The position numbers were made by a program, and so were the translations under genes. A stretch of DNA of 64,000 bases from assembly GCA_944324345.1 (NCBI GenBank), contig CALUVT010000001.1, positions 620,001 through 684,000 on the forward strand, given 5' to 3'. This DNA comes from Candidatus Gastranaerophilales bacterium. GTDB lineage: Bacteria > Cyanobacteriota > Vampirovibrionia > Gastranaerophilales > Gastranaerophilaceae. The notes beneath the pieces were generated by a model. That model was not told where the DNA came from. It saw only the letters and a list, made by a program, of their open reading frames with translations, and ran no database searches. Of this stretch, positions 1-64,000 are shown in pieces. The number at the start of each line of letters is the position of its first letter. Within the stretch, counting starts at the first letter, position 1.

Positions 1-909
1 ATCATCAACTTTTTCAAACGGAGGAAGATGTTCTTCAAATTCTATAGTGGCATCTGCAATGTTTTTGTGTTTTTTATTGAATTCATCAACTGTCAATGCC
101 ATTTTTAGCTTTAGTTCTTCTTCTTTTTTGCGACTTGAACTTCTTATTGAATAACTTACTTGAGCATCCGTATTAATTATGTTTGTTACATTTATATCAC
201 CTGCTAAAATGCCTCCAAGGTTGCAAGAAGTTATGACAGTTCCATCTTCTTCATAAAAAACTCCTTGAGGTAGTGATGAGATTAAATCGGCGATAAGTTT
301 TGCCGCATTTGCTCTGGTTTTATCTCCAATGTCGATTCCCGAGTGCCCGCCTTTAAAGCTGTGAACTTTAATTTTGGCTAAAGTATAGCTTGCCCCAGAA
401 ACCTCGCATTGACCTAAAGTGTCACTGTCTAATACCAAAACATATTTAGATTTGAAGTTTTTAAGGTTGGCATTTCTAATTCCTGATAACCCGTTTTCTT
501 CATCGCGAGTGAACATAACCTCTAATCCGCCATGTTGTATATTTGATTTTGCGAGATTTTTGGCGAAATAAAGTGCATTTGCAACTCCGGCTTTGTCATC
601 ACCGCCAAGGGTTCTTTCAATTGCGTGAATAAAACCGTTTTCATCCAAATATGTTTTAACCGGACTGTCATCACCTATAACATCCATGTGAGCCGAAAGC
701 ATTAACGGATCTTTTTTGTTATCTGTTGCCGGAACATTTATTACAACATTTTTAAAATCATCGAATTTGCAATCAAGTCCGTTTTTATCACAATAGTTTT
801 TGATCCATTCTGCAACTTTCTCCTCGTGCAAGGAAGGCGATGGGACTTCTGCAAGGTTGCAAAACAAATCAACAAGTTCGTGTTCTTTTCTGACATCTTC
901 AATCATCAT
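1..909 (-). CDS. M20-family metallopeptidase, PepT-like (3' end outside window)
   Basis: Cytoplasmic zinc aminopeptidase of the M20/PepT type, which trims N-terminal residues from short peptides. The visible 303 residues contain the metal-ligand pattern HMD (74-76), the bridging-Asp segment GGDDKAG (102-108) and DEENG (136-140), which carries the catalytic and metal-binding Glu pair. The dimerisation (lid) domain begins near residue 185. Start: ATG at 909, preceded by AGAGGA about 8 nt upstream; a second ATG follows at once at 906. The C-terminus runs off the left edge, so full length is unknown. PepT versus the related YqjE type cannot be settled from this part. Confidence 0.85.
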   Translation of the reverse strand, partial: MMIEDVRKEHELVDLFCNLAEVPSPSLHEEKVAEWIKNYCDKNGLDCKFDDFKNVVINVPATDNKKDPLMLSAHMDVIGDDSPVKTYLDENGFIHAIERTLGGDDKAGVANALYFAKNLAKSNIQHGGLEVMFTRDEENGLSGIRNANLKNFKSKYVLVLDSDTLGQCEVSGASYTLAKIKVHSFKGGHSGIDIGDKTRANAAKLIADLISSLPQGVFYEEDGTVITSCNLGGILAGDINVTNIINTDAQVSYSIRSSSRKKEEELKLKMALTVDEFNKKHKNIADATIEFEEHLPPFEKVDD

Positions 910-979
910 AAATTTTATCCTCTCTCTTACACAAAGTTATTGTAACACTTTTTGTGATTTTTACAAGGACAAAATTCTT

Positions 980-3346
980 CTAATTAATATCAACAACGCT
1001 AACTCCATCTCCGCCTTCGGCATCCTCTCCGGGTCTGAATTTTGCAACGTATGGTGATGTTGATAAGAAATCTCTGACAGCTGATTTCAGTGCACCTGTG
1101 CCGTGTCCGTGGATAATCATGACAGATGCAAGGTTTGCAAGGCTTGCTTTATCAAGGTAAAGTTCCAAACTGTCAAGAGCATCCTCGACTTTATACCCCC
1201 TTAAATCAAGCGTATTAGAGATGTTTGTTTTACGAAGTTCAAATTTTTCCAATGAGCTTGGGCGATATACGTTTTCTTTTCTTTCGTAAACTGAATCGTA
1301 AGGGGCAAGTTTTTCTGATTTTATTTTGGTTTTAAAATTTCCCATTTGAACGGTAACGTTTTCATTTTTATCCGGTAGTGAAAGTATTGTAACAGGTTGG
1401 TGAAGTTCTTTTAGAATTAGCTTGTCGCCTGTTTTGATTTTAGACCAGTCAATTTTTTCATAGTGTTGTTTTTCATCAAATTCTGATAATTTACCTTTAA
1501 ATTTTTGTTCTGTTATTGCTAGTCTTGCATATGATCTGCGAGCTATTTTTTCTGATTTTTCCCTTCTCAGTTCATCCAAGATTTCTTTAATTTCCGCTTT
1601 TGCTTCAAGCATTTCTCTGTCAAATTTATCTTTTATTATTTTGACGGTTTTCTTTTTATCCTTTTTTAGGGTTGCAAGTGATTCTTCGTATTCTGATTTT
1701 AGGGTTTGGGATGTTTCTTTTAGGTTTTCAGCTTCTTCAAGATTGTGGGCAAGTTTTGCCTGTGTTTCTTGTAACTTTTCTACTACAAGTATTGAGGGGT
1801 CTTTTGTTGAAACCAAAATGTTTTTTGCCTTTTCTGTTATATCTTTGTCAAGCCCAAGATTTGCTGCAATGGCTATTGCATTACTCAGTCCAGGAATTCC
1901 TATTAGAAGTTTGTAGGTCGGTTTTAATGTTTCTGTATCAAATTCTACAGATGCGTTTTTAAAATACGGATTTGTGTACTCAAGTGTTTTTAATTCTCCA
2001 TAGTGTGTTGTTACTGTGGAAAGGACATTTTTTTCAGAAAGTTTTTCAAGTATAACTTGAGCTAGAACTGCACCTTCCACGGGATCTGTTCCAGCACAGA
2101 TTTCATCAAGAAGGACAAAGCTTTTTTCGTTACTTAGTTTTAAAATTTCTATGATATTTGTCATATGTGATGAAAAAGTCGAAAGATTCTGTAAGATATT
2201 TTGATCGTCGCCAATATCTGCAAAAACGTTTTCAAACGGGTAAACTTTTGCATTGGTACATGGCAAAAACATTCCTGCTTTTGCCATAAGAATGAAAAGT
2301 CCTATGGTTTTTAATGTTACTGTTTTCCCGCCGGTGTTTGAACCTGTTATAATTACGGATTTGTAGTCTTTCCCTATTTCAAAATTGTTTGTAACTACAC
2401 TTTCAACATTACCTATCAAAAGCGGGTGCTTCATATTTTCAAATTCAAGAATTTTATGTATAACTATTTCAGGTTCTGTTGCTTCAATTTTTACTGCGTA
2501 TCTGGCTTTTGCAAAGTGGTAGTCAATTATGGCAAGAGTTTGTTCTGTAACGGCAAGCTCTTTTATAATATCTTTTACAAGAGATGTTAAACCTGCAAGA
2601 ATTCTAACTATTTCAGAGTGAATATTTGATTTAATTTCTCTAATTTTATTATTTAAAGGAACAATTTGTTCCGGTTCTATATAAAAAGTTTTGTTGGTTG
2701 CCGAAACATCATGAACAATTCCCGGGACTTTATTCTTTGATGATGCCATAACTTGAAAAACAATTCTGTCGTCACGTGTGGTGTAAATATTCTCTTGAAG
2801 ATGTTTAGAAAATTCTGTTGAATTTAATAGAGAATTTACGGTATTTTTGAGATTTTTTTCGTTATCGCGTAAGGCGGAATAAAGACCTTTCAACTCCAAA
2901 GTTGCATCTTGTTTGATATTAAAGTTTTCGTCAAAAGTGGAAAATATTTTTTCTTCCAAATCTCTGTCTACAACCAAATTTGATGCCTCAGTTCTAATTA
3001 TTGCTTCATCAGACAAATTATCGTGAAGAAATTTTTTTACAAGTCGGGATGTTCTGAGAGTTTTGGCAACATCTATTAATTCCTCTTCGGAAAGATATGT
3101 AGAATTAATGTGTTGCTTAATAGTGTCAATGTCTGCTACAAATTCTATAGGAATATCAGCGGGCATATCAAGGATGTATTTTGCTTCTGTAGTGTATTTT
3201 AATTCATTTTTAATTTTTATTATATCGCTGTATGGTACAGTTTTTAAGCATATTTCCTTGCTTTGTTTTGTCTTTGTGAACCCTGAAAGTATTTGTAGTA
3301 TTTTATCAAATTCCAGAGATTTTAAACTTTTTTCCAGTATACTCAT
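980..3346 (-). CDS. mutS2: Endonuclease MutS2 (MutS-like ATPase with Smr domain)
   Basis: 788 residues, the usual MutS2 length. The core and coiled-coil region comes first. The ATPase follows with Walker A GSNTGGKT (335-342) and a Walker B segment LLDEICAGTDP, then a long Lys/Glu-rich coiled coil. The C-terminal Smr nuclease domain holds LDLRG and HGHGTG. In this family MutS2 acts on recombination intermediates, or splits collided ribosomes in Bacillus; it is not the mismatch-repair MutS. No Shine-Dalgarno precedes the ATG at 3346. A TTGTAA-17-TTTAAT promoter ends 6 nt before it, suggesting a leaderless message. Confidence 0.95.
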   Translation of the reverse strand: MSILEKSLKSLEFDKILQILSGFTKTKQSKEICLKTVPYSDIIKIKNELKYTTEAKYILDMPADIPIEFVADIDTIKQHINSTYLSEEELIDVAKTLRTSRLVKKFLHDNLSDEAIIRTEASNLVVDRDLEEKIFSTFDENFNIKQDATLELKGLYSALRDNEKNLKNTVNSLLNSTEFSKHLQENIYTTRDDRIVFQVMASSKNKVPGIVHDVSATNKTFYIEPEQIVPLNNKIREIKSNIHSEIVRILAGLTSLVKDIIKELAVTEQTLAIIDYHFAKARYAVKIEATEPEIVIHKILEFENMKHPLLIGNVESVVTNNFEIGKDYKSVIITGSNTGGKTVTLKTIGLFILMAKAGMFLPCTNAKVYPFENVFADIGDDQNILQNLSTFSSHMTNIIEILKLSNEKSFVLLDEICAGTDPVEGAVLAQVILEKLSEKNVLSTVTTHYGELKTLEYTNPYFKNASVEFDTETLKPTYKLLIGIPGLSNAIAIAANLGLDKDITEKAKNILVSTKDPSILVVEKLQETQAKLAHNLEEAENLKETSQTLKSEYEESLATLKKDKKKTVKIIKDKFDREMLEAKAEIKEILDELRREKSEKIARRSYARLAITEQKFKGKLSEFDEKQHYEKIDWSKIKTGDKLILKELHQPVTILSLPDKNENVTVQMGNFKTKIKSEKLAPYDSVYERKENVYRPSSLEKFELRKTNISNTLDLRGYKVEDALDSLELYLDKASLANLASVMIIHGHGTGALKSAVRDFLSTSPYVAKFRPGEDAEGGDGVSVVDIN

Positions 3347-3352
3347 ATTTAC

Positions 3353-3381
3353 ATTAAATGATAACTAAGCCTGAATTACAA
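3353..3381 (-). promoter_or_regulatory. Leaderless-type promoter of mutS2
   Basis: On the minus strand TTGTAA (3381-3376), a 17-bp spacer and TTTAAT (3358-3353) lie exactly 6 nt before the mutS2 ATG. Transcription would start at or next to the start codon. Confidence 0.5.
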
Positions 3382-3407
3382 CGCTTTATTAAAATTTTTT
3401 GATATTC

Positions 3408-3436
3408 TTGCACAAAAGATTTTTTAAAAGTACAAT
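3408..3436 (+). promoter_or_regulatory. Sigma-70-type promoter upstream of the glutamate-synthase-like gene
   Basis: TTGCAC (3408-3413), a 17-bp spacer and TACAAT (3431-3436) precede the Shine-Dalgarno GGGAGAGG and the ATG at 3464. Confidence 0.5.
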
Positions 3437-3463
3437 TATATTGTATAAGGGAGAGGTATAACA

Positions 3464-4834
3464 ATGGCAGTAGAAAGACAACATGTAAAAGAACAAGATA
3501 AAAATGTAAGACGTCATAATTTTGAGCCTGTCGAGAGTAATTTGACAGAAGAACAGGTCAAACTGGAAGCATCAAGATGTTTGCATTGTAAAAATCCAAG
3601 ATGCGTTGCAGGGTGTCCTGTAAATATTCAAATACCTGAATTTATACAAGCGATAAAAGAAGGGAATTTAAATAAGGCTGGGGAAATAATTCGCCAAACA
3701 AGTATGTTGCCGTCTGTTTGCGGTCGAGTTTGCCCTCAAGAAAGACAATGTGAAGGTAATTGTGTTCTTGGGATAAAGGGAGAATCTGTTGCTATAGGAG
3801 CATTAGAAAGATACGTTGGAGACAATACAAAAGCAGAAATGCCCGAGATTAAACCTTCCGGCAAAAAAGTCGCCGTGGTTGGTTCTGGATGTGCAGGAAT
3901 GACAGCAGCTTGTGATTTGCGAAAAGAAGGTCATGATGTAGAAGTATTTGAAGCATTACATGAATTGGGTGGTGTTTTGAGATATGGTATACCTCCCTTT
4001 AGGTTACCTAGAGTCGTTTTGGACAGAGAAATTGAAAATTTGAAAGCTATGGGGGTAAAATTCCATACAAACGTTGTTGTTGGAAAATCTGTTACTTTAA
4101 AACAGTTAAAAGAAGACGGTTTTGATGCAATATTTATATGTTCAGGTGCAGGCTTGCCAAAAATGCTTCATGTCCCCGGCGAAAATTTAAACGGAGTATT
4201 CTCTGCAAACGAATTTTTAACAAGGGTAAACTTGATGCATGCGGGACAGTCGGACAGCCCTACACCTTTAAAAGTCGGGAAAAAAGTTGCAGTTTTTGGT
4301 GGTGGTAATGTTGCGATGGATGCCGCAAGGACTGCAGTACGTGTAGGATTTGAAGAGGTTTATATAATTTACAGAAGAACAGAAAAAGAACTCCCTGCCC
4401 GTTTGGAAGAAATAAGACATGCTAAAGAAGAAGGTGTTGTGTTTAAATTTTTATATGCACCAAAAGAAATTCTTGGCGAAAACGGTTACGTAAAGGCTGT
4501 GGAACTAGAAGTTATGGAACTTGGTGAACCTGATGAGTCAGGTAGAAGACGCCCTGTTGCAACTGGTAAGACGGAAGTAGTGGAACTAGACACTGTAATT
4601 GTGGCATTAGGTACAGGCCCAAACCCTATAATTCAACGTTCGGCAGAGGCTGATGGTATAGAGATTTTGACTGATAAAAAAGGTTATATCACAGTTGATG
4701 GAGAGACGCGTGCAACTAATATTCCAACTGTTTATGCAGGTGGTGATGTCGCTCCTGTTGGAGAATCTAATGCTATTAATGCAATGGGAGCAGGTAAAAA
4801 AGCGGCAAAAGCCATTAATGAAATGCTAAAATAG
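3464..4834 (+). CDS. gltA: NADPH-dependent glutamate synthase-type flavoprotein (GltA/NfnB family)
   Basis: 456 residues matching the small-subunit-type glutamate synthase/NfnB family, which carries two [4Fe-4S] clusters, FAD and NADPH. N-terminal cysteines are C39, C42, C47, C51 and C86, C90, C96, C100. The FAD Rossmann motif is GSGCAG (140-145), and a second dinucleotide fold FGGGNVAMDAA lies near 277. The start has a good GGGAGAGG ribosome site. No partner is adjacent: neither the glutamate synthase large subunit nor NfnA. It may therefore act as the homomeric GltA type or with a partner elsewhere; sequence alone does not fix the electron acceptor. Confidence 0.85.
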   Translation: MAVERQHVKEQDKNVRRHNFEPVESNLTEEQVKLEASRCLHCKNPRCVAGCPVNIQIPEFIQAIKEGNLNKAGEIIRQTSMLPSVCGRVCPQERQCEGNCVLGIKGESVAIGALERYVGDNTKAEMPEIKPSGKKVAVVGSGCAGMTAACDLRKEGHDVEVFEALHELGGVLRYGIPPFRLPRVVLDREIENLKAMGVKFHTNVVVGKSVTLKQLKEDGFDAIFICSGAGLPKMLHVPGENLNGVFSANEFLTRVNLMHAGQSDSPTPLKVGKKVAVFGGGNVAMDAARTAVRVGFEEVYIIYRRTEKELPARLEEIRHAKEEGVVFKFLYAPKEILGENGYVKAVELEVMELGEPDESGRRRPVATGKTEVVELDTVIVALGTGPNPIIQRSAEADGIEILTDKKGYITVDGETRATNIPTVYAGGDVAPVGESNAINAMGAGKKAAKAINEMLK

Positions 4835-4997
4835 GTTTGTGATGAATTAAAGATTGGATATTCAAAAAATATTTTCTTGTCTATGAATATTGCTGATTTT
4901 ACATAGATGGTTTGTACTTTATTTTTAATCTATCCTGTTTTAAGAACAAATACTGATATCTATGAATTGTACAATTTTATGAGGGTGCAAATAAAAA

Positions 4998-5867
4998 ATG
5001 TTAGTAAAAAATATTAGTATAATATTTATATCCTGTATTTTGCTTTCAAGTCCTGTTTTTTCATTTGAACTTGATACTTCTGTTGATGACGAAATAAGGA
5101 GAACTTATGATCCTTCTAAATTGGAGCAAACTCTTCCTGCGTTGCCAAAAGTTGCTCCGTCAAAACCTGTATCAACTTCAACAACTAATCATGCATCAAC
5201 TCCGCCAAAAACTTTGCCCGTAACGCCTGATGCTAAACCCCAAATCGGAGTTAAAAAGTTTCAAAATGACTACAAATACGATAAATCAACTGCTATTAGG
5301 ATAAAAAAATGGACCAAATTTAAGGTTAAATCAAATTCTGTTATATCAGATTATCTCAAAACAGGTGCTAAAGTCTCTTTTACATCAATCCAGCCTGTGA
5401 CGCAAAGGTATATAACTGTCCCTACAGGAACGAAGTTTACAGCTGTCGTAACGGATTCTCATCAACCTCAAATGAGCGGCAACGGAGGTCTTGTTGTACT
5501 GGCGGTTGATAGTATTACGGTAAATGGGCGAACAACAAGTGTTAATGGTAAAATTACAAAGGCGAATATGAAAAAAATATTCTTCAACAATATGAAGGGT
5601 AAACGGACTTATTGGAAAGGTGTTGCTAATCAAATAGACAAGGGAGAAAATTTTTACAAAAAAACAAGAAGAACTTCTTCAAAACTTGCAGACAATCCTG
5701 TCGGGATTTTAATTTCTCCTATCCCTGTTTTAACAGGCATGGTCGTTTATGCTGTAAATCTCGTAGGATCACCTTTGTTTGCTCTTTGGTCTAAAGGCGG
5801 AAGAATTTCCATACCCGCGGGCAGTGAATTTGAAATAAAACTGCTAGAAGACGTTTACCTATATTAG
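4998..5867 (+). CDS. Secreted protein of unknown function, Pro-rich linker and C-terminal beta domain
   Basis: 289 residues. The N-terminus is a clear signal peptide (about 1-22, hydrophobic, ending near FSF). A Pro/Thr/Lys-rich linker spans about 45-80, followed by a folded region rich in beta-type segments such as VPTGTKF and IPAGSEFEIKL. A hydrophobic stretch near 230-260 could be a membrane or amphipathic segment. The tail IPAGSEFEIKLLEDVYLY resembles the final strand of TraB/VirB10-like or envelope beta domains, but the match is weak. I do not recognise the family. It stands alone between gltA and hppA. Confidence 0.7.
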   Translation: MLVKNISIIFISCILLSSPVFSFELDTSVDDEIRRTYDPSKLEQTLPALPKVAPSKPVSTSTTNHASTPPKTLPVTPDAKPQIGVKKFQNDYKYDKSTAIRIKKWTKFKVKSNSVISDYLKTGAKVSFTSIQPVTQRYITVPTGTKFTAVVTDSHQPQMSGNGGLVVLAVDSITVNGRTTSVNGKITKANMKKIFFNNMKGKRTYWKGVANQIDKGENFYKKTRRTSSKLADNPVGILISPIPVLTGMVVYAVNLVGSPLFALWSKGGRISIPAGSEFEIKLLEDVYLY

Positions 5868-5904
5868 GACTCTTTAAGATTATTTATGACTTTTCTTTAC
5901 ATTA

Positions 5905-5932
5905 TTGTAAAAATTTTAGTTTGTTTTATAAT
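5905..5932 (+). promoter_or_regulatory. Promoter of hppA
   Basis: TTGTAA (5905-5910), a 16-bp spacer and TATAAT (5927-5932) precede the AAGGAGAG ribosome site of hppA. The untranslated leader is about 42 nt. Confidence 0.5.
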
Positions 5933-5981
5933 AGTAACATTAGTTTGAGGTAGGACAACTTATTTTAGTGAAGGAGAGATT

Positions 5982-8408
5982 ATGATTAAAAAGTTGACTT
6001 CTCCAAAAGCATTGATGGCTCTTTTAGCTATGTTGCTTATGGGTGTTTCGCCTGTACTTGCAAGCGAAGCAGATTTAGTTGTTCCGAGTATCAAAAATGC
6101 AAGTCCTGATAGCTTTAATTTATTGCTAATAGGTATTGCAATTTCTGTTGTAGGTTTGATATTCGGATTTATTGAATTTTTACGAATTAAGAAATTAGAT
6201 GTTCACAAGGCAATGGCTGATGTTGGTAACACTATTTTTGAAACTTGTAAAACTTATTTGATACAGCAAGGTAAATTCCTTTTAGTACTTGAAGTATTAA
6301 TTGGTCTGTGTATTGCATTTTACTTTGGTTATTTGCAGCACATGCCTTTGACAAATGTATTGATAATTTTGGCTTGGTCAGTTATCGGTATTTTGGGTTC
6401 TTACGGCGTAGCTTGGTTCGGTATCAGAATGAATACCCTTGCTAACTCAAGAACTGCATTCGCATCATTGAAAGGCAATCCGCTAAATGTTATGAATATA
6501 CCTTTGAAAGCAGGTATGTCAATTGGTGTTTGTCTTGTATCTGTTGAACTTATTATGATGTTAATCATCTTGTTGTTTGTACCTGGTGAAATTGCTGGAG
6601 CATGTTTCATAGGTTTTGCAATTGGTGAATCATTAGGTGCATCTGCTCTTCGTGTTGCAGGTGGTATTTTTACAAAAATCGCAGATATCGGTTCCGATTT
6701 GATGAAAATTCAATTTGGAATTAAAGAAGATGATCCTAGAAACCCTGGTGTAATTGCCGATTGTACAGGTGATAATGCCGGCGATTCTATCGGACCTACT
6801 GCTGACGGTTTTGAAACATATGGTGTAACTGGTGTTGCTCTTGTTTCATTTATTTTACTTGCTGTGGCAGGAGAAGCTAACCAAGTTCAATTGTTAACTT
6901 GGATTTTCGTTATGAGATTTTTGATGATTGTTACTTCAGTTGTTTCATACTGGATTAATGGTGTTGCTGACAAATTTTATGCAGCTAAAACAGAAAAATT
7001 TGATTTCGAAAAACCGTTAACTAACCTTGTTTGGTTAACATCTATTTTATCAATTGTAATGACTTTTGGTGTAAGCCATTGGTTATTAGCAGATTTAGGT
7101 GGAAATTTATGGCTTGTACTTTCTTCAATTATTTCTTGCGGAACTTTAGGTGCAGCCTTAATTCCTGAATTTACAAAAATCTTTACTTCTCCAAAAGCTA
7201 AACATACTGAAGAAGTTGTAACAGCATCAAGAGAAGGTGGTGCATCACTAACAATTCTTTCAGGTATTGTTTCTGGTAACTTCTCAGGATTTTGGATTGG
7301 TATGGTAATCGTATTGTTGATGGGATTGGCTTATGTTGCATCAACATATATACCGGAATCTTTGATGATTTATCCTTCGGTATTTGCATTTGGTTTAGTA
7401 GCATTTGGTTTCTTGGGTATGGGACCTGTTACAATCGCAGTTGATTCATACGGACCTGTAACCGACAATGCTCAATCAGTTTACGAATTATCTTTGATTG
7501 AAGACATTCCAAATGTTGGGGAAGAAATTGAAAAAGATTTTTCATTCAAACCTGACTTTGATAATGCAAAAAAATACTTAGAAGAAAATGATGGTGCAGG
7601 AAATACATTCAAAGCAACTTCAAAACCTGTATTGATTGGTACAGCTGTTGTTGGTGCTACTACAATGATTTTCTCACTGATTCTTGTTATCAAATCAACT
7701 TTGGGTATTGAACCTGAAATGATTTTGAATATGTTAAATCCTTATACATTGCTTGGTTTCTTGTCAGGCGGTGCAGTAATTTACTGGTTCTCAGGAGCAT
7801 CAATGCAGGCTGTAACAACAGGTGCATATTCTGCAACTGAATATATTAAGGATAATATTAAATTGGGTGACGCTGATTCTAAGTCAGCAAACGTTGCAAA
7901 TTCAAAAGAAGTTGTAAAAATTTGTACACAATATGCACAAAAAGGTATGGTAAATATCTTTATCGCATTGTTTGCATTTGCACTTGCTTTTGCTTGCTTG
8001 TCAGCTCCAAGTTGTTCAACATCTGCACCTGTAGCATTCTTCGTAAGCTACTTGATTGCAATTGCTGTATTTGGCTTGTTCCAAGCTGTATTTATGGCAA
8101 ACGCAGGCGGATGCTGGGATAATGCTAAGAAAATTGTTGAAGTTGACTTGGCAGAAAAGGGAACTCCGCTACATGAAGCAACTGTAGTAGGGGATACTGT
8201 TGGTGATCCTTTCAAAGATACATCATCAGTAGCTATGAACCCAATCATTAAATTTACAACTTTATTCGGTCTTCTTGCAATGGAAATTGCAATTTCTCAA
8301 AACTTTAGAAATGTTGCACCTATTGCAGGATGGATATTCTTGGTAATTGCCTTGATATTTGTTGTTCGTTCATTCTATGCAATGAGAATACCTAATAAAG
8401 CAAAATAA
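5982..8408 (+). CDS. hppA: Membrane-bound ion-translocating pyrophosphatase
   Basis: 808 residues with about 16 membrane segments. It hydrolyses pyrophosphate and pumps H+ and/or Na+. Family motifs are intact: KEDDPRNPGVIAD near 250, then GDNAGDSIGPTADGFETYG, DSYGPVTDNAQ, and DNAKKIVE with DTVGDPFKDT near the C-terminus. The position that sets potassium dependence reads GNTFKA, with Lys at 544. Lys there is the signature of K+-independent enzymes, whereas Ala marks K+-dependent ones. The GDNAGDSIGPTADGFE version differs from the common GDNVGDVAGMGADLFE, placing it in a divergent subgroup, so the pumped ion is uncertain. The N-terminus may contain a signal-like first helix. Confidence 0.95.
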   Translation: MIKKLTSPKALMALLAMLLMGVSPVLASEADLVVPSIKNASPDSFNLLLIGIAISVVGLIFGFIEFLRIKKLDVHKAMADVGNTIFETCKTYLIQQGKFLLVLEVLIGLCIAFYFGYLQHMPLTNVLIILAWSVIGILGSYGVAWFGIRMNTLANSRTAFASLKGNPLNVMNIPLKAGMSIGVCLVSVELIMMLIILLFVPGEIAGACFIGFAIGESLGASALRVAGGIFTKIADIGSDLMKIQFGIKEDDPRNPGVIADCTGDNAGDSIGPTADGFETYGVTGVALVSFILLAVAGEANQVQLLTWIFVMRFLMIVTSVVSYWINGVADKFYAAKTEKFDFEKPLTNLVWLTSILSIVMTFGVSHWLLADLGGNLWLVLSSIISCGTLGAALIPEFTKIFTSPKAKHTEEVVTASREGGASLTILSGIVSGNFSGFWIGMVIVLLMGLAYVASTYIPESLMIYPSVFAFGLVAFGFLGMGPVTIAVDSYGPVTDNAQSVYELSLIEDIPNVGEEIEKDFSFKPDFDNAKKYLEENDGAGNTFKATSKPVLIGTAVVGATTMIFSLILVIKSTLGIEPEMILNMLNPYTLLGFLSGGAVIYWFSGASMQAVTTGAYSATEYIKDNIKLGDADSKSANVANSKEVVKICTQYAQKGMVNIFIALFAFALAFACLSAPSCSTSAPVAFFVSYLIAIAVFGLFQAVFMANAGGCWDNAKKIVEVDLAEKGTPLHEATVVGDTVGDPFKDTSSVAMNPIIKFTTLFGLLAMEIAISQNFRNVAPIAGWIFLVIALIFVVRSFYAMRIPNKAK

Positions 8409-8428
8409 CAGGTAAATTTATAAATAAA

Positions 8429-8466
8429 AAACTTCGCTTGGTAGAGACTGGGCGAAGTTTTTTTTA
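8429..8466 (+). terminator. Intrinsic terminator after hppA
   Basis: Nine-base-pair stem AAACTTCGC (8429-8437) with GCGAAGTTT (8452-8460), followed by a T run. It overlaps the end of the convergent regulator gene and may act in both directions. Confidence 0.8.
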
Positions 8467-8739
8467 TTGTTCAATTAGTGAAAAATGTTTTCCTAACTCC
8501 TTTTCAAGCTCCTCAATAAGATCAGAAAGCGGGACGTTGAGCCCTTGAGCTAATCTCCACAATGTACTTAATTGCGGGTCTTTTATCCCTTTTTCAGTGT
8601 CGGCAAGAATTGATTTTGTCAGTCCTATTTCTGCAGATAAAAGAGATATTGATTTGTTAGTTTTAAGCCTTTCTTTTTTTATCAAATCCCCTAATTTAGT
8701 TTGTAAATATTTTTTGTTTTCTTTAAAAAAATCTTGCAT
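8464..8739 (-). CDS. XRE-family helix-turn-helix regulator
   Basis: 91 residues, essentially one HTH_3/Cro-C1 domain. The recognition region runs about 30-60 (LLSAEIGLTKSILADTEKG), with ISLL and LWRLAQGLNVPLSDLIEELE. It has no ligand domain. It is divergent from the prepilin gene at 8821, and the 80-bp gap holds two operator-like sequences, so it probably represses itself and/or the pilin gene. The ATG at 8739 lacks a Shine-Dalgarno; a TATTAT (minus strand, 8752-8747) sits 7 nt upstream. Confidence 0.85.
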   Translation of the reverse strand: MQDFFKENKKYLQTKLGDLIKKERLKTNKSISLLSAEIGLTKSILADTEKGIKDPQLSTLWRLAQGLNVPLSDLIEELEKELGKHFSLIEQ

Positions 8740-8752
8740 AATTGTAATAATA

Positions 8753-8789
8753 GTGCTAATATTGAAACAAGTTGTGCTAATATTAGCAC
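8753..8789. promoter_or_regulatory. Candidate XRE operator: palindrome plus half-site 21 bp apart
   Basis: A perfect 16-bp palindrome GTGCTAATATTAGCAC occupies 8774-8789. A second copy whose left 11 bases match (GTGCTAATATT) begins at 8753, 21 bp or two helical turns away. It abuts the -10-like sequence of the XRE gene and lies upstream of the 8821 prepilin. Position and symmetry suggest the binding site of the adjacent XRE dimer. Confidence 0.6.
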
Positions 8790-8820
8790 ATTTAATATTT
8801 TTATAATCAGGAGGTTGTCT

Positions 8821-9450
8821 ATGAAAAGAGGATTTACTCTCGCTGAGGTATTAATAACTCTTGGGATAATTGGAATAGTTGCAGCATTAGTTCTTCCCAA
8901 CTTTATATATCGATATCAATTTGATGTTTATGATAAAAAGATAAAGAAAACTTTTTCTGTTGTTTCAGATGCTTTAATTAAAATGGGCTATGATGAAGGG
9001 GATGAAAACCTTGCTAAGACTTATTCTGATACTCAACCTGGTGGTGGATATAAAAGTATGGAAAATTTTTATAAATATTTTCCAGATATAAAAAAAGATA
9101 AAAAAACAACTGTTTATGGCGGCCAACTTATGGGAAGATATTTGTGGCTTTTACCTGATGGCAGTGCAATTTCTCAGTTTCCATCTTGGAATGTAAATTA
9201 TATTATAATAGATGCAAATGGCTCAAAGTCTCCAAATATTATAGGCTATGATGCAATGTTGTTTGAAATACAAAAAGGTAATATTTTGTCTTATCCTCGC
9301 GAATTGTGGTTTGCCAATTGTAGTTATCCTTTAGTATTTGATAGTTCTATTGACACTAATGCTCAATTTTGTTTACCAAGGTATTACCTACATGACAAGT
9401 GTTATAACGATAATAAAAAGAGATATAAAGATTGTCTAATCAGAAAATAA
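8821..9450 (+). CDS. Type IV prepilin-like protein (no G-tract leader)
   Basis: 209 residues beginning with a short class-III signal MKRG, cleaved before FTLAEVLITLGIIG. Glu5 and the hydrophobic N-helix are intact. The C-terminal domain contains the DANGSKSPNIIGYD motif shared by all prepilins in the window, and cysteines near the end. Start: ATG at 8821 with a perfect AGGAGG 6 nt upstream; an upstream in-frame ATG at 8734 is unsupported. Unlike the other five prepilins it has a normal start and no G tract. The XRE operator lies directly upstream. It is probably a minor or pseudopilin. Confidence 0.85.
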   Translation: MKRGFTLAEVLITLGIIGIVAALVLPNFIYRYQFDVYDKKIKKTFSVVSDALIKMGYDEGDENLAKTYSDTQPGGGYKSMENFYKYFPDIKKDKKTTVYGGQLMGRYLWLLPDGSAISQFPSWNVNYIIIDANGSKSPNIIGYDAMLFEIQKGNILSYPRELWFANCSYPLVFDSSIDTNAQFCLPRYYLHDKCYNDNKKRYKDCLIRK

Positions 9451-9569
9451 TTTCAATAATTGATAAATACTTATAAAGAGTAAAAGGCTTTATTTGTAAA
9501 TACTTTTAATTTTGTGATAAACTATATCATGTAATTAGAATATTAACGAAAAAGAAGGAACTTAAAAGT

Positions 9570-9629
9570 ATGAAGCAATTTGTTTTGGAAAACTTCGGGG
9601 GGGGGGCAGTTCAGAGCTTCTTCAACTAA
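9570..9629 (+). CDS. Leader ORF of prepilin locus 2 (19 codons, contains G10)
   Basis: ATG at 9570 follows AAGGAA at a normal distance. It encodes MKQFVLENF, three glycines from the G tract, then six residues and TAA (9627-9629). With one added G (or a -1 slip) the frame would continue without a stop into the prepilin at 9644. As read it is either a short leader peptide or the OFF form of a longer prepilin start. Confidence 0.6.
   Translation: MKQFVLENFGGGAVQSFFN
9597..9606 (+). repeat. Ten-G tract, prepilin locus 2
   Basis: Ten consecutive G in an AT-rich region, inside the leader ORF. The downstream prepilin frame is offset by +2 nt from the leader, so 11 or 8 G would join them. Confidence 0.95.
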
Positions 9630-9643
9630 GTAGTTGCGTAAAA

Positions 9644-10393
9644 ATGCAAAAATGTCATAATAGTGACATGATACATCACGATAAAAAATCTGCGTTTACT
9701 CTTGCAGAAGTATTAATAACACTTGGTATTATAGGGGTTATTGCGGCAATAACTATACCAACTTTGGTAACTAATTATCAAAAAAAAGTTACTGTAAATA
9801 GGCTTAAAAAAAATTATGCAACAATTTCTCAGATGTTTACAAAAGCCATAAATGATTATGGTGACCCAAGTGGGTGGAGTTTTGATTTTGGAGAAATGGG
9901 AGAAGGTAATAGTAATATAAATGCTGTTTTACCGATAGTTGCTAAAAAATACTTTTTACCTTATTTGGATGTAATGGATGATTGCGGTATTTCGTGTGCT
10001 AAAGTCCCAAATACGTATAGATATATGAATAATGCCTTGGTTAATCAATTCCATACTAGATTATTTTATACGATGTTTTTGAAAGATGAATCTATAATTT
10101 TTTTATCAGTGAATAGTAATGGGAATACAGGTTTATTGAGTGATTTGATAATTTATGTTGATTTAAATGGGTTAAAAGCTCCAAATATTTTAGGTAAAGA
10201 TGTTTTCGGCTATTATTTAAATACTTCAGGAGTAAGCAAACTTAATTTTTGGGGTCTAACAAGTAAAAATGTGTCAAGAGATGTCTTATTAAATGATTCT
10301 ATTTCAGGCTGTAATAAAAATGCTTGGGGTAGACTATGTGGAGCATTAATAGAACGTGACGGTTGGAAAATCAGTGACGATTATCCTTGGTAA
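9644..10393 (+). CDS. Type IV prepilin-like protein, locus 2
   Basis: 249 residues from the first in-frame ATG at 9644, but that ATG has no Shine-Dalgarno. The frame is open upstream through the G tract to 9566, so the real start is likely the leader ATG at 9570 after a frame change. The presequence has the shared pattern Cys, CHNSD and HH, then KKSA before FTLAEVLITLGIIGVIAA, with Ala rather than Gly at -1. The globular part carries VDLNGLKAPNILGKD and ends CGALIERDGWKISDDYPW. The same ending occurs in the remnant at 33460. Processing by the prepilin peptidase at 40019 is expected. Confidence 0.8.
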   Translation: MQKCHNSDMIHHDKKSAFTLAEVLITLGIIGVIAAITIPTLVTNYQKKVTVNRLKKNYATISQMFTKAINDYGDPSGWSFDFGEMGEGNSNINAVLPIVAKKYFLPYLDVMDDCGISCAKVPNTYRYMNNALVNQFHTRLFYTMFLKDESIIFLSVNSNGNTGLLSDLIIYVDLNGLKAPNILGKDVFGYYLNTSGVSKLNFWGLTSKNVSRDVLLNDSISGCNKNAWGRLCGALIERDGWKISDDYPW

Positions 10394-10469
10394 TATGAGA
10401 GTATATTGCAAAAGCTGCAAAAATTTGTTACTATAATAATGTTAAACAATATTTAAGGAGCGATGAGCA

Positions 10470-10529
10470 ATGGAAAAGATTAAAATTAGATTAACAGAGA
10501 ATTCCGGGGGGGGGGCCCTCACAGCTTAG
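10470..10529 (+). CDS. Leader ORF of prepilin locus 3 (19 codons, contains G10)
   Basis: ATG at 10470 lies 9 nt after AAGGAG (10455-10460). It encodes MEKIKIRLTENS, three glycines, ALTA and TAG (10527-10529). TATAAT at 10432-10437 is the likely -10. This is the only start codon with a ribosome site that could serve the downstream prepilin. Confidence 0.65.
   Translation: MEKIKIRLTENSGGGALTA
10506..10515 (+). repeat. Ten-G tract, prepilin locus 3
   Basis: Ten G inside the leader ORF. The prepilin frame is +2 relative to the leader, the same offset as at the other four loci. Confidence 0.95.
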
Positions 10530-11254
10530 GTATCCGGTTCCTCTCTTGTAAAAAAAAGAATGAATGCTATAATAGTGATATAAAACATCACTATTGCAAA
10601 AGATTTGCATTTACTCTCGCTGAGGTATTAATAACTCTTGGAATTATAGGAGTTGTTGCGGCGTTGGTTCTTCCCGGAGTGATAAAAGGCTATCAAAGGA
10701 AAGTTATGAAAACTCAATTTGATAGAGCAGTTGCGGTAATAAATCAGGCCGTTACTCGTATGCAAGACGATGTTGGCGGGGATTTATGGGGAACATATTA
10801 TTATGGCAAGGGAACAGAGTTAAGGAAACATTTTTATTCATATTTGTCAGGGACCTTAGAAACAAGAACAAAAACTAAAGACGTAAATCCATATTATGTA
10901 TCTTTAAAAGGTTCTACAACTACTATGCATTATTGCCCTGCAGGTTGTTGTTCAAATCCAGTTTTTAATAGTTTCATATCATCTGATGGGATTATGTATA
11001 ATGTTTGTACAAGAGATAATGTTATAAATATCCCTTTTGATATTAACGGAAATGATAGAGGACCAAACAAATGGGGTATAGATTTATTTGATTTTGATTA
11101 TACATCTGCGAATAAGCTTACAAATAACTATACTGATAGAGGTGGGTGTTATGCATATTATAAAAACAGTACATCTTCAAATGTAAACGACGGAATAAGT
11201 TGTACGCATGCTGCAATGAAAGATCCAAAATATTTTGACAAAATAGATTTTTAG
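10511..11254 (+). CDS. Type IV prepilin-like protein, locus 3 (no start codon of its own)
   Basis: Given from the G tract because the reading frame has no ATG, GTG or TTG between the tract and the prepilin signal; the first possible start (TTG, 10664) lies inside the N-terminal helix. The open frame encodes a presequence with SCKKKNECYNSD and HHYCKRFA, then FTLAEVLITLGIIGVVAAL. The mature part has FDINGNDRGPNKWGID and several cysteines. Expression seems to require joining to the leader ATG at 10470 by a +1 change in the G tract. A 9-bp hairpin (10571-10579 with 10587-10595) lies in the presequence region. Confidence 0.75.
   Translation, partial: GGPHSLGIRFLSCKKKNECYNSDIKHHYCKRFAFTLAEVLITLGIIGVVAALVLPGVIKGYQRKVMKTQFDRAVAVINQAVTRMQDDVGGDLWGTYYYGKGTELRKHFYSYLSGTLETRTKTKDVNPYYVSLKGSTTTMHYCPAGCCSNPVFNSFISSDGIMYNVCTRDNVINIPFDINGNDRGPNKWGIDLFDFDYTSANKLTNNYTDRGGCYAYYKNSTSSNVNDGISCTHAAMKDPKYFDKIDF
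10523..10662 (+). repeat. Prepilin 5' cassette shared with 32513-32652
   Basis: From AGCTTAG after the G tract to the conserved N-helix, this segment is nearly identical to 32513-32652 (constant offset 21990), including the hairpin. Downstream of the helix the two genes diverge. Confidence 0.8.
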
Positions 11255-11329
11255 TAGTTTTATTGTTTTCTTTTTCATGATAAACTCTATTGCATAAATA
11301 GAAAATTTATTCGAGAAGGGAAAAAAAAT

Positions 11330-12334
11330 ATGAGTTTAACAGTATATTTAGGGATAGATGTTGGGTCTGTAACAACAAAGCTCGCTCTTGTTGATGAAAA
11401 AGGCAAATATGTAGATAGTTATATGCTCAGAACTGCAGGAAAACCTGTCATGGCTGTTCAAAAAGGTTTGAATGAATTATATTCAAAAAAGCTTACTGAC
11501 TATGAAGTTATGGGGGTCGGTACAACAGGTTCCGGAAGAAACCTTGCGGGAGCTTTGGTTGGTGCAGATGTTATAAAAAATGAAATCACAGCTCATGCTG
11601 TTGCGGCTAGCATTAATGTCCCGGGAGTTCAAACAATTTTGGAAATCGGTGGACAAGATAGCAAAATTATTATTCTTCGTGACGGTATTGTAACTGATTT
11701 TGCAATGAATACTGTTTGTGCAGCCGGAACAGGAAGTTTTCTTGATCAACAGGCTAACAGGTTGAATGTTCCAATTCAAGACTTTGGGACAACTGCTTTG
11801 AAATCTACAAATCCGGCACGTATCGCAGGGCGTTGCGGGGTTTTTGCAGAGAGTGATTTAATCCATAAACAGCAGCTTGGTTATCCAGTAGAAGATTTGT
11901 TATATGGTTTGTGTCAGGCTTTGGTAAGAAATTATCTTTCAAATTTGGCACTCGGTAAAGAACTTTTGCCAGTGTTCTCTTTCCAGGGTGGTGTCGCAAC
12001 AAATTCAGGTATGGTGAAAGCTTTTGAAGAAGCTTTGGGGCACAAAGTTGTAGTTCCTGAAAACCACCAGACAATGGGTGCAATAGGTGCAGCATTGCTC
12101 GCTATGGAAAACCATCAGTATACTGAAGCTCCAACAAAGTTCAAAGGCTGGCAGGTTGGAGAAATGCACTTCCATTCTATCACCTGTGATTGTACAGGAT
12201 GCTCAAATAATTGTGAAGTTATAACAATTGTTGAGGGTGGGCAAGAAGTTCAACACGTTGAAAAGATTAAGGATATTAAGGGAAATATTATCGCCCGTTG
12301 GGGTGGTACTTGCGGAAGATGGGATATTTCGTAA
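11330..12334 (+). CDS. 2-hydroxyacyl-CoA dehydratase activator-type ATPase (BadF/BcrA/HgdC family)
   Basis: 334 residues of the ASKHA-fold activase family. The ATP-binding pattern is GIDVGSVTTK (8-17), with GTTGSGR and LEIGGQDSK. The cysteines that hold a [4Fe-4S] cluster at the dimer interface, C130 in NTVCAAGTGS and C169 in GRCGVFAESD, are both present. It has a Cys-rich C-terminal extension (CDCTGCSNNC and GGTCGRWD) beyond the minimal activase, perhaps another metal site. Family members feed low-potential electrons to a dehydratase or reductase; no dehydratase gene is adjacent, so the partner is unknown. Confidence 0.85.
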   Translation: MSLTVYLGIDVGSVTTKLALVDEKGKYVDSYMLRTAGKPVMAVQKGLNELYSKKLTDYEVMGVGTTGSGRNLAGALVGADVIKNEITAHAVAASINVPGVQTILEIGGQDSKIIILRDGIVTDFAMNTVCAAGTGSFLDQQANRLNVPIQDFGTTALKSTNPARIAGRCGVFAESDLIHKQQLGYPVEDLLYGLCQALVRNYLSNLALGKELLPVFSFQGGVATNSGMVKAFEEALGHKVVVPENHQTMGAIGAALLAMENHQYTEAPTKFKGWQVGEMHFHSITCDCTGCSNNCEVITIVEGGQEVQHVEKIKDIKGNIIARWGGTCGRWDIS

Positions 12335-12432
12335 GTATAATTTAATATTTGTTAACAAATGGATTAATTTCGTAAATTTCCTCTCAAGAAATTTTTTTAT
12401 AGAAGTATAAGGGATTATTGAGGGGATTTTTT

Positions 12433-13104
12433 ATGGGAACTAATTCAATTCAAAGAGTATCAGCTACACAGGGTGCACAGTTTGAAAAATTTACAAAAGA
12501 GGCAAGTAAGGATTACGAAAATTTAATCGGGAATATATTAAATGGAACTATAACAACCGAAGAACAACGTGAAAGAGAAAATTTTAGAATTTCTAATAAG
12601 ACTTTCGAAGTTTTATCCGATGAATATAGGACTCTTGCAGATAAAAAAAACAAAACGCCGGAAGAAATCCAAAGAATGAAAGATATGTACAAAAATGGAT
12701 TTCTAAACTTTGGTGAGTCATACATCAATTATGTCGATAGCGTACATGGTAATAAAGATAATAAACTTACAGAAAATGAGTTTGTAAAATCACAAGTTGA
12801 TCCGTCAATGTCTGATGAAATAAGTCCTGATGAACAAAAAGTTATGGCACGTAACGTTTTTGCACATCTTGATATGAATAAAGACGGAAAAGCAGATAAA
12901 AAAGAGGTTGCCGCAATGATGTCACTTTTCGATATGTCGATTGGTCACAATGGTGACAAACCGGGTAAAGTTGACGGTAAAATTAAAGTTGTAGACTATA
13001 GCGGCAGATCAATGAATTTGGTTAAGCCTTCAAGTGAAAACGGTGGCTCTGCGATGGATACTTTGATGCAGACGATGTATAATTTTTTATTTGGTAATGA
13101 ATAA
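12433..13104 (+). CDS. EF-hand-like calcium-binding protein
   Basis: 223 residues, mostly helical. A canonical EF loop DMNKDGKADKKE spans 147-158. A degenerate loop DSVHGNKDNKLTENE precedes it (about 102-116), and a third acidic loop with GDKPGKVDGK follows. There is no signal peptide or membrane segment. Start: ATG at 12433 with GAGGGG about 7 nt upstream; the TTG at 12418 overlaps that site and is rejected. Calcium binding is supported by the loop; the cellular role is not known. The ykgJ-rlmN pair follows after a short gap. Confidence 0.75.
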   Translation: MGTNSIQRVSATQGAQFEKFTKEASKDYENLIGNILNGTITTEEQRERENFRISNKTFEVLSDEYRTLADKKNKTPEEIQRMKDMYKNGFLNFGESYINYVDSVHGNKDNKLTENEFVKSQVDPSMSDEISPDEQKVMARNVFAHLDMNKDGKADKKEVAAMMSLFDMSIGHNGDKPGKVDGKIKVVDYSGRSMNLVKPSSENGGSAMDTLMQTMYNFLFGNE

Positions 13105-13115
13105 AATTTTTATGC

Positions 13116-13121
13116 TAAACT
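13116..13121 (+). promoter_or_regulatory. -10-like element 6 nt before ykgJ-like start
   Basis: TAAACT ends 6 nt before the ATG at 13128, with no Shine-Dalgarno in between. The -35 match is weak (TTGGTA at 13091, 19-bp spacer). Confidence 0.35.
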
Positions 13122-13127
13122 GTATTT

Positions 13128-13814
13128 ATGCAGGATTTATCGGAATCAATTTCAAATACCAGAAAAAAATATCGTGAAATATTTTTATCAACTTTAGACT
13201 TAATAAAACAACGAGTTGATGAGATAAAGCCAAAGGATTTTGTTGGAGATATTTTCGATGAATTTGAAAAAGACAGCGACGGAGAAAATTGGCAGATTGC
13301 TGTTTTAGATATGTTTGAAAACGATATATCTCATGAAATTTATCGAAAATGGAATGAACTTTTGGTATTTAGAAGTAATTTTTCTTGTAAAGGTTGTGCT
13401 ACTTGTTGTAATCTAGCTTGCTCTGAGTTTTCTCCTGAAGAATTAAAAGAGAAAGCAAAGAACGGAGATAAATTTGCTTCGCAATTTGTGAGTATTTTTG
13501 TTCCGTACGAGTCGAAGGAAGAAGCAAGAAAAATTTATCCTGAATATATCAAATTATTGGAAGATAATTTAAGCGAAGATGTTTATTTTTACCACTGCCC
13601 GAAACTGACTGATTGTAAAAAGTGTTCAGATTATGAAAATCGTCCTCAGATATGCAGAGATTTCCCTGACAATCCTTTGAGTATACTCCCCAAATCATGC
13701 GGGTATTATGATTGGAAGGAGCAGGTCGAGCCTGTGGCTTTGATGTTACATGCAATGGTAGAAATTATTGATTATTACAGGGAGAAAATCCCTTATAAGA
13801 AAGAGATATTATGA
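13128..13814 (+). CDS. YkgJ-family cysteine-cluster protein
   Basis: 228 residues. An N-terminal helical region is followed by the CxxCxxCC metal-cluster pattern in CKGCATCCNLAC (about 84-95), and later CPKLTDCKKCSDYENRPQIC plus CGYYDW. This matches the YkgJ/UPF0153 family, thought to bind zinc or an Fe-S cluster; the biochemical role is unknown. It overlaps the rlmN start by the ATGA tetranucleotide, so the two are translationally coupled. A paralogue lies at 19294. The start has no ribosome site and may be leaderless. Confidence 0.8.
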   Translation: MQDLSESISNTRKKYREIFLSTLDLIKQRVDEIKPKDFVGDIFDEFEKDSDGENWQIAVLDMFENDISHEIYRKWNELLVFRSNFSCKGCATCCNLACSEFSPEELKEKAKNGDKFASQFVSIFVPYESKEEARKIYPEYIKLLEDNLSEDVYFYHCPKLTDCKKCSDYENRPQICRDFPDNPLSILPKSCGYYDWKEQVEPVALMLHAMVEIIDYYREKIPYKKEIL

Positions 13815-14830
13815 AAATATTATCAGGTCTTACTCTTGAAGAAATTGAAAAAATAACGGATGGATTGAAAGCATCAAAATTTCGAGCTCGCCAGATTCAT
13901 AATTGGATTTATTTGAAATCTGTTAAAAGTATAGATGAGATGACAGATTTATCAGTAAAGTTCAGAGAGCAGCTTAAAGACATTGCAACAGTAACTGATA
14001 CCAAGATTAAAGTCAAACAAGAAAGTTCTGATGGAACGTTGAAATACTTACTTGAATATCCAGATGGACAGTGTGTTGAAACTGTATTAATGAGGTTTGA
14101 CAACCGTGCAAATTTGACAGCTTGCGTAAGCTCACAAGTCGGTTGTGCAGTTAATTGTTCTTTTTGTGCGACAGGTAAACGTGGGTTTATAAGGAATCTT
14201 ACGTACAAAGAAATTGTAGAACAGGTTTTGACAATTCAAAGAGATACTGGTTTAAAGGTTACAAATGTTGTTTTTATGGGGCAGGGTGAACCTCTTTTAA
14301 ACTTAGATAATGTCTTAAAGGCAATGGAAATTTTTAACGAAAATTTCCAAATAGGTGCAAGACGTCTGACAATCTCTACATCAGGTATAATCCCTGGGAT
14401 TGAAAAACTTGCAAATATTGACATGCAATCTACTCTGGCTCTATCGTTGCACGCCCCAAATCATGAAATAAGACGAAAATTAATGCAGATTGAAGATAAA
14501 TATCCTATGCCTGAATTGAAAAAAACGTTGAAAAACTATATCGCAAAAACAGGACGTCGAATAACAATAGAATATTTGCTTATAAAGGATTTGAACGATA
14601 CTTTGCAGAGTGCAAAAGAGCTTGTTTCATATCTTCATGATTTGAAATGCAATGTTAATCTTATCCCTTATAATTCGACAGAAAAAAATGATTATCAAAA
14701 ACCTTCAAACAATTCCATTATGCGTTTTAAATCCCTTTTGGAACAGTCAGGCAAAAAGGTTACCGTAAGATTGGAACGCGGTGCAGATATAGATGCGGCC
14801 TGCGGGCAATTGAGCGGAAAAGTAAAATAA
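13811..14830 (+). CDS. rlmN: Dual-specificity rRNA/tRNA adenine-C2 methyltransferase RlmN
   Basis: 339 residues. Radical-SAM enzyme that methylates C2 of A2503 in 23S rRNA and A37 in some tRNAs. The cluster cysteines CxxxCxxC are C112, C116 and C119 (CAVNCSFCATG). The methyl-carrying C-terminal Cys is C331 in DAACGQLSGK. MGQGEPLLN is also present. The length is typical. Its ATG overlaps the ykgJ stop (ATGA). Confidence 0.97.
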   Translation: MKILSGLTLEEIEKITDGLKASKFRARQIHNWIYLKSVKSIDEMTDLSVKFREQLKDIATVTDTKIKVKQESSDGTLKYLLEYPDGQCVETVLMRFDNRANLTACVSSQVGCAVNCSFCATGKRGFIRNLTYKEIVEQVLTIQRDTGLKVTNVVFMGQGEPLLNLDNVLKAMEIFNENFQIGARRLTISTSGIIPGIEKLANIDMQSTLALSLHAPNHEIRRKLMQIEDKYPMPELKKTLKNYIAKTGRRITIEYLLIKDLNDTLQSAKELVSYLHDLKCNVNLIPYNSTEKNDYQKPSNNSIMRFKSLLEQSGKKVTVRLERGADIDAACGQLSGKVK

Positions 14831-14832
14831 TC

Positions 14833-15024
14833 CTATTTTATTGCCCAAGGATAGTCTTCTTTTATTTCCCAGTTATCCTTCATCAATAAAGCGTAATAGC
14901 AGTGTGCTTTGTGGTGGTCTTCGGGGTGTTTGTTTTTACATTGGGTAACAAGATCGTCTCTTTCAGTTTCAAGAGAACAGTAAGTACTGAACTTTCCCTT
15001 ATTGTTAAGGACAAATTTGTCAAG
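14833..15024 (-). pseudogene. Fragment of a prepilin C-terminal domain
   Basis: On the minus strand an open frame of 63 codons before the stop has no start at its 5' end; its upstream codon is a stop at 15027-15025. It encodes a Cys-containing segment ending KDNWEIKEDYPWAIK. That ending matches the EIKDEYPW / KISDDYPW termini of the prepilins here. No FTLAEV signal or promoter precedes it. It is either a decayed prepilin or a silent C-terminal cassette, located in the rlmN-dtd gap. Confidence 0.65.
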
Positions 15025-15045
15025 TTATTTTATTTGGTGTAATCT
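15017..15045 (+). promoter_or_regulatory. Leaderless-type promoter of dtd
   Basis: TTGTCA (15017-15022), a 17-bp spacer and TAATCT (15040-15045) end 6 nt before the dtd ATG. The promoter overlaps the end of the prepilin fragment. Confidence 0.5.
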
Positions 15046-15051
15046 TAAGAA

Positions 15052-15489
15052 ATGAAGGCACTAATTCAAAGAGTAAAAAGAGCATCTGTAATTATAAATA
15101 ATGAGCTTTATTCGTCTATAGATAAGGGGCTATTGGTATTTCTCGGGGTTGAAAAATCTGATGAGCAGGAAAATGCCGAAAAATTAGCTCAGAAAATATC
15201 GGTTTTGAGAATTTTTGAAGACGAAAATGAAAAGATGAATTTATCAATAAAAGATGTAAAAGGAGAAATTCTTGTTGTATCCCAATTTACTCTGTGCGGG
15301 GATTGCAGAAAAGGAACAAGACCGTCTTTTGACAATGCTGCAAATCCGCAAAAAGCTGTTGACTTATACGAATATTTTATTAAATACTTAAGTGACTTTC
15401 AAATCCCCGTTAAGACAGGAAAGTTCAGAGCAATGATGGATGTCGAGCTTATAAATGACGGCCCTGTGACCTTTATGCTTGAAAAGTAA
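15052..15489 (+). CDS. dtd: D-aminoacyl-tRNA deacylase
   Basis: 145 residues, the full length of the DTD family. It removes D-amino acids and glycine mischarged on tRNA. The active-site motifs [17 protein letters not shown] and the Gly-cisPro motif [10 protein letters not shown] are intact. No Shine-Dalgarno precedes the ATG. Confidence 0.95.
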
Positions 15490-15498
15490 ACTTGACAC

Positions 15499-15527
15499 TT
15501 GCAATTATTTGGCAGGCATGCTATAAT
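15499..15527 (+). promoter_or_regulatory. Promoter of the zinc-ribbon/RGG-rimM-trmD operon
   Basis: TTGCAA (15499-15504), exactly 17 bp, and TATAAT (15522-15527). The leader is about 100 nt before the ATG at 15637 and contains an orphan GAGGAGA at about 15567. Confidence 0.65.
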
Positions 15528-15636
15528 ATGTATATTGATATAAAGTTAGAAATCGATTTTTTACACTGAGGAGAAATTCTTATCTTTTATTAACCCGGAA
15601 TTACGTTATTATTTTTTTAATTAAGAGGCTTTTATT

Positions 15637-16647
15637 ATGTATGTAAACAAGTGTATCAAATGTGGTCGTGAGTTTGAGACAAAAAACCCCAAAAGAGTTA
15701 TATGTCCTGACTGTTTGTACCCCGACAAGAGTATGATGATTAATCCTGCATCTCCCGCACCAAGTGAACAGAAATCTGAAACACCGACGGTAAGTCAGGA
15801 ACCTTTAAATGGCTATAGTGCAGGCGGTACTGAAGAACCCCCAAGATATTATAGTGCAGGTGGGAACCCCGAACCTCAAAGGTACCAAAGACCTCAAAGA
15901 AATTATCAAAATAATAATTACGGCAATCGTAACTACAATCAAGGTGGTTATAATCGCAATAATAATAACAGAAATAGGGACAACAGAGGCGGTTATAACA
16001 GACCTCAAGGTGGTTATAGATCTCAGCAGGGTGGATTTAACAAAAATAATAATTTCCAAAACAGACGCCCTGGAGGAAGACCTAATTTCCAAAACAGACG
16101 TCCGAAGAATAAAGGACCAAAACAACTACTTGTTAGTAAGGAGCAGTTGGAATTAATAGAAAAGCTTTACAAGGCAATGTTACCGTTACCAAATCCGGAT
16201 TGCCATGAAGTTATCGGCGAAAAAATTGGTTTGGAACCAAGAAAAGTTTTCTTTGGTATTAATCTTGTTAGACAAAAGATGATGTTGCCAAAGCTTCCTT
16301 TCCCGAAAAGAAAGTTGGCAATTTCGCCTGATCAGTTATTCGCTATCAAAAATTTATATGAACCTTTATTACCTGTTCCTCCAATTGGCTGTCACAAGAT
16401 TATTGCAGCTCAGTTAAAGATGGATGAATGGCGTGTGCATGTAGGAATTGGGCTTATTCGTTCTCAAATGGGTCTTAGCCGTTGGAACCAGGATAGACCT
16501 GATGTGCCGGAAGAATTTAAAAAGAAGGAATCTGAGGCTAAGCCAGAAGTGAGCGAAAGTGGTTCCGAAGCTGAAAAGCCTGCTGAGGAAGTTAAGCCAA
16601 AAAGAGGTAGAAAACCTAAGAAAACAGAAGAAGCTCCGGAATCTTAA
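15637..16647 (+). CDS. Zinc-ribbon, RGG/Asn-rich protein with tandem C-terminal repeats
   Basis: 336 residues, in four parts. First is a zinc ribbon (C6, C9, C23, C26). A linker and a low-complexity segment rich in Asn, Arg, Gly and Tyr follow (about 70-160), with RGG-like steps. Two copies of a roughly 55-residue module come next (about 168-225 and 231-285), each with QLxxIxxLYxxxLPxPxxxCH and a later GIxLxRxxM. The tail is acidic and Lys-rich. The composition resembles RNA-binding disordered proteins. It is the first gene of an operon with rimM and trmD, where many bacteria place rpsP or a KH-domain RNA-binding protein. A ribosome- or RNA-associated role is inferred; I do not recognise the module. 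Confidence 0.75.
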   Translation: MYVNKCIKCGREFETKNPKRVICPDCLYPDKSMMINPASPAPSEQKSETPTVSQEPLNGYSAGGTEEPPRYYSAGGNPEPQRYQRPQRNYQNNNYGNRNYNQGGYNRNNNNRNRDNRGGYNRPQGGYRSQQGGFNKNNNFQNRRPGGRPNFQNRRPKNKGPKQLLVSKEQLELIEKLYKAMLPLPNPDCHEVIGEKIGLEPRKVFFGINLVRQKMMLPKLPFPKRKLAISPDQLFAIKNLYEPLLPVPPIGCHKIIAAQLKMDEWRVHVGIGLIRSQMGLSRWNQDRPDVPEEFKKKESEAKPEVSESGSEAEKPAEEVKPKRGRKPKKTEEAPES

Positions 16648-16652
16648 CTGTT

Positions 16653-17165
16653 ATGGCAAAGTATATTTCTGTCGGGAAAATTTTGAACTTTCATGGAATA
16701 AAAGGTGAGGCTAAAGTAGGTTTCACTAAAAATCAAGAGGATTTCTTTTGTTCTTTGAAAGAAGTATTTGTGAAGACAGATAATGATTACAGGTCATTAA
16801 AGATTGAGAGTGTAAGACTTCACAAAAACTTTGCTTTGGTAAAGTTTGAGGGGATAAACTCTATTAATGAATTGTTAGACTACAAAGGTGCGTTTTTGTA
16901 CGTTGAAGAAGAAACGATAAGAGAAAATCTTGAGGAAGATGAATTTCTGATAGACGAGCTTGTAGGTCTTGAGGTTTTTGATGAAAATGATAAAAAATTA
17001 GGTTTTGTTGTTGGAGTATCAAACAATGGAGCCAGTGATTTACTTTCTGTAAAAACAAATTCAAAAAAGGTAGTTTTAATTCCTTTTGTCAAAGCAATTG
17101 TTACTGATGTTAGCATTAGAGACAAGAAGGTTGTTATCAAAAATATTGAGGGATTGATAGAATGA
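16653..17165 (+). CDS. rimM: Ribosome maturation factor RimM
   Basis: 170 residues. It binds ribosomal protein S19 and assists 30S head assembly. The N-terminal RimM barrel starts VGKILNFHGIKGEAKV, and the C-terminal PRC-barrel has DELVGLEVFDENDKKLG and VLIPFVKAIVTDVSI. It lies 5 nt after the upstream gene, and its stop overlaps the trmD start (ATGA), the usual rimM-trmD coupling. Confidence 0.95.
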   Translation: MAKYISVGKILNFHGIKGEAKVGFTKNQEDFFCSLKEVFVKTDNDYRSLKIESVRLHKNFALVKFEGINSINELLDYKGAFLYVEEETIRENLEEDEFLIDELVGLEVFDENDKKLGFVVGVSNNGASDLLSVKTNSKKVVLIPFVKAIVTDVSIRDKKVVIKNIEGLIE

Positions 17166-17851
17166 TTTTTGATGTTCTTTCTCTTTTTCCCGAAATGATA
17201 GAGGATTATTGCAATTATAGTATTATCAAACGTGCTGTTGAAGCCGGTGTTGTTTCGATAAATGCAATTAATCCCAGAGATTATACTTTAAATAAACACA
17301 AAAAGGTTGATGATACTCCTTATGGTGGCGGGGCAGGTATGGTTTTAATGCCTCAGCCTTATGTTGATGCTTTCGAGAGCGTAAAACGTCTGGATAATTC
17401 TTGCGTTATTATGCTTTCTCCCCAAGGAGAACAATTGAATGACAAGATTGTAAATGAACTTGCAAAATATGAACAGATTGTTTTGCTATGCGGACACTAT
17501 GAGGGTTTTGATGAGCGAATTAGAGATATCATAAGACCAAGAGAAATATCTATCGGGGATTTTGTATTAACAGGCGGGGAGCTTCCTGCTCTTTGTTTAA
17601 TTGATGCTGTAAGCCGAAAATTGGAAGGTACTTTAGGAAAAATTGAATCGGCTGATGAAGATAGTTTTTCAAACGGTCTTTTAGAGTATCCTCATTACAC
17701 AAAACCACGAGAATACAGAGGCTTAAAAGTTCCCGAGGTTTTGTTAAACGGAAACCATAAGGATATATCAGAATTCAGACTCCAAAAAAGCATTGAAAGA
17801 ACGAAAACTAAGCGTCCTGATTTATATGAAAAATGGCTTGAGGATAATTAA
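17162..17851 (+). CDS. trmD: tRNA (guanine-N1)-methyltransferase TrmD
   Basis: 229 residues. SPOUT methyltransferase making m1G37 in tRNAs, which prevents frameshifting. The trefoil-knot motifs YGGGAGMVLMP, LLCGHYEGFDERI and SIGDFVLTGGELPAL are all present, and the length is normal. Translationally coupled to rimM. Confidence 0.97.
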   Translation: MIFDVLSLFPEMIEDYCNYSIIKRAVEAGVVSINAINPRDYTLNKHKKVDDTPYGGGAGMVLMPQPYVDAFESVKRLDNSCVIMLSPQGEQLNDKIVNELAKYEQIVLLCGHYEGFDERIRDIIRPREISIGDFVLTGGELPALCLIDAVSRKLEGTLGKIESADEDSFSNGLLEYPHYTKPREYRGLKVPEVLLNGNHKDISEFRLQKSIERTKTKRPDLYEKWLEDN

Positions 17852-17878
17852 TTATTTGTCTTGTAGAAAAGAGTAAAG

Positions 17879-18355
17879 TTAGAACCTTTTGTTCAAGTCG
17901 TTGTAATGTCCAAATCCCAAGACGTCTTTAAATATTTTGATTACACTATAAACTCCAAGTCCTATAGCAGAACCTTTTGACCATTTGCCTTTGCCCAACA
18001 AAGCTCCAAGGCCAAGTCCGAGAGGTACAACATTATCTATAAGCATTGTTCCAAAGCCTTTAATATAGCCGATTGCTGAGTTTACAAAACTTCTGATGTT
18101 GCTGTCAAGTTCAAATTTAAATACCTCATTTTTTAGCTTTGAAGTTGTTACGCTTGGACTTGACAAATACTGGGTATTATCAAATGCTTTTATTCCTGCG
18201 TTTGCATCTCCTGATTTGGCATAGACATCTGCCTGAAGTTTCCCTACAACGTGCGAGTCATAGGCAACAACACCGAGTGCGGCAACGCCTACACCTTTTG
18301 CCAGATATTTTGTAAAATTATTTGTCACTGATGTTAGAGCTGTTCTGATACTCAT
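17879..18355 (-). CDS. Hypothetical membrane-associated protein
   Basis: 158 residues with two hydrophobic, glycine-rich stretches (about 20-32 GVGVAALGVVAY, and 110-140 VVPLGLGLGALLG to IGLGVYSVI). They may be membrane helices or glycine-zipper-like segments. There is no signal peptide. It is the second gene after the Gln/Asn-rich protein at 18366, 10 nt apart, so the pair is probably co-transcribed. Family not recognised. Confidence 0.65.
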   Translation of the reverse strand: MSIRTALTSVTNNFTKYLAKGVGVAALGVVAYDSHVVGKLQADVYAKSGDANAGIKAFDNTQYLSSPSVTTSKLKNEVFKFELDSNIRSFVNSAIGYIKGFGTMLIDNVVPLGLGLGALLGKGKWSKGSAIGLGVYSVIKIFKDVLGFGHYNDLNKRF

Positions 18356-18365
18356 TTTTTACCTA

Positions 18366-19172
18366 TTATTTTCCGTTGTTATTAGATGCTTTTTTATCAT
18401 CTTTTACTTCAAATTCTTTTTCCACTTTTTGTCCCGACATTTTGAGCAGAATATTTGTTGCCTGAAGTGCATCTTGCCCGTATCCTGATTGAGAGTTTTG
18501 CATTTGTGTCAACAGACCGACTGTATAATTATCGCCTGTTGCAATTCTTGAATCAAGTGCACTCATTGCAAGAACTTTGACCGGAGAGTAAGGATCTTGA
18601 AGCATTTTATTAATTAATGCATTTAATGCTTTATCATCTTTTCTTGATTTATCTTCTTCAAGTCTTGCAACTACCTCCTTTGCACCCATAAGCCTTACAT
18701 CTTTGTTTTGGCTGTTTAGATAGTTTTCAAGATTTCTGATATAATCGTCTGTCAGTTGAACAATTTCTCGCTTTTCAGTTTTCTTTTCGTTCTTTGTTGT
18801 GGTTTCTGTTATATTTTTGCTTGTATTGCTTACGTTGTTATTACTATTATTGTTGTTTGAAGGATTTGCCCAATTGTTTGTGTAATACCCTGAAGGATAG
18901 CATCCGTTTACAGGATTTGTTCCATAGTTTGGCGAATTAACGTTATAAACAGGGGCAGTTGCACCGGGAGTAGTTACTGTTGGGTTAAAGATTTGGATAT
19001 TTACCCCCGAATAATTTGGAACTTGTAAATTTTGAGCTTGTGGACTGATAGTTTGAGGAGATACATACTGTTGCACCTGAGAATTCTGTGGTTGAGACAC
19101 AGTGCTCTGGTATTGATTGTTCCCTGGAACTATGTTTTGTTGTATGTTTTGCTGACCTACAGGATTTTGCAT
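18366..19172 (-). CDS. Gln/Asn-rich protein with HEAT-like helical C-terminus
   Basis: 268 residues. The first 130 or so are low-complexity, rich in Gln, Asn, Pro, Tyr and Val, of prion-like composition. The second half is helical: NSQNKDVRLMGAKEVVARL, then NKMLQDPYSPVKVLAMSAL, and a third helix pair. This resembles two or three HEAT/armadillo-like repeats. The C-terminus is Lys/Asp-rich. No signal peptide is evident. It pairs with the 17879 gene. Function unknown; the HEAT assignment is by pattern only. Confidence 0.65.
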   Translation of the reverse strand: MQNPVGQQNIQQNIVPGNNQYQSTVSQPQNSQVQQYVSPQTISPQAQNLQVPNYSGVNIQIFNPTVTTPGATAPVYNVNSPNYGTNPVNGCYPSGYYTNNWANPSNNNNSNNNVSNTSKNITETTTKNEKKTEKREIVQLTDDYIRNLENYLNSQNKDVRLMGAKEVVARLEEDKSRKDDKALNALINKMLQDPYSPVKVLAMSALDSRIATGDNYTVGLLTQMQNSQSGYGQDALQATNILLKMSGQKVEKEFEVKDDKKASNNNGK

Positions 19173-19281
19173 ATAAAACTACCTTCAAATACTACCTTAT
19201 ATTAATAAAGTAATTAGTTATAAATTTATTGCGTATTTTTTAAGAAATATTACATAATTTCTTTTAATATTACATGATATA

Positions 19282-19287
19282 TATAAT
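19282..19287 (+). promoter_or_regulatory. -10 element 6 nt before the second ykgJ-like gene
   Basis: TATAAT ends 6 nt before the ATG at 19294. There is no Shine-Dalgarno, and no good -35 at 17 bp. Confidence 0.4.
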
Positions 19288-19293
19288 AAAATT

Positions 19294-19875
19294 ATGGGCT
19301 CTTACGAAGAAAATTATTTATCAAAACGTCCGCAGTATCTTTGTAAAATGTGTGGAAAGTGCTGTCGTGTTGTCACTGCACCTTTGCCTTATGAAAAATT
19401 AAAACAAATGGCAGAAGCTAATGATCAAGGTGCTATTGATTTTTTATCTATTTTTGAGCCGTATAAGAGTGTTTATGACGCGAAAAAAGTTGATGCTGAA
19501 ATCGTTGAAAATATTGAAAACAGGTTAAAAGAAGACGGTAATTATAATGAAAAAGAAATGACGTATTATCGTTGCAAATTTTTAAAATCAGATAATTTGT
19601 GCGGGAATTATGAGAACAGACCTACACTTTGCAGATATTTCCCGTCATCGCCTTGGGCTATTGTTCCTCCCGGATGTGGTTTTGAAGGCTGGCTTTTTTG
19701 GAAACGTGAAGAGGATAAACAAAAAGTTCGCCGAGCAAAAGAAGAATTGCTGGAACTCAAGTTACTTGCTCAGCGTACTAAGGATTCCGAAACCTTAAAA
19801 AAGATAGCTGCAGTGGAACACAAACTTCAAAAAAATATTGAGTTATACAAAAAATATGGCTCTGAAAATTGGTAG
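19294..19875 (+). CDS. YkgJ-family cysteine-cluster protein (paralogue)
   Basis: 193 residues with the metal-cluster pattern CKMCGKCCRVV (about 17-27), then CKFLKSDNLCGNYENRPTLC and CGFEGW. This is the same architecture as the protein at 13128 (FxSIFxPYxS and NRPxxCRxFPxxP are shared) but with a Lys/Glu-rich helical C-terminus. Metal binding is inferred from the family. It stands alone, convergent with the GH57-like gene only 3 nt away. Confidence 0.8.
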   Translation: MGSYEENYLSKRPQYLCKMCGKCCRVVTAPLPYEKLKQMAEANDQGAIDFLSIFEPYKSVYDAKKVDAEIVENIENRLKEDGNYNEKEMTYYRCKFLKSDNLCGNYENRPTLCRYFPSSPWAIVPPGCGFEGWLFWKREEDKQKVRRAKEELLELKLLAQRTKDSETLKKIAAVEHKLQKNIELYKKYGSENW

Positions 19876-19878
19876 TAA

Positions 19879-22377
19879 CTATTGTAATAACAGCTTATCA
19901 AGTTTTTTTTGATAGAATTCCGTATTAATATTCAGTTTACTTCCTATATCAAGAAGCATTTCAATAAATCTAATGTTTGAAGAACGTTTGTTACCCGAAT
20001 CAGAATCTATAATATCCCCAATTCTGTGGTAAATTTTTGAGAAGTAGGTATTTTGAGCCTCAGAAATATCCACTTGAAGTTCTAATTTTTCTATAGTATC
20101 GAATATTTCAAGTATAACTTCAGCTTGTTGAATTTCAAAACTATGGACAAGTCTGTTGACATTTTGAAGGATTTTTTTACTGAATATTAAATTTGAACTT
20201 TTTTTATCAAGAGTAATTTCTATCCTTTTTGCCTCGAAATTTATATCAACAGCTTGCTGTATCATATCTTCATCCAAGAAGCCGCCGGAATGTGTTACTA
20301 TGTCATTAAATTTGTGACTTAGAGCATATGCTGCGGATATTTTGAATTCATCCGGGATATTCAATCCAAGACCTTGAAGGTTGTATATTGCACCTTTTCC
20401 ATCATCGTACATCTGCTGGTATATTTGGGAGAATTTAGCAAGTTTACCCTTTAGTAGAATTTGTAAAATTTTTCTTCTCTCCTCAATAAATATATCTTTC
20501 AATGTAAAATATTCTTTCCCAAAGTATTCATCCATTGCCCTTATAATTTCGGTAATTGTATTCATAAGGTAAACTTTAATTAAATCGTTTTTAAGTTTAT
20601 TAAATTCCGCATCATCAGAGTATTCTTTGATTGCACAGTGGAAATCTCCGCCTGCGTATTGCATTAAGGCGAAAACAAGGTTAGATTTTTGAAGAGTTAT
20701 TTTTGATTGGATTTCAATATGCCCTGTCACAAAAGTTGAGGTGCCTTTATGAACTTTTTTATAAGCTTTTTTAGTTATTGTGTAGCAATAAACTTGTTCT
20801 TCATCTTCAAAATCCTGATAAAGTGATGATAGAGCCCAGAGACTTGCAATTTGTTTCGGTGTAACAATAGAAGGTTTGACAAATCTTTCAAAAATGTCTT
20901 TGCCCGTACCGTGCTCAGGGATATTGCTTTTAGCCTGCGATAAAATGTTTAGGAAATTTTCTTCAAGATTTTTGTCAGTAAATCTTGATGCAAGCTGCAT
21001 AGCACGTGCTGCATATTTCATTATTTGGACGGTTTCAATTCCTGATATTTCAGAGAAAAACCATCCGCAACTCGTGTACATTAGCATCGCTTGGCGTTGA
21101 ATTTCCAAAAGTTCCATACCGTGGACTTTGTCCTCATCGGAAAGATCCGGAAGGAAATTTTCATGTTGAAAATTCTTTACATTCATATCATTGCGATCTA
21201 AAATTACGTTTATGTATTTATTTCTTACAGACCAAACATCCGTAAAATACTTTTTCCCATATTGTTCGAATATCAATGCTAGCTCATCTCTAAGGTAATC
21301 AAGAGCTTCTCTTAGAGGTTTTCTCCATTGTTGATTCCATCCGGGGTGCCCTCCTGTAGAACATCCGCAATCTTCTTTCCATCTGCCGACACCATGGAAA
21401 CAACTCCAACTGGAAGCTTGTTTTATATCTACTTCACAGTTACTTCTGTATTTCTCAAGATATTCTCCGTAATTTGTGATTGTAAAACCTTCGTCTTTTG
21501 CTTTAATCTTGACGACATAAGCAAGTGCCATATCCCCAAATTTTGTATGATGTCCGTAACTTTCGCCATCAGTTGCAATATTAACTAATTGGGGATAATT
21601 TCTGCAATCAGATACTCCTTCTTTTAGTCTCTTGCTAAATTTATTACCATCTTTCAAAAGTTCATCAAATGCTACTGAGCGTGAAATAGCTCCATCATAA
21701 AAGAATAAATCTATTGATTTGCCCGGAGCAGATTTAATATTGTATTTGTAGGACCTTGCGGGATCAATATTGCCCCAACTTACATCAGTCCAGTCTTTGG
21801 AACCTATTTCTCTGAATTTTTCAGCTTGGTATGGAGAAAGTATTGTGAACTTAATTCCGTTAGCTTCTAGAAGTCTTAATGTGTCATCATCAACGGCTGT
21901 TTCTGCAAGCCACATCCCTTCAGGTTTTCTTCCGAAACGGTACTCAAAATCACGTATCCCCCATTTTATTTGGGTTTCCTTATCGTGTTCATTTGCAAGA
22001 GGCATTATTATATGGTTGTATACTTGTGCAATAGCGTTTCCGTGGCCGTTATGTTCCGGTATACTTTCAATATCAGCTTTAATTATCCTCTCATAAGTTA
22101 AGGGAGCAAAATGTTCCATCCAAGAGAGCAAAGTAGGGCCGAAATTGTAGCTGATATATTCATAATTATTTACGACATCAAGAATCCTGTTGCGGTTATC
22201 TACGATTTTGGAAACGGAGTTTGGATTGTAACATTCTTGATTAATCCTTTCATTCCAATCGTGAAAAGGTGCAGCACTATCTTGCAATTCAATAGATTCC
22301 AACCAAGGATTTTCTCTCGGCGGTTGATAAAAATGCCCGTGAATCGTCAAAAATACATCATTTTTCTTATTGCCCAT
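19879..22377 (-). CDS. Glycoside hydrolase family 57-type protein with DUF3536
   Basis: 832 residues. The N-terminus has the GH57 region HGHFYQPPRENPW (13-25). The segment PEGMWLAETAVDDDTL carries the expected nucleophile Glu at about 159. DGESYGHHTKFGDMA and CGCSTGGHPGWNQQWR follow. The long C-terminal part matches DUF3536. No signal peptide, so it probably acts in the cytoplasm on an alpha-glucan (glycogen or maltodextrin). Substrate not determinable. GGAG precedes the ATG. Confidence 0.85.
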   Translation of the reverse strand: MGNKKNDVFLTIHGHFYQPPRENPWLESIELQDSAAPFHDWNERINQECYNPNSVSKIVDNRNRILDVVNNYEYISYNFGPTLLSWMEHFAPLTYERIIKADIESIPEHNGHGNAIAQVYNHIIMPLANEHDKETQIKWGIRDFEYRFGRKPEGMWLAETAVDDDTLRLLEANGIKFTILSPYQAEKFREIGSKDWTDVSWGNIDPARSYKYNIKSAPGKSIDLFFYDGAISRSVAFDELLKDGNKFSKRLKEGVSDCRNYPQLVNIATDGESYGHHTKFGDMALAYVVKIKAKDEGFTITNYGEYLEKYRSNCEVDIKQASSWSCFHGVGRWKEDCGCSTGGHPGWNQQWRKPLREALDYLRDELALIFEQYGKKYFTDVWSVRNKYINVILDRNDMNVKNFQHENFLPDLSDEDKVHGMELLEIQRQAMLMYTSCGWFFSEISGIETVQIMKYAARAMQLASRFTDKNLEENFLNILSQAKSNIPEHGTGKDIFERFVKPSIVTPKQIASLWALSSLYQDFEDEEQVYCYTITKKAYKKVHKGTSTFVTGHIEIQSKITLQKSNLVFALMQYAGGDFHCAIKEYSDDAEFNKLKNDLIKVYLMNTITEIIRAMDEYFGKEYFTLKDIFIEERRKILQILLKGKLAKFSQIYQQMYDDGKGAIYNLQGLGLNIPDEFKISAAYALSHKFNDIVTHSGGFLDEDMIQQAVDINFEAKRIEITLDKKSSNLIFSKKILQNVNRLVHSFEIQQAEVILEIFDTIEKLELQVDISEAQNTYFSKIYHRIGDIIDSDSGNKRSSNIRFIEMLLDIGSKLNINTEFYQKKLDKLLLQ

Positions 22378-22401
22378 ATCTTAACTCCATTATATGCTGA
22401 T

Positions 22402-22893
22402 TTATTTTGCCTCGGTTTTCGGCTTTGAACTTATGACAGTAAACTTATCAACATCCATCCAGGCATCTCCCAGTGCGTTAGAAAAGACCTTGCCGCTAAA
22501 CTCTATAACATCTCCGGAATTAAGTTCAATATGTTTTTCTGCCTCTGTTCTGTCTAAAAATATTTTTAATTCGGAAAGGGGAATATTGTGATCAGTTACA
22601 TCAGGACGCTGAATTAAAAATGAAATGTATTTTTCCGAACTTCTCATAGCAGGTTTGTAATCTAATCCGAGCGTTGAAAATTTGTCGAATTTTGCCTTAA
22701 TCTTAACATTTTTATTTAGGTAAAAATTTGGTCTGGCAACTATATCTAAGGGGTTTACAAGGCTATATGATACCGTCTGTTTTGTACTTGTTGCGGTAGC
22801 AGCATTTACAAGTAAATTTTGTGGTGACTGAGCGTATACGCTTAAGCTCGCAGCAAACAGCAATACTAAAACTAAACTTTTAAACTTATTCAT
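22402..22893 (-). CDS. Secreted OB-fold-like protein
   Basis: 163 residues with a signal peptide (about 1-21, ending YAQ). The C-terminal region (GDVIEFSGKVFSNALGDAWM and VDKFTVI) resembles the strands of a tRNA_anti-like/OB fold found in secreted bacterial proteins. Start ATG at 22893 with GAGGGG upstream. The role is unknown, and the OB-fold suggestion is by pattern. Confidence 0.65.
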   Translation of the reverse strand: MNKFKSLVLVLLFAASLSVYAQSPQNLLVNAATATSTKQTVSYSLVNPLDIVARPNFYLNKNVKIKAKFDKFSTLGLDYKPAMRSSEKYISFLIQRPDVTDHNIPLSELKIFLDRTEAEKHIELNSGDVIEFSGKVFSNALGDAWMDVDKFTVISSKPKTEAK

Positions 22894-23056
22894 CTTATAT
22901 ATTCCCCTCTTATTTATTTTATTTTACAACAATATATTAGCACAATATTTAATATTTGTAACTACCTGTTTAAGCAATAAAAAATAGTTTTATCATTTTG
23001 CTTGTCTAAGTAAGGACAATATGTTATTATATACTGGGAAATATAAGGATATTTTA

Positions 23057-23494
23057 ATGGGTAAAAATAAAGGTCTTTCAACGATAGGTTATGCAATTGT
23101 TCTTGTAATCATTCTTGCAGTTGTAATGATTATAAGTGCACCGATGATGGCAGACAAATATAAAGGGGATAAAGAAAAACAGCAGACACAAAAAGATGCT
23201 ATGCAGAATAGACAATCCTCAAGGCAAAGCAGATCAGATGATATTATGCTGTTCGTCCATGAAGAGATGAGAAATATTGAAAGTCGTTTATCTTCTCGCA
23301 TCGATGCTTTAGAAATGAGACAAAGCGAACTTAATTCAATCGGCTCTGAGAGTAATTACAACGAGGAAATTTCTGACAGATATGTTTGTGAAATAGAAGG
23401 GATAAAGAATGAATTTGGAAATACGGTTCCAATAACGGATGATACAGATATTACTGCTCAAAAAATTGTGTTTGTTTGTGAATACAGAAGATAA
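23057..23494 (+). CDS. Small single-pass membrane protein, hypothetical
   Basis: 145 residues. One N-terminal membrane helix (about 9-30, IGYAIVLVIILAVVMIIS) is followed by a charged Gln/Lys/Arg/Ser-rich segment and a helix (VHEEMRNIESRLSSRIDALEMRQSEL) that could form a coiled coil. Two cysteines lie near the C-terminus. Start chosen at ATG 23057 because AAGGA lies 8 nt upstream; the ATG at 23021 has no such site. Function unknown. Confidence 0.65.
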   Translation: MGKNKGLSTIGYAIVLVIILAVVMIISAPMMADKYKGDKEKQQTQKDAMQNRQSSRQSRSDDIMLFVHEEMRNIESRLSSRIDALEMRQSELNSIGSESNYNEEISDRYVCEIEGIKNEFGNTVPITDDTDITAQKIVFVCEYRR

Positions 23495-23500
23495 AAAAAT

Positions 23501-23533
23501 AATCGGTTAAATTTCTAACCGATTATTTTTTTA
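23501..23533. terminator. Bidirectional intrinsic terminator
   Basis: Perfect 9-bp stem AATCGGTTA (23501-23509) with TAACCGATT (23516-23524), T run after and A run before. It serves the membrane protein on the plus strand and the ferredoxin on the minus strand. Confidence 0.85.
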
Positions 23534-23549
23534 TCATTATTTGTTTCGA

Positions 23550-23726
23550 TTATTCTACTTCGATAGCACTAACCGGGCAAGCATCAGCTGCTTCTTTAAC
23601 ACAATCCATATTATCAGCAACTGCAGCTTCATCAACTTTAGCAATACCATCTACTGAAAATACAGCGTCACAAATTGATTCGCAAGCGCCGCATCCGATA
23701 CAAGAATCATTTACTTTTACTGTCAT
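23550..23726 (-). CDS. Small [4Fe-4S] ferredoxin
   Basis: 58 residues. CIGCGACESIC (9-19) supplies three cluster cysteines plus one more, and DACPVSAIEVE near the end supplies the last ligand. An extra Cys (NMDCVKEA) lies before it. The length and one visible CxxCxxC motif suggest a single-cluster ferredoxin. Start ATG at 23726 with AAGGAG 9 nt upstream. A cytoplasmic electron carrier; plausible partners include the activase at 11330 or the radical-SAM enzymes, though none is adjacent. Confidence 0.9.
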   Translation of the reverse strand: MTVKVNDSCIGCGACESICDAVFSVDGIAKVDEAAVADNMDCVKEAADACPVSAIEVE

Positions 23727-23804
23727 TTCTACTTTCTCCTTATAATTAATACGTTTGTGAATTTCTTCACTTTCCTATCTTAATACAAAAATTTTAAAAT
23801 TCAA

Positions 23805-24983
23805 TTAAAAAATCTGTTCTTTTATAACTTTTGCAACATAATCAAATCCGTTAATAACCCCGAGATTTTTGGGCTCAATTCTCTTTGAATAAATGAGAAT
23901 AGGCACCTTTTCTCTTGTGTGATCGGTTCCTTCTACCGTAGGGTCGCAGCCGTGGTCAGCTGTTATGATAAGCAGGTCATCGTCTGTCATATTTTGTATA
24001 ATATCGTCTACAAAAGTATCAATTTCTTCAATTGCCTGACCGTATCCTTTGGGGTCATTTCTGTGCCCGTAAAGCATGTCTGTATCAACAAGATTTGTGA
24101 AAATCAAATCTCCTGTTTTATTTTCTGACTTATTATAGTCAGGATATGCTATAGAATTTAGGTCTAATTCATTTTTTACAGCTTTCAATGTAAGATTTAA
24201 ACCCTCTCTGTTTGAACCTGTATGAATTGCATGGGTTATTCCGGATTTTGAAAATATATCTTCAATTTTACCTATAGCAATAACTCTGCCTCCGGAATTT
24301 TTTATATCATTTAAAATAGTATGAGAAGGCACCATTGAATAATCTCTTCTGTCTTTTGATATTCTTGTAGGTTTGCCATCTATTATCTTGTAAGGTCTTG
24401 CAATAACTCTTGAAACATTCCAATTCCCTTTATCCAAAATCTTTCTTGCAATCTCACACCAATCATAAAGAGTTTGTAAAGGAATTAAATCTGTGTCAAC
24501 AGCAATTTGAAATACACTATCTGCACTCGTGTATACTATAGGAAATTTCGTTTTGTGATGTTCGTCATTTAATTCCGCAATTATTGCAGTACCGCTTGCA
24601 GGGTGGTTGGCTAAAATCCCTTTGCAACCTGTTTCCTTGATAAATTCTTCAACAAGTTCTTTCGGAAATCCTTCAGGATATGTCGCAAAAGGTTTTGGAG
24701 AAATAAGGCCAGCCATCTCCCAGTGACCTGTTGTCGTGTCTTTGCCTTTTGATTTTTCCAGCATAGTGCCATATTGGCCGGTTGGATTAGTTTCTTTTTC
24801 TATTCCTTTAAAATCTTGAATGTTACCTAGACCAAGTTTTTGCATATTGGGCAAATGTAGCCCATTATTAAATTCACAAACATTTTTTAAAGTATTGCAT
24901 TTTGAAGAGTCATTGAATTCTTGGCAATCATCCATTGCACCGATACCCATCGAATCAATAACCATAACTATTGCTCTTTTCAT
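23805..24983 (-). CDS. deoB: Phosphopentomutase
   Basis: 392 residues, normal length. It interconverts (deoxy)ribose 1- and 5-phosphate in nucleoside salvage. Alkaline-phosphatase-fold motifs are present: VIDSMGIGAMDD at the N-terminus, NPTGQYGTMLEKSKGKDTTTGHWE (metal and substrate loop), and ADHGCDPTVEGTDHTRE near the C-terminus. Start: ATG at 24983 follows AAGGAG at 5-6 nt; the in-frame GTG at 24989 overlaps that site. No other salvage gene is adjacent. Confidence 0.95.
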   Translation of the reverse strand: MKRAIVMVIDSMGIGAMDDCQEFNDSSKCNTLKNVCEFNNGLHLPNMQKLGLGNIQDFKGIEKETNPTGQYGTMLEKSKGKDTTTGHWEMAGLISPKPFATYPEGFPKELVEEFIKETGCKGILANHPASGTAIIAELNDEHHKTKFPIVYTSADSVFQIAVDTDLIPLQTLYDWCEIARKILDKGNWNVSRVIARPYKIIDGKPTRISKDRRDYSMVPSHTILNDIKNSGGRVIAIGKIEDIFSKSGITHAIHTGSNREGLNLTLKAVKNELDLNSIAYPDYNKSENKTGDLIFTNLVDTDMLYGHRNDPKGYGQAIEEIDTFVDDIIQNMTDDDLLIITADHGCDPTVEGTDHTREKVPILIYSKRIEPKNLGVINGFDYVAKVIKEQIF

Positions 24984-25019
24984 AATCACTCCTTTAATAG
25001 CTTATATATTTTAGCAATA

Positions 25020-25562
25020 CTATTGTGCGATGTCAATTATCGAATATGCATTAAAATCTATTCCGCCGTAAATTACCTGGATATGATTTTGCCCGTGGGG
25101 TAATATTTTTACAAAGTTAATTGTCTTTTCTCCAAAGTCATCAAGAGTTTCTGTTGCAGGAATTTTTGCAATAACGTAATGTGCTTGATAAAATTTTAAA
25201 TATGTTTTACCATCTTCTCTCACGCCTTCAACTTGGTAGTGACCTGTTGGAATAACAAATTTGTTATCAACTTTTAAATCTAAAGGTACCATAAGTATTG
25301 GAAGTTCTTTTGATTCGTTGATTATTGCATTTGTTTCGTTACTCTGCTGAAAACTTTCGCCTTTTGGGATATTCTTATCTTTCTTTTTCTTTCCTTTTTT
25401 GCTTTCTAAGGCTTTTAGAAACTCTTCATCGCTAACAGCTTTTTGTCCGTAAACATTTTGATCTCCGTAGTTGTCCCAAAGATCTCCATCTGCAATTGCT
25501 AAATTTGAGTTGGAGCTGAAGGCTATTATTGCAAATAAAATATATAAGAGTAACTTTCTCAT
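25020..25562 (-). CDS. Secreted hypothetical protein
   Basis: 180 residues with a signal peptide (about 1-24, ending IADG). A Lys-rich segment (KKGKKKKDKN) follows, then a beta-rich domain with IPTGHYQVEGVREDGKTYLKF. It lies 36 nt downstream of deoB's ATG on the same strand, so deoB may be in its transcript. Family not recognised. Confidence 0.65.
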   Translation of the reverse strand: MRKLLLYILFAIIAFSSNSNLAIADGDLWDNYGDQNVYGQKAVSDEEFLKALESKKGKKKKDKNIPKGESFQQSNETNAIINESKELPILMVPLDLKVDNKFVIPTGHYQVEGVREDGKTYLKFYQAHYVIAKIPATETLDDFGEKTINFVKILPHGQNHIQVIYGGIDFNAYSIIDIAQ

Positions 25563-25615
25563 ATAAACATTTTAATGTTTTTTATCATTAAGTAAACCAC
25601 TTTTTATATGAAATA

Positions 25616-25644
25616 TTGTTATTGAGAAAGTTTTTTGCTATAAT
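25616..25644 (+). promoter_or_regulatory. Promoter of prepilin locus 4
   Basis: TTGTTA (25616-25621), 17 bp, TATAAT (25639-25644), about 30 nt before the leader ATG at 25674. Confidence 0.6.
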
Positions 25645-25673
25645 ATTCTCGTCAAATATCTGGAGGTAAGTTT

Positions 25674-25721
25674 ATGAAAAAGATTTGTTGTGCCGAAATT
25701 TCGGGGGGGGGGCGTTTCTAA
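25674..25721 (+). CDS. Leader ORF of prepilin locus 4 (15 codons, contains G10)
   Basis: ATG at 25674 after GGAGG at normal spacing. It encodes MKKICCAEIS, three glycines, RF and TAA (25719-25721). One more G would read on into the prepilin frame without a stop. Confidence 0.6.
   Translation: MKKICCAEISGGGRF
25703..25712 (+). repeat. Ten-G tract, prepilin locus 4
   Basis: Ten G within the leader ORF; the prepilin frame is +2 relative to the leader. Confidence 0.95.
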
Positions 25722-25762
25722 GCTTCTTCCAAGGGTTTTATACTTGTAAAAAAATAAATAAA

Positions 25763-26560
25763 ATGTATAATAGTGAGATAAAACATCACTATAGAAAATC
25801 TGGTTTTACCCTGTCCGAGGTTTTGATAACTTTAGGTATAATTGGAGTAGTCGCTGCTTTGACCTTGCCAGTTTTTAATATTATTCAGGAGAAACATTTT
25901 CATGAAAAATGGAAAGAATGCTATTCTATTTTGAATAACGCGTTTGTACTTGTAGTTGCTGAAAATCCCGGGATGGTTGTTTCTGAAGCAAATAGTTACG
26001 ATTTAACAAGGGAATTTGTTGACGCTATTATATCAAAATTGAAGGTGATTGATACCTGTGGATTCACTTCTGAGTGGGATGATGGGATTTGTGATAATTA
26101 TTACTACATAAATTCAAGAAAAAAATATCCTTGGGCAGGTGTAGGGAATGTATATTCTGTTTATTTGACACTCGCAGGTGGTAGGTTGTCAGGTTACGAT
26201 TTGTGCAATAAGGTCGCTTTATTAGCTAACGGAGCTGCTGTTCATTTTGGAGATACATCAGGTAGCGGTTATACTATTTTGGTTGATGTAAACAACGCAC
26301 AATCTGGACCTAACGTCGTAGGAAGGGATGTTTATGCAATTAATTTACCAACCAAATATTCAGCGGCATCTGTAGCCTATTCAAAGACTGTTTATATTGA
26401 AGATTTGAAATTTTTACCTTATGGAGCAGTAGGAACAACTGGGCAATCTAACAGTTCAATGGGAACATACGGTTGTTCTAAAGATATTGGAGAAGCTGAA
26501 ACAACAAGTTTTGCTTTTGCTGCTGGAGCTGGATGTTCATATAAATACCTAAGTGAATGA
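25763..26560 (+). CDS. Type IV prepilin-like protein, locus 4
   Basis: 265 residues from the first in-frame ATG (25763), which has no Shine-Dalgarno. The frame is open upstream through the G tract, so the leader ATG at 25674 is the likelier start after a frame change. The presequence contains TCKK, MYNSE and HHYRKSG, cleaved before FTLSEVLITLGIIGVVAAL (Gly at -1). The mature part has VDVNNAQSGPNVVGRD and paired cysteines, and ends with CSYKYLSE. A 7-bp hairpin lies at 25770-25776 with 25786-25792. Confidence 0.8.
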   Translation: MYNSEIKHHYRKSGFTLSEVLITLGIIGVVAALTLPVFNIIQEKHFHEKWKECYSILNNAFVLVVAENPGMVVSEANSYDLTREFVDAIISKLKVIDTCGFTSEWDDGICDNYYYINSRKKYPWAGVGNVYSVYLTLAGGRLSGYDLCNKVALLANGAAVHFGDTSGSGYTILVDVNNAQSGPNVVGRDVYAINLPTKYSAASVAYSKTVYIEDLKFLPYGAVGTTGQSNSSMGTYGCSKDIGEAETTSFAFAAGAGCSYKYLSE

Positions 26561-26590
26561 TTTTTTATTTTCCATAATACTTCACAAGCA

Positions 26591-26619
26591 TTGTCCAATA
26601 ACTAATTTTTTGTTATAAT
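26591..26619 (+). promoter_or_regulatory. Promoter of prepilin locus 5
   Basis: TTGTCC (26591-26596), 17 bp, TATAAT (26614-26619). This promoter lies outside the duplicated block, so locus 5 has its own. Confidence 0.6.
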
Positions 26620-26648
26620 TTCTCTGTAGATTATCTGGAGGTAAGTTT

Positions 26649-26696
26649 ATGAAAAAGATTTGTTGTGCCGAAATTTCGGGGGGGGGGCGTTTCTAA
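26649..26696 (+). CDS. Leader ORF of prepilin locus 5 (15 codons, contains G10)
   Basis: Identical to the locus 4 leader: GGAGG ribosome site, ATG at 26649, stop TAA at 26694-26696 just after the G tract. Confidence 0.6.
   Translation: MKKICCAEISGGGRF
26678..26687 (+). repeat. Ten-G tract, prepilin locus 5
   Basis: Ten G within the leader ORF; the prepilin frame is +2 relative to the leader. Confidence 0.95.
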
Positions 26697-26737
26697 GCTT
26701 CTTCCAAGGGTTTTATACTTGTAAAAAAATAAATAAA

Positions 26738-27391
26738 ATGTATAATAGTGAGATAAAACATCACTATAGAAAATTTGGTTTTACCCTGTCCGAGGTTTTG
26801 ATAACTTTAGGTATAATCGGATTAGTCGCTGCTTTGACCTTGCCAGTAATGGTTAATAATTACAAGCAAAAAGTATTAATAGTCGCTTGGAAAAAGGAAT
26901 TTAGTACTATGGCTCAGGTGTTTCAGGCTATACAAGATGATAATAACGGCAGTATAAAATCTGTTTTCAATAACCGATATGAGCTTTCTAAGGCGGTTTG
27001 TGAAGAATTAAAATGCACAAAAATTTGTCAATATTCAGAACAAGAAGGTTGTTGGCACAAACCAGGGGATTGGTCTTCTCCAAATGGCTTTAATACTCAT
27101 TCAAGGAATTATGCTGGATTTATTTCTGTAGATGGGGCAATCTGGGTAACCAATACAATATTTAGTTCAAACTGTTCTTCATATAATAGCACTGATGCTT
27201 ATGAAAATGCTTGTTTTGATTTTTTTGTAGATGTCAATGGCTTTAAAAAACCAAATGTTATTGGAGAAGATATTTTTAGATTAGTTGTTTTTGATGGTAG
27301 GCTTTTACCCTATGGTGCTTATCCAAAAGATATATCTTCTTGTAAAACTTGGGGTGATGGATGTTCTGCAAAATACTTATATCAGAACTAG
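26738..27391 (+). CDS. Type IV prepilin-like protein, locus 5
   Basis: 217 residues from the in-frame ATG at 26738, which lacks a ribosome site. As at locus 4, the leader ATG at 26649 is the likely start after a frame change. The signal ends HHYRKFG before FTLSEVLITLGIIGLVAAL. The body has VDVNGFKKPNVIGED and six or more cysteines (KAVCEELKCTKICQYSEQ), ending CSAKYLYQN. After the shared N-helix it is unrelated to locus 4. Hairpin at 26745-26751 with 26761-26767. Confidence 0.8.
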   Translation: MYNSEIKHHYRKFGFTLSEVLITLGIIGLVAALTLPVMVNNYKQKVLIVAWKKEFSTMAQVFQAIQDDNNGSIKSVFNNRYELSKAVCEELKCTKICQYSEQEGCWHKPGDWSSPNGFNTHSRNYAGFISVDGAIWVTNTIFSSNCSSYNSTDAYENACFDFFVDVNGFKKPNVIGEDIFRLVVFDGRLLPYGAYPKDISSCKTWGDGCSAKYLYQN

Positions 27392-27423
27392 ATTTTTATA
27401 AACATATTTATAAAAATAAAAAA

Positions 27424-27455
27424 TGCCGCTTTTGCGGCAACAAATCTTTTTTATA
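27424..27455. terminator. Hairpin between prepilin locus 5 and the sigma factor gene
   Basis: TGCCGC-TTTT-GCGGCA (27424-27439), followed by CAAATC and a T6 run. It is a terminator for prepilin locus 5 and possibly also for the convergent sigma gene. Confidence 0.6.
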
Positions 27456-27478
27456 AATAAACACAAAATTACCTTCTT

Positions 27479-28387
27479 TTAGTCAATGTAAGCGGATAAG
27501 ACTTCTTGACCTAACACGGAGAATCGCATTTTCTTTAGGGCTCTCAATTCTGTTTGTCGAATACATTCTTTTGTGACACCATATATGTTTCCGATTTCTT
27601 CCAGTGTCATTTTTGCGTTGTCATCCAGACCGTAACGGAGTTTGACGACTTCTTGCTCTCTTTCTTTCAATGTTGATATTACATTTAAAATATCTGTTTT
27701 TAAGTCTTCATATTCAACCCCTTCTGTCGCGGAAGCTTTTTCGTCTTCAAGAATATCTGCAATATTCATTTCTTTGCCGTCAGAATTTTCAAGGCTGCTT
27801 TCTATTGAAATTGATTTTGAATATGCTGATAAGAATGTATCAATTTTATTTGGTTCAATATTCATCTTTTTGGCTACATCTTCTGTTTTTATTTGACAGT
27901 TGTTCTCACGTTCCATATCTCTTTTCAGTTTAGAAAAACGTGATAGAGTCTCTTGTATATAAACAGGGATTTTCATGCAATGCGATTGTTCGGAAATTGC
28001 TTTGAACATTGCTTGTTTTATCCACCAGCTTGCATAAGTCGCAAATTTGTATCCAAGTTTGTAATTAAACTTGTTTGCTGCAACCATCAAACCGATATTG
28101 CCTTCTTGTATCAGATCTATTATTGGAAGATTTGATACGTGGATTGCTTTTTTTGCAATTGTTACTACAAGTTTTAAGTTAGCTTTTATAAGCTTTTGCT
28201 TTGCTTCTTCATCTCCATCCTGAGCTTTTCTGGCGATTTCTTTTTCATCTTTTGGTGATAGAGGTTTGTAATCTGAAATTTCTCTAATGTAATTTGAAAG
28301 AACACTATCGCCTTCTAATATTTCATTTTTTGCAGGGTTGGATGTTTGAGATGTCTGCTTCATTTTGACGGGTAAATCTTTTTTCAT
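27479..28387 (-). CDS. RNA polymerase sigma factor, sigma-70 (RpoD-like, group 2 type)
   Basis: 302 residues. Region 1.2 (LSNYIREISDYKPLSPKDE), region 2 (NLKLVVTIAKK to DLIQEGNIGLMVAANKFNYKLGYKFATYASWWIKQAM), region 3 and region 4 (LKEREQEVVKLRYGL and TLEEIGNIYGVTKECIRQTE) are complete. It lacks the long acidic region 1.1 of primary sigma factors. It is short for RpoD and may be an alternative group 2 sigma. AAGAGG precedes the ATG. The tandem palindromes at 28444-28488 lie upstream. It is flanked by prepilin loci. Confidence 0.85.
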   Translation of the reverse strand: MKKDLPVKMKQTSQTSNPAKNEILEGDSVLSNYIREISDYKPLSPKDEKEIARKAQDGDEEAKQKLIKANLKLVVTIAKKAIHVSNLPIIDLIQEGNIGLMVAANKFNYKLGYKFATYASWWIKQAMFKAISEQSHCMKIPVYIQETLSRFSKLKRDMERENNCQIKTEDVAKKMNIEPNKIDTFLSAYSKSISIESSLENSDGKEMNIADILEDEKASATEGVEYEDLKTDILNVISTLKEREQEVVKLRYGLDDNAKMTLEEIGNIYGVTKECIRQTELRALKKMRFSVLGQEVLSAYID

Positions 28388-28443
28388 ACCTCTTTAAACT
28401 CCTTCTTATTCAGTTAAACACAAGACGACCGAGAGTAAACTTC

Positions 28444-28488
28444 ACTTAGTATATACTTAGTATATACTTAGTATATACTATAGTATAT
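28444..28488. repeat. Tandem 11-bp repeats with AGTATATACT palindromes
   Basis: Three exact ACTTAGTATAT units (28444-28454, 28455-28465, 28466-28476) and a degenerate fourth (28477-28488). Each junction forms the 10-bp palindrome AGTATATACT, phased at 11 bp. It lies about 57 bp upstream of the sigma gene (minus strand) and 89 bp upstream of the thioredoxin gene. It could be a multi-site operator or an AT-rich promoter element. Confidence 0.6.
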
Positions 28489-28576
28489 AAAATTTCAAGT
28501 CTTATATTAAGAATTATTAAAATTGTAAACTTGTACGAATAATTTTTTTTAGTATAATCTAATAGTGGAGGGTATT

Positions 28577-29044
28577 ATGAAAAAGAAATTATTTATAACA
28601 TTAGGGATATTTTTGGTATTAGTTCTAACATCTGCAGTTACTTTGGCAGTTTCGTTTATGAATGCTCCGAAACATCCTTCTGATTATCATATCGGTGTTA
28701 CTTATGAAGAGGCTCTGGAAGCTCAGCAAATGCCAATTTTAGCAGTCTTTTATGTTGACTGGTGTGGTTATTGTATGAAGTTTATGCCGAAATTTAGCAT
28801 TTTGAGTAAGTTGTACAAAAATAAGTATAATTTTGTAATGATTAATGTTGAGGACAAGACTTACGAAAAATTGGTTAATGATATTGGTATTGGAGGCTTC
28901 CCAACAGTTTATATCTTGGATCCAAAGTATGATAATAGAGTTTTAATGCCAAATTTGATATACCAGGATTTAGGCAAGTTCAGAGTGGAACTTGACAGGT
29001 ATCTCAGAATTAGAAAACTTTTGGACAAAGCTTCAGAAGAATAG
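28577..29044 (+). CDS. Membrane-anchored thioredoxin-like protein
   Basis: 155 residues. A signal anchor (about 5-27) is followed by a thioredoxin fold exposed outside the cytoplasm. The active site is WCGYC (C63, C66) and the cis-Pro loop is GGFPTVYIL. It would keep envelope cysteines reduced or rearranged; the Cys-rich prepilins nearby are plausible clients (inference). Start: ATG at 28577 after GGAGGG; the GTG at 28565 overlaps this site. Confidence 0.8.
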   Translation: MKKKLFITLGIFLVLVLTSAVTLAVSFMNAPKHPSDYHIGVTYEEALEAQQMPILAVFYVDWCGYCMKFMPKFSILSKLYKNKYNFVMINVEDKTYEKLVNDIGIGGFPTVYILDPKYDNRVLMPNLIYQDLGKFRVELDRYLRIRKLLDKASEE

Positions 29045-29171
29045 ATAAAAAAAAAGACCTTGATATTCAAGGCCTATCCGTTTAAATAAGAAGAGAGAGC
29101 TTTATATTTATATAAAGTACAGGTACTAAAAAAAGTTGCTATTTTAAGCCTTTTTATTAAGAAATATTACG

Positions 29172-29951
29172 ATGAAAGATATACAAAATTTAAAAGATAA
29201 CAGAAATGTTGATATTCAAAAAGTAGGGATTAAGCATCTTGAACTCCCGTTGATAATTCAGAGAAAGAATAATTCTAATCAGGTAGTTTGTGCAAGGGCA
29301 AGGGTTAATGTTTCATTGCCAAGAGACTACAAAGGGACACACATGTCGAGATTTGTAGAGGTTCTTGCAGAATGGAAAAACAAAAATCTCTTGGGTGTTG
29401 ATATAAAGGGTTGTCTTGAAAAAATTATCAAAAATCTTGATGCCCAAAGCGGAGAATTGGAATTTAATTTTACTTATTTCATTGACAAAAAATCTCCGGT
29501 AACGGGGCTTTTTGCTCCGATGAGTTATGATTGCTCATTTGAGGGTAGAATTGATAACGGCGATTACAAGTTTATTTTGGGCGTAACAGTTCCTGTCACA
29601 ACTTTGTGTCCTTGTTCAAAGGAAATATCAGATAATGGTGCTCACAACCAAAGAGCTTTTATAAAAGTTAAGGTGTCTTACGATGAAAGCCAACAGGTAT
29701 GGATTGAAGATTTGATTGAATTAATAGAGGGTTGTTCTTCATGTCCTGTTTATCCTCTTTTAAAGCGAGAAGACGAAAAATTTGTAACAGAAAAAGCTTG
29801 GGACAATCCGAAATTTGTAGAGGATGTTTTACGCGATACTGTTATAAGTCTTAGAAATCTTGATGTGATAAAAGAATTTGAAGTTGAATGTGAAGCTTTT
29901 GAAAGTATCCATAATCATTCTGCTTGGGCTTTTCAGCATGAGGTAAAGTAA
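29172..29951 (+). CDS. folE2: GTP cyclohydrolase FolE2 (type IB)
   Basis: 259 residues, typical of the COG1469 family. It makes 7,8-dihydroneopterin triphosphate for folate and queuosine pathways. The catalytic-site motif CPCSKEISDNGAHNQR (Cys and Glu) is intact, with SPVTGLFAPMSYDCSF before it. No partner gene is adjacent. The start lacks a clear ribosome site, and no riboswitch is recognisable in the 127-nt upstream gap. Confidence 0.92.
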   Translation: MKDIQNLKDNRNVDIQKVGIKHLELPLIIQRKNNSNQVVCARARVNVSLPRDYKGTHMSRFVEVLAEWKNKNLLGVDIKGCLEKIIKNLDAQSGELEFNFTYFIDKKSPVTGLFAPMSYDCSFEGRIDNGDYKFILGVTVPVTTLCPCSKEISDNGAHNQRAFIKVKVSYDESQQVWIEDLIELIEGCSSCPVYPLLKREDEKFVTEKAWDNPKFVEDVLRDTVISLRNLDVIKEFEVECEAFESIHNHSAWAFQHEVK

Positions 29952-30479
29952 TTAGAATTTGCAAGAAAGAATTGCATTAATCCCCCAGTTTTCAGGCCCG
30001 TTTGCTTTTGGTTTTTGGAGATTGTATCTTTGAGCTTCAAGTGATACAGATACATCTTTGCTAATCTGTTGGGTTGCCCCTGCAAATATTCCGAAACTGT
30101 TTGTCCATTTATTTGTCATAAAATTCATTTGCCCTGTGTAATGAGGATTTGCATACAATGTTGTCTTTTCCCCGACAGGGACGTTTACAGATAACGGTGA
30201 GTACCTTATCTGTATTGATTGAGCATTTGTGCCTAATTTGGTTCTTACCCTTATATTTTGGTTTATTATTCCTTTTTTATCGTAGTTTAATCCGGCTTTA
30301 AGATCCAACACTCCGTCAAATGTTTTCTTAAAGTCTGTACCGACTCCCAGAGAACCTGAAATATAACTTGATTCTCCTTTGTATTTTTCCTCTACTGCAG
30401 CTATTGTGTAATTTGAACCGTCCAAATTTTGGTAGGTTGAAACAGAATAGCTATCTGTTCGTCTTGCAAAAGATACCAT
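29952..30479 (-). CDS. Beta-barrel-like hypothetical protein without signal peptide
   Basis: 175 residues made almost entirely of alternating polar/hydrophobic strands (SYISGSLGVGTDF, VLDLKAGLNYDKKG, SFGIFAGATQQ, DVSVSLEAQRYNL). It ends in Phe (AILSCKF), like outer-membrane barrels. The ATG at 30479 has a good AAAGGGG site, and no signal sequence precedes it. Export is therefore unexplained: it may use a non-Sec route, or be an intracellular or phage/scaffold-type beta protein. Convergent with folE2 (no gap). Confidence 0.6.
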   Translation of the reverse strand: MVSFARRTDSYSVSTYQNLDGSNYTIAAVEEKYKGESSYISGSLGVGTDFKKTFDGVLDLKAGLNYDKKGIINQNIRVRTKLGTNAQSIQIRYSPLSVNVPVGEKTTLYANPHYTGQMNFMTNKWTNSFGIFAGATQQISKDVSVSLEAQRYNLQKPKANGPENWGINAILSCKF

Positions 30480-30555
30480 AAATCCCCTTTAAATTTTATC
30501 CTCTTATATATAAACGTTTTTTATTGTTCAAAATTGCCTTTTTGTTACAAAATTA

Positions 30556-30582
30556 AAAAACGGGATTTATATCCCGTTTTTT
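30556..30582 (-). terminator. Terminator of the M49 peptidase gene
   Basis: Perfect stem AAAAACGGGAT with ATCCCGTTTTT (30556-30566 and 30571-30581). It overlaps the stop codon of the gene and has a T tract on the minus strand. Confidence 0.75.
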
Positions 30583-32305
30583 AATCATTCAAGAGCTTTT
30601 CTGCCAGCTCGGATTCTGTTCGCCCGTTTAGTGATTTGCTGACCTTTTGAAGTTTTTGAGCGATAAGCTCCATATTATCAGTCCAGATAAAGTTATCAAG
30701 AACATATTTTTCAGCCTTATCAAAATCGCCTTCTATTTGTATTCGAATTATTTCTGAGAGCATTTCTTTTGCGATTGGAACAACTTTGTCTATATTGACA
30801 TGTATTTTGCCATCAATAATATCGTAGGCACCTCTATCCGAAAAATATTTGTTTTGCATTACTGTACGTACTCTGTGGGCTTGGCTTAGTGTCGGTTTTG
30901 ATTTTAGAAAATTATCAGCTATTGTGGTCACAATTATCTGTTTTCTTTGTTCTTGCGTGTACATGCCAAGTTCTGTAAGCAGGTCTACAAAAGCTAAAGA
31001 ACCCATATCTGCTTTATTTTCTTCTATTATGTTTCTGTACTTGCCAAGAGTTTCACAAGCTTTTTTAGGCCCTAAAGAGTGTGCATTCTCATGTCCTATC
31101 GTAAACCAATGATCAGCTTCATCAAGATAGTACTTATGCTGTTCTTTATCCAATATTTCGTCCAATCTTTCTTGAAGTTTTTTCATATCGCTTATGAAAC
31201 GTATTTGCCTGTGGTAAACGTTTCTTCTGCCCCCGCCTATTGTAAGAGAGAGCTTATCGTCATTTGGGAGATTTTCTGCTAAAGTTATTCCGCCTCTGTA
31301 GGCCCCTACGTCACCTGTTACGGCTACTAAATCTACATCTACCATTGTTTGTTTTGTATCTTGGTTAGGATTGATGTTTTGTTCATATTCATCAGAATAT
31401 GGCATATTTTGAGCAAGGGTCGGAAGATATTTTTTTATTGCCATTAAAGCTTCTGTACCTTTTTTATTTACGATTCCAACACGGCCGCCAAGAAAATCTT
31501 TTGGAATTGGCTTAATTCCGTGTTTGTCAAGCAGTGCTGAAAGCTCTTTATTTTCAACAATTGTTCCGGTCATCTCATCTTCATAATTTTCTCTTGTTAT
31601 AGTGAACTCAAGCGGGGTATCTTGCAGCGTTGCCCATTTTTTATCTGCATAAGCATCCAGCATTGGATCAGCTGTTCTAAGAGCTTTTGCTTGGAGCTTT
31701 AAGTATTCACTGAAGTCTTGATTTGTAGAAGTTTCTGATGCTTTGTCAATTTCATCTGCCATTTTGGAAAAATCTTCTCTAAATTTGTCAATGTAATCTA
31801 TTCCGACAAGTTCGTCGTTTGCTCTTTCGACAACTGAACGTTGAGTTAATATCTTTTTAACTTCGTTTATTTTCCCTTCATTTATCATTTTAGTTAGAAT
31901 TGAGTGAAATTCTTCCTTTGACAAATCTTCCGGATATACGCCTTTACCTGGAAGTTCAACTATCCCTTTTGCAAGATTAATTTTGTTTGACATTGTATCA
32001 ATAGCGTTCATTCCTTTTTGTGCATCAAAAAGTATTTTTGTAAGTTCAGCTTGCCTGTTCCCTCTAGATATTTCTTTTTCCAGATATTCCTTAAATTCAA
32101 GGTTGTGATGGCAGTCAATTTGCATATTAATCTTTTCAAGTATATAAGCGGCTTTTACAAGATGTTTCAAAGCCTGTTTGTCCCCCTCTTCAAGTGATAA
32201 GTACTCTGGGGCATCGCATTTTAGCATTTTTTTTGTGATTAAGTAATCTTTATTAGTACGTTTTTCAAGTTCTTCCACTGAAAGATTTAATTCAAACTCT
32301 CTCAT
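30581..32305 (-). CDS. M49-family (dipeptidyl-peptidase III-like) zinc peptidase
   Basis: 574 residues. The zinc site is HENAH (405-409) with the second motif EENKAD (428-433), which supplies the third ligand Glu. M49 enzymes usually have HExxGH; this protein has the shorter HExxH form, known for some bacterial members. The conserved GGGRRNVYHRQIR segment precedes it. There is no signal peptide, so a cytoplasmic exopeptidase releasing dipeptides is likely. ATG at 32305 with AAAGGAGAG upstream; monocistronic with its own terminator. Confidence 0.8.
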   Translation of the reverse strand: MREFELNLSVEELEKRTNKDYLITKKMLKCDAPEYLSLEEGDKQALKHLVKAAYILEKINMQIDCHHNLEFKEYLEKEISRGNRQAELTKILFDAQKGMNAIDTMSNKINLAKGIVELPGKGVYPEDLSKEEFHSILTKMINEGKINEVKKILTQRSVVERANDELVGIDYIDKFREDFSKMADEIDKASETSTNQDFSEYLKLQAKALRTADPMLDAYADKKWATLQDTPLEFTITRENYEDEMTGTIVENKELSALLDKHGIKPIPKDFLGGRVGIVNKKGTEALMAIKKYLPTLAQNMPYSDEYEQNINPNQDTKQTMVDVDLVAVTGDVGAYRGGITLAENLPNDDKLSLTIGGGRRNVYHRQIRFISDMKKLQERLDEILDKEQHKYYLDEADHWFTIGHENAHSLGPKKACETLGKYRNIIEENKADMGSLAFVDLLTELGMYTQEQRKQIIVTTIADNFLKSKPTLSQAHRVRTVMQNKYFSDRGAYDIIDGKIHVNIDKVVPIAKEMLSEIIRIQIEGDFDKAEKYVLDNFIWTDNMELIAQKLQKVSKSLNGRTESELAEKLLND

Positions 32306-32384
32306 TATTGTCTCTCCTTTACTGTTTTGTGGTAATTATAACATGTTTTTATAATTTTATATTAGACCATATAGAGGAATATGG

Positions 32385-32413
32385 TTGAAAAGTTTAAACA
32401 ATTCGTGTAGAAT
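32385..32413 (+). promoter_or_regulatory. Promoter of prepilin locus 6
   Basis: TTGAAA (32385-32390), 17 bp, TAGAAT (32408-32413), 34 nt before the leader ATG. Confidence 0.6.
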
Positions 32414-32447
32414 ACTTTTATCGGTCAATAATTAAGGGAGCGAAGTT

Positions 32448-32519
32448 ATGAAAAATATTATCAAAACGCACTTACAAGAGGTATTTAGACCCGTCGGGGG
32501 GGGGGCACTCAAAGCTTAG
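32448..32519 (+). CDS. Leader ORF of prepilin locus 6 (23 codons, contains G10)
   Basis: ATG at 32448 after AAGGGAG. It encodes MKNIIKTHLQEVFRPV, three glycines, ALKA and TAG (32517-32519). The ALxA-TAG ending is nearly the same as locus 3. Confidence 0.6.
   Translation: MKNIIKTHLQEVFRPVGGGALKA
32496..32505 (+). repeat. Ten-G tract, prepilin locus 6
   Basis: Ten G within the leader ORF; the prepilin frame is +2 relative to the leader. Confidence 0.95.
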
Positions 32520-32652
32520 ATATTCAGTTCCTCTCTTGTAAAAAAAAGAATGAATGCTATAATAGTGATATGAAACATCACTATTGCAAAAGGTTTGCAT
32601 TTACTCTCGCGGAAGTATTAATAACTCTTGGAATAATTGGAGTTGTTGCAGC
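32513..32652 (+). repeat. Prepilin 5' cassette shared with 10523-10662
   Basis: Near-identical to the locus 3 cassette, including the 9-bp hairpin AATAGTGAT / ATCACTATT (32561-32569 and 32577-32585). Confidence 0.8.
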
Positions 32653-33313
32653 ACTTGTCATTCCGACTTTTGTGAGGAAATACCAGTATCAGGTTTATGC
32701 GACGAAACTTGCAGAAGACTATGCAATATTATCTAATGCGATAAAAATGGCTGAAAGAGAATACGGACCTCAAGAAACTTGGGAAACTCCGACTGACAGC
32801 AATTATAGGGAATTTTTTGACAAATATTTAAGACCTCACTTACAGCTTCTTGACAACGAATGTACGAATAATAATTCAGGGAACTGCCGTTTTCAAACAA
32901 AAGATATGGCAGGAGGAACTAGAATAAATGCAATAGGTACAACTGGTACAGAAGCTTGGGGTTTTGTAAAAGTATATCTTGCAAATGGTTCGATGGTTGG
33001 AATGAGATTTCAAAACGCACACAATGCATTCAACGTATTTATAGATGTCAATGGAGAAAAAGGCCCTAATCGTCAAGGAGTTGATACTTTTATGCTCATA
33101 TTAGCTTTTGCTGACAGTACATCTTTCAAAGATTATATAGGTAAATTTGTTCTTTATTGGGGATTACCCAGTACAAGAGACAGTGTTTTAAAACAATATT
33201 GTTCAAAAGAAGGTGCATATCCTGGATTAGGTTGTGGAGCACTATTGCAGCGAAACGGGTTTAAGATTCCCAAAAACGAAGGCTGGCCATCAGGATATAA
33301 ATATCCGTATTAG
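32570..33313 (+). CDS. Type IV prepilin-like protein, locus 6
   Basis: 247 residues from the ATG at 32570. That ATG lies in the loop of the conserved hairpin and has no ribosome site, so the leader ATG at 32448 is the likelier start after a frame change. The signal ends HHYCKRFA before FTLAEVLITLGIIGVVAALVIP, with Ala at -1. The body contains IDVNGEKGPNRQGVD and four or more cysteines, and ends in a Gly/Tyr/Pro-rich tail. It is followed by a strong terminator. Confidence 0.8.
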   Translation: MKHHYCKRFAFTLAEVLITLGIIGVVAALVIPTFVRKYQYQVYATKLAEDYAILSNAIKMAEREYGPQETWETPTDSNYREFFDKYLRPHLQLLDNECTNNNSGNCRFQTKDMAGGTRINAIGTTGTEAWGFVKVYLANGSMVGMRFQNAHNAFNVFIDVNGEKGPNRQGVDTFMLILAFADSTSFKDYIGKFVLYWGLPSTRDSVLKQYCSKEGAYPGLGCGALLQRNGFKIPKNEGWPSGYKYPY

Positions 33314-33347
33314 TTGTTTACTTAATAAATTAAATATCTCAACAAAT

Positions 33348-33376
33348 AAAAGGTTTGCGATGCCGCAAACCTTTTG
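33348..33376 (+). terminator. Terminator of prepilin locus 6
   Basis: Perfect 12-bp stem AAAAGGTTTGCG (33348-33359) with CGCAAACCTTTT (33364-33375). The T run is short. Confidence 0.75.
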
Positions 33377-33459
33377 AAATATTAACAATATTGATAAAAC
33401 AAGCAAAGTGTGCTCAATTAAATTTGTAAAATAATCAATAATTCAAAAACTTCATGTGA

Positions 33460-33528
33460 GCAGTCACTATGTGTGCAGGAGTAATCGAGTTTGACGGTTG
33501 GGAAATTAAAGATGAATATCCTTGGTAA
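33460..33528 (+). pseudogene. Remnant of a prepilin C-terminus
   Basis: Frame after a stop at 33457 encodes AVTMCAGVIEFDGWEIKDEY followed by PW and TAA. It matches the CGALIERDGWKISDDYPW end of the locus 2 prepilin. No signal or promoter remains. It abuts the rlmH stop and lies just after prepilin locus 6, consistent with deletion or recombination of a neighbouring prepilin. Confidence 0.7.
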
Positions 33529-33530
33529 TT

Positions 33531-34001
33531 TTATTTGTGATAAGTTTCGCCTTTGATAATCTTAAATGCTCTATATATTTGTTCCAGTAGTATAAGTCGG
33601 GTAAACTGATGTAAAAAAGTCATTTTTGAAAGACTAAGTTTTAAATTTGCTCGATTTGAAACTATTGGTGATAGACCGCAGGAAGAACCGATTACAAAAA
33701 CAATTTCAGAGGTTCCAATATTTGTTAATTCTTTTATTTTGTCAGCAAATTCTTCTGAGGTAAACATTTTTCCCTTTATTTCAAGAGTAATCACGTAAGA
33801 TTGGGATTTTATGTGTGATAAAATTTTTTGTCCTTCTTCCTCAAGCACTTTTTTCGTTAAGTTTTCATCTTTAATTTCAATAGCCGGAATTTCAATAATT
33901 TCTAAAGATGCGTATGGTGTAAGTCGTTTTAAGAATTCATCTATACCTTCTTTTAGAAATTTTTCTTTAATTTTTCCGAGTGCAATAATTTTTATATTCA
34001 T
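33531..34001 (-). CDS. rlmH: 23S rRNA pseudouridine-1915 N3-methyltransferase RlmH
   Basis: 156 residues, the full RlmH length. SPOUT-fold methyltransferase acting on m3-pseudouridine 1915 of assembled 70S ribosomes. The C-terminal motif LSLSKMTFLHQFTRLILLEQIYRA is intact. The SAM loop reads FVIGSSCGL instead of the usual FVIGGSxGL, a mild variant. It follows mscS on the same strand, 16 nt away. Confidence 0.93.
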   Translation of the reverse strand: MNIKIIALGKIKEKFLKEGIDEFLKRLTPYASLEIIEIPAIEIKDENLTKKVLEEEGQKILSHIKSQSYVITLEIKGKMFTSEEFADKIKELTNIGTSEIVFVIGSSCGLSPIVSNRANLKLSLSKMTFLHQFTRLILLEQIYRAFKIIKGETYHK

Positions 34002-34017
34002 ACTCTATCAAGAACCC

Positions 34018-34878
34018 TTAAGTATCTGATTTTCCTATGTAAACCGTTTGGGATGGGAATGCAAAATCAATACCCTCTGCACGAAATTTAGATGTCACAT
34101 CAAGCAAAAATGTGCTTTTTATTTTTACGTAAGTGTCGTAGGATTTGGTTTTAGCGTAACCGATAAACCTTATATTGATAGAGCTGCTGTCAAGGGCATG
34201 TGCAAAAGTATTAAATTCGTTATACATTTCATGATTTTCTAATGCTGTTTCATTAATCAATTCAATAGCACGTTTAAGCTTTTCATCAGACGTTCCGTAA
34301 GTTACTCCAAATACTACATCAATCCGACGTTTTTTAGCTTCTGAAACATTTGATATGATACTGTTTGCCACCATATCGTTAGGGACAGTTACTATAAAGT
34401 TTTCAAGGTTTCTTATTTTTGTGGATCTGATACTTATTCCTTCAACGGTACCTTCAAGGTCGTTAATTTTGACATAATCGCCTATTTTGTAAACTTTATC
34501 ACTCAACAGTGCAATGGTTCCAAACATTGAAGCAATTGTCTGTTGAGCCGCGAAACTTACTGCCAAACCTGTGATTCCAAATCCTGCAATCAAAGATGTA
34601 AGAGAATACCCCTGACTTTGTAGAAATGAAGCGATAAGGATAAATGCAATGAGAAATTTTATAACCTTCCCTATCAGAGGGATTATATGTTCAACTGGTA
34701 GTGGGCTATCGCCTGATTTTAAAAATCTTTCTTTGAGTTTATGAGTAAAAATATCAGTCAGCTTGAAAAGCACTATTATTATAAGAAGGTTAATAATAGC
34801 ACCTGCAATAAGGTTGATCTTAAACGCGGCAAAAACTTTGTCTATTTTGTCAGCAATTGCAAGAATATCGTCAATCAT
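34018..34878 (-). CDS. mscS: MscS-type mechanosensitive ion channel
   Basis: 286 residues. Three N-terminal membrane helices span about 20-115. The pore helix and the beta domain hold GFGITGLAVSFAAQQTIASMFG, KIGDYVKINDLEGTVEGISIRST and VTVPNDMVANS. This is the standard small MscS architecture, opening under membrane tension in hypo-osmotic shock. Start: ATG at 34878 is chosen because GGAG is 8 nt upstream; the ATG at 34884 is only 2 nt from it. Probably co-transcribed with rlmH. Confidence 0.9.
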   Translation of the reverse strand: MIDDILAIADKIDKVFAAFKINLIAGAIINLLIIIVLFKLTDIFTHKLKERFLKSGDSPLPVEHIIPLIGKVIKFLIAFILIASFLQSQGYSLTSLIAGFGITGLAVSFAAQQTIASMFGTIALLSDKVYKIGDYVKINDLEGTVEGISIRSTKIRNLENFIVTVPNDMVANSIISNVSEAKKRRIDVVFGVTYGTSDEKLKRAIELINETALENHEMYNEFNTFAHALDSSSINIRFIGYAKTKSYDTYVKIKSTFLLDVTSKFRAEGIDFAFPSQTVYIGKSDT

Positions 34879-34920
34879 ACACATAACTCCAAAAACTACT
34901 TATTAACAAGTACAAAAAAA

Positions 34921-34992
34921 GCGGAAGACGAGACTCGAACTCGCAACAGCCTGCTTGGAAGGCAGGTACTCTAGCCATTGAGTTACTTCCGC
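34921..34992 (-). tRNA. tRNA-Gly (anticodon TCC)
   Basis: 72-nt cloverleaf. The acceptor stem GCGGAAG pairs with CTTCCGC. The D arm starts TAACTCAATGG, the anticodon stem-loop is CCTGC-CTTCCAA-GCAGG with anticodon TCC, and the T arm is GCGAGTTCGAGTCTCGT. CCA is not encoded. Confidence 0.95.
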
Positions 34993-35000
34993 ATACCTCT

Positions 35001-35028
35001 AATATACAATAAAAAATTTTTTTTGCAA
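35001..35028 (-). promoter_or_regulatory. Promoter of tRNA-Gly
   Basis: Minus strand TTGCAA (35028-35023), 16 bp, TATATT (35006-35001), 8 nt before the mature tRNA. Confidence 0.55.
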
Positions 35029-35037
35029 TACCATTAG

Positions 35038-35081
35038 AAAAAAATTAGCTTAGTGCTTTAGAATTAATTCTAACAAGCTAA
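35038..35081 (-). terminator. Minus-strand terminator-like hairpin
   Basis: Outer stem TTAGCTT / AAGCTAA and inner palindrome AGAATTAATTCT (35060-35071), followed on the minus strand by T7. It lies downstream of the candidate RNA at 35125-35246 and upstream of the tRNA promoter. Confidence 0.55.
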
Positions 35082-35124
35082 TGTTTTAACCAAAAAGTAA
35101 TCCTTGTGAGTGGTGAAAACATGT

Positions 35125-35246
35125 AAAAAAAAAGGTATCATATATATATAAGCTTGTTATATCCAGGCACTTTTTTCGGGGTTGCGACAAGATTTGTTCT
35201 TAGAGCGGTTTGGTTTAAAATATAACAGGCTTATTCCCAAGATACT
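35125..35246 (-). ncRNA. Candidate structured small RNA (about 120 nt, rod-shaped)
   Basis: A minus-strand promoter (35284-35256) would start transcription near 35246. The RNA begins with GTATC, which pairs with GATAC at its 3' end (35139-35135). Inside that is a 15-bp helix of ATAAGCCTGTTATAT with ATATAACAAGCTTAT (one G-U), and a U9 run follows directly (35133-35125). This gives a closed rod with a central unpaired region of about 55 nt. The size recalls small SRP RNA or a short 6S RNA, but the SRP GGAA loop motif is absent. Reading on to the next terminator would give about 209 nt. Together with its promoter it fills most of the 399-nt gap between tRNA-Gly and the parvulin gene. Confidence 0.45.
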
Positions 35247-35255
35247 ATGTACAAT

Positions 35256-35284
35256 TATATACAGACTCTATGTTTGATATGCAA
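35256..35284 (-). promoter_or_regulatory. Promoter of the candidate small RNA
   Basis: Minus strand TTGCAT (35284-35279), 17 bp, TATATA (35261-35256); an alternative TATAAT has a 19-bp spacer. Confidence 0.45.
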
Positions 35285-35391
35285 CGACTTGTTTGGCTTT
35301 TTGTTTGACAAGTCTTTTTATTTGTTTAATTGATTGAAAAAGACGCTTATTTGTGCTAACCTTTCTTTGTAATAATAAGTAAGGGGGTTTT

Positions 35392-35682
35392 ATGAGAAAA
35401 GAAGTTCGTGCAAGTCATATTCTGGTAAAAACAAAGGAAGAAGCTGATAAATTGAGGCAAGAAATTCTTGAAGGCAAGGATTTTGAAAAAGTCGCAGCAG
35501 AGGTTTCTCTTTGCCCTTCAGGAAGAGAAGGTGGAGATTTAGGCTTTTTTAAACAGGGTGTTATGGTAAAGCCTTTTGAGGATGCAGCATTTGCTCTAAA
35601 AGAAATTGGAGATATCTCTGAACCTGTTGAAACCCAGTTTGGTTGGCATTTAATTAAATTAACAGGTTTTATTGATGAATAG
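35392..35682 (+). CDS. Parvulin-type peptidyl-prolyl isomerase (cytoplasmic, stand-alone)
   Basis: 96 residues, a single rotamase domain. RASHILVKT (6-14), [23 protein letters not shown], and the final QFGWHLIKL are characteristic. There is no signal peptide or membrane anchor, like Par10/PpiC of E. coli. Good AAGGGGG ribosome site. Its end overlaps the following aminopeptidase by 8 nt, so they are coupled; proline isomerisation next to an Xaa-Pro peptidase is a sensible pairing. Confidence 0.9.
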
Positions 35683-37195
35683 TCTTGTTGAAAAAGTAAG
35701 AAAGTTTATGAAATCAGAGGGAATTTCTTATTTGTTGGTTAATTCTACCAACAGATATTTGGAGGAGTATACCCCTCTAGATGAGAACTCCCGTTACTTT
35801 TTAACAGGTTTTTCCGGTTCAACAGGGGATGCACTTGTTACAGAAAATGATATTTACCTCTTTGTTGATGGAAGATACCATATTCAGGCTGATCTTGAGG
35901 TCGATCATGATATTGTGAAAGTGGTCAAACTCCAAAATGGGCAGACTTTTTTAGATGAACTTGCCGGAAAAATTCCTGATGGTGAAGTGTTAGGAATTTT
36001 TTCAAAGAAAAATTCACAAAAGCGTGTTGAATATTTGAAGCTTAAAGGCATAAAGCTAAAATATTTAGATAATGATTTTATTTCAAAAGAATCGGTAACA
36101 GACAACGAGAATGTTATAAAAGTTGATGGAGTTTCTGTTGAGGACAAAATCAAAAATTTAAATTATGACGGTGCTGTTTTAATAACAAACTTGGAAGAAG
36201 TTTCTTATTTATTTAATTTGCGTGATTTTTCCAATAATTATGAAAGTAAAATTAAGGGTAAAGCAGTAATTATTTCAGATAGAGCAAGGCTTTTGGATGA
36301 AATTGATGATTTTGTCGAAAGTTATGACGGTTATATTTATGTTGATAAATCCTCAATTAATGCTTATGATTTTGCATTAGTGGGCGGTAAGGCTAAGTAT
36401 TTGGACGACAGCCCTATAAAATTAATGAAATCAGTAAAAACCGATGACGAGATAGAACATTATAAGGACGCTTTTAGAAGAACAGATTTGGCAGTAAGAG
36501 CTATTCGTGAATATATTGAAAACAACGATAATATCTCCGAATATGATGTCGCAGAACAATTGGAAAAAGAATTTAAACGTTTTGGAGCAAAAAGCTTAAG
36601 CTTTAAGTCGATAGTTGCTAAGGATAAAAATTCCGCTCTTGCTCATTATTCAAAATGCTCAAAAGATGAAATTATAAAAGATGGAAGTCTTGTTTTAATT
36701 GACTGTGGAGCTTATTACGAGCAGGGATTGGCGACAGATATTACAAGAGTCTTTGTAAAGGGGAAACCTTCTGAATTGCAAAAACGTGTTTATACAACAG
36801 TTTTGAAAATGTTTTTACATGCATATAATTCAAATTTAAATGTCGGTTATGATATTGATGCACTTGCAAGGCAAATATATTCTCAAAACCTGATAGATGG
36901 ATTCGTTTTTAACCATGGTCTCGGGCATGGTATAGGTATAAGTGTTCATGAATACCCGCCAAATTTGAGTAAAAATGAAATTGCAAAAGTCGAAATTAAA
37001 GATAATATGTGTTTTACGATAGAGCCGGGTTTATATAATGAAAATCATTTTGGTGTTCGACTTGAAAATTCTTGTTATATGAAAAATGGAAAAATTCATT
37101 CTTTTGTACACATGAATTATGAAAGGAAGTTAATAGATTTTTCACTTTTAACAGAGCAGGAAAAACTTTGGCTTAAAGAATTTGAGGTGATATAG
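35675..37195 (+). CDS. pepP: Xaa-Pro aminopeptidase (M24 family)
   Basis: 506 residues. A creatinase-type N-terminal domain ([10 protein letters not shown]) precedes a pita-bread metallopeptidase domain. The five metal ligands are recognisable: Asp in DCGAYY, Asp in TDITR, His in NHGLGHGIG, Glu in TIEPG and Glu in VRLEN. It removes N-terminal residues before proline. Start ATG at 35675 inside the parvulin end; TTG at 35672 is an alternative. The stop is directly followed by the next gene's ATG. Confidence 0.9.
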
Positions 37196-37948
37196 ATGCT
37201 TGAAATTACAAGTGTTAATAATGAGCTTGTTAAAGAAACCGTTAAGCTGCAGCAAAAAAAATATCGAGATAAAGAAAATAAATTTTTGCTGGAAGGTGAA
37301 AAATCTGTAAAAGAAGCTTTTGAAGCCGGCATAGATATTGAGCATTTGTTTGTTTTAAAAGAAAAATCAGGCGAGTACAATTATCTAAGTGAAAAATTAA
37401 TTTTAACTAATGAAGCTGTCCTAAAAAAGATTTCGACAACAGATTCAGCTCCTGAAGTTGTTGCTGTTGCTTTTAAGAGAAATTATTCATTAAAGGATTT
37501 AAAAGGAGCTAAAAAAGTTGTTCTTCTTGAAAATATAAAAGATTTAGGTAATTTAGGAACGATTTTAAGAACATCAACTGCTTTTGGAGCAGATGCTGTT
37601 GTTTTATTCGGGATGGAGTGTGCAGACCTTTATAATCCAAAATGTGTAAGATCTTCAGTTGGAAATTTATGGAAAATACCTGTTGTTTACATAAAGACAT
37701 TTGATGAGTTACAAAAAACTTTTTTAAATTTTGAACGTGTTGCAACACTGCCTTTGGCAAAAGATTATTTGAAAAATTTTAAAGTACATGAACCAGTTCT
37801 TGTAATGTTTGGTTCTGAAGCAGACGGACTTTCCGAGACTTTAGTTAAATTTGCTACTAAAAAAATTAAGATAGAAATGTCGCCATCTGTTGAATCTTTG
37901 AATTTGTCTGTTTCATGTGCTGTAGTTTTGTATAAATTATTTTTATAG
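37196..37948 (+). CDS. SpoU/TrmH-family RNA 2'-O-methyltransferase
   Basis: 250 residues. The N-terminal L30e-like substrate domain (KFLLEGEKSVKEAFE) is followed by the SPOUT domain with the three family motifs: NIKDLGNLGTILRTS, VLVMFGSEADGLS and SVESLNLSVSCAVVLY. It methylates a ribose in rRNA or tRNA; the exact target (RlmB-like or TsnR-like) is not fixed by sequence. It starts immediately after the pepP stop with GAGGTGAT as ribosome site. Confidence 0.9.
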   Translation: MLEITSVNNELVKETVKLQQKKYRDKENKFLLEGEKSVKEAFEAGIDIEHLFVLKEKSGEYNYLSEKLILTNEAVLKKISTTDSAPEVVAVAFKRNYSLKDLKGAKKVVLLENIKDLGNLGTILRTSTAFGADAVVLFGMECADLYNPKCVRSSVGNLWKIPVVYIKTFDELQKTFLNFERVATLPLAKDYLKNFKVHEPVLVMFGSEADGLSETLVKFATKKIKIEMSPSVESLNLSVSCAVVLYKLFL

Positions 37949-37954
37949 TAAAAT
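37949..37954 (+). promoter_or_regulatory. -10-like element 6 nt before dnaA
   Basis: TAAAAT ends 6 nt before the dnaA ATG, which has no Shine-Dalgarno. A TTGTAT at 37928 gives a short 15-bp spacer, so the promoter is uncertain. Confidence 0.3.
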
Positions 37955-37960
37955 TGTGGT

Positions 37961-39355
37961 ATGGATATTTTGGAAGTTAAAAATCTCTGGAGTGAAGTTA
38001 AAAATAATTTAAAGGAAAATGTCCCAGCCCCCGCTTTCCAAATGTGGATGGATGCTCTCGAACCGGCAGATTATGACGGAAATATTTTTTCATTGTTAAC
38101 TGTACATTCTCTTGCTCCCCAAGTTATAAAAGCCAATTATGACAGTCAGATATTGAAAGCTTTGAAAGATGTTTTGAAAAAAGATGTAGCATACCAGATA
38201 GCTTTTGATGCAGAACTTGCGGATAAATACCAAAAAGAAAAGAAAAAAGAATTGCAAAAGGCAAAACGAGCTCTTCCAGAATCTGAAGAATCCAAGATTT
38301 TAGATAATTTAGCACAGATGCAGTCTTGTGCAAATTTGAATTTAAAATATAAGTTTTCAAATTTTGTAGTAGGAGAAAATAGCCGTTTTGCACACGCTGC
38401 GGCCTTTGCTGTAGCTCAAAATCCTGCAAAAAAATACAATCCTTTGTTTATATATGGAGCATCCGGTTTGGGCAAAACCCACCTTATGCAAGCTATTGGA
38501 CATTATATAATTTTTAATAAACCAAAATTAAAGGTTAAGTATATTAAAACAGAGGAGTATGTTAATGAATTAATAAAAAATATTCAATGCGGTGGAAATG
38601 ACAGAAATAGCAGAATGGACAAGTTTCGCCAAAAGTACAGAAATGTAGATGTACTTTTAATTGATGATATTCAATTCCTTGAAAGTAAAACTTATACAAT
38701 GGAGGAAATATTTCACACTTTTGATAGCCTTCATAATAAAAATAAGCAGATTGTCATTACATCAGACAGGCTTCCAAAGGATATTCCAACATTGCCTGAT
38801 CGCTTGAGGACACGTTTTGAAATGGGTTTGATGGTTGATATAACTCCTCCGGATTTTGAAACCCGTGTGGCAATTTTGAAAAACCTTGCAGAACAGGCAG
38901 GAATTAAAGCTGATTTTGACGTATTTGAATATATTGCTAAGAATTTTGTAAATAACGTTAGGGAACTAGAGGGTGCATTTAATAAAGTAAGTGCTTATGC
39001 AGATATTGACAAGGCTGAATTGACACTTGAGTTTGCAAAAAAGGTTTTAAATTGTGAGGCTATGCACCAAGAAATTACTATTGAAAAGGTTGCACGTGCT
39101 GTTGGAGAATATTACGGTGTTTCGTTGAATGATTTTCTAAGTGCAGCAAGAAATCAGAGAGTATCCTCAGCACGACATGTTGCGGTTTATATGGCAAGGG
39201 AAATTACTCAAAAAAGTTTTGAGAGTATTGCTGAATTTTTCAAAAAAAAGCATACAACAATGTTATATTCTTACGAAAAAATCAGAGATGAACTGAGAAC
39301 TAATAAAGAGCTTGAAAATGCTGTTTATACAATAAGACGCAGTTTAGAAAACTAG
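37961..39355 (+). CDS. dnaA: Chromosomal replication initiator protein DnaA
   Basis: 464 residues. Domain I is N-terminal. The AAA+ domain III has Walker A GASGLGKT (166-173), Walker B LLIDDIQFLE and the Box VII/sensor region NNVRELEGAFNKV. Domain IV holds the DnaA-box helix-turn-helix (VSSARHVAVYMARE to KKKHTTMLYSYEKI). The usual GxxDHTT reads KKKHTT, so the box-contacting Asp is replaced by Lys. It sits in a pepP-spoU-dnaA-ruvA run, not next to dnaN or rpmH, and no TTATNCACA cluster is visible nearby. Confidence 0.95.
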   Translation: MDILEVKNLWSEVKNNLKENVPAPAFQMWMDALEPADYDGNIFSLLTVHSLAPQVIKANYDSQILKALKDVLKKDVAYQIAFDAELADKYQKEKKKELQKAKRALPESEESKILDNLAQMQSCANLNLKYKFSNFVVGENSRFAHAAAFAVAQNPAKKYNPLFIYGASGLGKTHLMQAIGHYIIFNKPKLKVKYIKTEEYVNELIKNIQCGGNDRNSRMDKFRQKYRNVDVLLIDDIQFLESKTYTMEEIFHTFDSLHNKNKQIVITSDRLPKDIPTLPDRLRTRFEMGLMVDITPPDFETRVAILKNLAEQAGIKADFDVFEYIAKNFVNNVRELEGAFNKVSAYADIDKAELTLEFAKKVLNCEAMHQEITIEKVARAVGEYYGVSLNDFLSAARNQRVSSARHVAVYMAREITQKSFESIAEFFKKKHTTMLYSYEKIRDELRTNKELENAVYTIRRSLEN

Positions 39356-39388
39356 GAAAATTCTTGCTTAAAAAAGAGGTAAATGATA

Positions 39389-40006
39389 ATGTATGACTAT
39401 ATAAAAGGTTTATTAGCAAATAAATCGAACTCGTTAAAAGGTACTTTTGTTACCGTAGAAACTTCAGGAATTGGTTATTTATTAGAGGTTACAAGCAGAG
39501 ATTTTAATGAAGTCTGTGACGGTGATGTTAAGTTTTATACCGTCCTTTTACATAGGGAAGATAAAATGAGTCTTTGCGGATTTTTGCACAAAGAGGAAAG
39601 AGATATATTTAATATTTTGTTATCTGTTTCCGGTGTCGGTTCAAAAATGGCATTGACCTTGCTTGATGAGTTTGAGTCTTCAGAACTTATTGGGTTTGTT
39701 ATTGAAGGTAATTACAAGGAACTTACAAGAGCAAAAGGGGTTGGTCCAAAATTGGCTCAGAAAATTATTTTGGAATTAAAAGATAAGTTAATGAATTATC
39801 AGTCCAAAGAACCTATTAAGATAACTTCAATTACCCCTTCAAAAATTGATAACAGAGCGGTCGAAGATGCTCAAATGGTTTTGGTATCACTTGGCTATGA
39901 AAGAAAAGAAATTCAAGATGCAATTTCAAAATCACTCGCTTCACTTAACGATAAGGCCTCTGCTGAAGAAATTTTAAAAGAAGCTTTGAAAGTCCTTTCA
40001 ATTTAA
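39389..40006 (+). CDS. ruvA: Holliday junction branch migration protein RuvA
   Basis: 205 residues. OB domain (MYDYIKGLLANKSNS), two helix-hairpin-helix motifs (LSVSGVGSKMALTLL and KGVGPKLAQKIILELKDK), and a C-terminal RuvB-interacting domain with LVSLGYERKEIQDAI. RuvA binds four-way junctions and loads RuvB; ruvB is not in this window. Start ATG at 39389 gives a 9-nt spacing from AGAGG; 39383 is too close. Confidence 0.95.
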   Translation: MYDYIKGLLANKSNSLKGTFVTVETSGIGYLLEVTSRDFNEVCDGDVKFYTVLLHREDKMSLCGFLHKEERDIFNILLSVSGVGSKMALTLLDEFESSELIGFVIEGNYKELTRAKGVGPKLAQKIILELKDKLMNYQSKEPIKITSITPSKIDNRAVEDAQMVLVSLGYERKEIQDAISKSLASLNDKASAEEILKEALKVLSI

Positions 40007-40018
40007 AAATTTTATCTT

Positions 40019-41014
40019 TTAAACTATCAACGCAATGAACGCTGCAGCAACCATTGCCGGACCAAATGGCATATATGTTCTATTTTCGGGATGTTCTCTC
40101 AGTCCTTTGAATATAAGAATACAAGATACAACCCCGAGCAGTGCAAGAATGAGTGCTCCTATGGCATATAATAATGCCTTATCAGGGGTTACTATTCTAA
40201 AATGTTGCAGCAAGTAGAATGTTATAGCGTAAATTACAAATACAACAAATGTTGCAAGGGTTTTCCAATCCTTATTTTTTACCAATCCTTTAATAAATAT
40301 TGGAAGAAATATTATAACTTGAATCAAAACTCCCAATCCCAAAATAACAACAAGAGTTCTCCATCCAAACAATGCACCAAGTCCTGCAGCTATAAAGGTA
40401 TCCCCTTCCCCGAATGCACGTGTTCCTGCAACCAGATAACCTGCTCTGGCACAAATTTCAAGGATTACTACCCCTGTAATTATACCTAAAAGTGAATTAG
40501 TTATAGGATTGTTTAATAATATGTATTTACTGAATTCTAAAGGTGTTCCGGTATAATGCATTTGCGTGACTGCTATAATTGTTGCTACAACCGCATATAA
40601 CAGCCCCAAACCTACAAGAATATAAGTGTGTATATCATAAACAACTTTTTCTTTAATATCAGTTCCGGCAATTACTATAAAAATAGATGAAACTACCCAA
40701 ACGAAAAGTGTTTGAATGCTAATTCCAAATTTTAGAAACAAAAGTGTGAAGACTATACCTGTAAACAATTCAACAAGAGGATATTGTATACTGATATGTT
40801 CTTTGCAGAAAGCACACTTCCCTCGGAGAAATATATACGATAACACCGGAATATTATGCCACCACTTTAAAGGAGTTTGACATTTTGGGCATTTGGAAGC
40901 CGGAAAGACGATAGATTCTTCACTTAAAGATCTTAAAATAACTACGTTCAAAAAACTTCCAATACATAATCCTGTGACAAATACAAGAATTAATATTGTA
41001 ATTAATGCCTCCAT
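40019..41014 (-). CDS. pilD: Prepilin peptidase (type IV leader peptidase)
   Basis: 331 residues, polytopic membrane protein. N-terminal zinc cysteines C42, C45, C67 and C70 (CPKCQTPL and CAFCKEH), and GSFLNVVILR, mark the bifunctional peptidase/methylase form. The aspartyl protease residues are D119 (GTDIKEK) and D205 (FGEGDTF). It cleaves and N-methylates prepilins such as the six in this window, three of which have Ala at -1. It lies 15 nt downstream of the sigma factor gene on the same strand, with AAGGAG before its ATG. The C-terminus has an extra pair of membrane helices. Confidence 0.93.
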   Translation of the reverse strand: MEALITILILVFVTGLCIGSFLNVVILRSLSEESIVFPASKCPKCQTPLKWWHNIPVLSYIFLRGKCAFCKEHISIQYPLVELFTGIVFTLLFLKFGISIQTLFVWVVSSIFIVIAGTDIKEKVVYDIHTYILVGLGLLYAVVATIIAVTQMHYTGTPLEFSKYILLNNPITNSLLGIITGVVILEICARAGYLVAGTRAFGEGDTFIAAGLGALFGWRTLVVILGLGVLIQVIIFLPIFIKGLVKNKDWKTLATFVVFVIYAITFYLLQHFRIVTPDKALLYAIGALILALLGVVSCILIFKGLREHPENRTYMPFGPAMVAAAFIALIV

Positions 41015-41029
41015 TTTTTTATATCTCCT

Positions 41030-41818
41030 TTAGTTTTCATCTTTTGATTTTATTATCTGGTACATTTTACTGATTGCTTTTTTTAACCTTCTTGAAACTT
41101 GCATTTGAGAAATATTAAGTTTTTCGGAAATTTCTCTTTGATTCATGTCTTGGTAATAGCTCAACTCTATAATTTTCTGCAAGTCTGGCGGAAGTTTTTT
41201 TATAGCCTCCGAAAGCATAATCTTATTCTCATAAGAATTCATAAAGTCCTGATAATCTCCTGAAGGGATTTTATCAATCAGTGTTAAATCATCATCATCA
41301 ACGGATGATATTGCCTGATCAAGGGAAAGAGTGCTTTTACACAGCTCAATTTCCATAACTTCATGGATTTTTTCTACGGGAATTCCTACAACATCTGCTA
41401 TCTGGTCCTCAGATGGGTCTTCAATCCCCTTATTTTTAAGTTGTTTTACTGCGGAACTAATCTTAAAAACAAGTTCTTGAAGTTCTCTTGGTGCTTTTAT
41501 CATTGAAGCTTTGTCTCTCAAGTAATGTTTTATTTCTCCGCGAATGAAGTATGATGCGTAAGTTTTAAATTTCGCGTTTTTGTCCGGTTTAAAAAACTCT
41601 ATAGCCTTAATAAGCCCAATGGAACCAACTTGGACTAAATCTTCATTGGAAATGCCTGATTGAGAAGATATGCTGCCTGCAATTTTTTTTACAAGCTGCA
41701 TTGCATTTTCCACAATTGTAATGTGCAACATTCTTTTTTTCTTTTCATCAGGACAATTCTTGTACGCTAAAATCTGCGTATCCAAATCGTCATAGTGTTT
41801 TTCTTTACTCTCCAACAA
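41030..41818 (-). CDS. Sigma-70 family factor, SigB/SigF/FliA group
   Basis: About 262 residues. Region 2 (LVQVGSIGLIKAIEFFKPDKNAKFKTYASYFIRGEIKHYLRD), region 3 (PRELQELVFKI) and region 4 (LPPDLQKIIELSYYQDMNQREISEKLNISQMQVSRRLKKA) are complete. Group 3 sigma factors of this type control stress, sporulation or motility genes. The start is uncertain: TTG at 41818 sits 6 nt after TTGGAG, while a longer TTG start at 41830 overlaps that site. Probably in one operon with pilD, which suggests pilus maturation is under or with this regulon (inference). Confidence 0.85.
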   Translation of the reverse strand: MLESKEKHYDDLDTQILAYKNCPDEKKKRMLHITIVENAMQLVKKIAGSISSQSGISNEDLVQVGSIGLIKAIEFFKPDKNAKFKTYASYFIRGEIKHYLRDKASMIKAPRELQELVFKISSAVKQLKNKGIEDPSEDQIADVVGIPVEKIHEVMEIELCKSTLSLDQAISSVDDDDLTLIDKIPSGDYQDFMNSYENKIMLSEAIKKLPPDLQKIIELSYYQDMNQREISEKLNISQMQVSRRLKKAISKMYQIIKSKDEN

Positions 41819-41944
41819 AATTATCTCCAATTACATTGATATTATATCATAACTTTTGTATTAAAAAAATCATTAAATTTATGTAATATTTAAAGGCATG
41901 TTAAATTTTTGTGTTACCATTATATTGATGATGGAGTGAAGAAT

Positions 41945-42226
41945 ATGATTACGATAAAAGATGTTGAACACGTTGCAAAATTAGCAAGATTAGAATTGAC
42001 AGAAGAAGAAAAAGAACTTTATACCAAACAACTTGGTGATGTATTAAAATATGTTGATCAAATGAATGAAGTTGATACATCAAATGTAAAGCCGATGTGC
42101 CAAGTTATTGATTTTTATAATGTTATGAGAGAGGATAAAGTTGTTCAAGAAATTAGCAAAGAAGATTTAATGGCAAATGCTCCGGAGGAAGAAAACGGGT
42201 TCTTTAAAGTGCCTAAGATTAATTAA
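41945..42226 (+). CDS. gatC: Asp/Glu-tRNA amidotransferase subunit C
   Basis: 93 residues, full length: ITIKDVEHVAKLARLELTEEE, LKYVDQMNEVDTSNVKP. GatC stabilises the GatAB amidotransferase that makes Gln-tRNA(Gln) and/or Asn-tRNA(Asn). gatA and gatB are not adjacent. Start ATG at 41945 with GGAG 7 nt upstream; the upstream in-frame ATG at 41909 has no site. Confidence 0.95.
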   Translation: MITIKDVEHVAKLARLELTEEEKELYTKQLGDVLKYVDQMNEVDTSNVKPMCQVIDFYNVMREDKVVQEISKEDLMANAPEEENGFFKVPKIN

Positions 42227-42303
42227 TTTCTTGAGTTTTTAATTTTGTTCGATAATAGTGAATATTTTTATATTTTTGTGTGTCTGGTAGAAGTGCGGGG
42301 TAG

Positions 42304-43908
<1,605 letters not shown>

Positions 43909-44039
43909 TTACTTGTCTTTAAATAAAAGAGCCAACAGTCTTTTGTATTAAGTTTTAGTTATACGAAAGAAATGCTTGACCTGACTATATTTTGGTAGTA
44001 CTCTTAATATACTGATAAAATTTATTTGGGGAGATTTTA

Positions 44040-45425
44040 ATGGAAGAGAATAATATTTTAAAAAAGTTTACCACCGTTCAATTTTTGAATTTTGCATTGG
44101 GCTTTTTAGGCTTGCAATTTGCTTGGCAAATGAGAATAATTTTGTCGGGCCCTGTTACGGAAAGTCTTGGAGCTTCTCCATTTTTGTATGGTTTGATTTG
44201 GCTTGCAGGACCTTTTACAGGTATGGTTGTGCAACCCATTGTAGGTGCGTTGAGCGATAAAACGGTTTCACCATTTGGAAGACGCAGACCATATCTTTTA
44301 GGTGGTGCTCTTTTAGCATCAATTGCGTTGTGGATTTTCCCAAATTCTGCTAATGTTGCAGAGTTTCTTCATAAATTTACGGGGATAAATTTCCCGTCTC
44401 TAACGGCTCTTTTGATTGCTGCAATTATGATTTGGATTATTGATGCGTGTGTAAACGTTGCTCAGGGGCCTTATAGGGCATTAGTTCCGGACGTTGTTCC
44501 TGAAGAACAATATTCAATCGCTAATTCATATATCAGCTTGGCTATAGGACTCGGTTCTGTTATTGCTGCAGGAACTGCTCCTCTTTTAAAATGGGCCTTT
44601 GGTTACCAAATGTCAATTACGGCCCAATTTATAATGGCAGCATTAGCCTTTACACTTGCTATGAGTTGGACTTGTTTTACAATCAAAGAACATCAAACAA
44701 GAAAAGAAAATATTAAGGATGTTGCTGTTGCAGATATTTCGGAACCGACTTTTTGGGATTCATTAAAAAACTTTTTTGCTATGTCTCCTGAGGTTTCAAA
44801 GATATGTATAATGCAGTTTTTTACCTGGATAGGCACTATGTGCATGATGATATTTTTCACTCAGTATGCTGTTCATACTATCTATTGTGTGCCTGATTTG
44901 ACTACTGTGGATGATTTTTCAAAACAACTTTTTTCGCAGGCTGTGCTGAGTGGAACTAATTTTTCGTCTGTGTGTTTTGCAATTTTCAACTTGGTATGTT
45001 TTCTGGTTGCTATACCTATTGGGGTATTGTCCGCAAAGTATACAAATAAAAAAGTGCATATCATATCTTTAATTACGATGATTTTGGCATATTTGGGTAT
45101 GTTTTTTACAAAGCAACCGAAGGCTGTAGCTGTTTTAATGGGAGTTGCTGGTATTGGCTGGGCAAGTATTTGTGCTCTTCCTTTTGCAATGCTTTCTCAA
45201 TTTATAAAAAAGGGTACGGAAGGTTCTGTAATGGGAATCTTTAATATATTTATTGCAGGGCCTCAGGTTTTTGTTTGTACTCTTGTTGCATGGATAATTT
45301 CAAAATGTTCTTTCCCTATGGGATCTGATTATATTAATTATCACTGGGAATATGCATTTTTAATTGGTGCTGTTTGTCTTTTAGTCGCCGCTATTTTTGC
45401 AAAAAGTGTTAAAGAAAAGGTGTAA
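44040..45425 (+). CDS. MFS transporter, SLC45/sucrose-transporter-like
   Basis: 461 residues, 12 membrane segments. SDKTVSPFGRRRPYLLGGA after helix 2 matches the SDxxxxxFGRRRP loop of the sucrose/maltose:H+ symporter branch (SLC45/GPH). A sugar (disaccharide) symporter is the best guess; substrate unknown. Good GGGGAG ribosome site. The radical-SAM gene starts 2 nt after its stop, so they form an operon. Confidence 0.85.
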   Translation: MEENNILKKFTTVQFLNFALGFLGLQFAWQMRIILSGPVTESLGASPFLYGLIWLAGPFTGMVVQPIVGALSDKTVSPFGRRRPYLLGGALLASIALWIFPNSANVAEFLHKFTGINFPSLTALLIAAIMIWIIDACVNVAQGPYRALVPDVVPEEQYSIANSYISLAIGLGSVIAAGTAPLLKWAFGYQMSITAQFIMAALAFTLAMSWTCFTIKEHQTRKENIKDVAVADISEPTFWDSLKNFFAMSPEVSKICIMQFFTWIGTMCMMIFFTQYAVHTIYCVPDLTTVDDFSKQLFSQAVLSGTNFSSVCFAIFNLVCFLVAIPIGVLSAKYTNKKVHIISLITMILAYLGMFFTKQPKAVAVLMGVAGIGWASICALPFAMLSQFIKKGTEGSVMGIFNIFIAGPQVFVCTLVAWIISKCSFPMGSDYINYHWEYAFLIGAVCLLVAAIFAKSVKEKV

Positions 45426-45427
45426 AA

Positions 45428-46831
45428 ATGGAATTACGTCAAAAAAGAATCCTTCTAATATATCCGCCTTCTCCTGTTTTAAATCGTGAAGATCGTTGTC
45501 AGCAACCTACAAAGGATTTAGTTGTTATCCCACCTTTGCCGCCGACAGATTTGATGTATTTGGCAGCTATTGCTGAAAAAGAAGGATATGAAGCAAAAAT
45601 TGAGGATTATAGCCAAGGGGGAGATTTTGAAAGAGATCTTCAGGAATTCAGGCCTGATTATCTTGTTGTAAATATTGCGACTCCAACTCTGGAACATGAT
45701 TTGGGGGCTGTGAAAAAAGCAAAGGATATTTTGCCGGAAATTGTTACTATTGCCAAAGGGGCTGCCTTTCTTACTCTTGCAGAAAGGATAATGAAAGAGC
45801 ATGATGCATTGGATTTTGGTATTCTTGGTGAGGCAGAAGAGACTTTAAAGGAAATTTTACAAGATAAACAGACAGTTGATATTCTTGGAATCTATTATAA
45901 AGAGAATGGGGAAGTTAAGTTTACAGGGAAAAGACAATTTATTGAAGATTTGGATTCCCTTCCTTTTCCAGCTCGTCATCTAGTTGATAATAATATTTAC
46001 AGACGCCCTGATAATAATAAAGTTCAGGCAACGATTAAGGTATCAAGGGGATGTCCGTTTCATTGTTTCTTTTGTCTTGCAACACCTGTTTCTGGATCCA
46101 AAGTAAGAAGAAGAAGTCCCGAAAATATTGTCAAAGAGATAAGAGAATGTGTTGAAAAGTATAATATTACAAATTTTCTTTTCTGGTCAGATATTTTTAA
46201 TTTAGATAAGAAATGGACATTGGATTTATGTCAGGCAATTATTGATAACGGATTAAAAATTACTTGGTCAGCCAATACAAGGGCTGATACTGCAGATTTA
46301 GAGATGGCGAAGATGATGTATAAGTCTGGTTGCCGTTTGGTTAGTATAGGAGTTGAAAGCGGCTCCCAGTATATGCTTGAAAAAATGGGTAAAAAAATTA
46401 CACTTGATGATGTTAGAAGAACTGTGAAAGTTTTTAAACAGGCAAAAATTAGGATTTATAACTATTTTGTTATAGGTCTTCCTTGGGAAACGGAAGAAAC
46501 CGTTGAAGATACTATAAAATTTGCAATAGAATTGAATAGTGATTTTATAAGCTTTTATACGGCGACACCTTTGCCCGGTTCAAGATTTTTTGATTATGCA
46601 ATGGAACATAATTTGTTTGATAAAGATACTTCTTTTGAAAATGCATATTTTTATCCGGCAGTTAATACTCATTCTTTATCAAAAGATAGAGTTTTTGAGC
46701 TTCATAAATCGGCAATCAAACGTTTTTATTTTAGGCCCCTTTATATATTAAAAATGCTTTTACGAATACGTTCTTTTGCCGAAGTTAGAAGTTATTTCAC
46801 CGCAGGATTAAATTTACTTTTAAGAAAGTAA
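45428..46831 (+). CDS. B12-binding radical SAM protein
   Basis: 467 residues. The N-terminal cobalamin-binding-type Rossmann domain (ILLIYPPSP to GILGEAEETLKEIL) lacks the classic DxHxxG. The radical-SAM core has the cluster motif CPFHCFFC (CxxxCxxC). A C-terminal helical tail with basic and hydrophobic residues may touch the membrane. This architecture is used for methylation or ring formation on lipids, polyketides and peptides; no product can be assigned. Cotranscribed with the MFS transporter. Confidence 0.85.
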   Translation: MELRQKRILLIYPPSPVLNREDRCQQPTKDLVVIPPLPPTDLMYLAAIAEKEGYEAKIEDYSQGGDFERDLQEFRPDYLVVNIATPTLEHDLGAVKKAKDILPEIVTIAKGAAFLTLAERIMKEHDALDFGILGEAEETLKEILQDKQTVDILGIYYKENGEVKFTGKRQFIEDLDSLPFPARHLVDNNIYRRPDNNKVQATIKVSRGCPFHCFFCLATPVSGSKVRRRSPENIVKEIRECVEKYNITNFLFWSDIFNLDKKWTLDLCQAIIDNGLKITWSANTRADTADLEMAKMMYKSGCRLVSIGVESGSQYMLEKMGKKITLDDVRRTVKVFKQAKIRIYNYFVIGLPWETEETVEDTIKFAIELNSDFISFYTATPLPGSRFFDYAMEHNLFDKDTSFENAYFYPAVNTHSLSKDRVFELHKSAIKRFYFRPLYILKMLLRIRSFAEVRSYFTAGLNLLLRK

Positions 46832-46893
46832 GAATTTATCTTATCAAGACCTTTTTTCATTTTATGATTATAAATAATTTAATAGCTTGAGGG

Positions 46894-46922
46894 TTGATTT
46901 TATTTCACTGTGGTGTTAATAT
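46894..46922 (+). promoter_or_regulatory. Promoter of pyrF with a very short leader
   Basis: TTGATT (46894-46899), 17 bp, TAATAT (46917-46922). It ends 9 nt before the pyrF ATG, which has no Shine-Dalgarno. Confidence 0.5.
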
Positions 46923-46931
46923 TCTCTTACG

Positions 46932-47690
46932 ATGATTGATAAACCTTTGACAGCTAAAGATAGAATTATTTTAGCACTTGATGTTGATAATTTAAAGGAA
47001 GCTGAAAGTCTTGTAAAAGAGCTAAAAGATTATGTTGGTTATTTTAAAATAGGTCTTCCTCTAATTGTAAATTATGGTTTTGAAGCTTTTCGACTTTTGG
47101 AGGAACATGGGGCGAAATGCTATTATGATTGTAAGTTCCATGATATTCCGCATTCTGTTCAAAAAGCTTGTATCAGTCTTGTAAAAAATAATATTAACTT
47201 TTTTAATGTTCATATTCAGGGTGGATCTAAAATGACTTCTGCTGTTGTTCGAGCTTCTCGTGCGGCGGCAAAGTCCATGGGTGTGGAACCTCCTACAATT
47301 CTTGGTGTCACTTTATTATCAAGTTTTGGACAAAAAACTCTGACAACTGAACTTTGTGTAGATCGAAACATTGAAGACTTTGTTCTTCAACTTGCTAAGG
47401 TTGCAAAAGAAACAGGACTTGATGGTGTGGTTGCAAGTGCTGAAGAGGCTAAAAGAATTCGAAAAGAAATCGGTGATGATTTTATTGTTCTTTGTCCTGC
47501 GACAAGGCCTACTTGGGCTTCTGTTAATGATCAGGTGCGTGTTGATACGCCAAGGGACGCTATTATGTCCGGAGTTGATTTTATGGTTGTTGGGAGACCG
47601 ATAACTGCCGCTGATGATCCTATAGGTGCTGCTAATTTGATTATTGATGAAATAGAAACCGCTTTGGAGGACAAGAAAGCTTTGAAATAG
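46932..47690 (+). CDS. pyrF: Orotidine 5'-phosphate decarboxylase
   Basis: 252 residues, the longer type of the family. It makes UMP from OMP. LALDVDNLKEA at the N-terminus, the catalytic DxKxxD motif in YYDCKFHDIPHSVQKA, and VGRPITAADDP near the end (phosphate site) are intact. No other pyrimidine gene is adjacent except pyrG 3 kb upstream. The message is probably nearly leaderless. Confidence 0.95.
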   Translation: MIDKPLTAKDRIILALDVDNLKEAESLVKELKDYVGYFKIGLPLIVNYGFEAFRLLEEHGAKCYYDCKFHDIPHSVQKACISLVKNNINFFNVHIQGGSKMTSAVVRASRAAAKSMGVEPPTILGVTLLSSFGQKTLTTELCVDRNIEDFVLQLAKVAKETGLDGVVASAEEAKRIRKEIGDDFIVLCPATRPTWASVNDQVRVDTPRDAIMSGVDFMVVGRPITAADDPIGAANLIIDEIETALEDKKALK

Positions 47691-47713
47691 TTGATTTCCT
47701 GGTTTATGGTTTG

Positions 47714-50098
47714 CTATTTTATGGTTTCGAATTGTTTGGTGAGTTCAAATTTATGTTTGTCTGTCCTGTATATGTACATTTTATACTGTGTACCGTCTGT
47801 AATTATTTTTATGGCGTTGTGTCTGTCTGTTCTGAATATATCTGTGTTTCTTAGAATATCCAATGTCCCTTTATTTGGGTGTCCGTAAATATTTGGCCCT
47901 GTCGATATTATTGAAACCTGAGTATTTAGGTGTTCAAGCATTTCTCTGTCGACAACTCTCGCTCCTCCGTGGTGTCCGACTTTGAGGATTTCAATTTTGT
48001 GCGGGATATTTTGCTTTATGTTATTAAATGTCTCAACTCCTGCATCTCCGGTGAAAAGTATATCAAAATCTTTGTAGCTTAATAGTGTGATAATGGATTT
48101 TTCGTTGTCACCTTCTGCTATATTTGAAAGATAAGTTTGAATATTAAGGTTTTCTTCTTTATAAATTGATTTGTTGTTGTTTGGAATTTGTGTTGGAATA
48201 TTTAACTGTTTTATCGTTTTATAGATGTATTTTGATGTAAGCGATTTATTATCATACGAATTTATGTAGACATTTTTAACATTTAAGTTCTTCATAATGT
48301 CTTCAGCTCCACCGGAGTGGTCATTGTCAAAGTGTGTTATTATTAGGCCTTCAATGTTTTTTATACCTCTGTCTTTAAGATATTTGATGATAATAGAATT
48401 TGCCTGAGATTTCCCGCCTTTGTAACCTGCTCTACCTGTGTCAATTATAAAGTATTTGTTTATCGGGGTTTTAATCAGAAAACAATCAGCGTTTTGAACA
48501 TTAAAGGTAATTATTTCTAAATTTCTATTTGGGGAATTTAGAAGCGAAGCGAGTAGCAAAAAAGTTAGGACAAAACAAGATATTACTATTTTTTTTGAAA
48601 ATCCTCTCTTAAAACCAAGTGTAAAAATAAGCACTATAGAATAGTAGACCAATATTTGTATGATACTGGGATGAGTTGTTGTAATCATTGAGCCGCAAAG
48701 GTTTGCGAAGAAATTTGAAATATCTACCAGAGAACTTAAAAACAGGTTAAGGACTGCATCCATGTACATACAGATTTTGTCTGAAAATGGTGTGAACATA
48801 GCAATTATTGAGCTTACAAAACCTCCAAAACTGACTACGCTAAGAAAGGGCATACTTACAATATTTGCAAAAATAGAATACGTGCTGAAGGTATTAAAAT
48901 AAAACATTTGTATAGGTGCCACCCAAACTTGAGCGACTAATGGGATTAATATTGCTCCAACAAGCCAATTCGGTAAGGCTATATTCTTGTATCTTTCAAA
49001 AATTACATTTGCAGTTGTGAGAATTCCAAACGTTACAATAAATGACAATTGAAAACTGACGTTATTTATAAATGATGGGTTGTAAATAAGCATTATCATA
49101 GCGACAAGAGCTAGGAGTGATATACTGTTTGCATCTCTGTCGATGATTTTTCCAATTAGTACGAATAAAAGCATAAGAGCTGCCCTGATAACGGAAGCTC
49201 CCAGTCCTGTCATCATTGTGTATATTATTACGACAGCCATGCCGCTTATAACTGTAAGTTTAAACGGTACACGCATCCTTCTTAAAAAGAAGAACCAAAA
49301 GCCATATATAAATGCAACGTTCATTCCAGATGCTGCTAAAATGTGTAGTAACCCGGAATTTATAAACGAGGATTTTATATGTTCCGGAGGAGAAACTGCA
49401 TCATCTCCGAAAACTATCCCGCCTAAAATTTCTAGATTCGGCGATTTTAAATATTTAGCGTGAACATTTATTATTTTGTCTCTCAGTTCATTTAATTTTT
49501 GTAGAAATTGCCATTTCGTTTCAATATTTTTGTCAAGTTTAACTATATTGTCAGAATAAAATACCGTGTAAGTATCAAAATTTCTCAGATACTTTCCATA
49601 GTCAAATTGTGAAGGATTTGTTGAACTAAAAGGTATTCTGAGTTTCCCGTTAATCTCATAATAATCGCCGATTTTACATTTTTCAAAGTCTCTGCTATCA
49701 GAACTTACTAGAGTTTTCCCATGGATTTGTTGATTATTAATTTTATCCACTTTAAAGAAAAATTTTGTTCTATTTCTTGAACCTGTCTCAGGTATAGATA
49801 TAACTTGCCCCTGAATTTTTGCATCAGTAGGTGCTAATTGTAAAAGCCCATCTGTTGTATCTATTCTGAAATATGCATTAAAAAATCCTAAATAAAAAAT
49901 AAATATCCAAAAAATTATGTACCTATATGGTATGTAGTTTTTTAATATTGCAACAATTCCAACAAGGCTTATTAATGAAGCACATAAAATGCTGTAATCA
50001 TAATAATATGTCAGTATCCCTATCATAAAAAGCAATGCGGTAATAAACATTACAGCATTTTTGTTTTCTAAAAATAAGTTGACTTCCGCTCTCTTCAC
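47714..50098 (-). CDS. comEC: ComEC/Rec2 DNA-uptake channel
   Basis: 794 residues. The N-terminal ComEC_N (DUF4131) region has hydrophobic helices and an extracellular OB-like part (GQVISIPETGSRN). The Competence channel domain has about ten membrane helices (HILAASGMNVAFIYGFWFFFL, then GLGASVIRAALM). The C-terminal metallo-beta-lactamase-like domain has THFDNDHSGG (about 585-594) and VGHHGG. It imports single-stranded DNA in natural transformation; with prepilins and PilD in the window this supports competence. Start is GTG at 50098, 6 nt after TATAAT and without a Shine-Dalgarno. Confidence 0.93.
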   Translation of the reverse strand: MKRAEVNLFLENKNAVMFITALLFMIGILTYYYDYSILCASLISLVGIVAILKNYIPYRYIIFWIFIFYLGFFNAYFRIDTTDGLLQLAPTDAKIQGQVISIPETGSRNRTKFFFKVDKINNQQIHGKTLVSSDSRDFEKCKIGDYYEINGKLRIPFSSTNPSQFDYGKYLRNFDTYTVFYSDNIVKLDKNIETKWQFLQKLNELRDKIINVHAKYLKSPNLEILGGIVFGDDAVSPPEHIKSSFINSGLLHILAASGMNVAFIYGFWFFFLRRMRVPFKLTVISGMAVVIIYTMMTGLGASVIRAALMLLFVLIGKIIDRDANSISLLALVAMIMLIYNPSFINNVSFQLSFIVTFGILTTANVIFERYKNIALPNWLVGAILIPLVAQVWVAPIQMFYFNTFSTYSIFANIVSMPFLSVVSFGGFVSSIIAMFTPFSDKICMYMDAVLNLFLSSLVDISNFFANLCGSMITTTHPSIIQILVYYSIVLIFTLGFKRGFSKKIVISCFVLTFLLLASLLNSPNRNLEIITFNVQNADCFLIKTPINKYFIIDTGRAGYKGGKSQANSIIIKYLKDRGIKNIEGLIITHFDNDHSGGAEDIMKNLNVKNVYINSYDNKSLTSKYIYKTIKQLNIPTQIPNNNKSIYKEENLNIQTYLSNIAEGDNEKSIITLLSYKDFDILFTGDAGVETFNNIKQNIPHKIEILKVGHHGGARVVDREMLEHLNTQVSIISTGPNIYGHPNKGTLDILRNTDIFRTDRHNAIKIITDGTQYKMYIYRTDKHKFELTKQFETIK

Positions 50099-50104
50099 AA
50101 GTTA

Positions 50105-50110
50105 ATTATA
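50105..50110 (-). promoter_or_regulatory. -10 element 6 nt before comEC
   Basis: Minus-strand TATAAT, 6 nt before the GTG start codon; the -35 is poor. Confidence 0.4.
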
Positions 50111-50154
50111 TGACAAATTATTTCTTCTTGACATTAAAAATTGTAAATAAAACT

Positions 50155-52122
50155 TTAGTCCTTACCAAATATCCACCATCCTTTTTGGGATGAAGTTTGT
50201 AGCTGAGGAGTCGGTTGATTTATTCTAAATGCGTTTTTAAACGGTGAATGAGTTGCAAATACACTTGTAGAGAGTGTATTTATGTATTTATTGCTTAAGT
50301 GTGCATAATCAAATAAAATTACTCCCTTTGCATTAACTTTTCTTGCTTCGTGAATTAATCTTATTAAATCCTCATCACTGCCACCCATAAATGTGACAAA
50401 CAGACCGGCATAAAAATCTGTATTTGCAGATTTAGTTCCAATTACGTCCATCATCATTTTGTTTGCAGTCTTTGAATCGCAGGTTAAAAATAGAGGAGTA
50501 AAACCGTTTAAATAACCTCTTGTTGACCATGTCTTCCAATCTTGCTGTTTTGTATTCAAAGCTGCTTGCCTGTCAGGGAAAATTACGGCACTTATATATG
50601 TATTTTTTCTTCTGCCTAAATCTCCAACTTTTTTTACCATATCAGTGATTTTTTGTCTTCTGTAATTGTCCCATTCAGACCATAAAGGATCAGCTTTTGT
50701 TATTTCTACAGGATCAACCCCAAAAATCATTTTGAATTCATTTCTTGCATAATCAGTGTACCCCCAGCTATTTAATTCTGAGCCTGAAACACAATTTGGG
50801 TACCTTATATAATCAATATTTATTCCATCAGGTTTATATGTTGTTATAATTTCATCAATTAATTTTGTTAAAAAGTCTTGAACATAAGGATTTGCAGGAT
50901 CTAAGAAATATCCGTTATGTTCTGATGTTGACTTAGAAGGTTCTACAGAGTCTGCTTCTTTTTTGATTTTGTTACCCCAGGAAGGGTTCATACCAAGTAT
51001 GCTCTGAGCATTATCTTTGGGATTTTGTGCTCCTACGTAAAATGTTTCAAACCATATATGAATTTTTATGTTACGTTTATGTGCCTCTTTTATCCATATT
51101 TCCAGAGGATCAAAACCTTTGAACTGTTCATATTGTTGAGTAAAACCGTATGCTTCCATCGTTTTGCTCGGAAAAATTGTTTTCCCGTGAAAATATGTCT
51201 CTAAAAATATGGTGTCAATACCGGCTTTTTTTACTCTGTTAAGAGTATCTTCTATTGCCGATTCACTCTTTTCTGTCGGTCGCAGCCATATTCCTTTTAA
51301 TTCTCCGCTTTTGTATGGAACTGCACTTTTTATTGCATCGTTAGCAGCTTCTATTGCAAGTTTTGAATATTTTTGTACTTCTTCAGGACTTTTACGTGCT
51401 TTTTTTAAATAATTCTTTGCATCTGCTATATAACTCCCGGGGATTTTCCAATTGTAATCAGGGCTTACATTTTTGTAATAGCTTAGCATCTGCTCTGCTT
51501 CAAAAATTTTTTTCTCTGTTTCAAAAATATAGCTTTCAGAAGTTGTGTATGTATAAATTATGTTTGTAGCTTTGTCGATATAAATCTTTGTCCCGACTTT
51601 TATGCTTGAATTTATCCAGTTTTTAGCACGCCCGTGGCCGCTTATTACTATCCCATTGGGGGGAATTAAAGAATCTGCTCCAGAAAGTTCTGTTACGGTA
51701 TTTCCTTCAACTATGGCTTCTGCACCAAACTCATTTGTATTTGTTCTTGGCCCGTAATTGGGAGTATATACAACCAGCTGGTTTATTCCTCGTGCTCCGG
51801 GCAGGTAACTCCCTGTTTTGTTTGAAAGTGCTGTCGGATCTATAGAATTAACAAGGTTTTTCGTATAGCTAAAGACAACTTCATTTTTAGCAGGTTCATA
51901 CTTTTTAAATACAGGAGGGGTATCATCCGGGACAATAACAAGCGGAGCTTCATTTAAAACATTATCTTCCTGATTTTCATTTAAAGTAACTTGTGTTTGA
52001 TTATTACTCCGTGCACTTGTAACCAAAATCGGGTTGACATCATCTGCTAAAGTGTACGAACCCGATAATATCACAAATAAAAATGTTAGTATAAATATAA
52101 ATTTAAATTTCCATAATCTCAT
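50155..52122 (-). CDS. Secreted GHL10-type glycosyl hydrolase-like protein (DUF187 family)
   Basis: 655 residues with a signal peptide (about 1-27, ending TLA). An N-terminal beta region is followed by the (beta/alpha)8 GHL10 barrel. Barrel landmarks are KGIWLRPTEKSESAIEDTL, IDTIFLETYFHGKTIFPS, IKIHIWFETFYVG, PDGINIDYIRYP and GVILFDYAHLS. Related proteins act on cell-surface polysaccharides. Start chosen at ATG 52122 because GGGAG lies 7 nt upstream and a signal peptide follows directly; a longer ATG (52164) lies in the upstream gene. It overlaps no gene with this start and likely belongs to an operon with the TPR and lipoprotein genes. Confidence 0.82.
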   Translation of the reverse strand: MRLWKFKFIFILTFLFVILSGSYTLADDVNPILVTSARSNNQTQVTLNENQEDNVLNEAPLVIVPDDTPPVFKKYEPAKNEVVFSYTKNLVNSIDPTALSNKTGSYLPGARGINQLVVYTPNYGPRTNTNEFGAEAIVEGNTVTELSGADSLIPPNGIVISGHGRAKNWINSSIKVGTKIYIDKATNIIYTYTTSESYIFETEKKIFEAEQMLSYYKNVSPDYNWKIPGSYIADAKNYLKKARKSPEEVQKYSKLAIEAANDAIKSAVPYKSGELKGIWLRPTEKSESAIEDTLNRVKKAGIDTIFLETYFHGKTIFPSKTMEAYGFTQQYEQFKGFDPLEIWIKEAHKRNIKIHIWFETFYVGAQNPKDNAQSILGMNPSWGNKIKKEADSVEPSKSTSEHNGYFLDPANPYVQDFLTKLIDEIITTYKPDGINIDYIRYPNCVSGSELNSWGYTDYARNEFKMIFGVDPVEITKADPLWSEWDNYRRQKITDMVKKVGDLGRRKNTYISAVIFPDRQAALNTKQQDWKTWSTRGYLNGFTPLFLTCDSKTANKMMMDVIGTKSANTDFYAGLFVTFMGGSDEDLIRLIHEARKVNAKGVILFDYAHLSNKYINTLSTSVFATHSPFKNAFRINQPTPQLQTSSQKGWWIFGKD

Positions 52123-52126
52123 TTTA

Positions 52127-52792
52127 CTACTCCCTGATATTATGATAATAGTCTGATTTATCATAATTTAATTCGTTTAATGAATGTATTTTTTCTCCAA
52201 TTTTAGGGTCAGCTTTCATATTATAGGAAATCTCATAGAATTTTTTTGCATTCGATAAATCTGCCAATTTTTCGTATATGGTTGCAAGTCTTAAATTAAA
52301 GTCATAAGTTCTTAAGACCCCGTTTTTATAAGCTATCTTGTAATGATACAAGGCTTTTTTATAGTCGTTTCTTTTGTAGTAGTAGTCCCCAAAGTAAAAA
52401 TTTGCCATAGTAGCATCTTTGCTGATGTTTAATGCTTTATAAAAATTCGTTTTTGCAAGCTCAGAAATATTTTTTTCGTCATAAATTTTCCCAAGTTTTA
52501 TATATATATCAATATCAGACGGGGTAATCTGAGAGAGAATGTAATAACCTTTTAGTGCAGAGTTAATATATCTTTCTTTTTTTAGTTTATCTTTGGTTCC
52601 AAAATAAAGAAAGAAATTTCTATCAGCTTCTCTTTTAATAACTTTCGGATCCATTTTTGAATAGCCTGAAAAAGGCTGCAAATAATCATCATCTAAACCT
52701 TGTACGGCTTGAGCTTGGGTATTTACAATCATATTAAGAATAAAAAACAGAAGTGTGGTAATTGTTATTATTGTCTTTTTACAGGTCATCAT
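52127..52792 (-). CDS. Secreted TPR-repeat protein
   Basis: 221 residues. Signal peptide about 1-28 (ending TQAQA), then helical pairs that fit three to four tetratricopeptide repeats (IDIYIKLGKIYDEKNISELAKTNFYKAL, then FYFGDYYYKRNDYKKALYHYKIAY). It would be a periplasmic adaptor. Its start overlaps the end of the 52779 gene by 14 nt, so it is translationally coupled; it precedes the GHL10 gene by 4 nt. Confidence 0.78.
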   Translation of the reverse strand: MMTCKKTIITITTLLFFILNMIVNTQAQAVQGLDDDYLQPFSGYSKMDPKVIKREADRNFFLYFGTKDKLKKERYINSALKGYYILSQITPSDIDIYIKLGKIYDEKNISELAKTNFYKALNISKDATMANFYFGDYYYKRNDYKKALYHYKIAYKNGVLRTYDFNLRLATIYEKLADLSNAKKFYEISYNMKADPKIGEKIHSLNELNYDKSDYYHNIRE

Positions 52793-53099
52793 ATCTTGAA
52801 GTAGTATTTATATTGTGGTCGTTCATGAATGAGTGATCATCCATGGCCGGATCTATATACATGAAAAACTTCCTTACATATTTTACAACCGGCTGATTAT
52901 AGTATTCTTTTTCAATATTTTCTGGAAGTGGTTCACCGCTGATTTGGGCTACAGACTTTTCAACCGCACGCACTGTCGCATTTGAATACCCATGATTTTT
53001 CAGGTAATTGGCGTTTGTTGCATCGTCAACAGTTAATTCAGCACATGCCGGCAAAGTAAATACAGCGATTAAAGTTAGTATTAACAAATATTTTTTCAT
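52779..53099 (-). CDS. Small secreted protein, possible lipoprotein
   Basis: 106 residues. The N-terminus MKKYLLILTLIAVFTLPACA is a signal with a lipobox-like LPAC, though Pro at -2 is unusual. The rest is acidic and polar with no recognised domain. GAGGTG precedes the ATG. First gene of a three-gene run with the TPR and GHL10 proteins, so possibly a shared envelope function. Confidence 0.65.
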   Translation of the reverse strand: MKKYLLILTLIAVFTLPACAELTVDDATNANYLKNHGYSNATVRAVEKSVAQISGEPLPENIEKEYYNQPVVKYVRKFFMYIDPAMDDHSFMNDHNINTTSRYDDL

Positions 53100-53187
53100 T
53101 TACACCTCTGTCGTTTTATTCATTATAGTACGTTACATTAGCTGTTACAAAAATATTATAATTTCTTTACAAAAAACCTTCCATATA

Positions 53188-54243
53188 TTATTTATATGAT
53201 TTTGTTATAATTTCTTCTAATTTTTCAAGGAGTTGTTCTTCCGGAACTTTTGCGATGATTTCACCTTTTCTGAAAATAATTCCTTCCCCTACTCCTCCGG
53301 CTATCCCAAAGTCTGCATGGCGAGCTTCCCCAGGACCATTCACCGCACAGCCCATTGTGGCTATTGTGATTTGAGAATCTAGATTTTTGAACCTCTCTTC
53401 GACTCTTTTAGCAAGTTCTATTAAATTGATTCTGGTTCTCCCGCAGGTTGGACAAGATATAAAGTTTACCCCTCTTTTTCTCAGGCCTAGGCTTTTTAAT
53501 ATCTCAAAGCCAGCGGTAACTTCTTCTTCGGGATTTTCTGTTAAAGAAACCCTTATTGTATCACCTATTCCTTCAGCAAGCAATGTGCCGAGTCCTACTG
53601 AAGATTTAATCAGTCCGCTTCTTAATGTTCCTGCCTCTGTTACTCCAAGATGAAGAGGATATGGAATTTTGTCTGCTATGCTTCTATAGGCTTCTATAGT
53701 TGTTAGTACATCTGAGGATTTTAGTGATACTTTGATTAAATCAAAATCAAGGTCTTCAAGAATTTTTATGTGTCCTAAAGCACTCAAAACCATTTTCTCT
53801 GACAATGGAATATCTTTGTCTAAAAGATTTTTCTCCAAAGAACCTGCATTAACCCCTATTCTTATTGGAATGTTTTGCTGTTTTGCAAGAGAAACAACTT
53901 TTTCAACATTTTCTCTTTTCCCAATGTTACCAGGGTTTAATCTTAATGCATGAATTCCGTTATTAATACATTGAATCGCAAGTTTGTAATCAAAATGTAT
54001 ATCTGCGATTAGTGGCACAGGGGATTTTTTTACTAAAGTTTTAATTGATTCAGCCGCATCTTTATCAAGTACGGCAAGTCTGACAAGTTCGCATCCTCTT
54101 TCTGCCATTCTGTTTATTTGTTCTAAGGTCTTTTGTACATCCCTTGTATCGGTATTGCACATAGACTGTACGCTTATTGGGTTATTCCCGCCTATTTTTA
54201 CGTTTCCAATTTCAATTACTTTTGATTTTCTTCTGTTTATCAT
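53188..54243 (-). CDS. ispG: (E)-4-hydroxy-3-methylbut-2-enyl-diphosphate synthase
   Basis: 351 residues. Penultimate step of the MEP isoprenoid pathway. TIM-barrel N-terminal domain (IGGNNPISVQSMCNTDT, RLNPGNIG). C-terminal [4Fe-4S] cluster cysteines are in SCPTCGRT and MGCAVNGPGEARHADFGIAGG. Length matches the bacterial single-cluster type. It is the only MEP-pathway gene here. Confidence 0.96.
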   Translation of the reverse strand: MINRRKSKVIEIGNVKIGGNNPISVQSMCNTDTRDVQKTLEQINRMAERGCELVRLAVLDKDAAESIKTLVKKSPVPLIADIHFDYKLAIQCINNGIHALRLNPGNIGKRENVEKVVSLAKQQNIPIRIGVNAGSLEKNLLDKDIPLSEKMVLSALGHIKILEDLDFDLIKVSLKSSDVLTTIEAYRSIADKIPYPLHLGVTEAGTLRSGLIKSSVGLGTLLAEGIGDTIRVSLTENPEEEVTAGFEILKSLGLRKRGVNFISCPTCGRTRINLIELAKRVEERFKNLDSQITIATMGCAVNGPGEARHADFGIAGGVGEGIIFRKGEIIAKVPEEQLLEKLEEIITKSYK

Positions 54244-54284
54244 AATATATATAATATCACATAAATATTATTTGGAGGTTAATT

Positions 54285-55019
54285 ATGAAAGTAGCTGTAT
54301 TATCTGATATTCATGGGAATTTTCAGGCACTTGAAAGTGTACTTAAAGATATAGAACAAAATAACTGTAGCAAAGTATTATGTTTAGGGGATCTTGCTAT
54401 GGCCGGTCCTCAGCCGAGGGTAGTTATAGACTATGTCAGAAGTCAAAAGGATTGGGTAGTTATTCAGGGTAATACAGACAAAATGATTGCAGAATTTACC
54501 AAAGAAATTTTAGAGAATACAAAAAAGAATTTCCCGGTAATGGCGAATGCTTTATTGGATGATATTTTGTATATTGAAGATGACAGAAAAGAATATTTAA
54601 AAAATCTTCCGCCTCAAAAAGAGTTGGAAATAGAAGGGGTAAAGATTCTCATGGTTCATGGGTCTCCAAGACGTAATAATGAGGATATTCTCCCTAATAT
54701 GTCTTTAAAGCAGGTAGAAGAAATTTTGGATGGAGTCGACGCGGATTTAGTATTTTGCGGGCATACACATGTCCCTTGCGGATACCAGACAAACAAAAAG
54801 CAGACTGTTGTAAATGTTGGAAGTGTAGGAAGACCTATGACAAAGGAGCCTAAAGCTTGTTATGTTATTGCTGACATTCAAGACGGTGGTTTCTCCCTTG
54901 AACACAGGTTTGTTGATTATGACAGAGAAACTGCTGCCGAGATTATGAGGATGAGAGGTTTTGATGGTGCTGAAAAGCTGGCACAAATGATATTGGAACC
55001 TACAGAAAGACACATTTAA
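54285..55019 (+). CDS. Metallophosphoesterase, YfcE/calcineurin-like
   Basis: 244 residues. The dinuclear metal site is complete: SDIHGN (7-12), GDLAMAG, QGNTD, HGSPR and GHTHVP. The fold matches the YfcE/YmdB-like phosphodiesterases. The C-terminal part (GFDGAEKLAQMILEPTERHI) is longer than minimal YfcE. Substrate unknown. Good GGAGG ribosome site. It precedes the heptose-kinase-like gene, possibly in one transcript. Confidence 0.85.
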   Translation: MKVAVLSDIHGNFQALESVLKDIEQNNCSKVLCLGDLAMAGPQPRVVIDYVRSQKDWVVIQGNTDKMIAEFTKEILENTKKNFPVMANALLDDILYIEDDRKEYLKNLPPQKELEIEGVKILMVHGSPRRNNEDILPNMSLKQVEEILDGVDADLVFCGHTHVPCGYQTNKKQTVVNVGSVGRPMTKEPKACYVIADIQDGGFSLEHRFVDYDRETAAEIMRMRGFDGAEKLAQMILEPTERHI

Positions 55020-55070
55020 TTGCCAAAAATTTTGTTTGTGATAACATACTCTTATTAAAGGAAGTTTTTT

Positions 55071-56075
55071 ATGTATATAAATAAAGAACAATTAGTTTCC
55101 TATATAAAGAAATTAGCAGAGCCGAAAGTATTAGTTGTTGGCGATTTAGCCATAGATGAAATGATATACGGTAATGCCGAAAGGATTTCTAGAGAGGCTC
55201 CTGTTTTGATTTTGTTGCATTCGGAAACTAAACTCATTTTAGGTGCGGCATCAAATGCTGCTCATAATGTTGCAACTCTAAATGATGGAAAAGTTAGTGT
55301 TATAGGCGTATGTGGAGATGATTTTCAAGCAAGACAGCTGAGAGAAACATTTGAGGATGCTAATGTTAATTGCGGGTTGTTGGTTGTTGATCCGTCAAGA
55401 AAAACTACCACAAAAACAAGGATTTCAGGCTCAATTACTACGTCAATTACTCAGCAGATTGTTAGAATTGACAGGCAGACAAACGGTTTTTTAAATCCGG
55501 ATATAGAAGAAGAGGTTTTGAAACAAATAGAAAGAGCAATCCCAGAACATGATGCGGTTATTCTTTCAAATTATCACATTGGTACTCTTACTCCGCGTAT
55601 TATTCAAGAAACTATCAGGCTGGCAAATCAATATAACAAAGTCATAGTTGTTGATGCTCAAAAGGAATTAGACGTGTACAAAAATATTACGTCTATGACC
55701 CCGAACCTTCCTGATACTCAAAAATCTGTGGGTTTTGCTTTAGAAAGTGAAGAAGATTTGAAGCGTGCAGGTGACAAACTGTTATCTGAAACAAATGCAA
55801 AATCTATACTTATAACTTGCGGTGCTGATGGTATGTTTGTTGTAAGACCGCATGAAAATTACACAAAAATTCCGGTGTTTAATAAATCAGAAGTTTTTGA
55901 TGTTACTGGTGCCGGTGATACCGTTACTGCTGTTTACACTCTTGCTCTTGCAGCAGGTGCCGATCCTGTGTATGCAGCAATTATCGGAAATGTCGCCGCA
56001 AGTATCGTTGTTAAGCAATTTGGTTGTGCTACTACAACCATTGATGAAATTCTTGCCGCTGTAGAAAATTTGTAG
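55071..56075 (+). CDS. PfkB-type heptose-7-phosphate kinase-like protein (RfaE1/HldA)
   Basis: 334 residues of the ribokinase fold, closest in pattern to the kinase half of HldE: VLVVGDLAIDEMIYGNAERIS, REAPVLIL, LGAASNAAHNVA, and the catalytic motif DVTGAGDTV. HldE-type enzymes make heptose 1,7-bisphosphate for LPS inner core or surface glycans. There is no nucleotidyltransferase domain, so it is the single-domain form. The run that follows (ligase and aminotransferase) supports a glycan role. Substrate is inferred. Confidence 0.8.
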   Translation: MYINKEQLVSYIKKLAEPKVLVVGDLAIDEMIYGNAERISREAPVLILLHSETKLILGAASNAAHNVATLNDGKVSVIGVCGDDFQARQLRETFEDANVNCGLLVVDPSRKTTTKTRISGSITTSITQQIVRIDRQTNGFLNPDIEEEVLKQIERAIPEHDAVILSNYHIGTLTPRIIQETIRLANQYNKVIVVDAQKELDVYKNITSMTPNLPDTQKSVGFALESEEDLKRAGDKLLSETNAKSILITCGADGMFVVRPHENYTKIPVFNKSEVFDVTGAGDTVTAVYTLALAAGADPVYAAIIGNVAASIVVKQFGCATTTIDEILAAVENL

Positions 56076-56108
56076 CGGTTAAATAAAATTAATTATGGAG
56101 AGATTTAT

Positions 56109-56675
56109 ATGGAAAAATTTATAGAAATATTTAAAAAATTTAAGGCCGTTGATTTAATTATTATTCTAGGTGTAATTTTAGCATTGTGTGTCGGCTTTTT
56201 TACATACAAAAATTTCAGACAAACCGCTGACAAGCAGATTGAAGCTACATCTAAAATTTCTTTTCAAGTATTTATAAGAGGTGTTACTCTTACGGGTGAT
56301 GAAATACCTTTGAGAGCAGATGATACTACTTTTATCAGTATAAGAAATGTGCCGTACACTGATTTGAAAATTCTTGATGTAAAGGCTGAAAGAAAAAAGG
56401 TTGTTTTACCTATTTTAAACAGTAAAAAAGTAATGGTTGTTGAGGATGTTTCTCAGGCAAACATGTACGATATAACAGTTACATTAACCGATACCGCTAA
56501 GATTACAAAAGACGGTGCTGTTGTAGGCGGTAACAAGATTAAAATGGGATTGCCTATTACTCTAGAAGGAGAAGATTATAAATTTACCGGTACGGTGTCT
56601 GACCTGAAGGTTATGCCACTAGTTGATGATGATAAGTTCCATAGTTCTTTAAATACAAACGATGATGTTCAATAG
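56109..56675 (+). CDS. DUF4330-type membrane-anchored protein
   Basis: 188 residues. One N-terminal membrane helix (about 15-32), then a beta-rich extracytoplasmic domain (KISFQVFIRGVTLTGDEI and ALCVGFFTYKNF precede it). The layout matches DUF4330. It lies between the heptose-kinase-like gene and the O-antigen-ligase-like gene, and overlaps the latter by 14 nt, so a role in surface polysaccharide assembly is likely but unproven. Confidence 0.7.
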   Translation: MEKFIEIFKKFKAVDLIIILGVILALCVGFFTYKNFRQTADKQIEATSKISFQVFIRGVTLTGDEIPLRADDTTFISIRNVPYTDLKILDVKAERKKVVLPILNSKKVMVVEDVSQANMYDITVTLTDTAKITKDGAVVGGNKIKMGLPITLEGEDYKFTGTVSDLKVMPLVDDDKFHSSLNTNDDVQ

Positions 56676-57987
56676 TATTTTAAAATTAATTCATTCAAAA
56701 ACAGAATTTCTTTATGAAAACAGCTTATTTTTACAAAATATTGACAAGCTTATTTTCTTGTCAATTATTTTGGTGTTTGTGACATCTACCTGTATGTCTT
56801 CTGATGTGATAGGTTTTGTTGCGTTAATTACTGTTTTCTTGTCTTTTGTGAAGATTTTGACAAAACCTGATGAAAAATTAGAAATTAAAACTTTTGAATT
56901 ATGGCTGCTTGCCTACTTTATGACTGTAATTATAAGTCTAGCAGGTTCAACTTTGTTCCATCTTAGTTTAAAAGGTTTTTTTAAGACATTTACTTATATG
57001 GCTTTTTATTTTTCAATGGTGCAATATTTGAAAAATAATAAGGATAAGATTCCGTATATATTAGGAGCAATTGGGCTTTGCGTTTCTTTTGAGGCGGTAG
57101 TCGGGTTTTTACAAAATTTTGCACACGTTGAAGAAATTTCTACCTGGCAGGATGTTTCATCTTTAAATCCGGAAGAAGTAATGACCAGGGTTTATGGAAC
57201 TCTCAAACCGTATAATCCAAATTTGCTTGGAGGCTATTTTGTTGTAGGAATTCCTAGTTTGTACGCACTTGCGGCTATTTGTTTTTATGATAAAAAATAT
57301 AAAATTTCTTTTATGTGGCTTTTGTGTGCACTGTTATCCTCTGCAACTTTGTTTTTAACCGGTTGCCGTGGCTCTTATATGGGAATGATGGTTATTATGC
57401 TCGGGATATTTGCAGTTTCTGCTAAATATCTGTGGAAAAATTATAAACATATATATTTGAGTGTAGTTGGAGCAGTGGCTGCTTTTGCAACGTTGGTTTT
57501 ACTGTTTGTTTCTTCTTTAAGGGCAAGGGTTTTATCCATTTTTGCAATGCGTCAGGACTCTTCAAATTCTTTCAGATTTAATGTTTACCATTCATCTATT
57601 GACATGTTTAAGGATAATTGGCTATTGGGAATTGGTGTCGGAAATCAAAATTTCCGAGAAATATATGGACTTTATATGAAAACAGGTTTCGATGCATTGA
57701 GTGCATACAATATTTTCCTTGAAATTGCAGTAGAAAGCGGCATATTTGCTTTGATAGCATTCTTGGGATTTCTTGTAACACTTGTTAAAAATGCTGTAAA
57801 GTTTATTTTTAAATCTGAAGATGTAAAAAATGTTATTTTGGTTTCAGCCGGGATAATTTCAGTTTGTGCTGTTTGCGTTCATGGGATGGTTGATACCGTA
57901 TTTTTCAGACCTCAAATTCAGTTTGTTTTCTGGACTTTGGTTGCGATAATTTCTAATTTGTCAGATTGCAAAATGCTTGAATGTTAA
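56662..57987 (+). CDS. O-antigen ligase/polymerase family membrane protein
   Basis: 441 residues, about 11 membrane helices. A large extracytoplasmic loop (about 155-190) precedes the Wzy_C/WaaL region (GVGNQNFREIYGLYM, YNIFLEIAVESGIFALI). GCRGSYMGMM is typical of the family. It would ligate or polymerise surface glycans. The start ATGATG at 56662 overlaps the upstream gene. Confidence 0.8.
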   Translation: MMFNSILKLIHSKTEFLYENSLFLQNIDKLIFLSIILVFVTSTCMSSDVIGFVALITVFLSFVKILTKPDEKLEIKTFELWLLAYFMTVIISLAGSTLFHLSLKGFFKTFTYMAFYFSMVQYLKNNKDKIPYILGAIGLCVSFEAVVGFLQNFAHVEEISTWQDVSSLNPEEVMTRVYGTLKPYNPNLLGGYFVVGIPSLYALAAICFYDKKYKISFMWLLCALLSSATLFLTGCRGSYMGMMVIMLGIFAVSAKYLWKNYKHIYLSVVGAVAAFATLVLLFVSSLRARVLSIFAMRQDSSNSFRFNVYHSSIDMFKDNWLLGIGVGNQNFREIYGLYMKTGFDALSAYNIFLEIAVESGIFALIAFLGFLVTLVKNAVKFIFKSEDVKNVILVSAGIISVCAVCVHGMVDTVFFRPQIQFVFWTLVAIISNLSDCKMLEC

Positions 57988-58063
57988 GCTTTTATAAAGG
58001 CATGGAAAACCTGTGTTAAACTAATACTATAAACAATAAGAACGGCAGAAAAAGGAGAGAAAT

Positions 58064-59188
58064 ATGATACCTATTTTAGATTCAAAACGCCAATATGCAG
58101 TAATTGGCTCGGAAGTTGAAAAAGCTGTTTGTGAAGTTTTACGCTCGGGATCTTATATTCTTGGAGCTAACTGTAAAGCTTTTGAACATGAAATGGCAGA
58201 TTTTATCGGATGTAAATATACTGTTGGCTTAAATTCCGGAACAGATGCATTACATATAGCATTGCGTGCTTTAGATATAGGCAAGGGTGACGAAGTAATT
58301 ACAGTAGCGTTTACCTTCGTTGCAACGACAGAAGCTATCGGAATTGTTGGTGCAAAACCTGTTTTTGTAGACATAGATAAAGATACATTTAACTTGGACG
58401 CTTCAAAATTGGAAGCAGCTATTACTCCGAGAACAAAAGCAATTATCCCTGTTCATTTGTACGGTCAGCCTTGTGACATGGATACTATCATGTCTGTTGC
58501 AAGAAAACATAATCTTCATGTTGTAGAAGATTGCTGTCAGGCAATTGGGGCTTTGTATAAAGGTAAAATGGTAGGTACATTCGGAGATTTTGGATGCTTA
58601 AGTTTCTATCCTACAAAGAATTTAGGTGGTATGGGAGACGGCGGTCTTTTGATGACTAATGATGAAAAATTAAAAGATAGAGCTGTTGCATTAAGAAACC
58701 ACGGTGGAGCCATTCGTTATCACCATGATGAGATTGGTGTAAATAGCCGTCTTGATGAAATTCAAGCAGCAATATTACGTGTAAAATTACCTCACATAAA
58801 AGATTGGAATGAAGCAAGACGTAAACACGCTTATTATTACAATCAGTTATTTAAAGATTGTCCTGATGTTCAAACTCCAAAAGAGTTAGATAATACATAT
58901 TGTGTTTATCACCAATATACAGTTAAAATTCCTAACCGCGATGAAGTTCATAAAATGCTTCAGGAAAGAGGAATTGGTGCAATGCTTTATTATCCGATAC
59001 CGTTACATTTGCAAAAAGTTCATGAATATTTGGGCGTTGGTAAAGGTTCTTTGCCTGTGTCTGAAAAAAATACAGAAATGGTTATTTCCCTTCCAATGTT
59101 CCCTGAACTGACTGAAGAAGAACAAAGAACAGTCGCTTCAACTTTGATTGATTGTATTGAAAAATCAAAATCAAAAGCAGCTGTATAA
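58064..59188 (+). CDS. DegT/DnrJ/EryC1/StrS-family sugar aminotransferase
   Basis: 374 residues. PLP-dependent enzyme of the type that aminates nucleotide-linked keto-sugars. [32 protein letters not shown], the PLP lysine in [15 protein letters not shown], and [17 protein letters not shown] are all present. It ends the glycan run and is followed by a strong terminator. AAGGAGAG ribosome site. Sugar substrate not determinable. Confidence 0.9.
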
Positions 59189-59213
59189 AAATAACATACT
59201 GTTATAATTAAAA

Positions 59214-59249
59214 GACGATACTTAAAAGTTTTAAAGTATCGTCTTTTTT
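59214..59249. terminator. Bidirectional terminator
   Basis: Perfect 10-bp stem GACGATACTT (59214-59223) with AAGTATCGTC (59234-59243), then T6. The stop codon of the convergent 59248 gene lies in the T run. Confidence 0.85.
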
Positions 59250-59535
59250 ATGCAGTAAATATTTTTGTAGCAGTTTCAGGAGGTCTGAAAAACGGATTCA
59301 TCCCAACATTTCCTGCCCCATCGTTAAATTTTATATCAAGATTTGTCGAATTGAAGTTTGCAGTAGTGTGTTGAGCAGTGATTCCAAGGAATTGCTTCTG
59401 GTTAGAGAATTTATTCACTTTAGAATAATCATAGTCTGTATTTAAAAGAGTTATTTTTTCAACAGCAGAAGTTGATGCGGGTTGTACTCCGCTAATAGCT
59501 TCTATTCCGTTTAATCCGCCTTGTCCGTTAGCCAT
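59248..59535 (-). CDS. Small hypothetical protein
   Basis: 95 residues, polar, rich in Asn, Thr and Gly, with no signal peptide, helix repeats or known motif. It contains AGNVGMNPFFRPPETATKIF near the C-terminus. It lies 9 nt after the 59545 gene on the same strand, so the two form a small operon. Function unknown. Confidence 0.6.
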   Translation of the reverse strand: MANGQGGLNGIEAISGVQPASTSAVEKITLLNTDYDYSKVNKFSNQKQFLGITAQHTTANFNSTNLDIKFNDGAGNVGMNPFFRPPETATKIFTA

Positions 59536-59544
59536 TTTAACCTC

Positions 59545-59775
59545 TTATGCAAATATATCAAGAGTTCTCGGTATCTCTTCTCCAAACTCATTATATTGAG
59601 CTTGCGGCATACCGTTTACCTGCCCTTCACCGGCAAAACAAAGATAGCCGACTCCGAGTCCTTCTCTTGCTCCGACCCAGGCTTTTGCAGCTTCTTTATC
59701 TATATTGCCGATATGTTTATTGGCGTTAGTGTATGATTTGATAGCGTCTATTGCAGTGTACCCTGATATTGCCAT
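59545..59775 (-). CDS. Small hypothetical protein
   Basis: 76 residues. The N-terminal helix (YTAIDAIKSYTNANKHIGNIDKEAAKAW) is followed by a Gly-rich segment; the end FGEEIPRTLDIFA is acidic. No signal or known domain. First gene of the pair with 59248. Both are short, abundant-looking polar proteins; role unknown. Confidence 0.6.
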   Translation of the reverse strand: MAISGYTAIDAIKSYTNANKHIGNIDKEAAKAWVGAREGLGVGYLCFAGEGQVNGMPQAQYNEFGEEIPRTLDIFA

Positions 59776-60032
59776 GATGATTTTCCTATATTAATACTCT
59801 CATATATATAAAGTATATAATATTTTAATAATTGCGTTTTAGAAATTAATTACCTTAATATTTGTTAACATTCCTCTGCCGCATGTTTTTATACCCATAA
59901 AAAACAAAAAACTAACATAATGTTAAGTTTTGTAAAGTGTAAATTCTACACTATATGGGCGTTGTAGGATTTCGTAAAAATTTATAAAACAATTATATTG
60001 ACATTTAAAATATAGTATGTAATAATAATTAC
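59776..60032. other. Intergenic region with palindromes
   Basis: No gene seen. It holds the 13-bp palindrome TAACATAATGTTA (59913-59925) and an AGTGTA / TACACT inverted repeat (59936-59941 and 59947-59952). Both are possible regulator sites between the small-protein operon and the candidate sRNA. Confidence 0.4.
59998..60026 (+). promoter_or_regulatory. Promoter of the candidate sRNA
   Basis: TTGACA (59998-60003), 17 bp, AATAAT (60021-60026). Confidence 0.5.
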
Positions 60033-60173
60033 ATAAGATTTAAGTGTAGTCGAAACACTAAATATAAATAGAATTCATTAACCCCAAAAACATATAAACT
60101 CCTAAATAATAAACACTAAAAGAGACCATTAGGATGCAGAAAACGACCCACTCAGAAATGAGTGGTTTTTTTT
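60033..60173 (+). ncRNA. Candidate small RNA of about 140 nt
   Basis: Bounded by a consensus -35 promoter and a strong plus-strand terminator (60148-60173), with no credible ORF between. It contains a small hairpin AGTGT / ACACT (60043-60047 and 60055-60059) and an A-rich central part that could base-pair. The downstream gene rsmG is convergent, so the terminator has no other plus-strand gene to serve within 900 bp. Confidence 0.45.
60148..60173 (+). terminator. Strong plus-strand terminator
   Basis: CCACTCA-GAAA-TGAGTGG (60148-60165) with a stable GAAA tetraloop and T8. Confidence 0.85.
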
Positions 60174-60179
60174 ATCCTC

Positions 60180-60791
60180 TTATTTTTTTCTGTTGATTAT
60201 TACTAAATTCCTTGTATGGTTTTCTTTTAGAGGTAATTCATAGGAAATTAGATCAATAACTTGGGCGTTATGTTTTTTTAAAGTGTTTTTTGCCTCAAAG
60301 ATTTCTTCTGATGCTTTTAATGATTTGTATGCCACAAAGTATCCATTTTTATCCAGAAGCGGCATAGCATAGTCAATTATTACATTTAGCGGGGCTACTG
60401 CACGTGAAGTGATAATTGAAAACTTTCCGTTAATTTTTTCTGCCCTGTCGCATATCGTGTGTAAATTTTGAAGATTAAGTTCTAACTTTATATTTTCTAT
60501 TGCATTAATTTTTTTTCTTATGCTATCAAGAGCAAATACTTCTATTTCAGGGTATGTTATTGCAATAGGTACAGCCGGAAATCCTCCTCCAGTACCTATA
60601 TCTAAAAGTTTTGTTTTTGGATTGTTGATGTCTGGTTTTAGATATTTATTGAAGAAATTTTCTATTGAAAGACTGTCATAAATATGTTTTTCCCATAAAT
60701 ACTTTTCGTCATTTTTTGAAATTAAATTGAGTTTTGCATTTTGGTTTAAAAATACATTTATATATTGACTATAAAAATCCTTATTATTCAT
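60180..60791 (-). CDS. rsmG: 16S rRNA (guanine-527 N7)-methyltransferase RsmG
   Basis: 203 residues. Class I methyltransferase: LNLISKNDE, the SAM motif LLDIGTGGGFPAVPIAI, FALDSIRKKINAIE and TSRAVAPLNVIIDYA are all family hallmarks. Its start overlaps the end of the STAND-like gene by 8 nt, so the two are coupled. Confidence 0.95.
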   Translation of the reverse strand: MNNKDFYSQYINVFLNQNAKLNLISKNDEKYLWEKHIYDSLSIENFFNKYLKPDINNPKTKLLDIGTGGGFPAVPIAITYPEIEVFALDSIRKKINAIENIKLELNLQNLHTICDRAEKINGKFSIITSRAVAPLNVIIDYAMPLLDKNGYFVAYKSLKASEEIFEAKNTLKKHNAQVIDLISYELPLKENHTRNLVIINRKK

Positions 60792-63162
60792 GGTTTAACT
60801 CTTTCACTATACTTTTAAATTTCTCTTCTCCAATTTTAATTTTCAAATCGCTTATACGCATTTTTATTTTGTTTATGTTGTCTTTTGTGAAATTATTCGT
60901 AGCAAGTTTGTATGCATTTATATAATTTTCAAGGGATTTAGAAAACTCTTTGCTTGCGTAATAAAAATCTCCAAATGCAACATCTGCGGATGCTATATAA
61001 AATGTTTCGTTTAATTCCACAGCACAAGCTTTTGCTCTTTTAAGATATGAAAGAGCTTTTTGGGGAAATTTGTCTGAAAGAATTTCATAAAGTTTCATTG
61101 AGGATAAATACATACCATTGTAATTTTGAGTTATTTCATCCAGTCTATAGCTTTCATTCAGATATTTTATTGCTAAGTCTGTTTTATCATTTTCATCATA
61201 TATTGTTGCCAAATTTGAAAGTGAGGACGAAAGATATGTATTAATTTTTGGATCTTGCGATGTTTCTACACATTTTTTGTAGTATTTTACTGCATTTTTT
61301 ATATCACTCTGTTCATCGTAGTTGAGTGCGTTTTTAAAGTATAATTCTGCTAATACGGATTTTTCGATTTTATTAGAATTTAGCGGGATAATATTCTTTA
61401 CGCTTTCTCCGTTTATTGATGCGAGGAGAAGTTCGGACTTTATTACCAAATTCTCGGATAATTTGTCTTTTTGAGCTAGTATGTCATTTAATATTTTTTC
61501 TGCTCTGTCGCGTTTAAACGTTATGTAATAGATATTAGCTATTTCGTACCTGCACTCTTCAATTTTTTCTGTGTCTCCTGTTGACATATAAAACTCTGTT
61601 GCAAGTTCATAGTACTTTAGAGAATTAAACCAGTCTGACATATTTTTAAAAGCTTCTCCAAGCTTTGTGTACATTGTCGGAAGAAATGTGTAATAATCAT
61701 CATCTTTATTCATAGTTAAGGCTTTTTGATAAATCATTACTGTTTTTGCGTAGTTGAAGTTTTTTTCTTCCTGTTTTGCAAGATTTATCAAATCTATTAA
61801 ATGAAGATTTTTAATTTCTTCTAAGGCTTCATTTTTCTTATTTGAGATATCAACAAATTTGTTTATGGAATTTGCAATTTTATTCATTATTGCCATTTCA
61901 TTTTCTTCTGAATCAAATACAAATGAAATGTTTTTTATTTGTTCATCTTTTTCTTGTTTTGTAGTTGGTGTCTCTCTAGGCTCAACTTTCTGTTCCATAA
62001 ATTGGACTTCCGGGATTGGTTTTTGTATCAAAGTCGGTTTTTTAGGGATAAAAATGTTATGATATTCTATTTCTTTACGCATTGTTTGTCTTGAGATCAA
62101 CAGATCTCTTTCCAATGGTTTTAGCGGAAGTTGTGTATTGTAGAGTTCTACACAACTTTTATGAATTTTTACTGCTATATTTTCAACTATTGAATTTTCA
62201 GCAATAACCTTGTAATAATCTTGAAGATAAATTAGTGCCCCCTCACGTGTCAGCACAAGATTATCGACAAAATAGCCAATTTTATCCGCATCATAAAGAT
62301 TAAGAGTCTTTAAAAGTTTGACGTTAACCGGATGACGAATTATGGTTAGAAATCTGAATAAATGACCGCTCACGGGATCTACAAGAGAGAGTGCCTCTCT
62401 TAGGATAAAGTCGTTAAAGGATAGAAAACTTTTTGTGTATCCTGATAAAAATTCTGTCAGATTAAGTTTTCTTATCTGCATTATTTTAATTGCCAGAGTA
62501 GTATAAAGATAATATCCTCTTGTATATTTGTACAGTTCATCGGAAAGAGGCCCTATCTGTTTAAAATCTTCAGATTTTAAATATTTTTCAAATATTCCTT
62601 TTGACAGAGCTCCAATGGAAATTTTTTCGTAATCTAATTTAAAATCGTTGTAATCAAACTTCCTGCCTATCAATATAATTTTAATATTTTTGTATTTTGA
62701 AATGTGAGTAATAAAGTTTAATATTTCAGTTTTGTTATCAATAAGTATTTGTTCAAATGAATTTAAAATTATTATGACCGGTTTGTCAATTGACTCGAAA
62801 TATGCGTTAATTTTTTGTGTGAAATTTTCTGTTTTGGTTTTCGGGAATTTTATAACATTTTGTATTGTTAACTTTCTAAAATTATCAAAAAATTCAAGTA
62901 GTATATCGTCAAGTATGGTTGTTTCAAAACAGTTATAACGAAGAGTTATAACATCTTCATTCAAAAAAGAAAGAGCCTGATTTACAACCATAACTTTTCC
63001 TGTACCCATAAAACCGTTAACCAAAAGCAAAGAGTTTTCAGACTTTAAAAATTCAAGAATGTTCTCGATTTTGTCAATATTATTTTCTATTAAAAACTGA
63101 TTAATTCCGATGTCTTGTTTTTGAATTACTTTCTTGTCAGCAATTTCTTTAATGAATTCCAT
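60784..63162 (-). CDS. STAND-like P-loop ATPase with C-terminal TPR array
   Basis: 792 residues. The N-terminal NTPase has a P-loop GFMGTGKV (50-57) with Val where Ser/Thr usually follows Lys. A Walker-B-like strand VIIILNSFEQIL has Asn134 where Asp is expected, then GRKFDYND. A winged-helix-like region and a linker (about 340-430) follow. At least six TPR-like helix pairs run from about 470 to the end. The layout resembles AAA_16/STAND sensors but has no effector domain. Coupled to rsmG. Start ATG 63162, 6 nt after TAATAT, with no ribosome site. Confidence 0.75.
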   Translation of the reverse strand: MEFIKEIADKKVIQKQDIGINQFLIENNIDKIENILEFLKSENSLLLVNGFMGTGKVMVVNQALSFLNEDVITLRYNCFETTILDDILLEFFDNFRKLTIQNVIKFPKTKTENFTQKINAYFESIDKPVIIILNSFEQILIDNKTEILNFITHISKYKNIKIILIGRKFDYNDFKLDYEKISIGALSKGIFEKYLKSEDFKQIGPLSDELYKYTRGYYLYTTLAIKIMQIRKLNLTEFLSGYTKSFLSFNDFILREALSLVDPVSGHLFRFLTIIRHPVNVKLLKTLNLYDADKIGYFVDNLVLTREGALIYLQDYYKVIAENSIVENIAVKIHKSCVELYNTQLPLKPLERDLLISRQTMRKEIEYHNIFIPKKPTLIQKPIPEVQFMEQKVEPRETPTTKQEKDEQIKNISFVFDSEENEMAIMNKIANSINKFVDISNKKNEALEEIKNLHLIDLINLAKQEEKNFNYAKTVMIYQKALTMNKDDDYYTFLPTMYTKLGEAFKNMSDWFNSLKYYELATEFYMSTGDTEKIEECRYEIANIYYITFKRDRAEKILNDILAQKDKLSENLVIKSELLLASINGESVKNIIPLNSNKIEKSVLAELYFKNALNYDEQSDIKNAVKYYKKCVETSQDPKINTYLSSSLSNLATIYDENDKTDLAIKYLNESYRLDEITQNYNGMYLSSMKLYEILSDKFPQKALSYLKRAKACAVELNETFYIASADVAFGDFYYASKEFSKSLENYINAYKLATNNFTKDNINKIKMRISDLKIKIGEEKFKSIVKELNHE

Positions 63163-63168
63163 ATCGTT

Positions 63169-63197
63169 ATATTAATAGATTTCTTAAAATTTTGCAA
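63169..63197 (-). promoter_or_regulatory. Leaderless-type promoter of the STAND-like gene
   Basis: Minus strand TTGCAA (63197-63192), 17 bp, TAATAT (63174-63169), 6 nt before the ATG. Confidence 0.55.
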
Positions 63198-63252
63198 ATG
63201 AAATATTTTTATAGTATAATCCTATTATCTATTAAAACTGAAGGGGAACAGG

Positions 63253-63357
63253 ATGGAATTTTTTAGAAAACACCAAAGAGCTATTGTAGCAGTGATTGCA
63301 GTTACTTTTATTGCTTGGACTGTAGGTTTAATGATGTTGCCTCTTTTGGTTAAGTAA
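63253..63357 (+). CDS. 34-residue single-pass membrane protein
   Basis: MEFFRKHQRAIVAVIAV continues into one hydrophobic helix and ends PLLVK. An AGGGG site precedes the ATG. The basic FFRKHQRAI start followed by a helix resembles the N-terminal anchor of SurA/PpiD-type proteins, but nothing follows. The next gene starts 3 nt after its stop, so it is coupled to the EnvC-like gene. Confidence 0.65.
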   Translation: MEFFRKHQRAIVAVIAVTFIAWTVGLMMLPLLVK

Positions 63358-63360
63358 GTT

Positions 63361-64000
63361 ATGAGTATAAATAGGTTTATAAAAAATATATTTATAGTAT
63401 TTTTGGCTTTGCTTATAGGTAATATAAGCCTTATTGCCAGTGCTGATCAGTTGAAAAATATTCAACAAAAACAGCGTGTTACTCATGAGAAAATTAAACG
63501 TCTTAAAGTTTTGGAACATCTTGAAAAGAGTAAGCTTTATAAAAATCAGCAAAAACTTGAGCAAGCTTCAACCAATCTGCAAAATTCGCAAAACAGGTAT
63601 GCTCAACTTGAAAGACAGTTAGCACAAATGGAAAGAGATTTAACAGCTTCTATTGCGGAATTTAATAATGCAAATATTCAGATGCGTAAAAGAATAAGAC
63701 AGGTTTATAAAAATCAGCGTACAGGTATGTTTGAACTGATTCTTACTGCAAAGGATTTGAACTCTTTACTGGATATTCTTTATTTTGAAAAAATAGTTTT
63801 GAAAAAGGATTATGCACGTATTCAGTCTGTGAAGGCAAAGTCTGAGCGTATAGCAGCTATGAAGAAGGATGTGGAAGCTAAGAAAATCGCTATGGCACAG
63901 TCAATTGAACAGATTAATTCTCAAAAGAAGGATATAAAATCTGCAATTGCCTTGAACCAAAACATGATTAATAAGTACAAAACAGACAGAAGAACTTACG
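63361..64000 (+). CDS. EnvC/PcsB-like coiled-coil protein (3' end outside window)
   Basis: 213 complete codons visible. Signal peptide about 1-29 (ending ASA), then a long Gln/Lys/Glu-rich coiled coil with QMRKRIRQVYKNQRTGMFELILTAKDLNSLL, the segment typical of murein hydrolase activators of the EnvC/NlpD type. The LytM (M23) domain expected at the C-terminus lies beyond the window. It would activate amidases during cell division. Confidence 0.8.
   Translation, partial: MSINRFIKNIFIVFLALLIGNISLIASADQLKNIQQKQRVTHEKIKRLKVLEHLEKSKLYKNQQKLEQASTNLQNSQNRYAQLERQLAQMERDLTASIAEFNNANIQMRKRIRQVYKNQRTGMFELILTAKDLNSLLDILYFEKIVLKKDYARIQSVKAKSERIAAMKKDVEAKKIAMAQSIEQINSQKKDIKSAIALNQNMINKYKTDRRTY

Follow-up and report, generated by a model that had tools for sequence, protein, structure and literature searches.

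Pilin antigenic variation at Neisseria pilE proceeds via a G-rich 5′ DNA element and recombination between copies. At the prepilin loci described here, unlike pilE, every locus consists of a full open reading frame (ORF) with no sign of silent partial copies, and the element is a homopolymer inside a coding leader. The closest precedent is the sortase-dependent pili of Bifidobacterium breve (bbr_0113 and bbr_1889), in which measured replication slippage at a G tract switches the pili (PMC9187656). Both cases involve a gut commensal, pilus genes, and a G10/G11 tract in the 5′ part of a gene that is out of frame in the reference, where a one-base change fuses two ORFs (PMC9187656). B. breve differs in having one or two such loci per genome and sortase pili, compared with about 45 loci per genome and type IV prepilins here, and the passages considered mention no fixed flanking motif, G/C orientation rule, or module exchange, all of which are found here (PMC9187656).

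Campylobacter phasomes resemble the present loci in that poly-G/C tracts are numerous in surface genes, with as many as tens of loci in one genome, and turn expression on or off by frameshift (PMC6321876). Their tracts are spread in length from 7 to 15 (53% G9 and 26% G10), and ON states in draft genomes are near neutral drift, whereas here 84% of tracts are exactly 10 nt long, a single phase (-1) prevails, the in-frame fraction is only about 5 to 10%, and most targets belong to a single gene family (PMC6321876). Programmed frameshift and slippage cassettes (prfB, dnaX, the IS3 family, and mxiE) share with these loci overlapping ORFs in a -1 or +1 relation, a slippery homopolymer, and a nearby 0-frame stop; they differ in that here orientation follows replication, G and C runs are interchangeable, and no common RNA stimulator was found (PMC5009743). 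A search of open-licence literature found no account of phase variation for Gastranaerophilales, Vampirovibrionia, or Melainabacteria.

The window, a stretch of 64,000 nucleotides from the genome of a Candidatus Gastranaerophilales bacterium, contains the prepilin gene termed locus 3 (coordinates are those of the window, + strand unless noted). A Shine-Dalgarno sequence, AAGGAG (10455 to 10460), lies 9 nt 5′ of the ATG at 10470, which opens a leader ORF of 19 codons (MEKIKIRLTENSGGGALTA; 10470 to 10529). Its TAG stop (10527 to 10529) falls four codons past a run of exactly 10 Gs at 10506 to 10515, the putative switch, which is set in the motif TC/CC-G10-C..AGCTT. Relative to the leader, the prepilin is encoded in the -1 frame (codon starts = 2 mod 3), which is open from 10508, inside the tract, to the stop at 11252 to 11254 and reads GGGPHSLGIRFLSCKKKNECYNSDIKHHYCKRFA^FTLAEVLITLG. 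It comprises a tract-to-cleavage segment (10516 to 10609; ..PHSLGIRFLSCKKKNECYNSDIKHHYCKRFA), common to locus 5 of the window and absent from the locus 3 orthologue, and the prepilin body (10610 to 11254), which begins FTLAEVLITLG.. and has the N_methyl motif. The cleavage site, RFA^FTLAEV, conforms to the motif (G/A)^FTLxEVLITLGIIG of the type IV prepilin/N_methyl family (PF07963). The PF07963 match at locus 3 scored 21.0 bits (E = 2.4e-4) against a cut-off of 21.2; in the PF07963 search of its own genome the site reached 24.5 bits, above the cut-off, and TIGR02532 gave 18.2 bits, above its cut-off of 16.3. The short basic leader with a start codon 5′ of the cleavage site that marks the family was not found at locus 3, where the leader predicted after frame fusion is ~47 residues long.

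According to the sequence-only reading, the locus 3 prepilin frame contains no ATG, GTG, or TTG between the G tract and the cleavage site, and this was confirmed on the sequence. The ATGs at 10560 (MNAIIVI, then stop) and 10564 (ML, then stop) do lie in other frames and terminate at once, and the sole start with a ribosome-binding site is indeed the leader ATG, which is out of the prepilin frame. The TTG at 10664 is within the mature N-terminal helix, the ATG at 10463 shares the prepilin frame but terminates at 10481 (MSNGKD), 5′ of the tract, and the only alternative table-11 starts in the frame are ATC 10532 and ATA 10580. A run of 11 Gs (or 8) would join leader and prepilin as one ORF, and either one added G or a one-base backward slip would link them. 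Leader and tract are read here as a translational phase-variation switch ahead of a type IV prepilin, operating by replication slippage, OFF at G10 and ON at G11, with a probability of roughly two in three.

Five G10 tracts occur in the window, against 0.23 eight-G matches expected by chance, and they are therefore not chance occurrences. Besides that of locus 3, they belong to locus 2 (9573 to 10393; leader MKQFVLENFGGGAVQSFFN, G10 at 9597 to 9606), locus 4 (tract at 25703 to 25712; leader MKKICCAEISGGGRF), a further prepilin (tract at 26678 to 26687) with the same leader and segment as the 25703 copy, and locus 5 (tract at 32496 to 32505; leader MKNIIKTHLQEVFRPVGGGALKA), whose segment is 92% identical to that of locus 3; in each of them the prepilin is in the -1 frame. 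The 1.76-Mb genome has 103 nine-G windows and 71 PF07963 prepilin-type sites, 45 of which are prepilins with leader, tract, and open downstream frame; these loci were selected by the G run alone, and nearly all tract sites were covered. The tract-to-cleavage frame is open in all of these tract prepilins, the bodies are mostly intact ORFs of 150 to 310 codons, and 10 of the 45, including locus 3, are devoid of starts in the stretch from tract to cleavage site.

The genes concerned encode surface-exposed products, namely, prepilins and one acyltransferase-3. The latter carries AAGC..AAAATCG-C10-GAAAA in frame (LKIAPPPKMQ) inside an Acyl_transf_3 gene (L064:1689-1698; C3:52088 of this genome; E = 3e-26), and this O-acyltransferase-like gene is likely a second class of phase-variable surface gene. 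At three other loci (L416, L390, and L085), the cleavage motif is tandemly repeated at the prepilin N terminus, e.g., AFTLAEGATHVD..NVRHTAFTLAEVLITLG, a pattern suggestive of stacked 5′ modules. The C10 motif also occurs in the 5′ noncoding part of an unrelated gene whose own start is further downstream (L099). In G000, the end of C1 (700371) and the start of C3 (68) have in common an identical ~67-bp sequence that ends in a T run and G9 (acttagaattt..gactttttttttt-GGGGGGGGG) and is probably a repeat that broke the assembly at these contig ends.

The leader-to-prepilin relation was -1 in 181 of about 190 sampled length-10 loci (~95%). In a sample of 212 tract-prepilin loci, the phase counted from a good ATG with a ribosome-binding site was -1 for 128 G10 (G-type) and 52 C10 (C-type) loci. 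The codon register of the tract varies, and the upstream and downstream registers compensate, with -1 kept in all six register/orientation classes: registers (0,1), (1,0), and (2,2) account for 86, 18, and 24 G-type loci and 6, 43, and 4 C-type loci, respectively. After removal of loci >70% alike, -1 was found in 89 of 92 G-type and 39 of 42 C-type loci, versus 43 and 23 expected from permuted registers, and none of 5,000 permutations reached the observed result. A conserved shift site with a conserved -1 relation, as in programmed -1 frameshifting or transcriptional slippage, is thus present. A 0-frame stop follows within 15 nt of the tract in 126 of the 128 sampled G-type -1 loci, compared with 14 of 128 for the third frame. 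Codon-position counts in the tract-to-cleavage segment, taken as a test for translation, were 124:134:151 (p = 0.25), with no bias among the three positions.

Between tract and cleavage site, 87 of the 212 sampled loci have no start, and 76 of these 87 are still -1. In L141 and L147, the C10 tract adjoins the cleavage site (..PPPE-GFTLAE), and L088 also passes directly from the one to the other. The description of locus 3 as the clearest case for a frame change therefore stands as regards the missing start, but the superlative does not, since C10 abuts the cleavage site in L141 and L147 and the 87 sampled loci lack a start as well. Loci with G11 and the motif are in frame in 16 of 19 cases, and most G9 loci are +1; a change in length thus does alter the frame, and the putatively hypermutable repeat is positioned accordingly (-1 at G10). 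Only about 3 of 190 loci are in the +1 phase, which would be ON at G9. Members of the AEMMVV-type prepilin subfamily tend to be in frame (5/10 versus 9/202; Fisher p = 1e-4) or to have no tract. One member in this genome, with an FTLAEMMVVMLI N terminus (L032:897-2501; C1:211896), carries YadA head repeats together with a Peptidase_S74 chaperone domain.

Almost all of the matches listed in a motif search over 85,000 species are from Candidatus Gastranaerophilales, and the flanked motif pattern had no match in eight sampled genomes from other families of the order. G10 runs are found in 29 of 33 congeneric genomes (one genome per species), with about 50 such tracts per genome in most congeners and a maximum of about 170. 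Related loci vary in tract length, with 148 G9, 1,621 G10, and 150 G11 exact runs in the 33 genomes, counts that take in a minority of runs outside the motif. Conservation of the flanks in relatives is inflated because these were sampled partly with motif-containing patterns. Phage involvement was considered and rejected, the sole motif match among viral contigs being an unrelated GC-rich contig (L357; IMGVR_UViG_2765235700_000002). On that contig, an open frame (LASGGGLPSFFTAQTAPY) contains the G10 toward its 3′ end and may represent a separate phage gene subject to phase variation.

About a quarter of the sampled loci have C10 on the sense strand with the flanking motif inverted (AGCT..G-C10-GA), and their genes are on the other strand. 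The G run holds one orientation over long chromosome blocks, and third-position GC skew, calculated separately for the genes of each strand, flips sign where tract orientation flips. At all 47 of 47 tracts of this genome, whatever the gene direction, the G run is on the GC-skew-positive strand, presumably the leading strand. The same holds for 29 of 31 tracts in G007, where the two exceptions are located next to one skew sample with a local anomaly and close to a skew switch, respectively; in G004, G10 orientation is uniform in 18 of 19 contigs with two or more tracts, and the remaining contig switches once. As the G run is tied to the replication strand rather than to gene direction, the constraint appears to act at DNA replication. 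The strand rule points to DNA polymerase slippage as distinct from RNA polymerase or ribosome slippage, though both may happen; the independence from replication direction that characterizes programmed frameshifting was not seen at these 47 and 31 tracts. Loss of mismatch repair was rejected as the source of tract instability, as mutS1 and mutL are both present in the genome. A second MutS-type gene in the window (1664 to 2749, - strand) scores 134 bits to the mutS1 model, below the cut-off, and is MutS2-like.

The syntenic orthologue of locus 3 in G040 (69% identical protein, same neighbours) has an ordinary start, AGGAG..ATG AGC AAA GGA TTT ACT, and neither leader nor tract; leader and tract therefore constitute an exchangeable 5′ module. 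Locus 3 and locus 5 are identical at 111 of 120 bases from the tract start on, match at only 13 of the 60 bases upstream, and diverge again in their bodies. Same-genome G-type pairs have the downstream part but not the leader in common in 28 cases, only the leader in 16, and both in 11, which makes the tract a frequent boundary of exchanged pieces. The locus 3 body and its orthologue differ with dN 0.19 and dS 1.35 (dN/dS about 0.14), and the gene is therefore maintained under purifying selection. The earlier claim that expression of locus 3 needs a frame change is well supported, given the lack of an in-frame start, the recurrence of -1 across three registers, two orientations, and many species, and the selection on the body; it is likewise well supported that the tract is where this change must occur. 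As to its kind, the evidence favours a change of length in DNA, i.e., phase variation, over recoding in each cell, with neither proven.

The segment of locus 3 contains a sigma-70-like -35/extended -10 sequence, TTGTAA-16-TGcTATAAT (10546 to 10573), that matches no more than in shuffles for this stretch, and a dyad, GTGAT-N7-ATCAC (10575 to 10591), with the ATA at 10580 that is ATG in many paralogues. In 72 loci, the pattern TGnTATAATnGTGAYAT..ATCAC is conserved at synonymous positions of the segment, placed like a promoter whose start would be the codon that is ATA in locus 3. The dyad was rejected as an RNA hairpin, since outer pairs fail and compensatory changes were not seen, and remains a DNA motif; TGnTATAAT with the dyad may be a promoter, an operator, or a recombination site. 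A noncanonical or leaderless start inside the segment, served by this promoter-like site and leaving the leader as a regulatory or relic ORF, would account for the exact placement of the site upstream of codon 10580 and for its retention in the same kind of loci genus-wide, and would yield a short basic prepilin leader (MKHHYYKKQ-G). It is nevertheless very improbable. The equivalent codon is Ile or Val, not Met, in 17 of 67 loci with the segment and is therefore not a general start, most sampled loci lack the segment (L088, L141, and L147 run from tract to cleavage site directly), no ribosome site precedes codon 10580, and the fixed -1 relation and the frame open back to the tract would go unexplained. 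Internal initiation was accordingly rejected as a general mechanism, for want of a conserved Met at the candidate position and because the segment is missing from many loci. Decay, with the loci serving as a silent store of pilin cassettes for gene conversion or being pseudogenes, is improbable. Most loci are out of frame in consensus genomes, are mosaic with junctions at the tract, and do not maintain internal starts, as such copies would be, but their bodies are mostly intact, the dN/dS of locus 3 is low (although the orthologue branch itself is ordinarily expressed), and decay would scramble the ribosome-binding site, ATG, and exact -1 phase that are kept.

The genes would simply be in frame if the true runs were 11 Gs, miscalled in sequencing or assembly. 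Homopolymers are error-prone, and annotated G-tract lengths can be wrong, as the B. breve report warns (PMC9187656). Such an artefact is hardly credible here, as runs of 10 are found again and again in assemblies made independently from short reads (megahit, SPAdes, and idba contig names) that also resolve G9 and G11, and a miscall could not produce the conserved stop past the tract in the G10 frame; the short-read assembly names and these 0-frame stops likewise rule against long-read homopolymer error. The main rival, although unlikely, is programmed recoding in every cell, through insertion of an extra G when RNA polymerase transcribes the 10-nt run or through -1 slippage of ribosomes on GGG GGG or CCC CCC. 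A small, fixed proportion of each prepilin would then always be made, and length 10 with phase -1 would be kept as the recoding cassette. RNA-level recoding is kept in contention by the fixation of length and phase, far stronger than in Campylobacter. The strongly selected 0-frame stop directly past the tract also suits it, as do the predominance of -1 over +1 although DNA length changes are symmetric, and a few loci of other lengths (L044, G11; L144, G12; L223, G9) that have regained -1. It is opposed by the locking of the G run to the replication strand, with C10 in genes of the other strand, a rule that RNA-level slippage does not need. Furthermore, recoding would have to work equally on G10 and C10 mRNAs, whose sense-strand flanks differ, so that no RNA stimulator is shared. 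With about 8% of tracts at G11 and in frame, and with the in-frame state favoured in the AEMMVV-type subfamily, -1 would seem to be the nonexpressed state.

Translation can begin only at the leader ATG and, with G10, meets a stop soon after the tract, the prepilin lying in -1. Under phase variation, the preferred reading, an occasional slippage event during replication of the G run would lengthen it by one G, so that a small proportion of cells switch the pilin ON, and loss of that G would restore the OFF state at G10. The switch may be passed between prepilin genes as a 5′ module, with recombination junctions at the tract and in the conserved N-terminal helix. Locus 3 may simply be OFF in the population that was sequenced, or would be expressed only at the low level that slippage allows. 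A uniformity of length and phase well beyond that of Campylobacter phasomes counts against phase variation. If length changes of +1 and -1 were equally common, loci ON at G9 should equal those ON at G11; the rarity of the former counts against a plain switch, of which symmetric one-base length variation with one-sided phase is not expected. The one-sided phase could stem from selection favouring a longer, less stable ON tract, from descent of a few modules, or from useful low-level -1 recoding from G10. A speculative and rather unlikely extension is that TC-G10-C..AGCTT is a dedicated, replication-oriented DNA element at which some factor both adds one G, switching the pilin, and shuffles leader modules among dozens of prepilin genes, as one programmed diversification system across the genus.

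Gene callers truncate or miss the 5′ ends of tract prepilins, which is a warning for annotation. Because the G run is confined to the presumed leading strand, these loci provide a direct means of studying how homopolymer slippage depends on replication direction, and the fixed -1 phase makes it possible to ask whether a poly-G site works by DNA switching or by RNA recoding. If the phase-variation reading is right, these surface fibres would represent one of the largest single-family phase-variable repertoires known, with ~45 prepilins per genome and >1,000 genes genus-wide.
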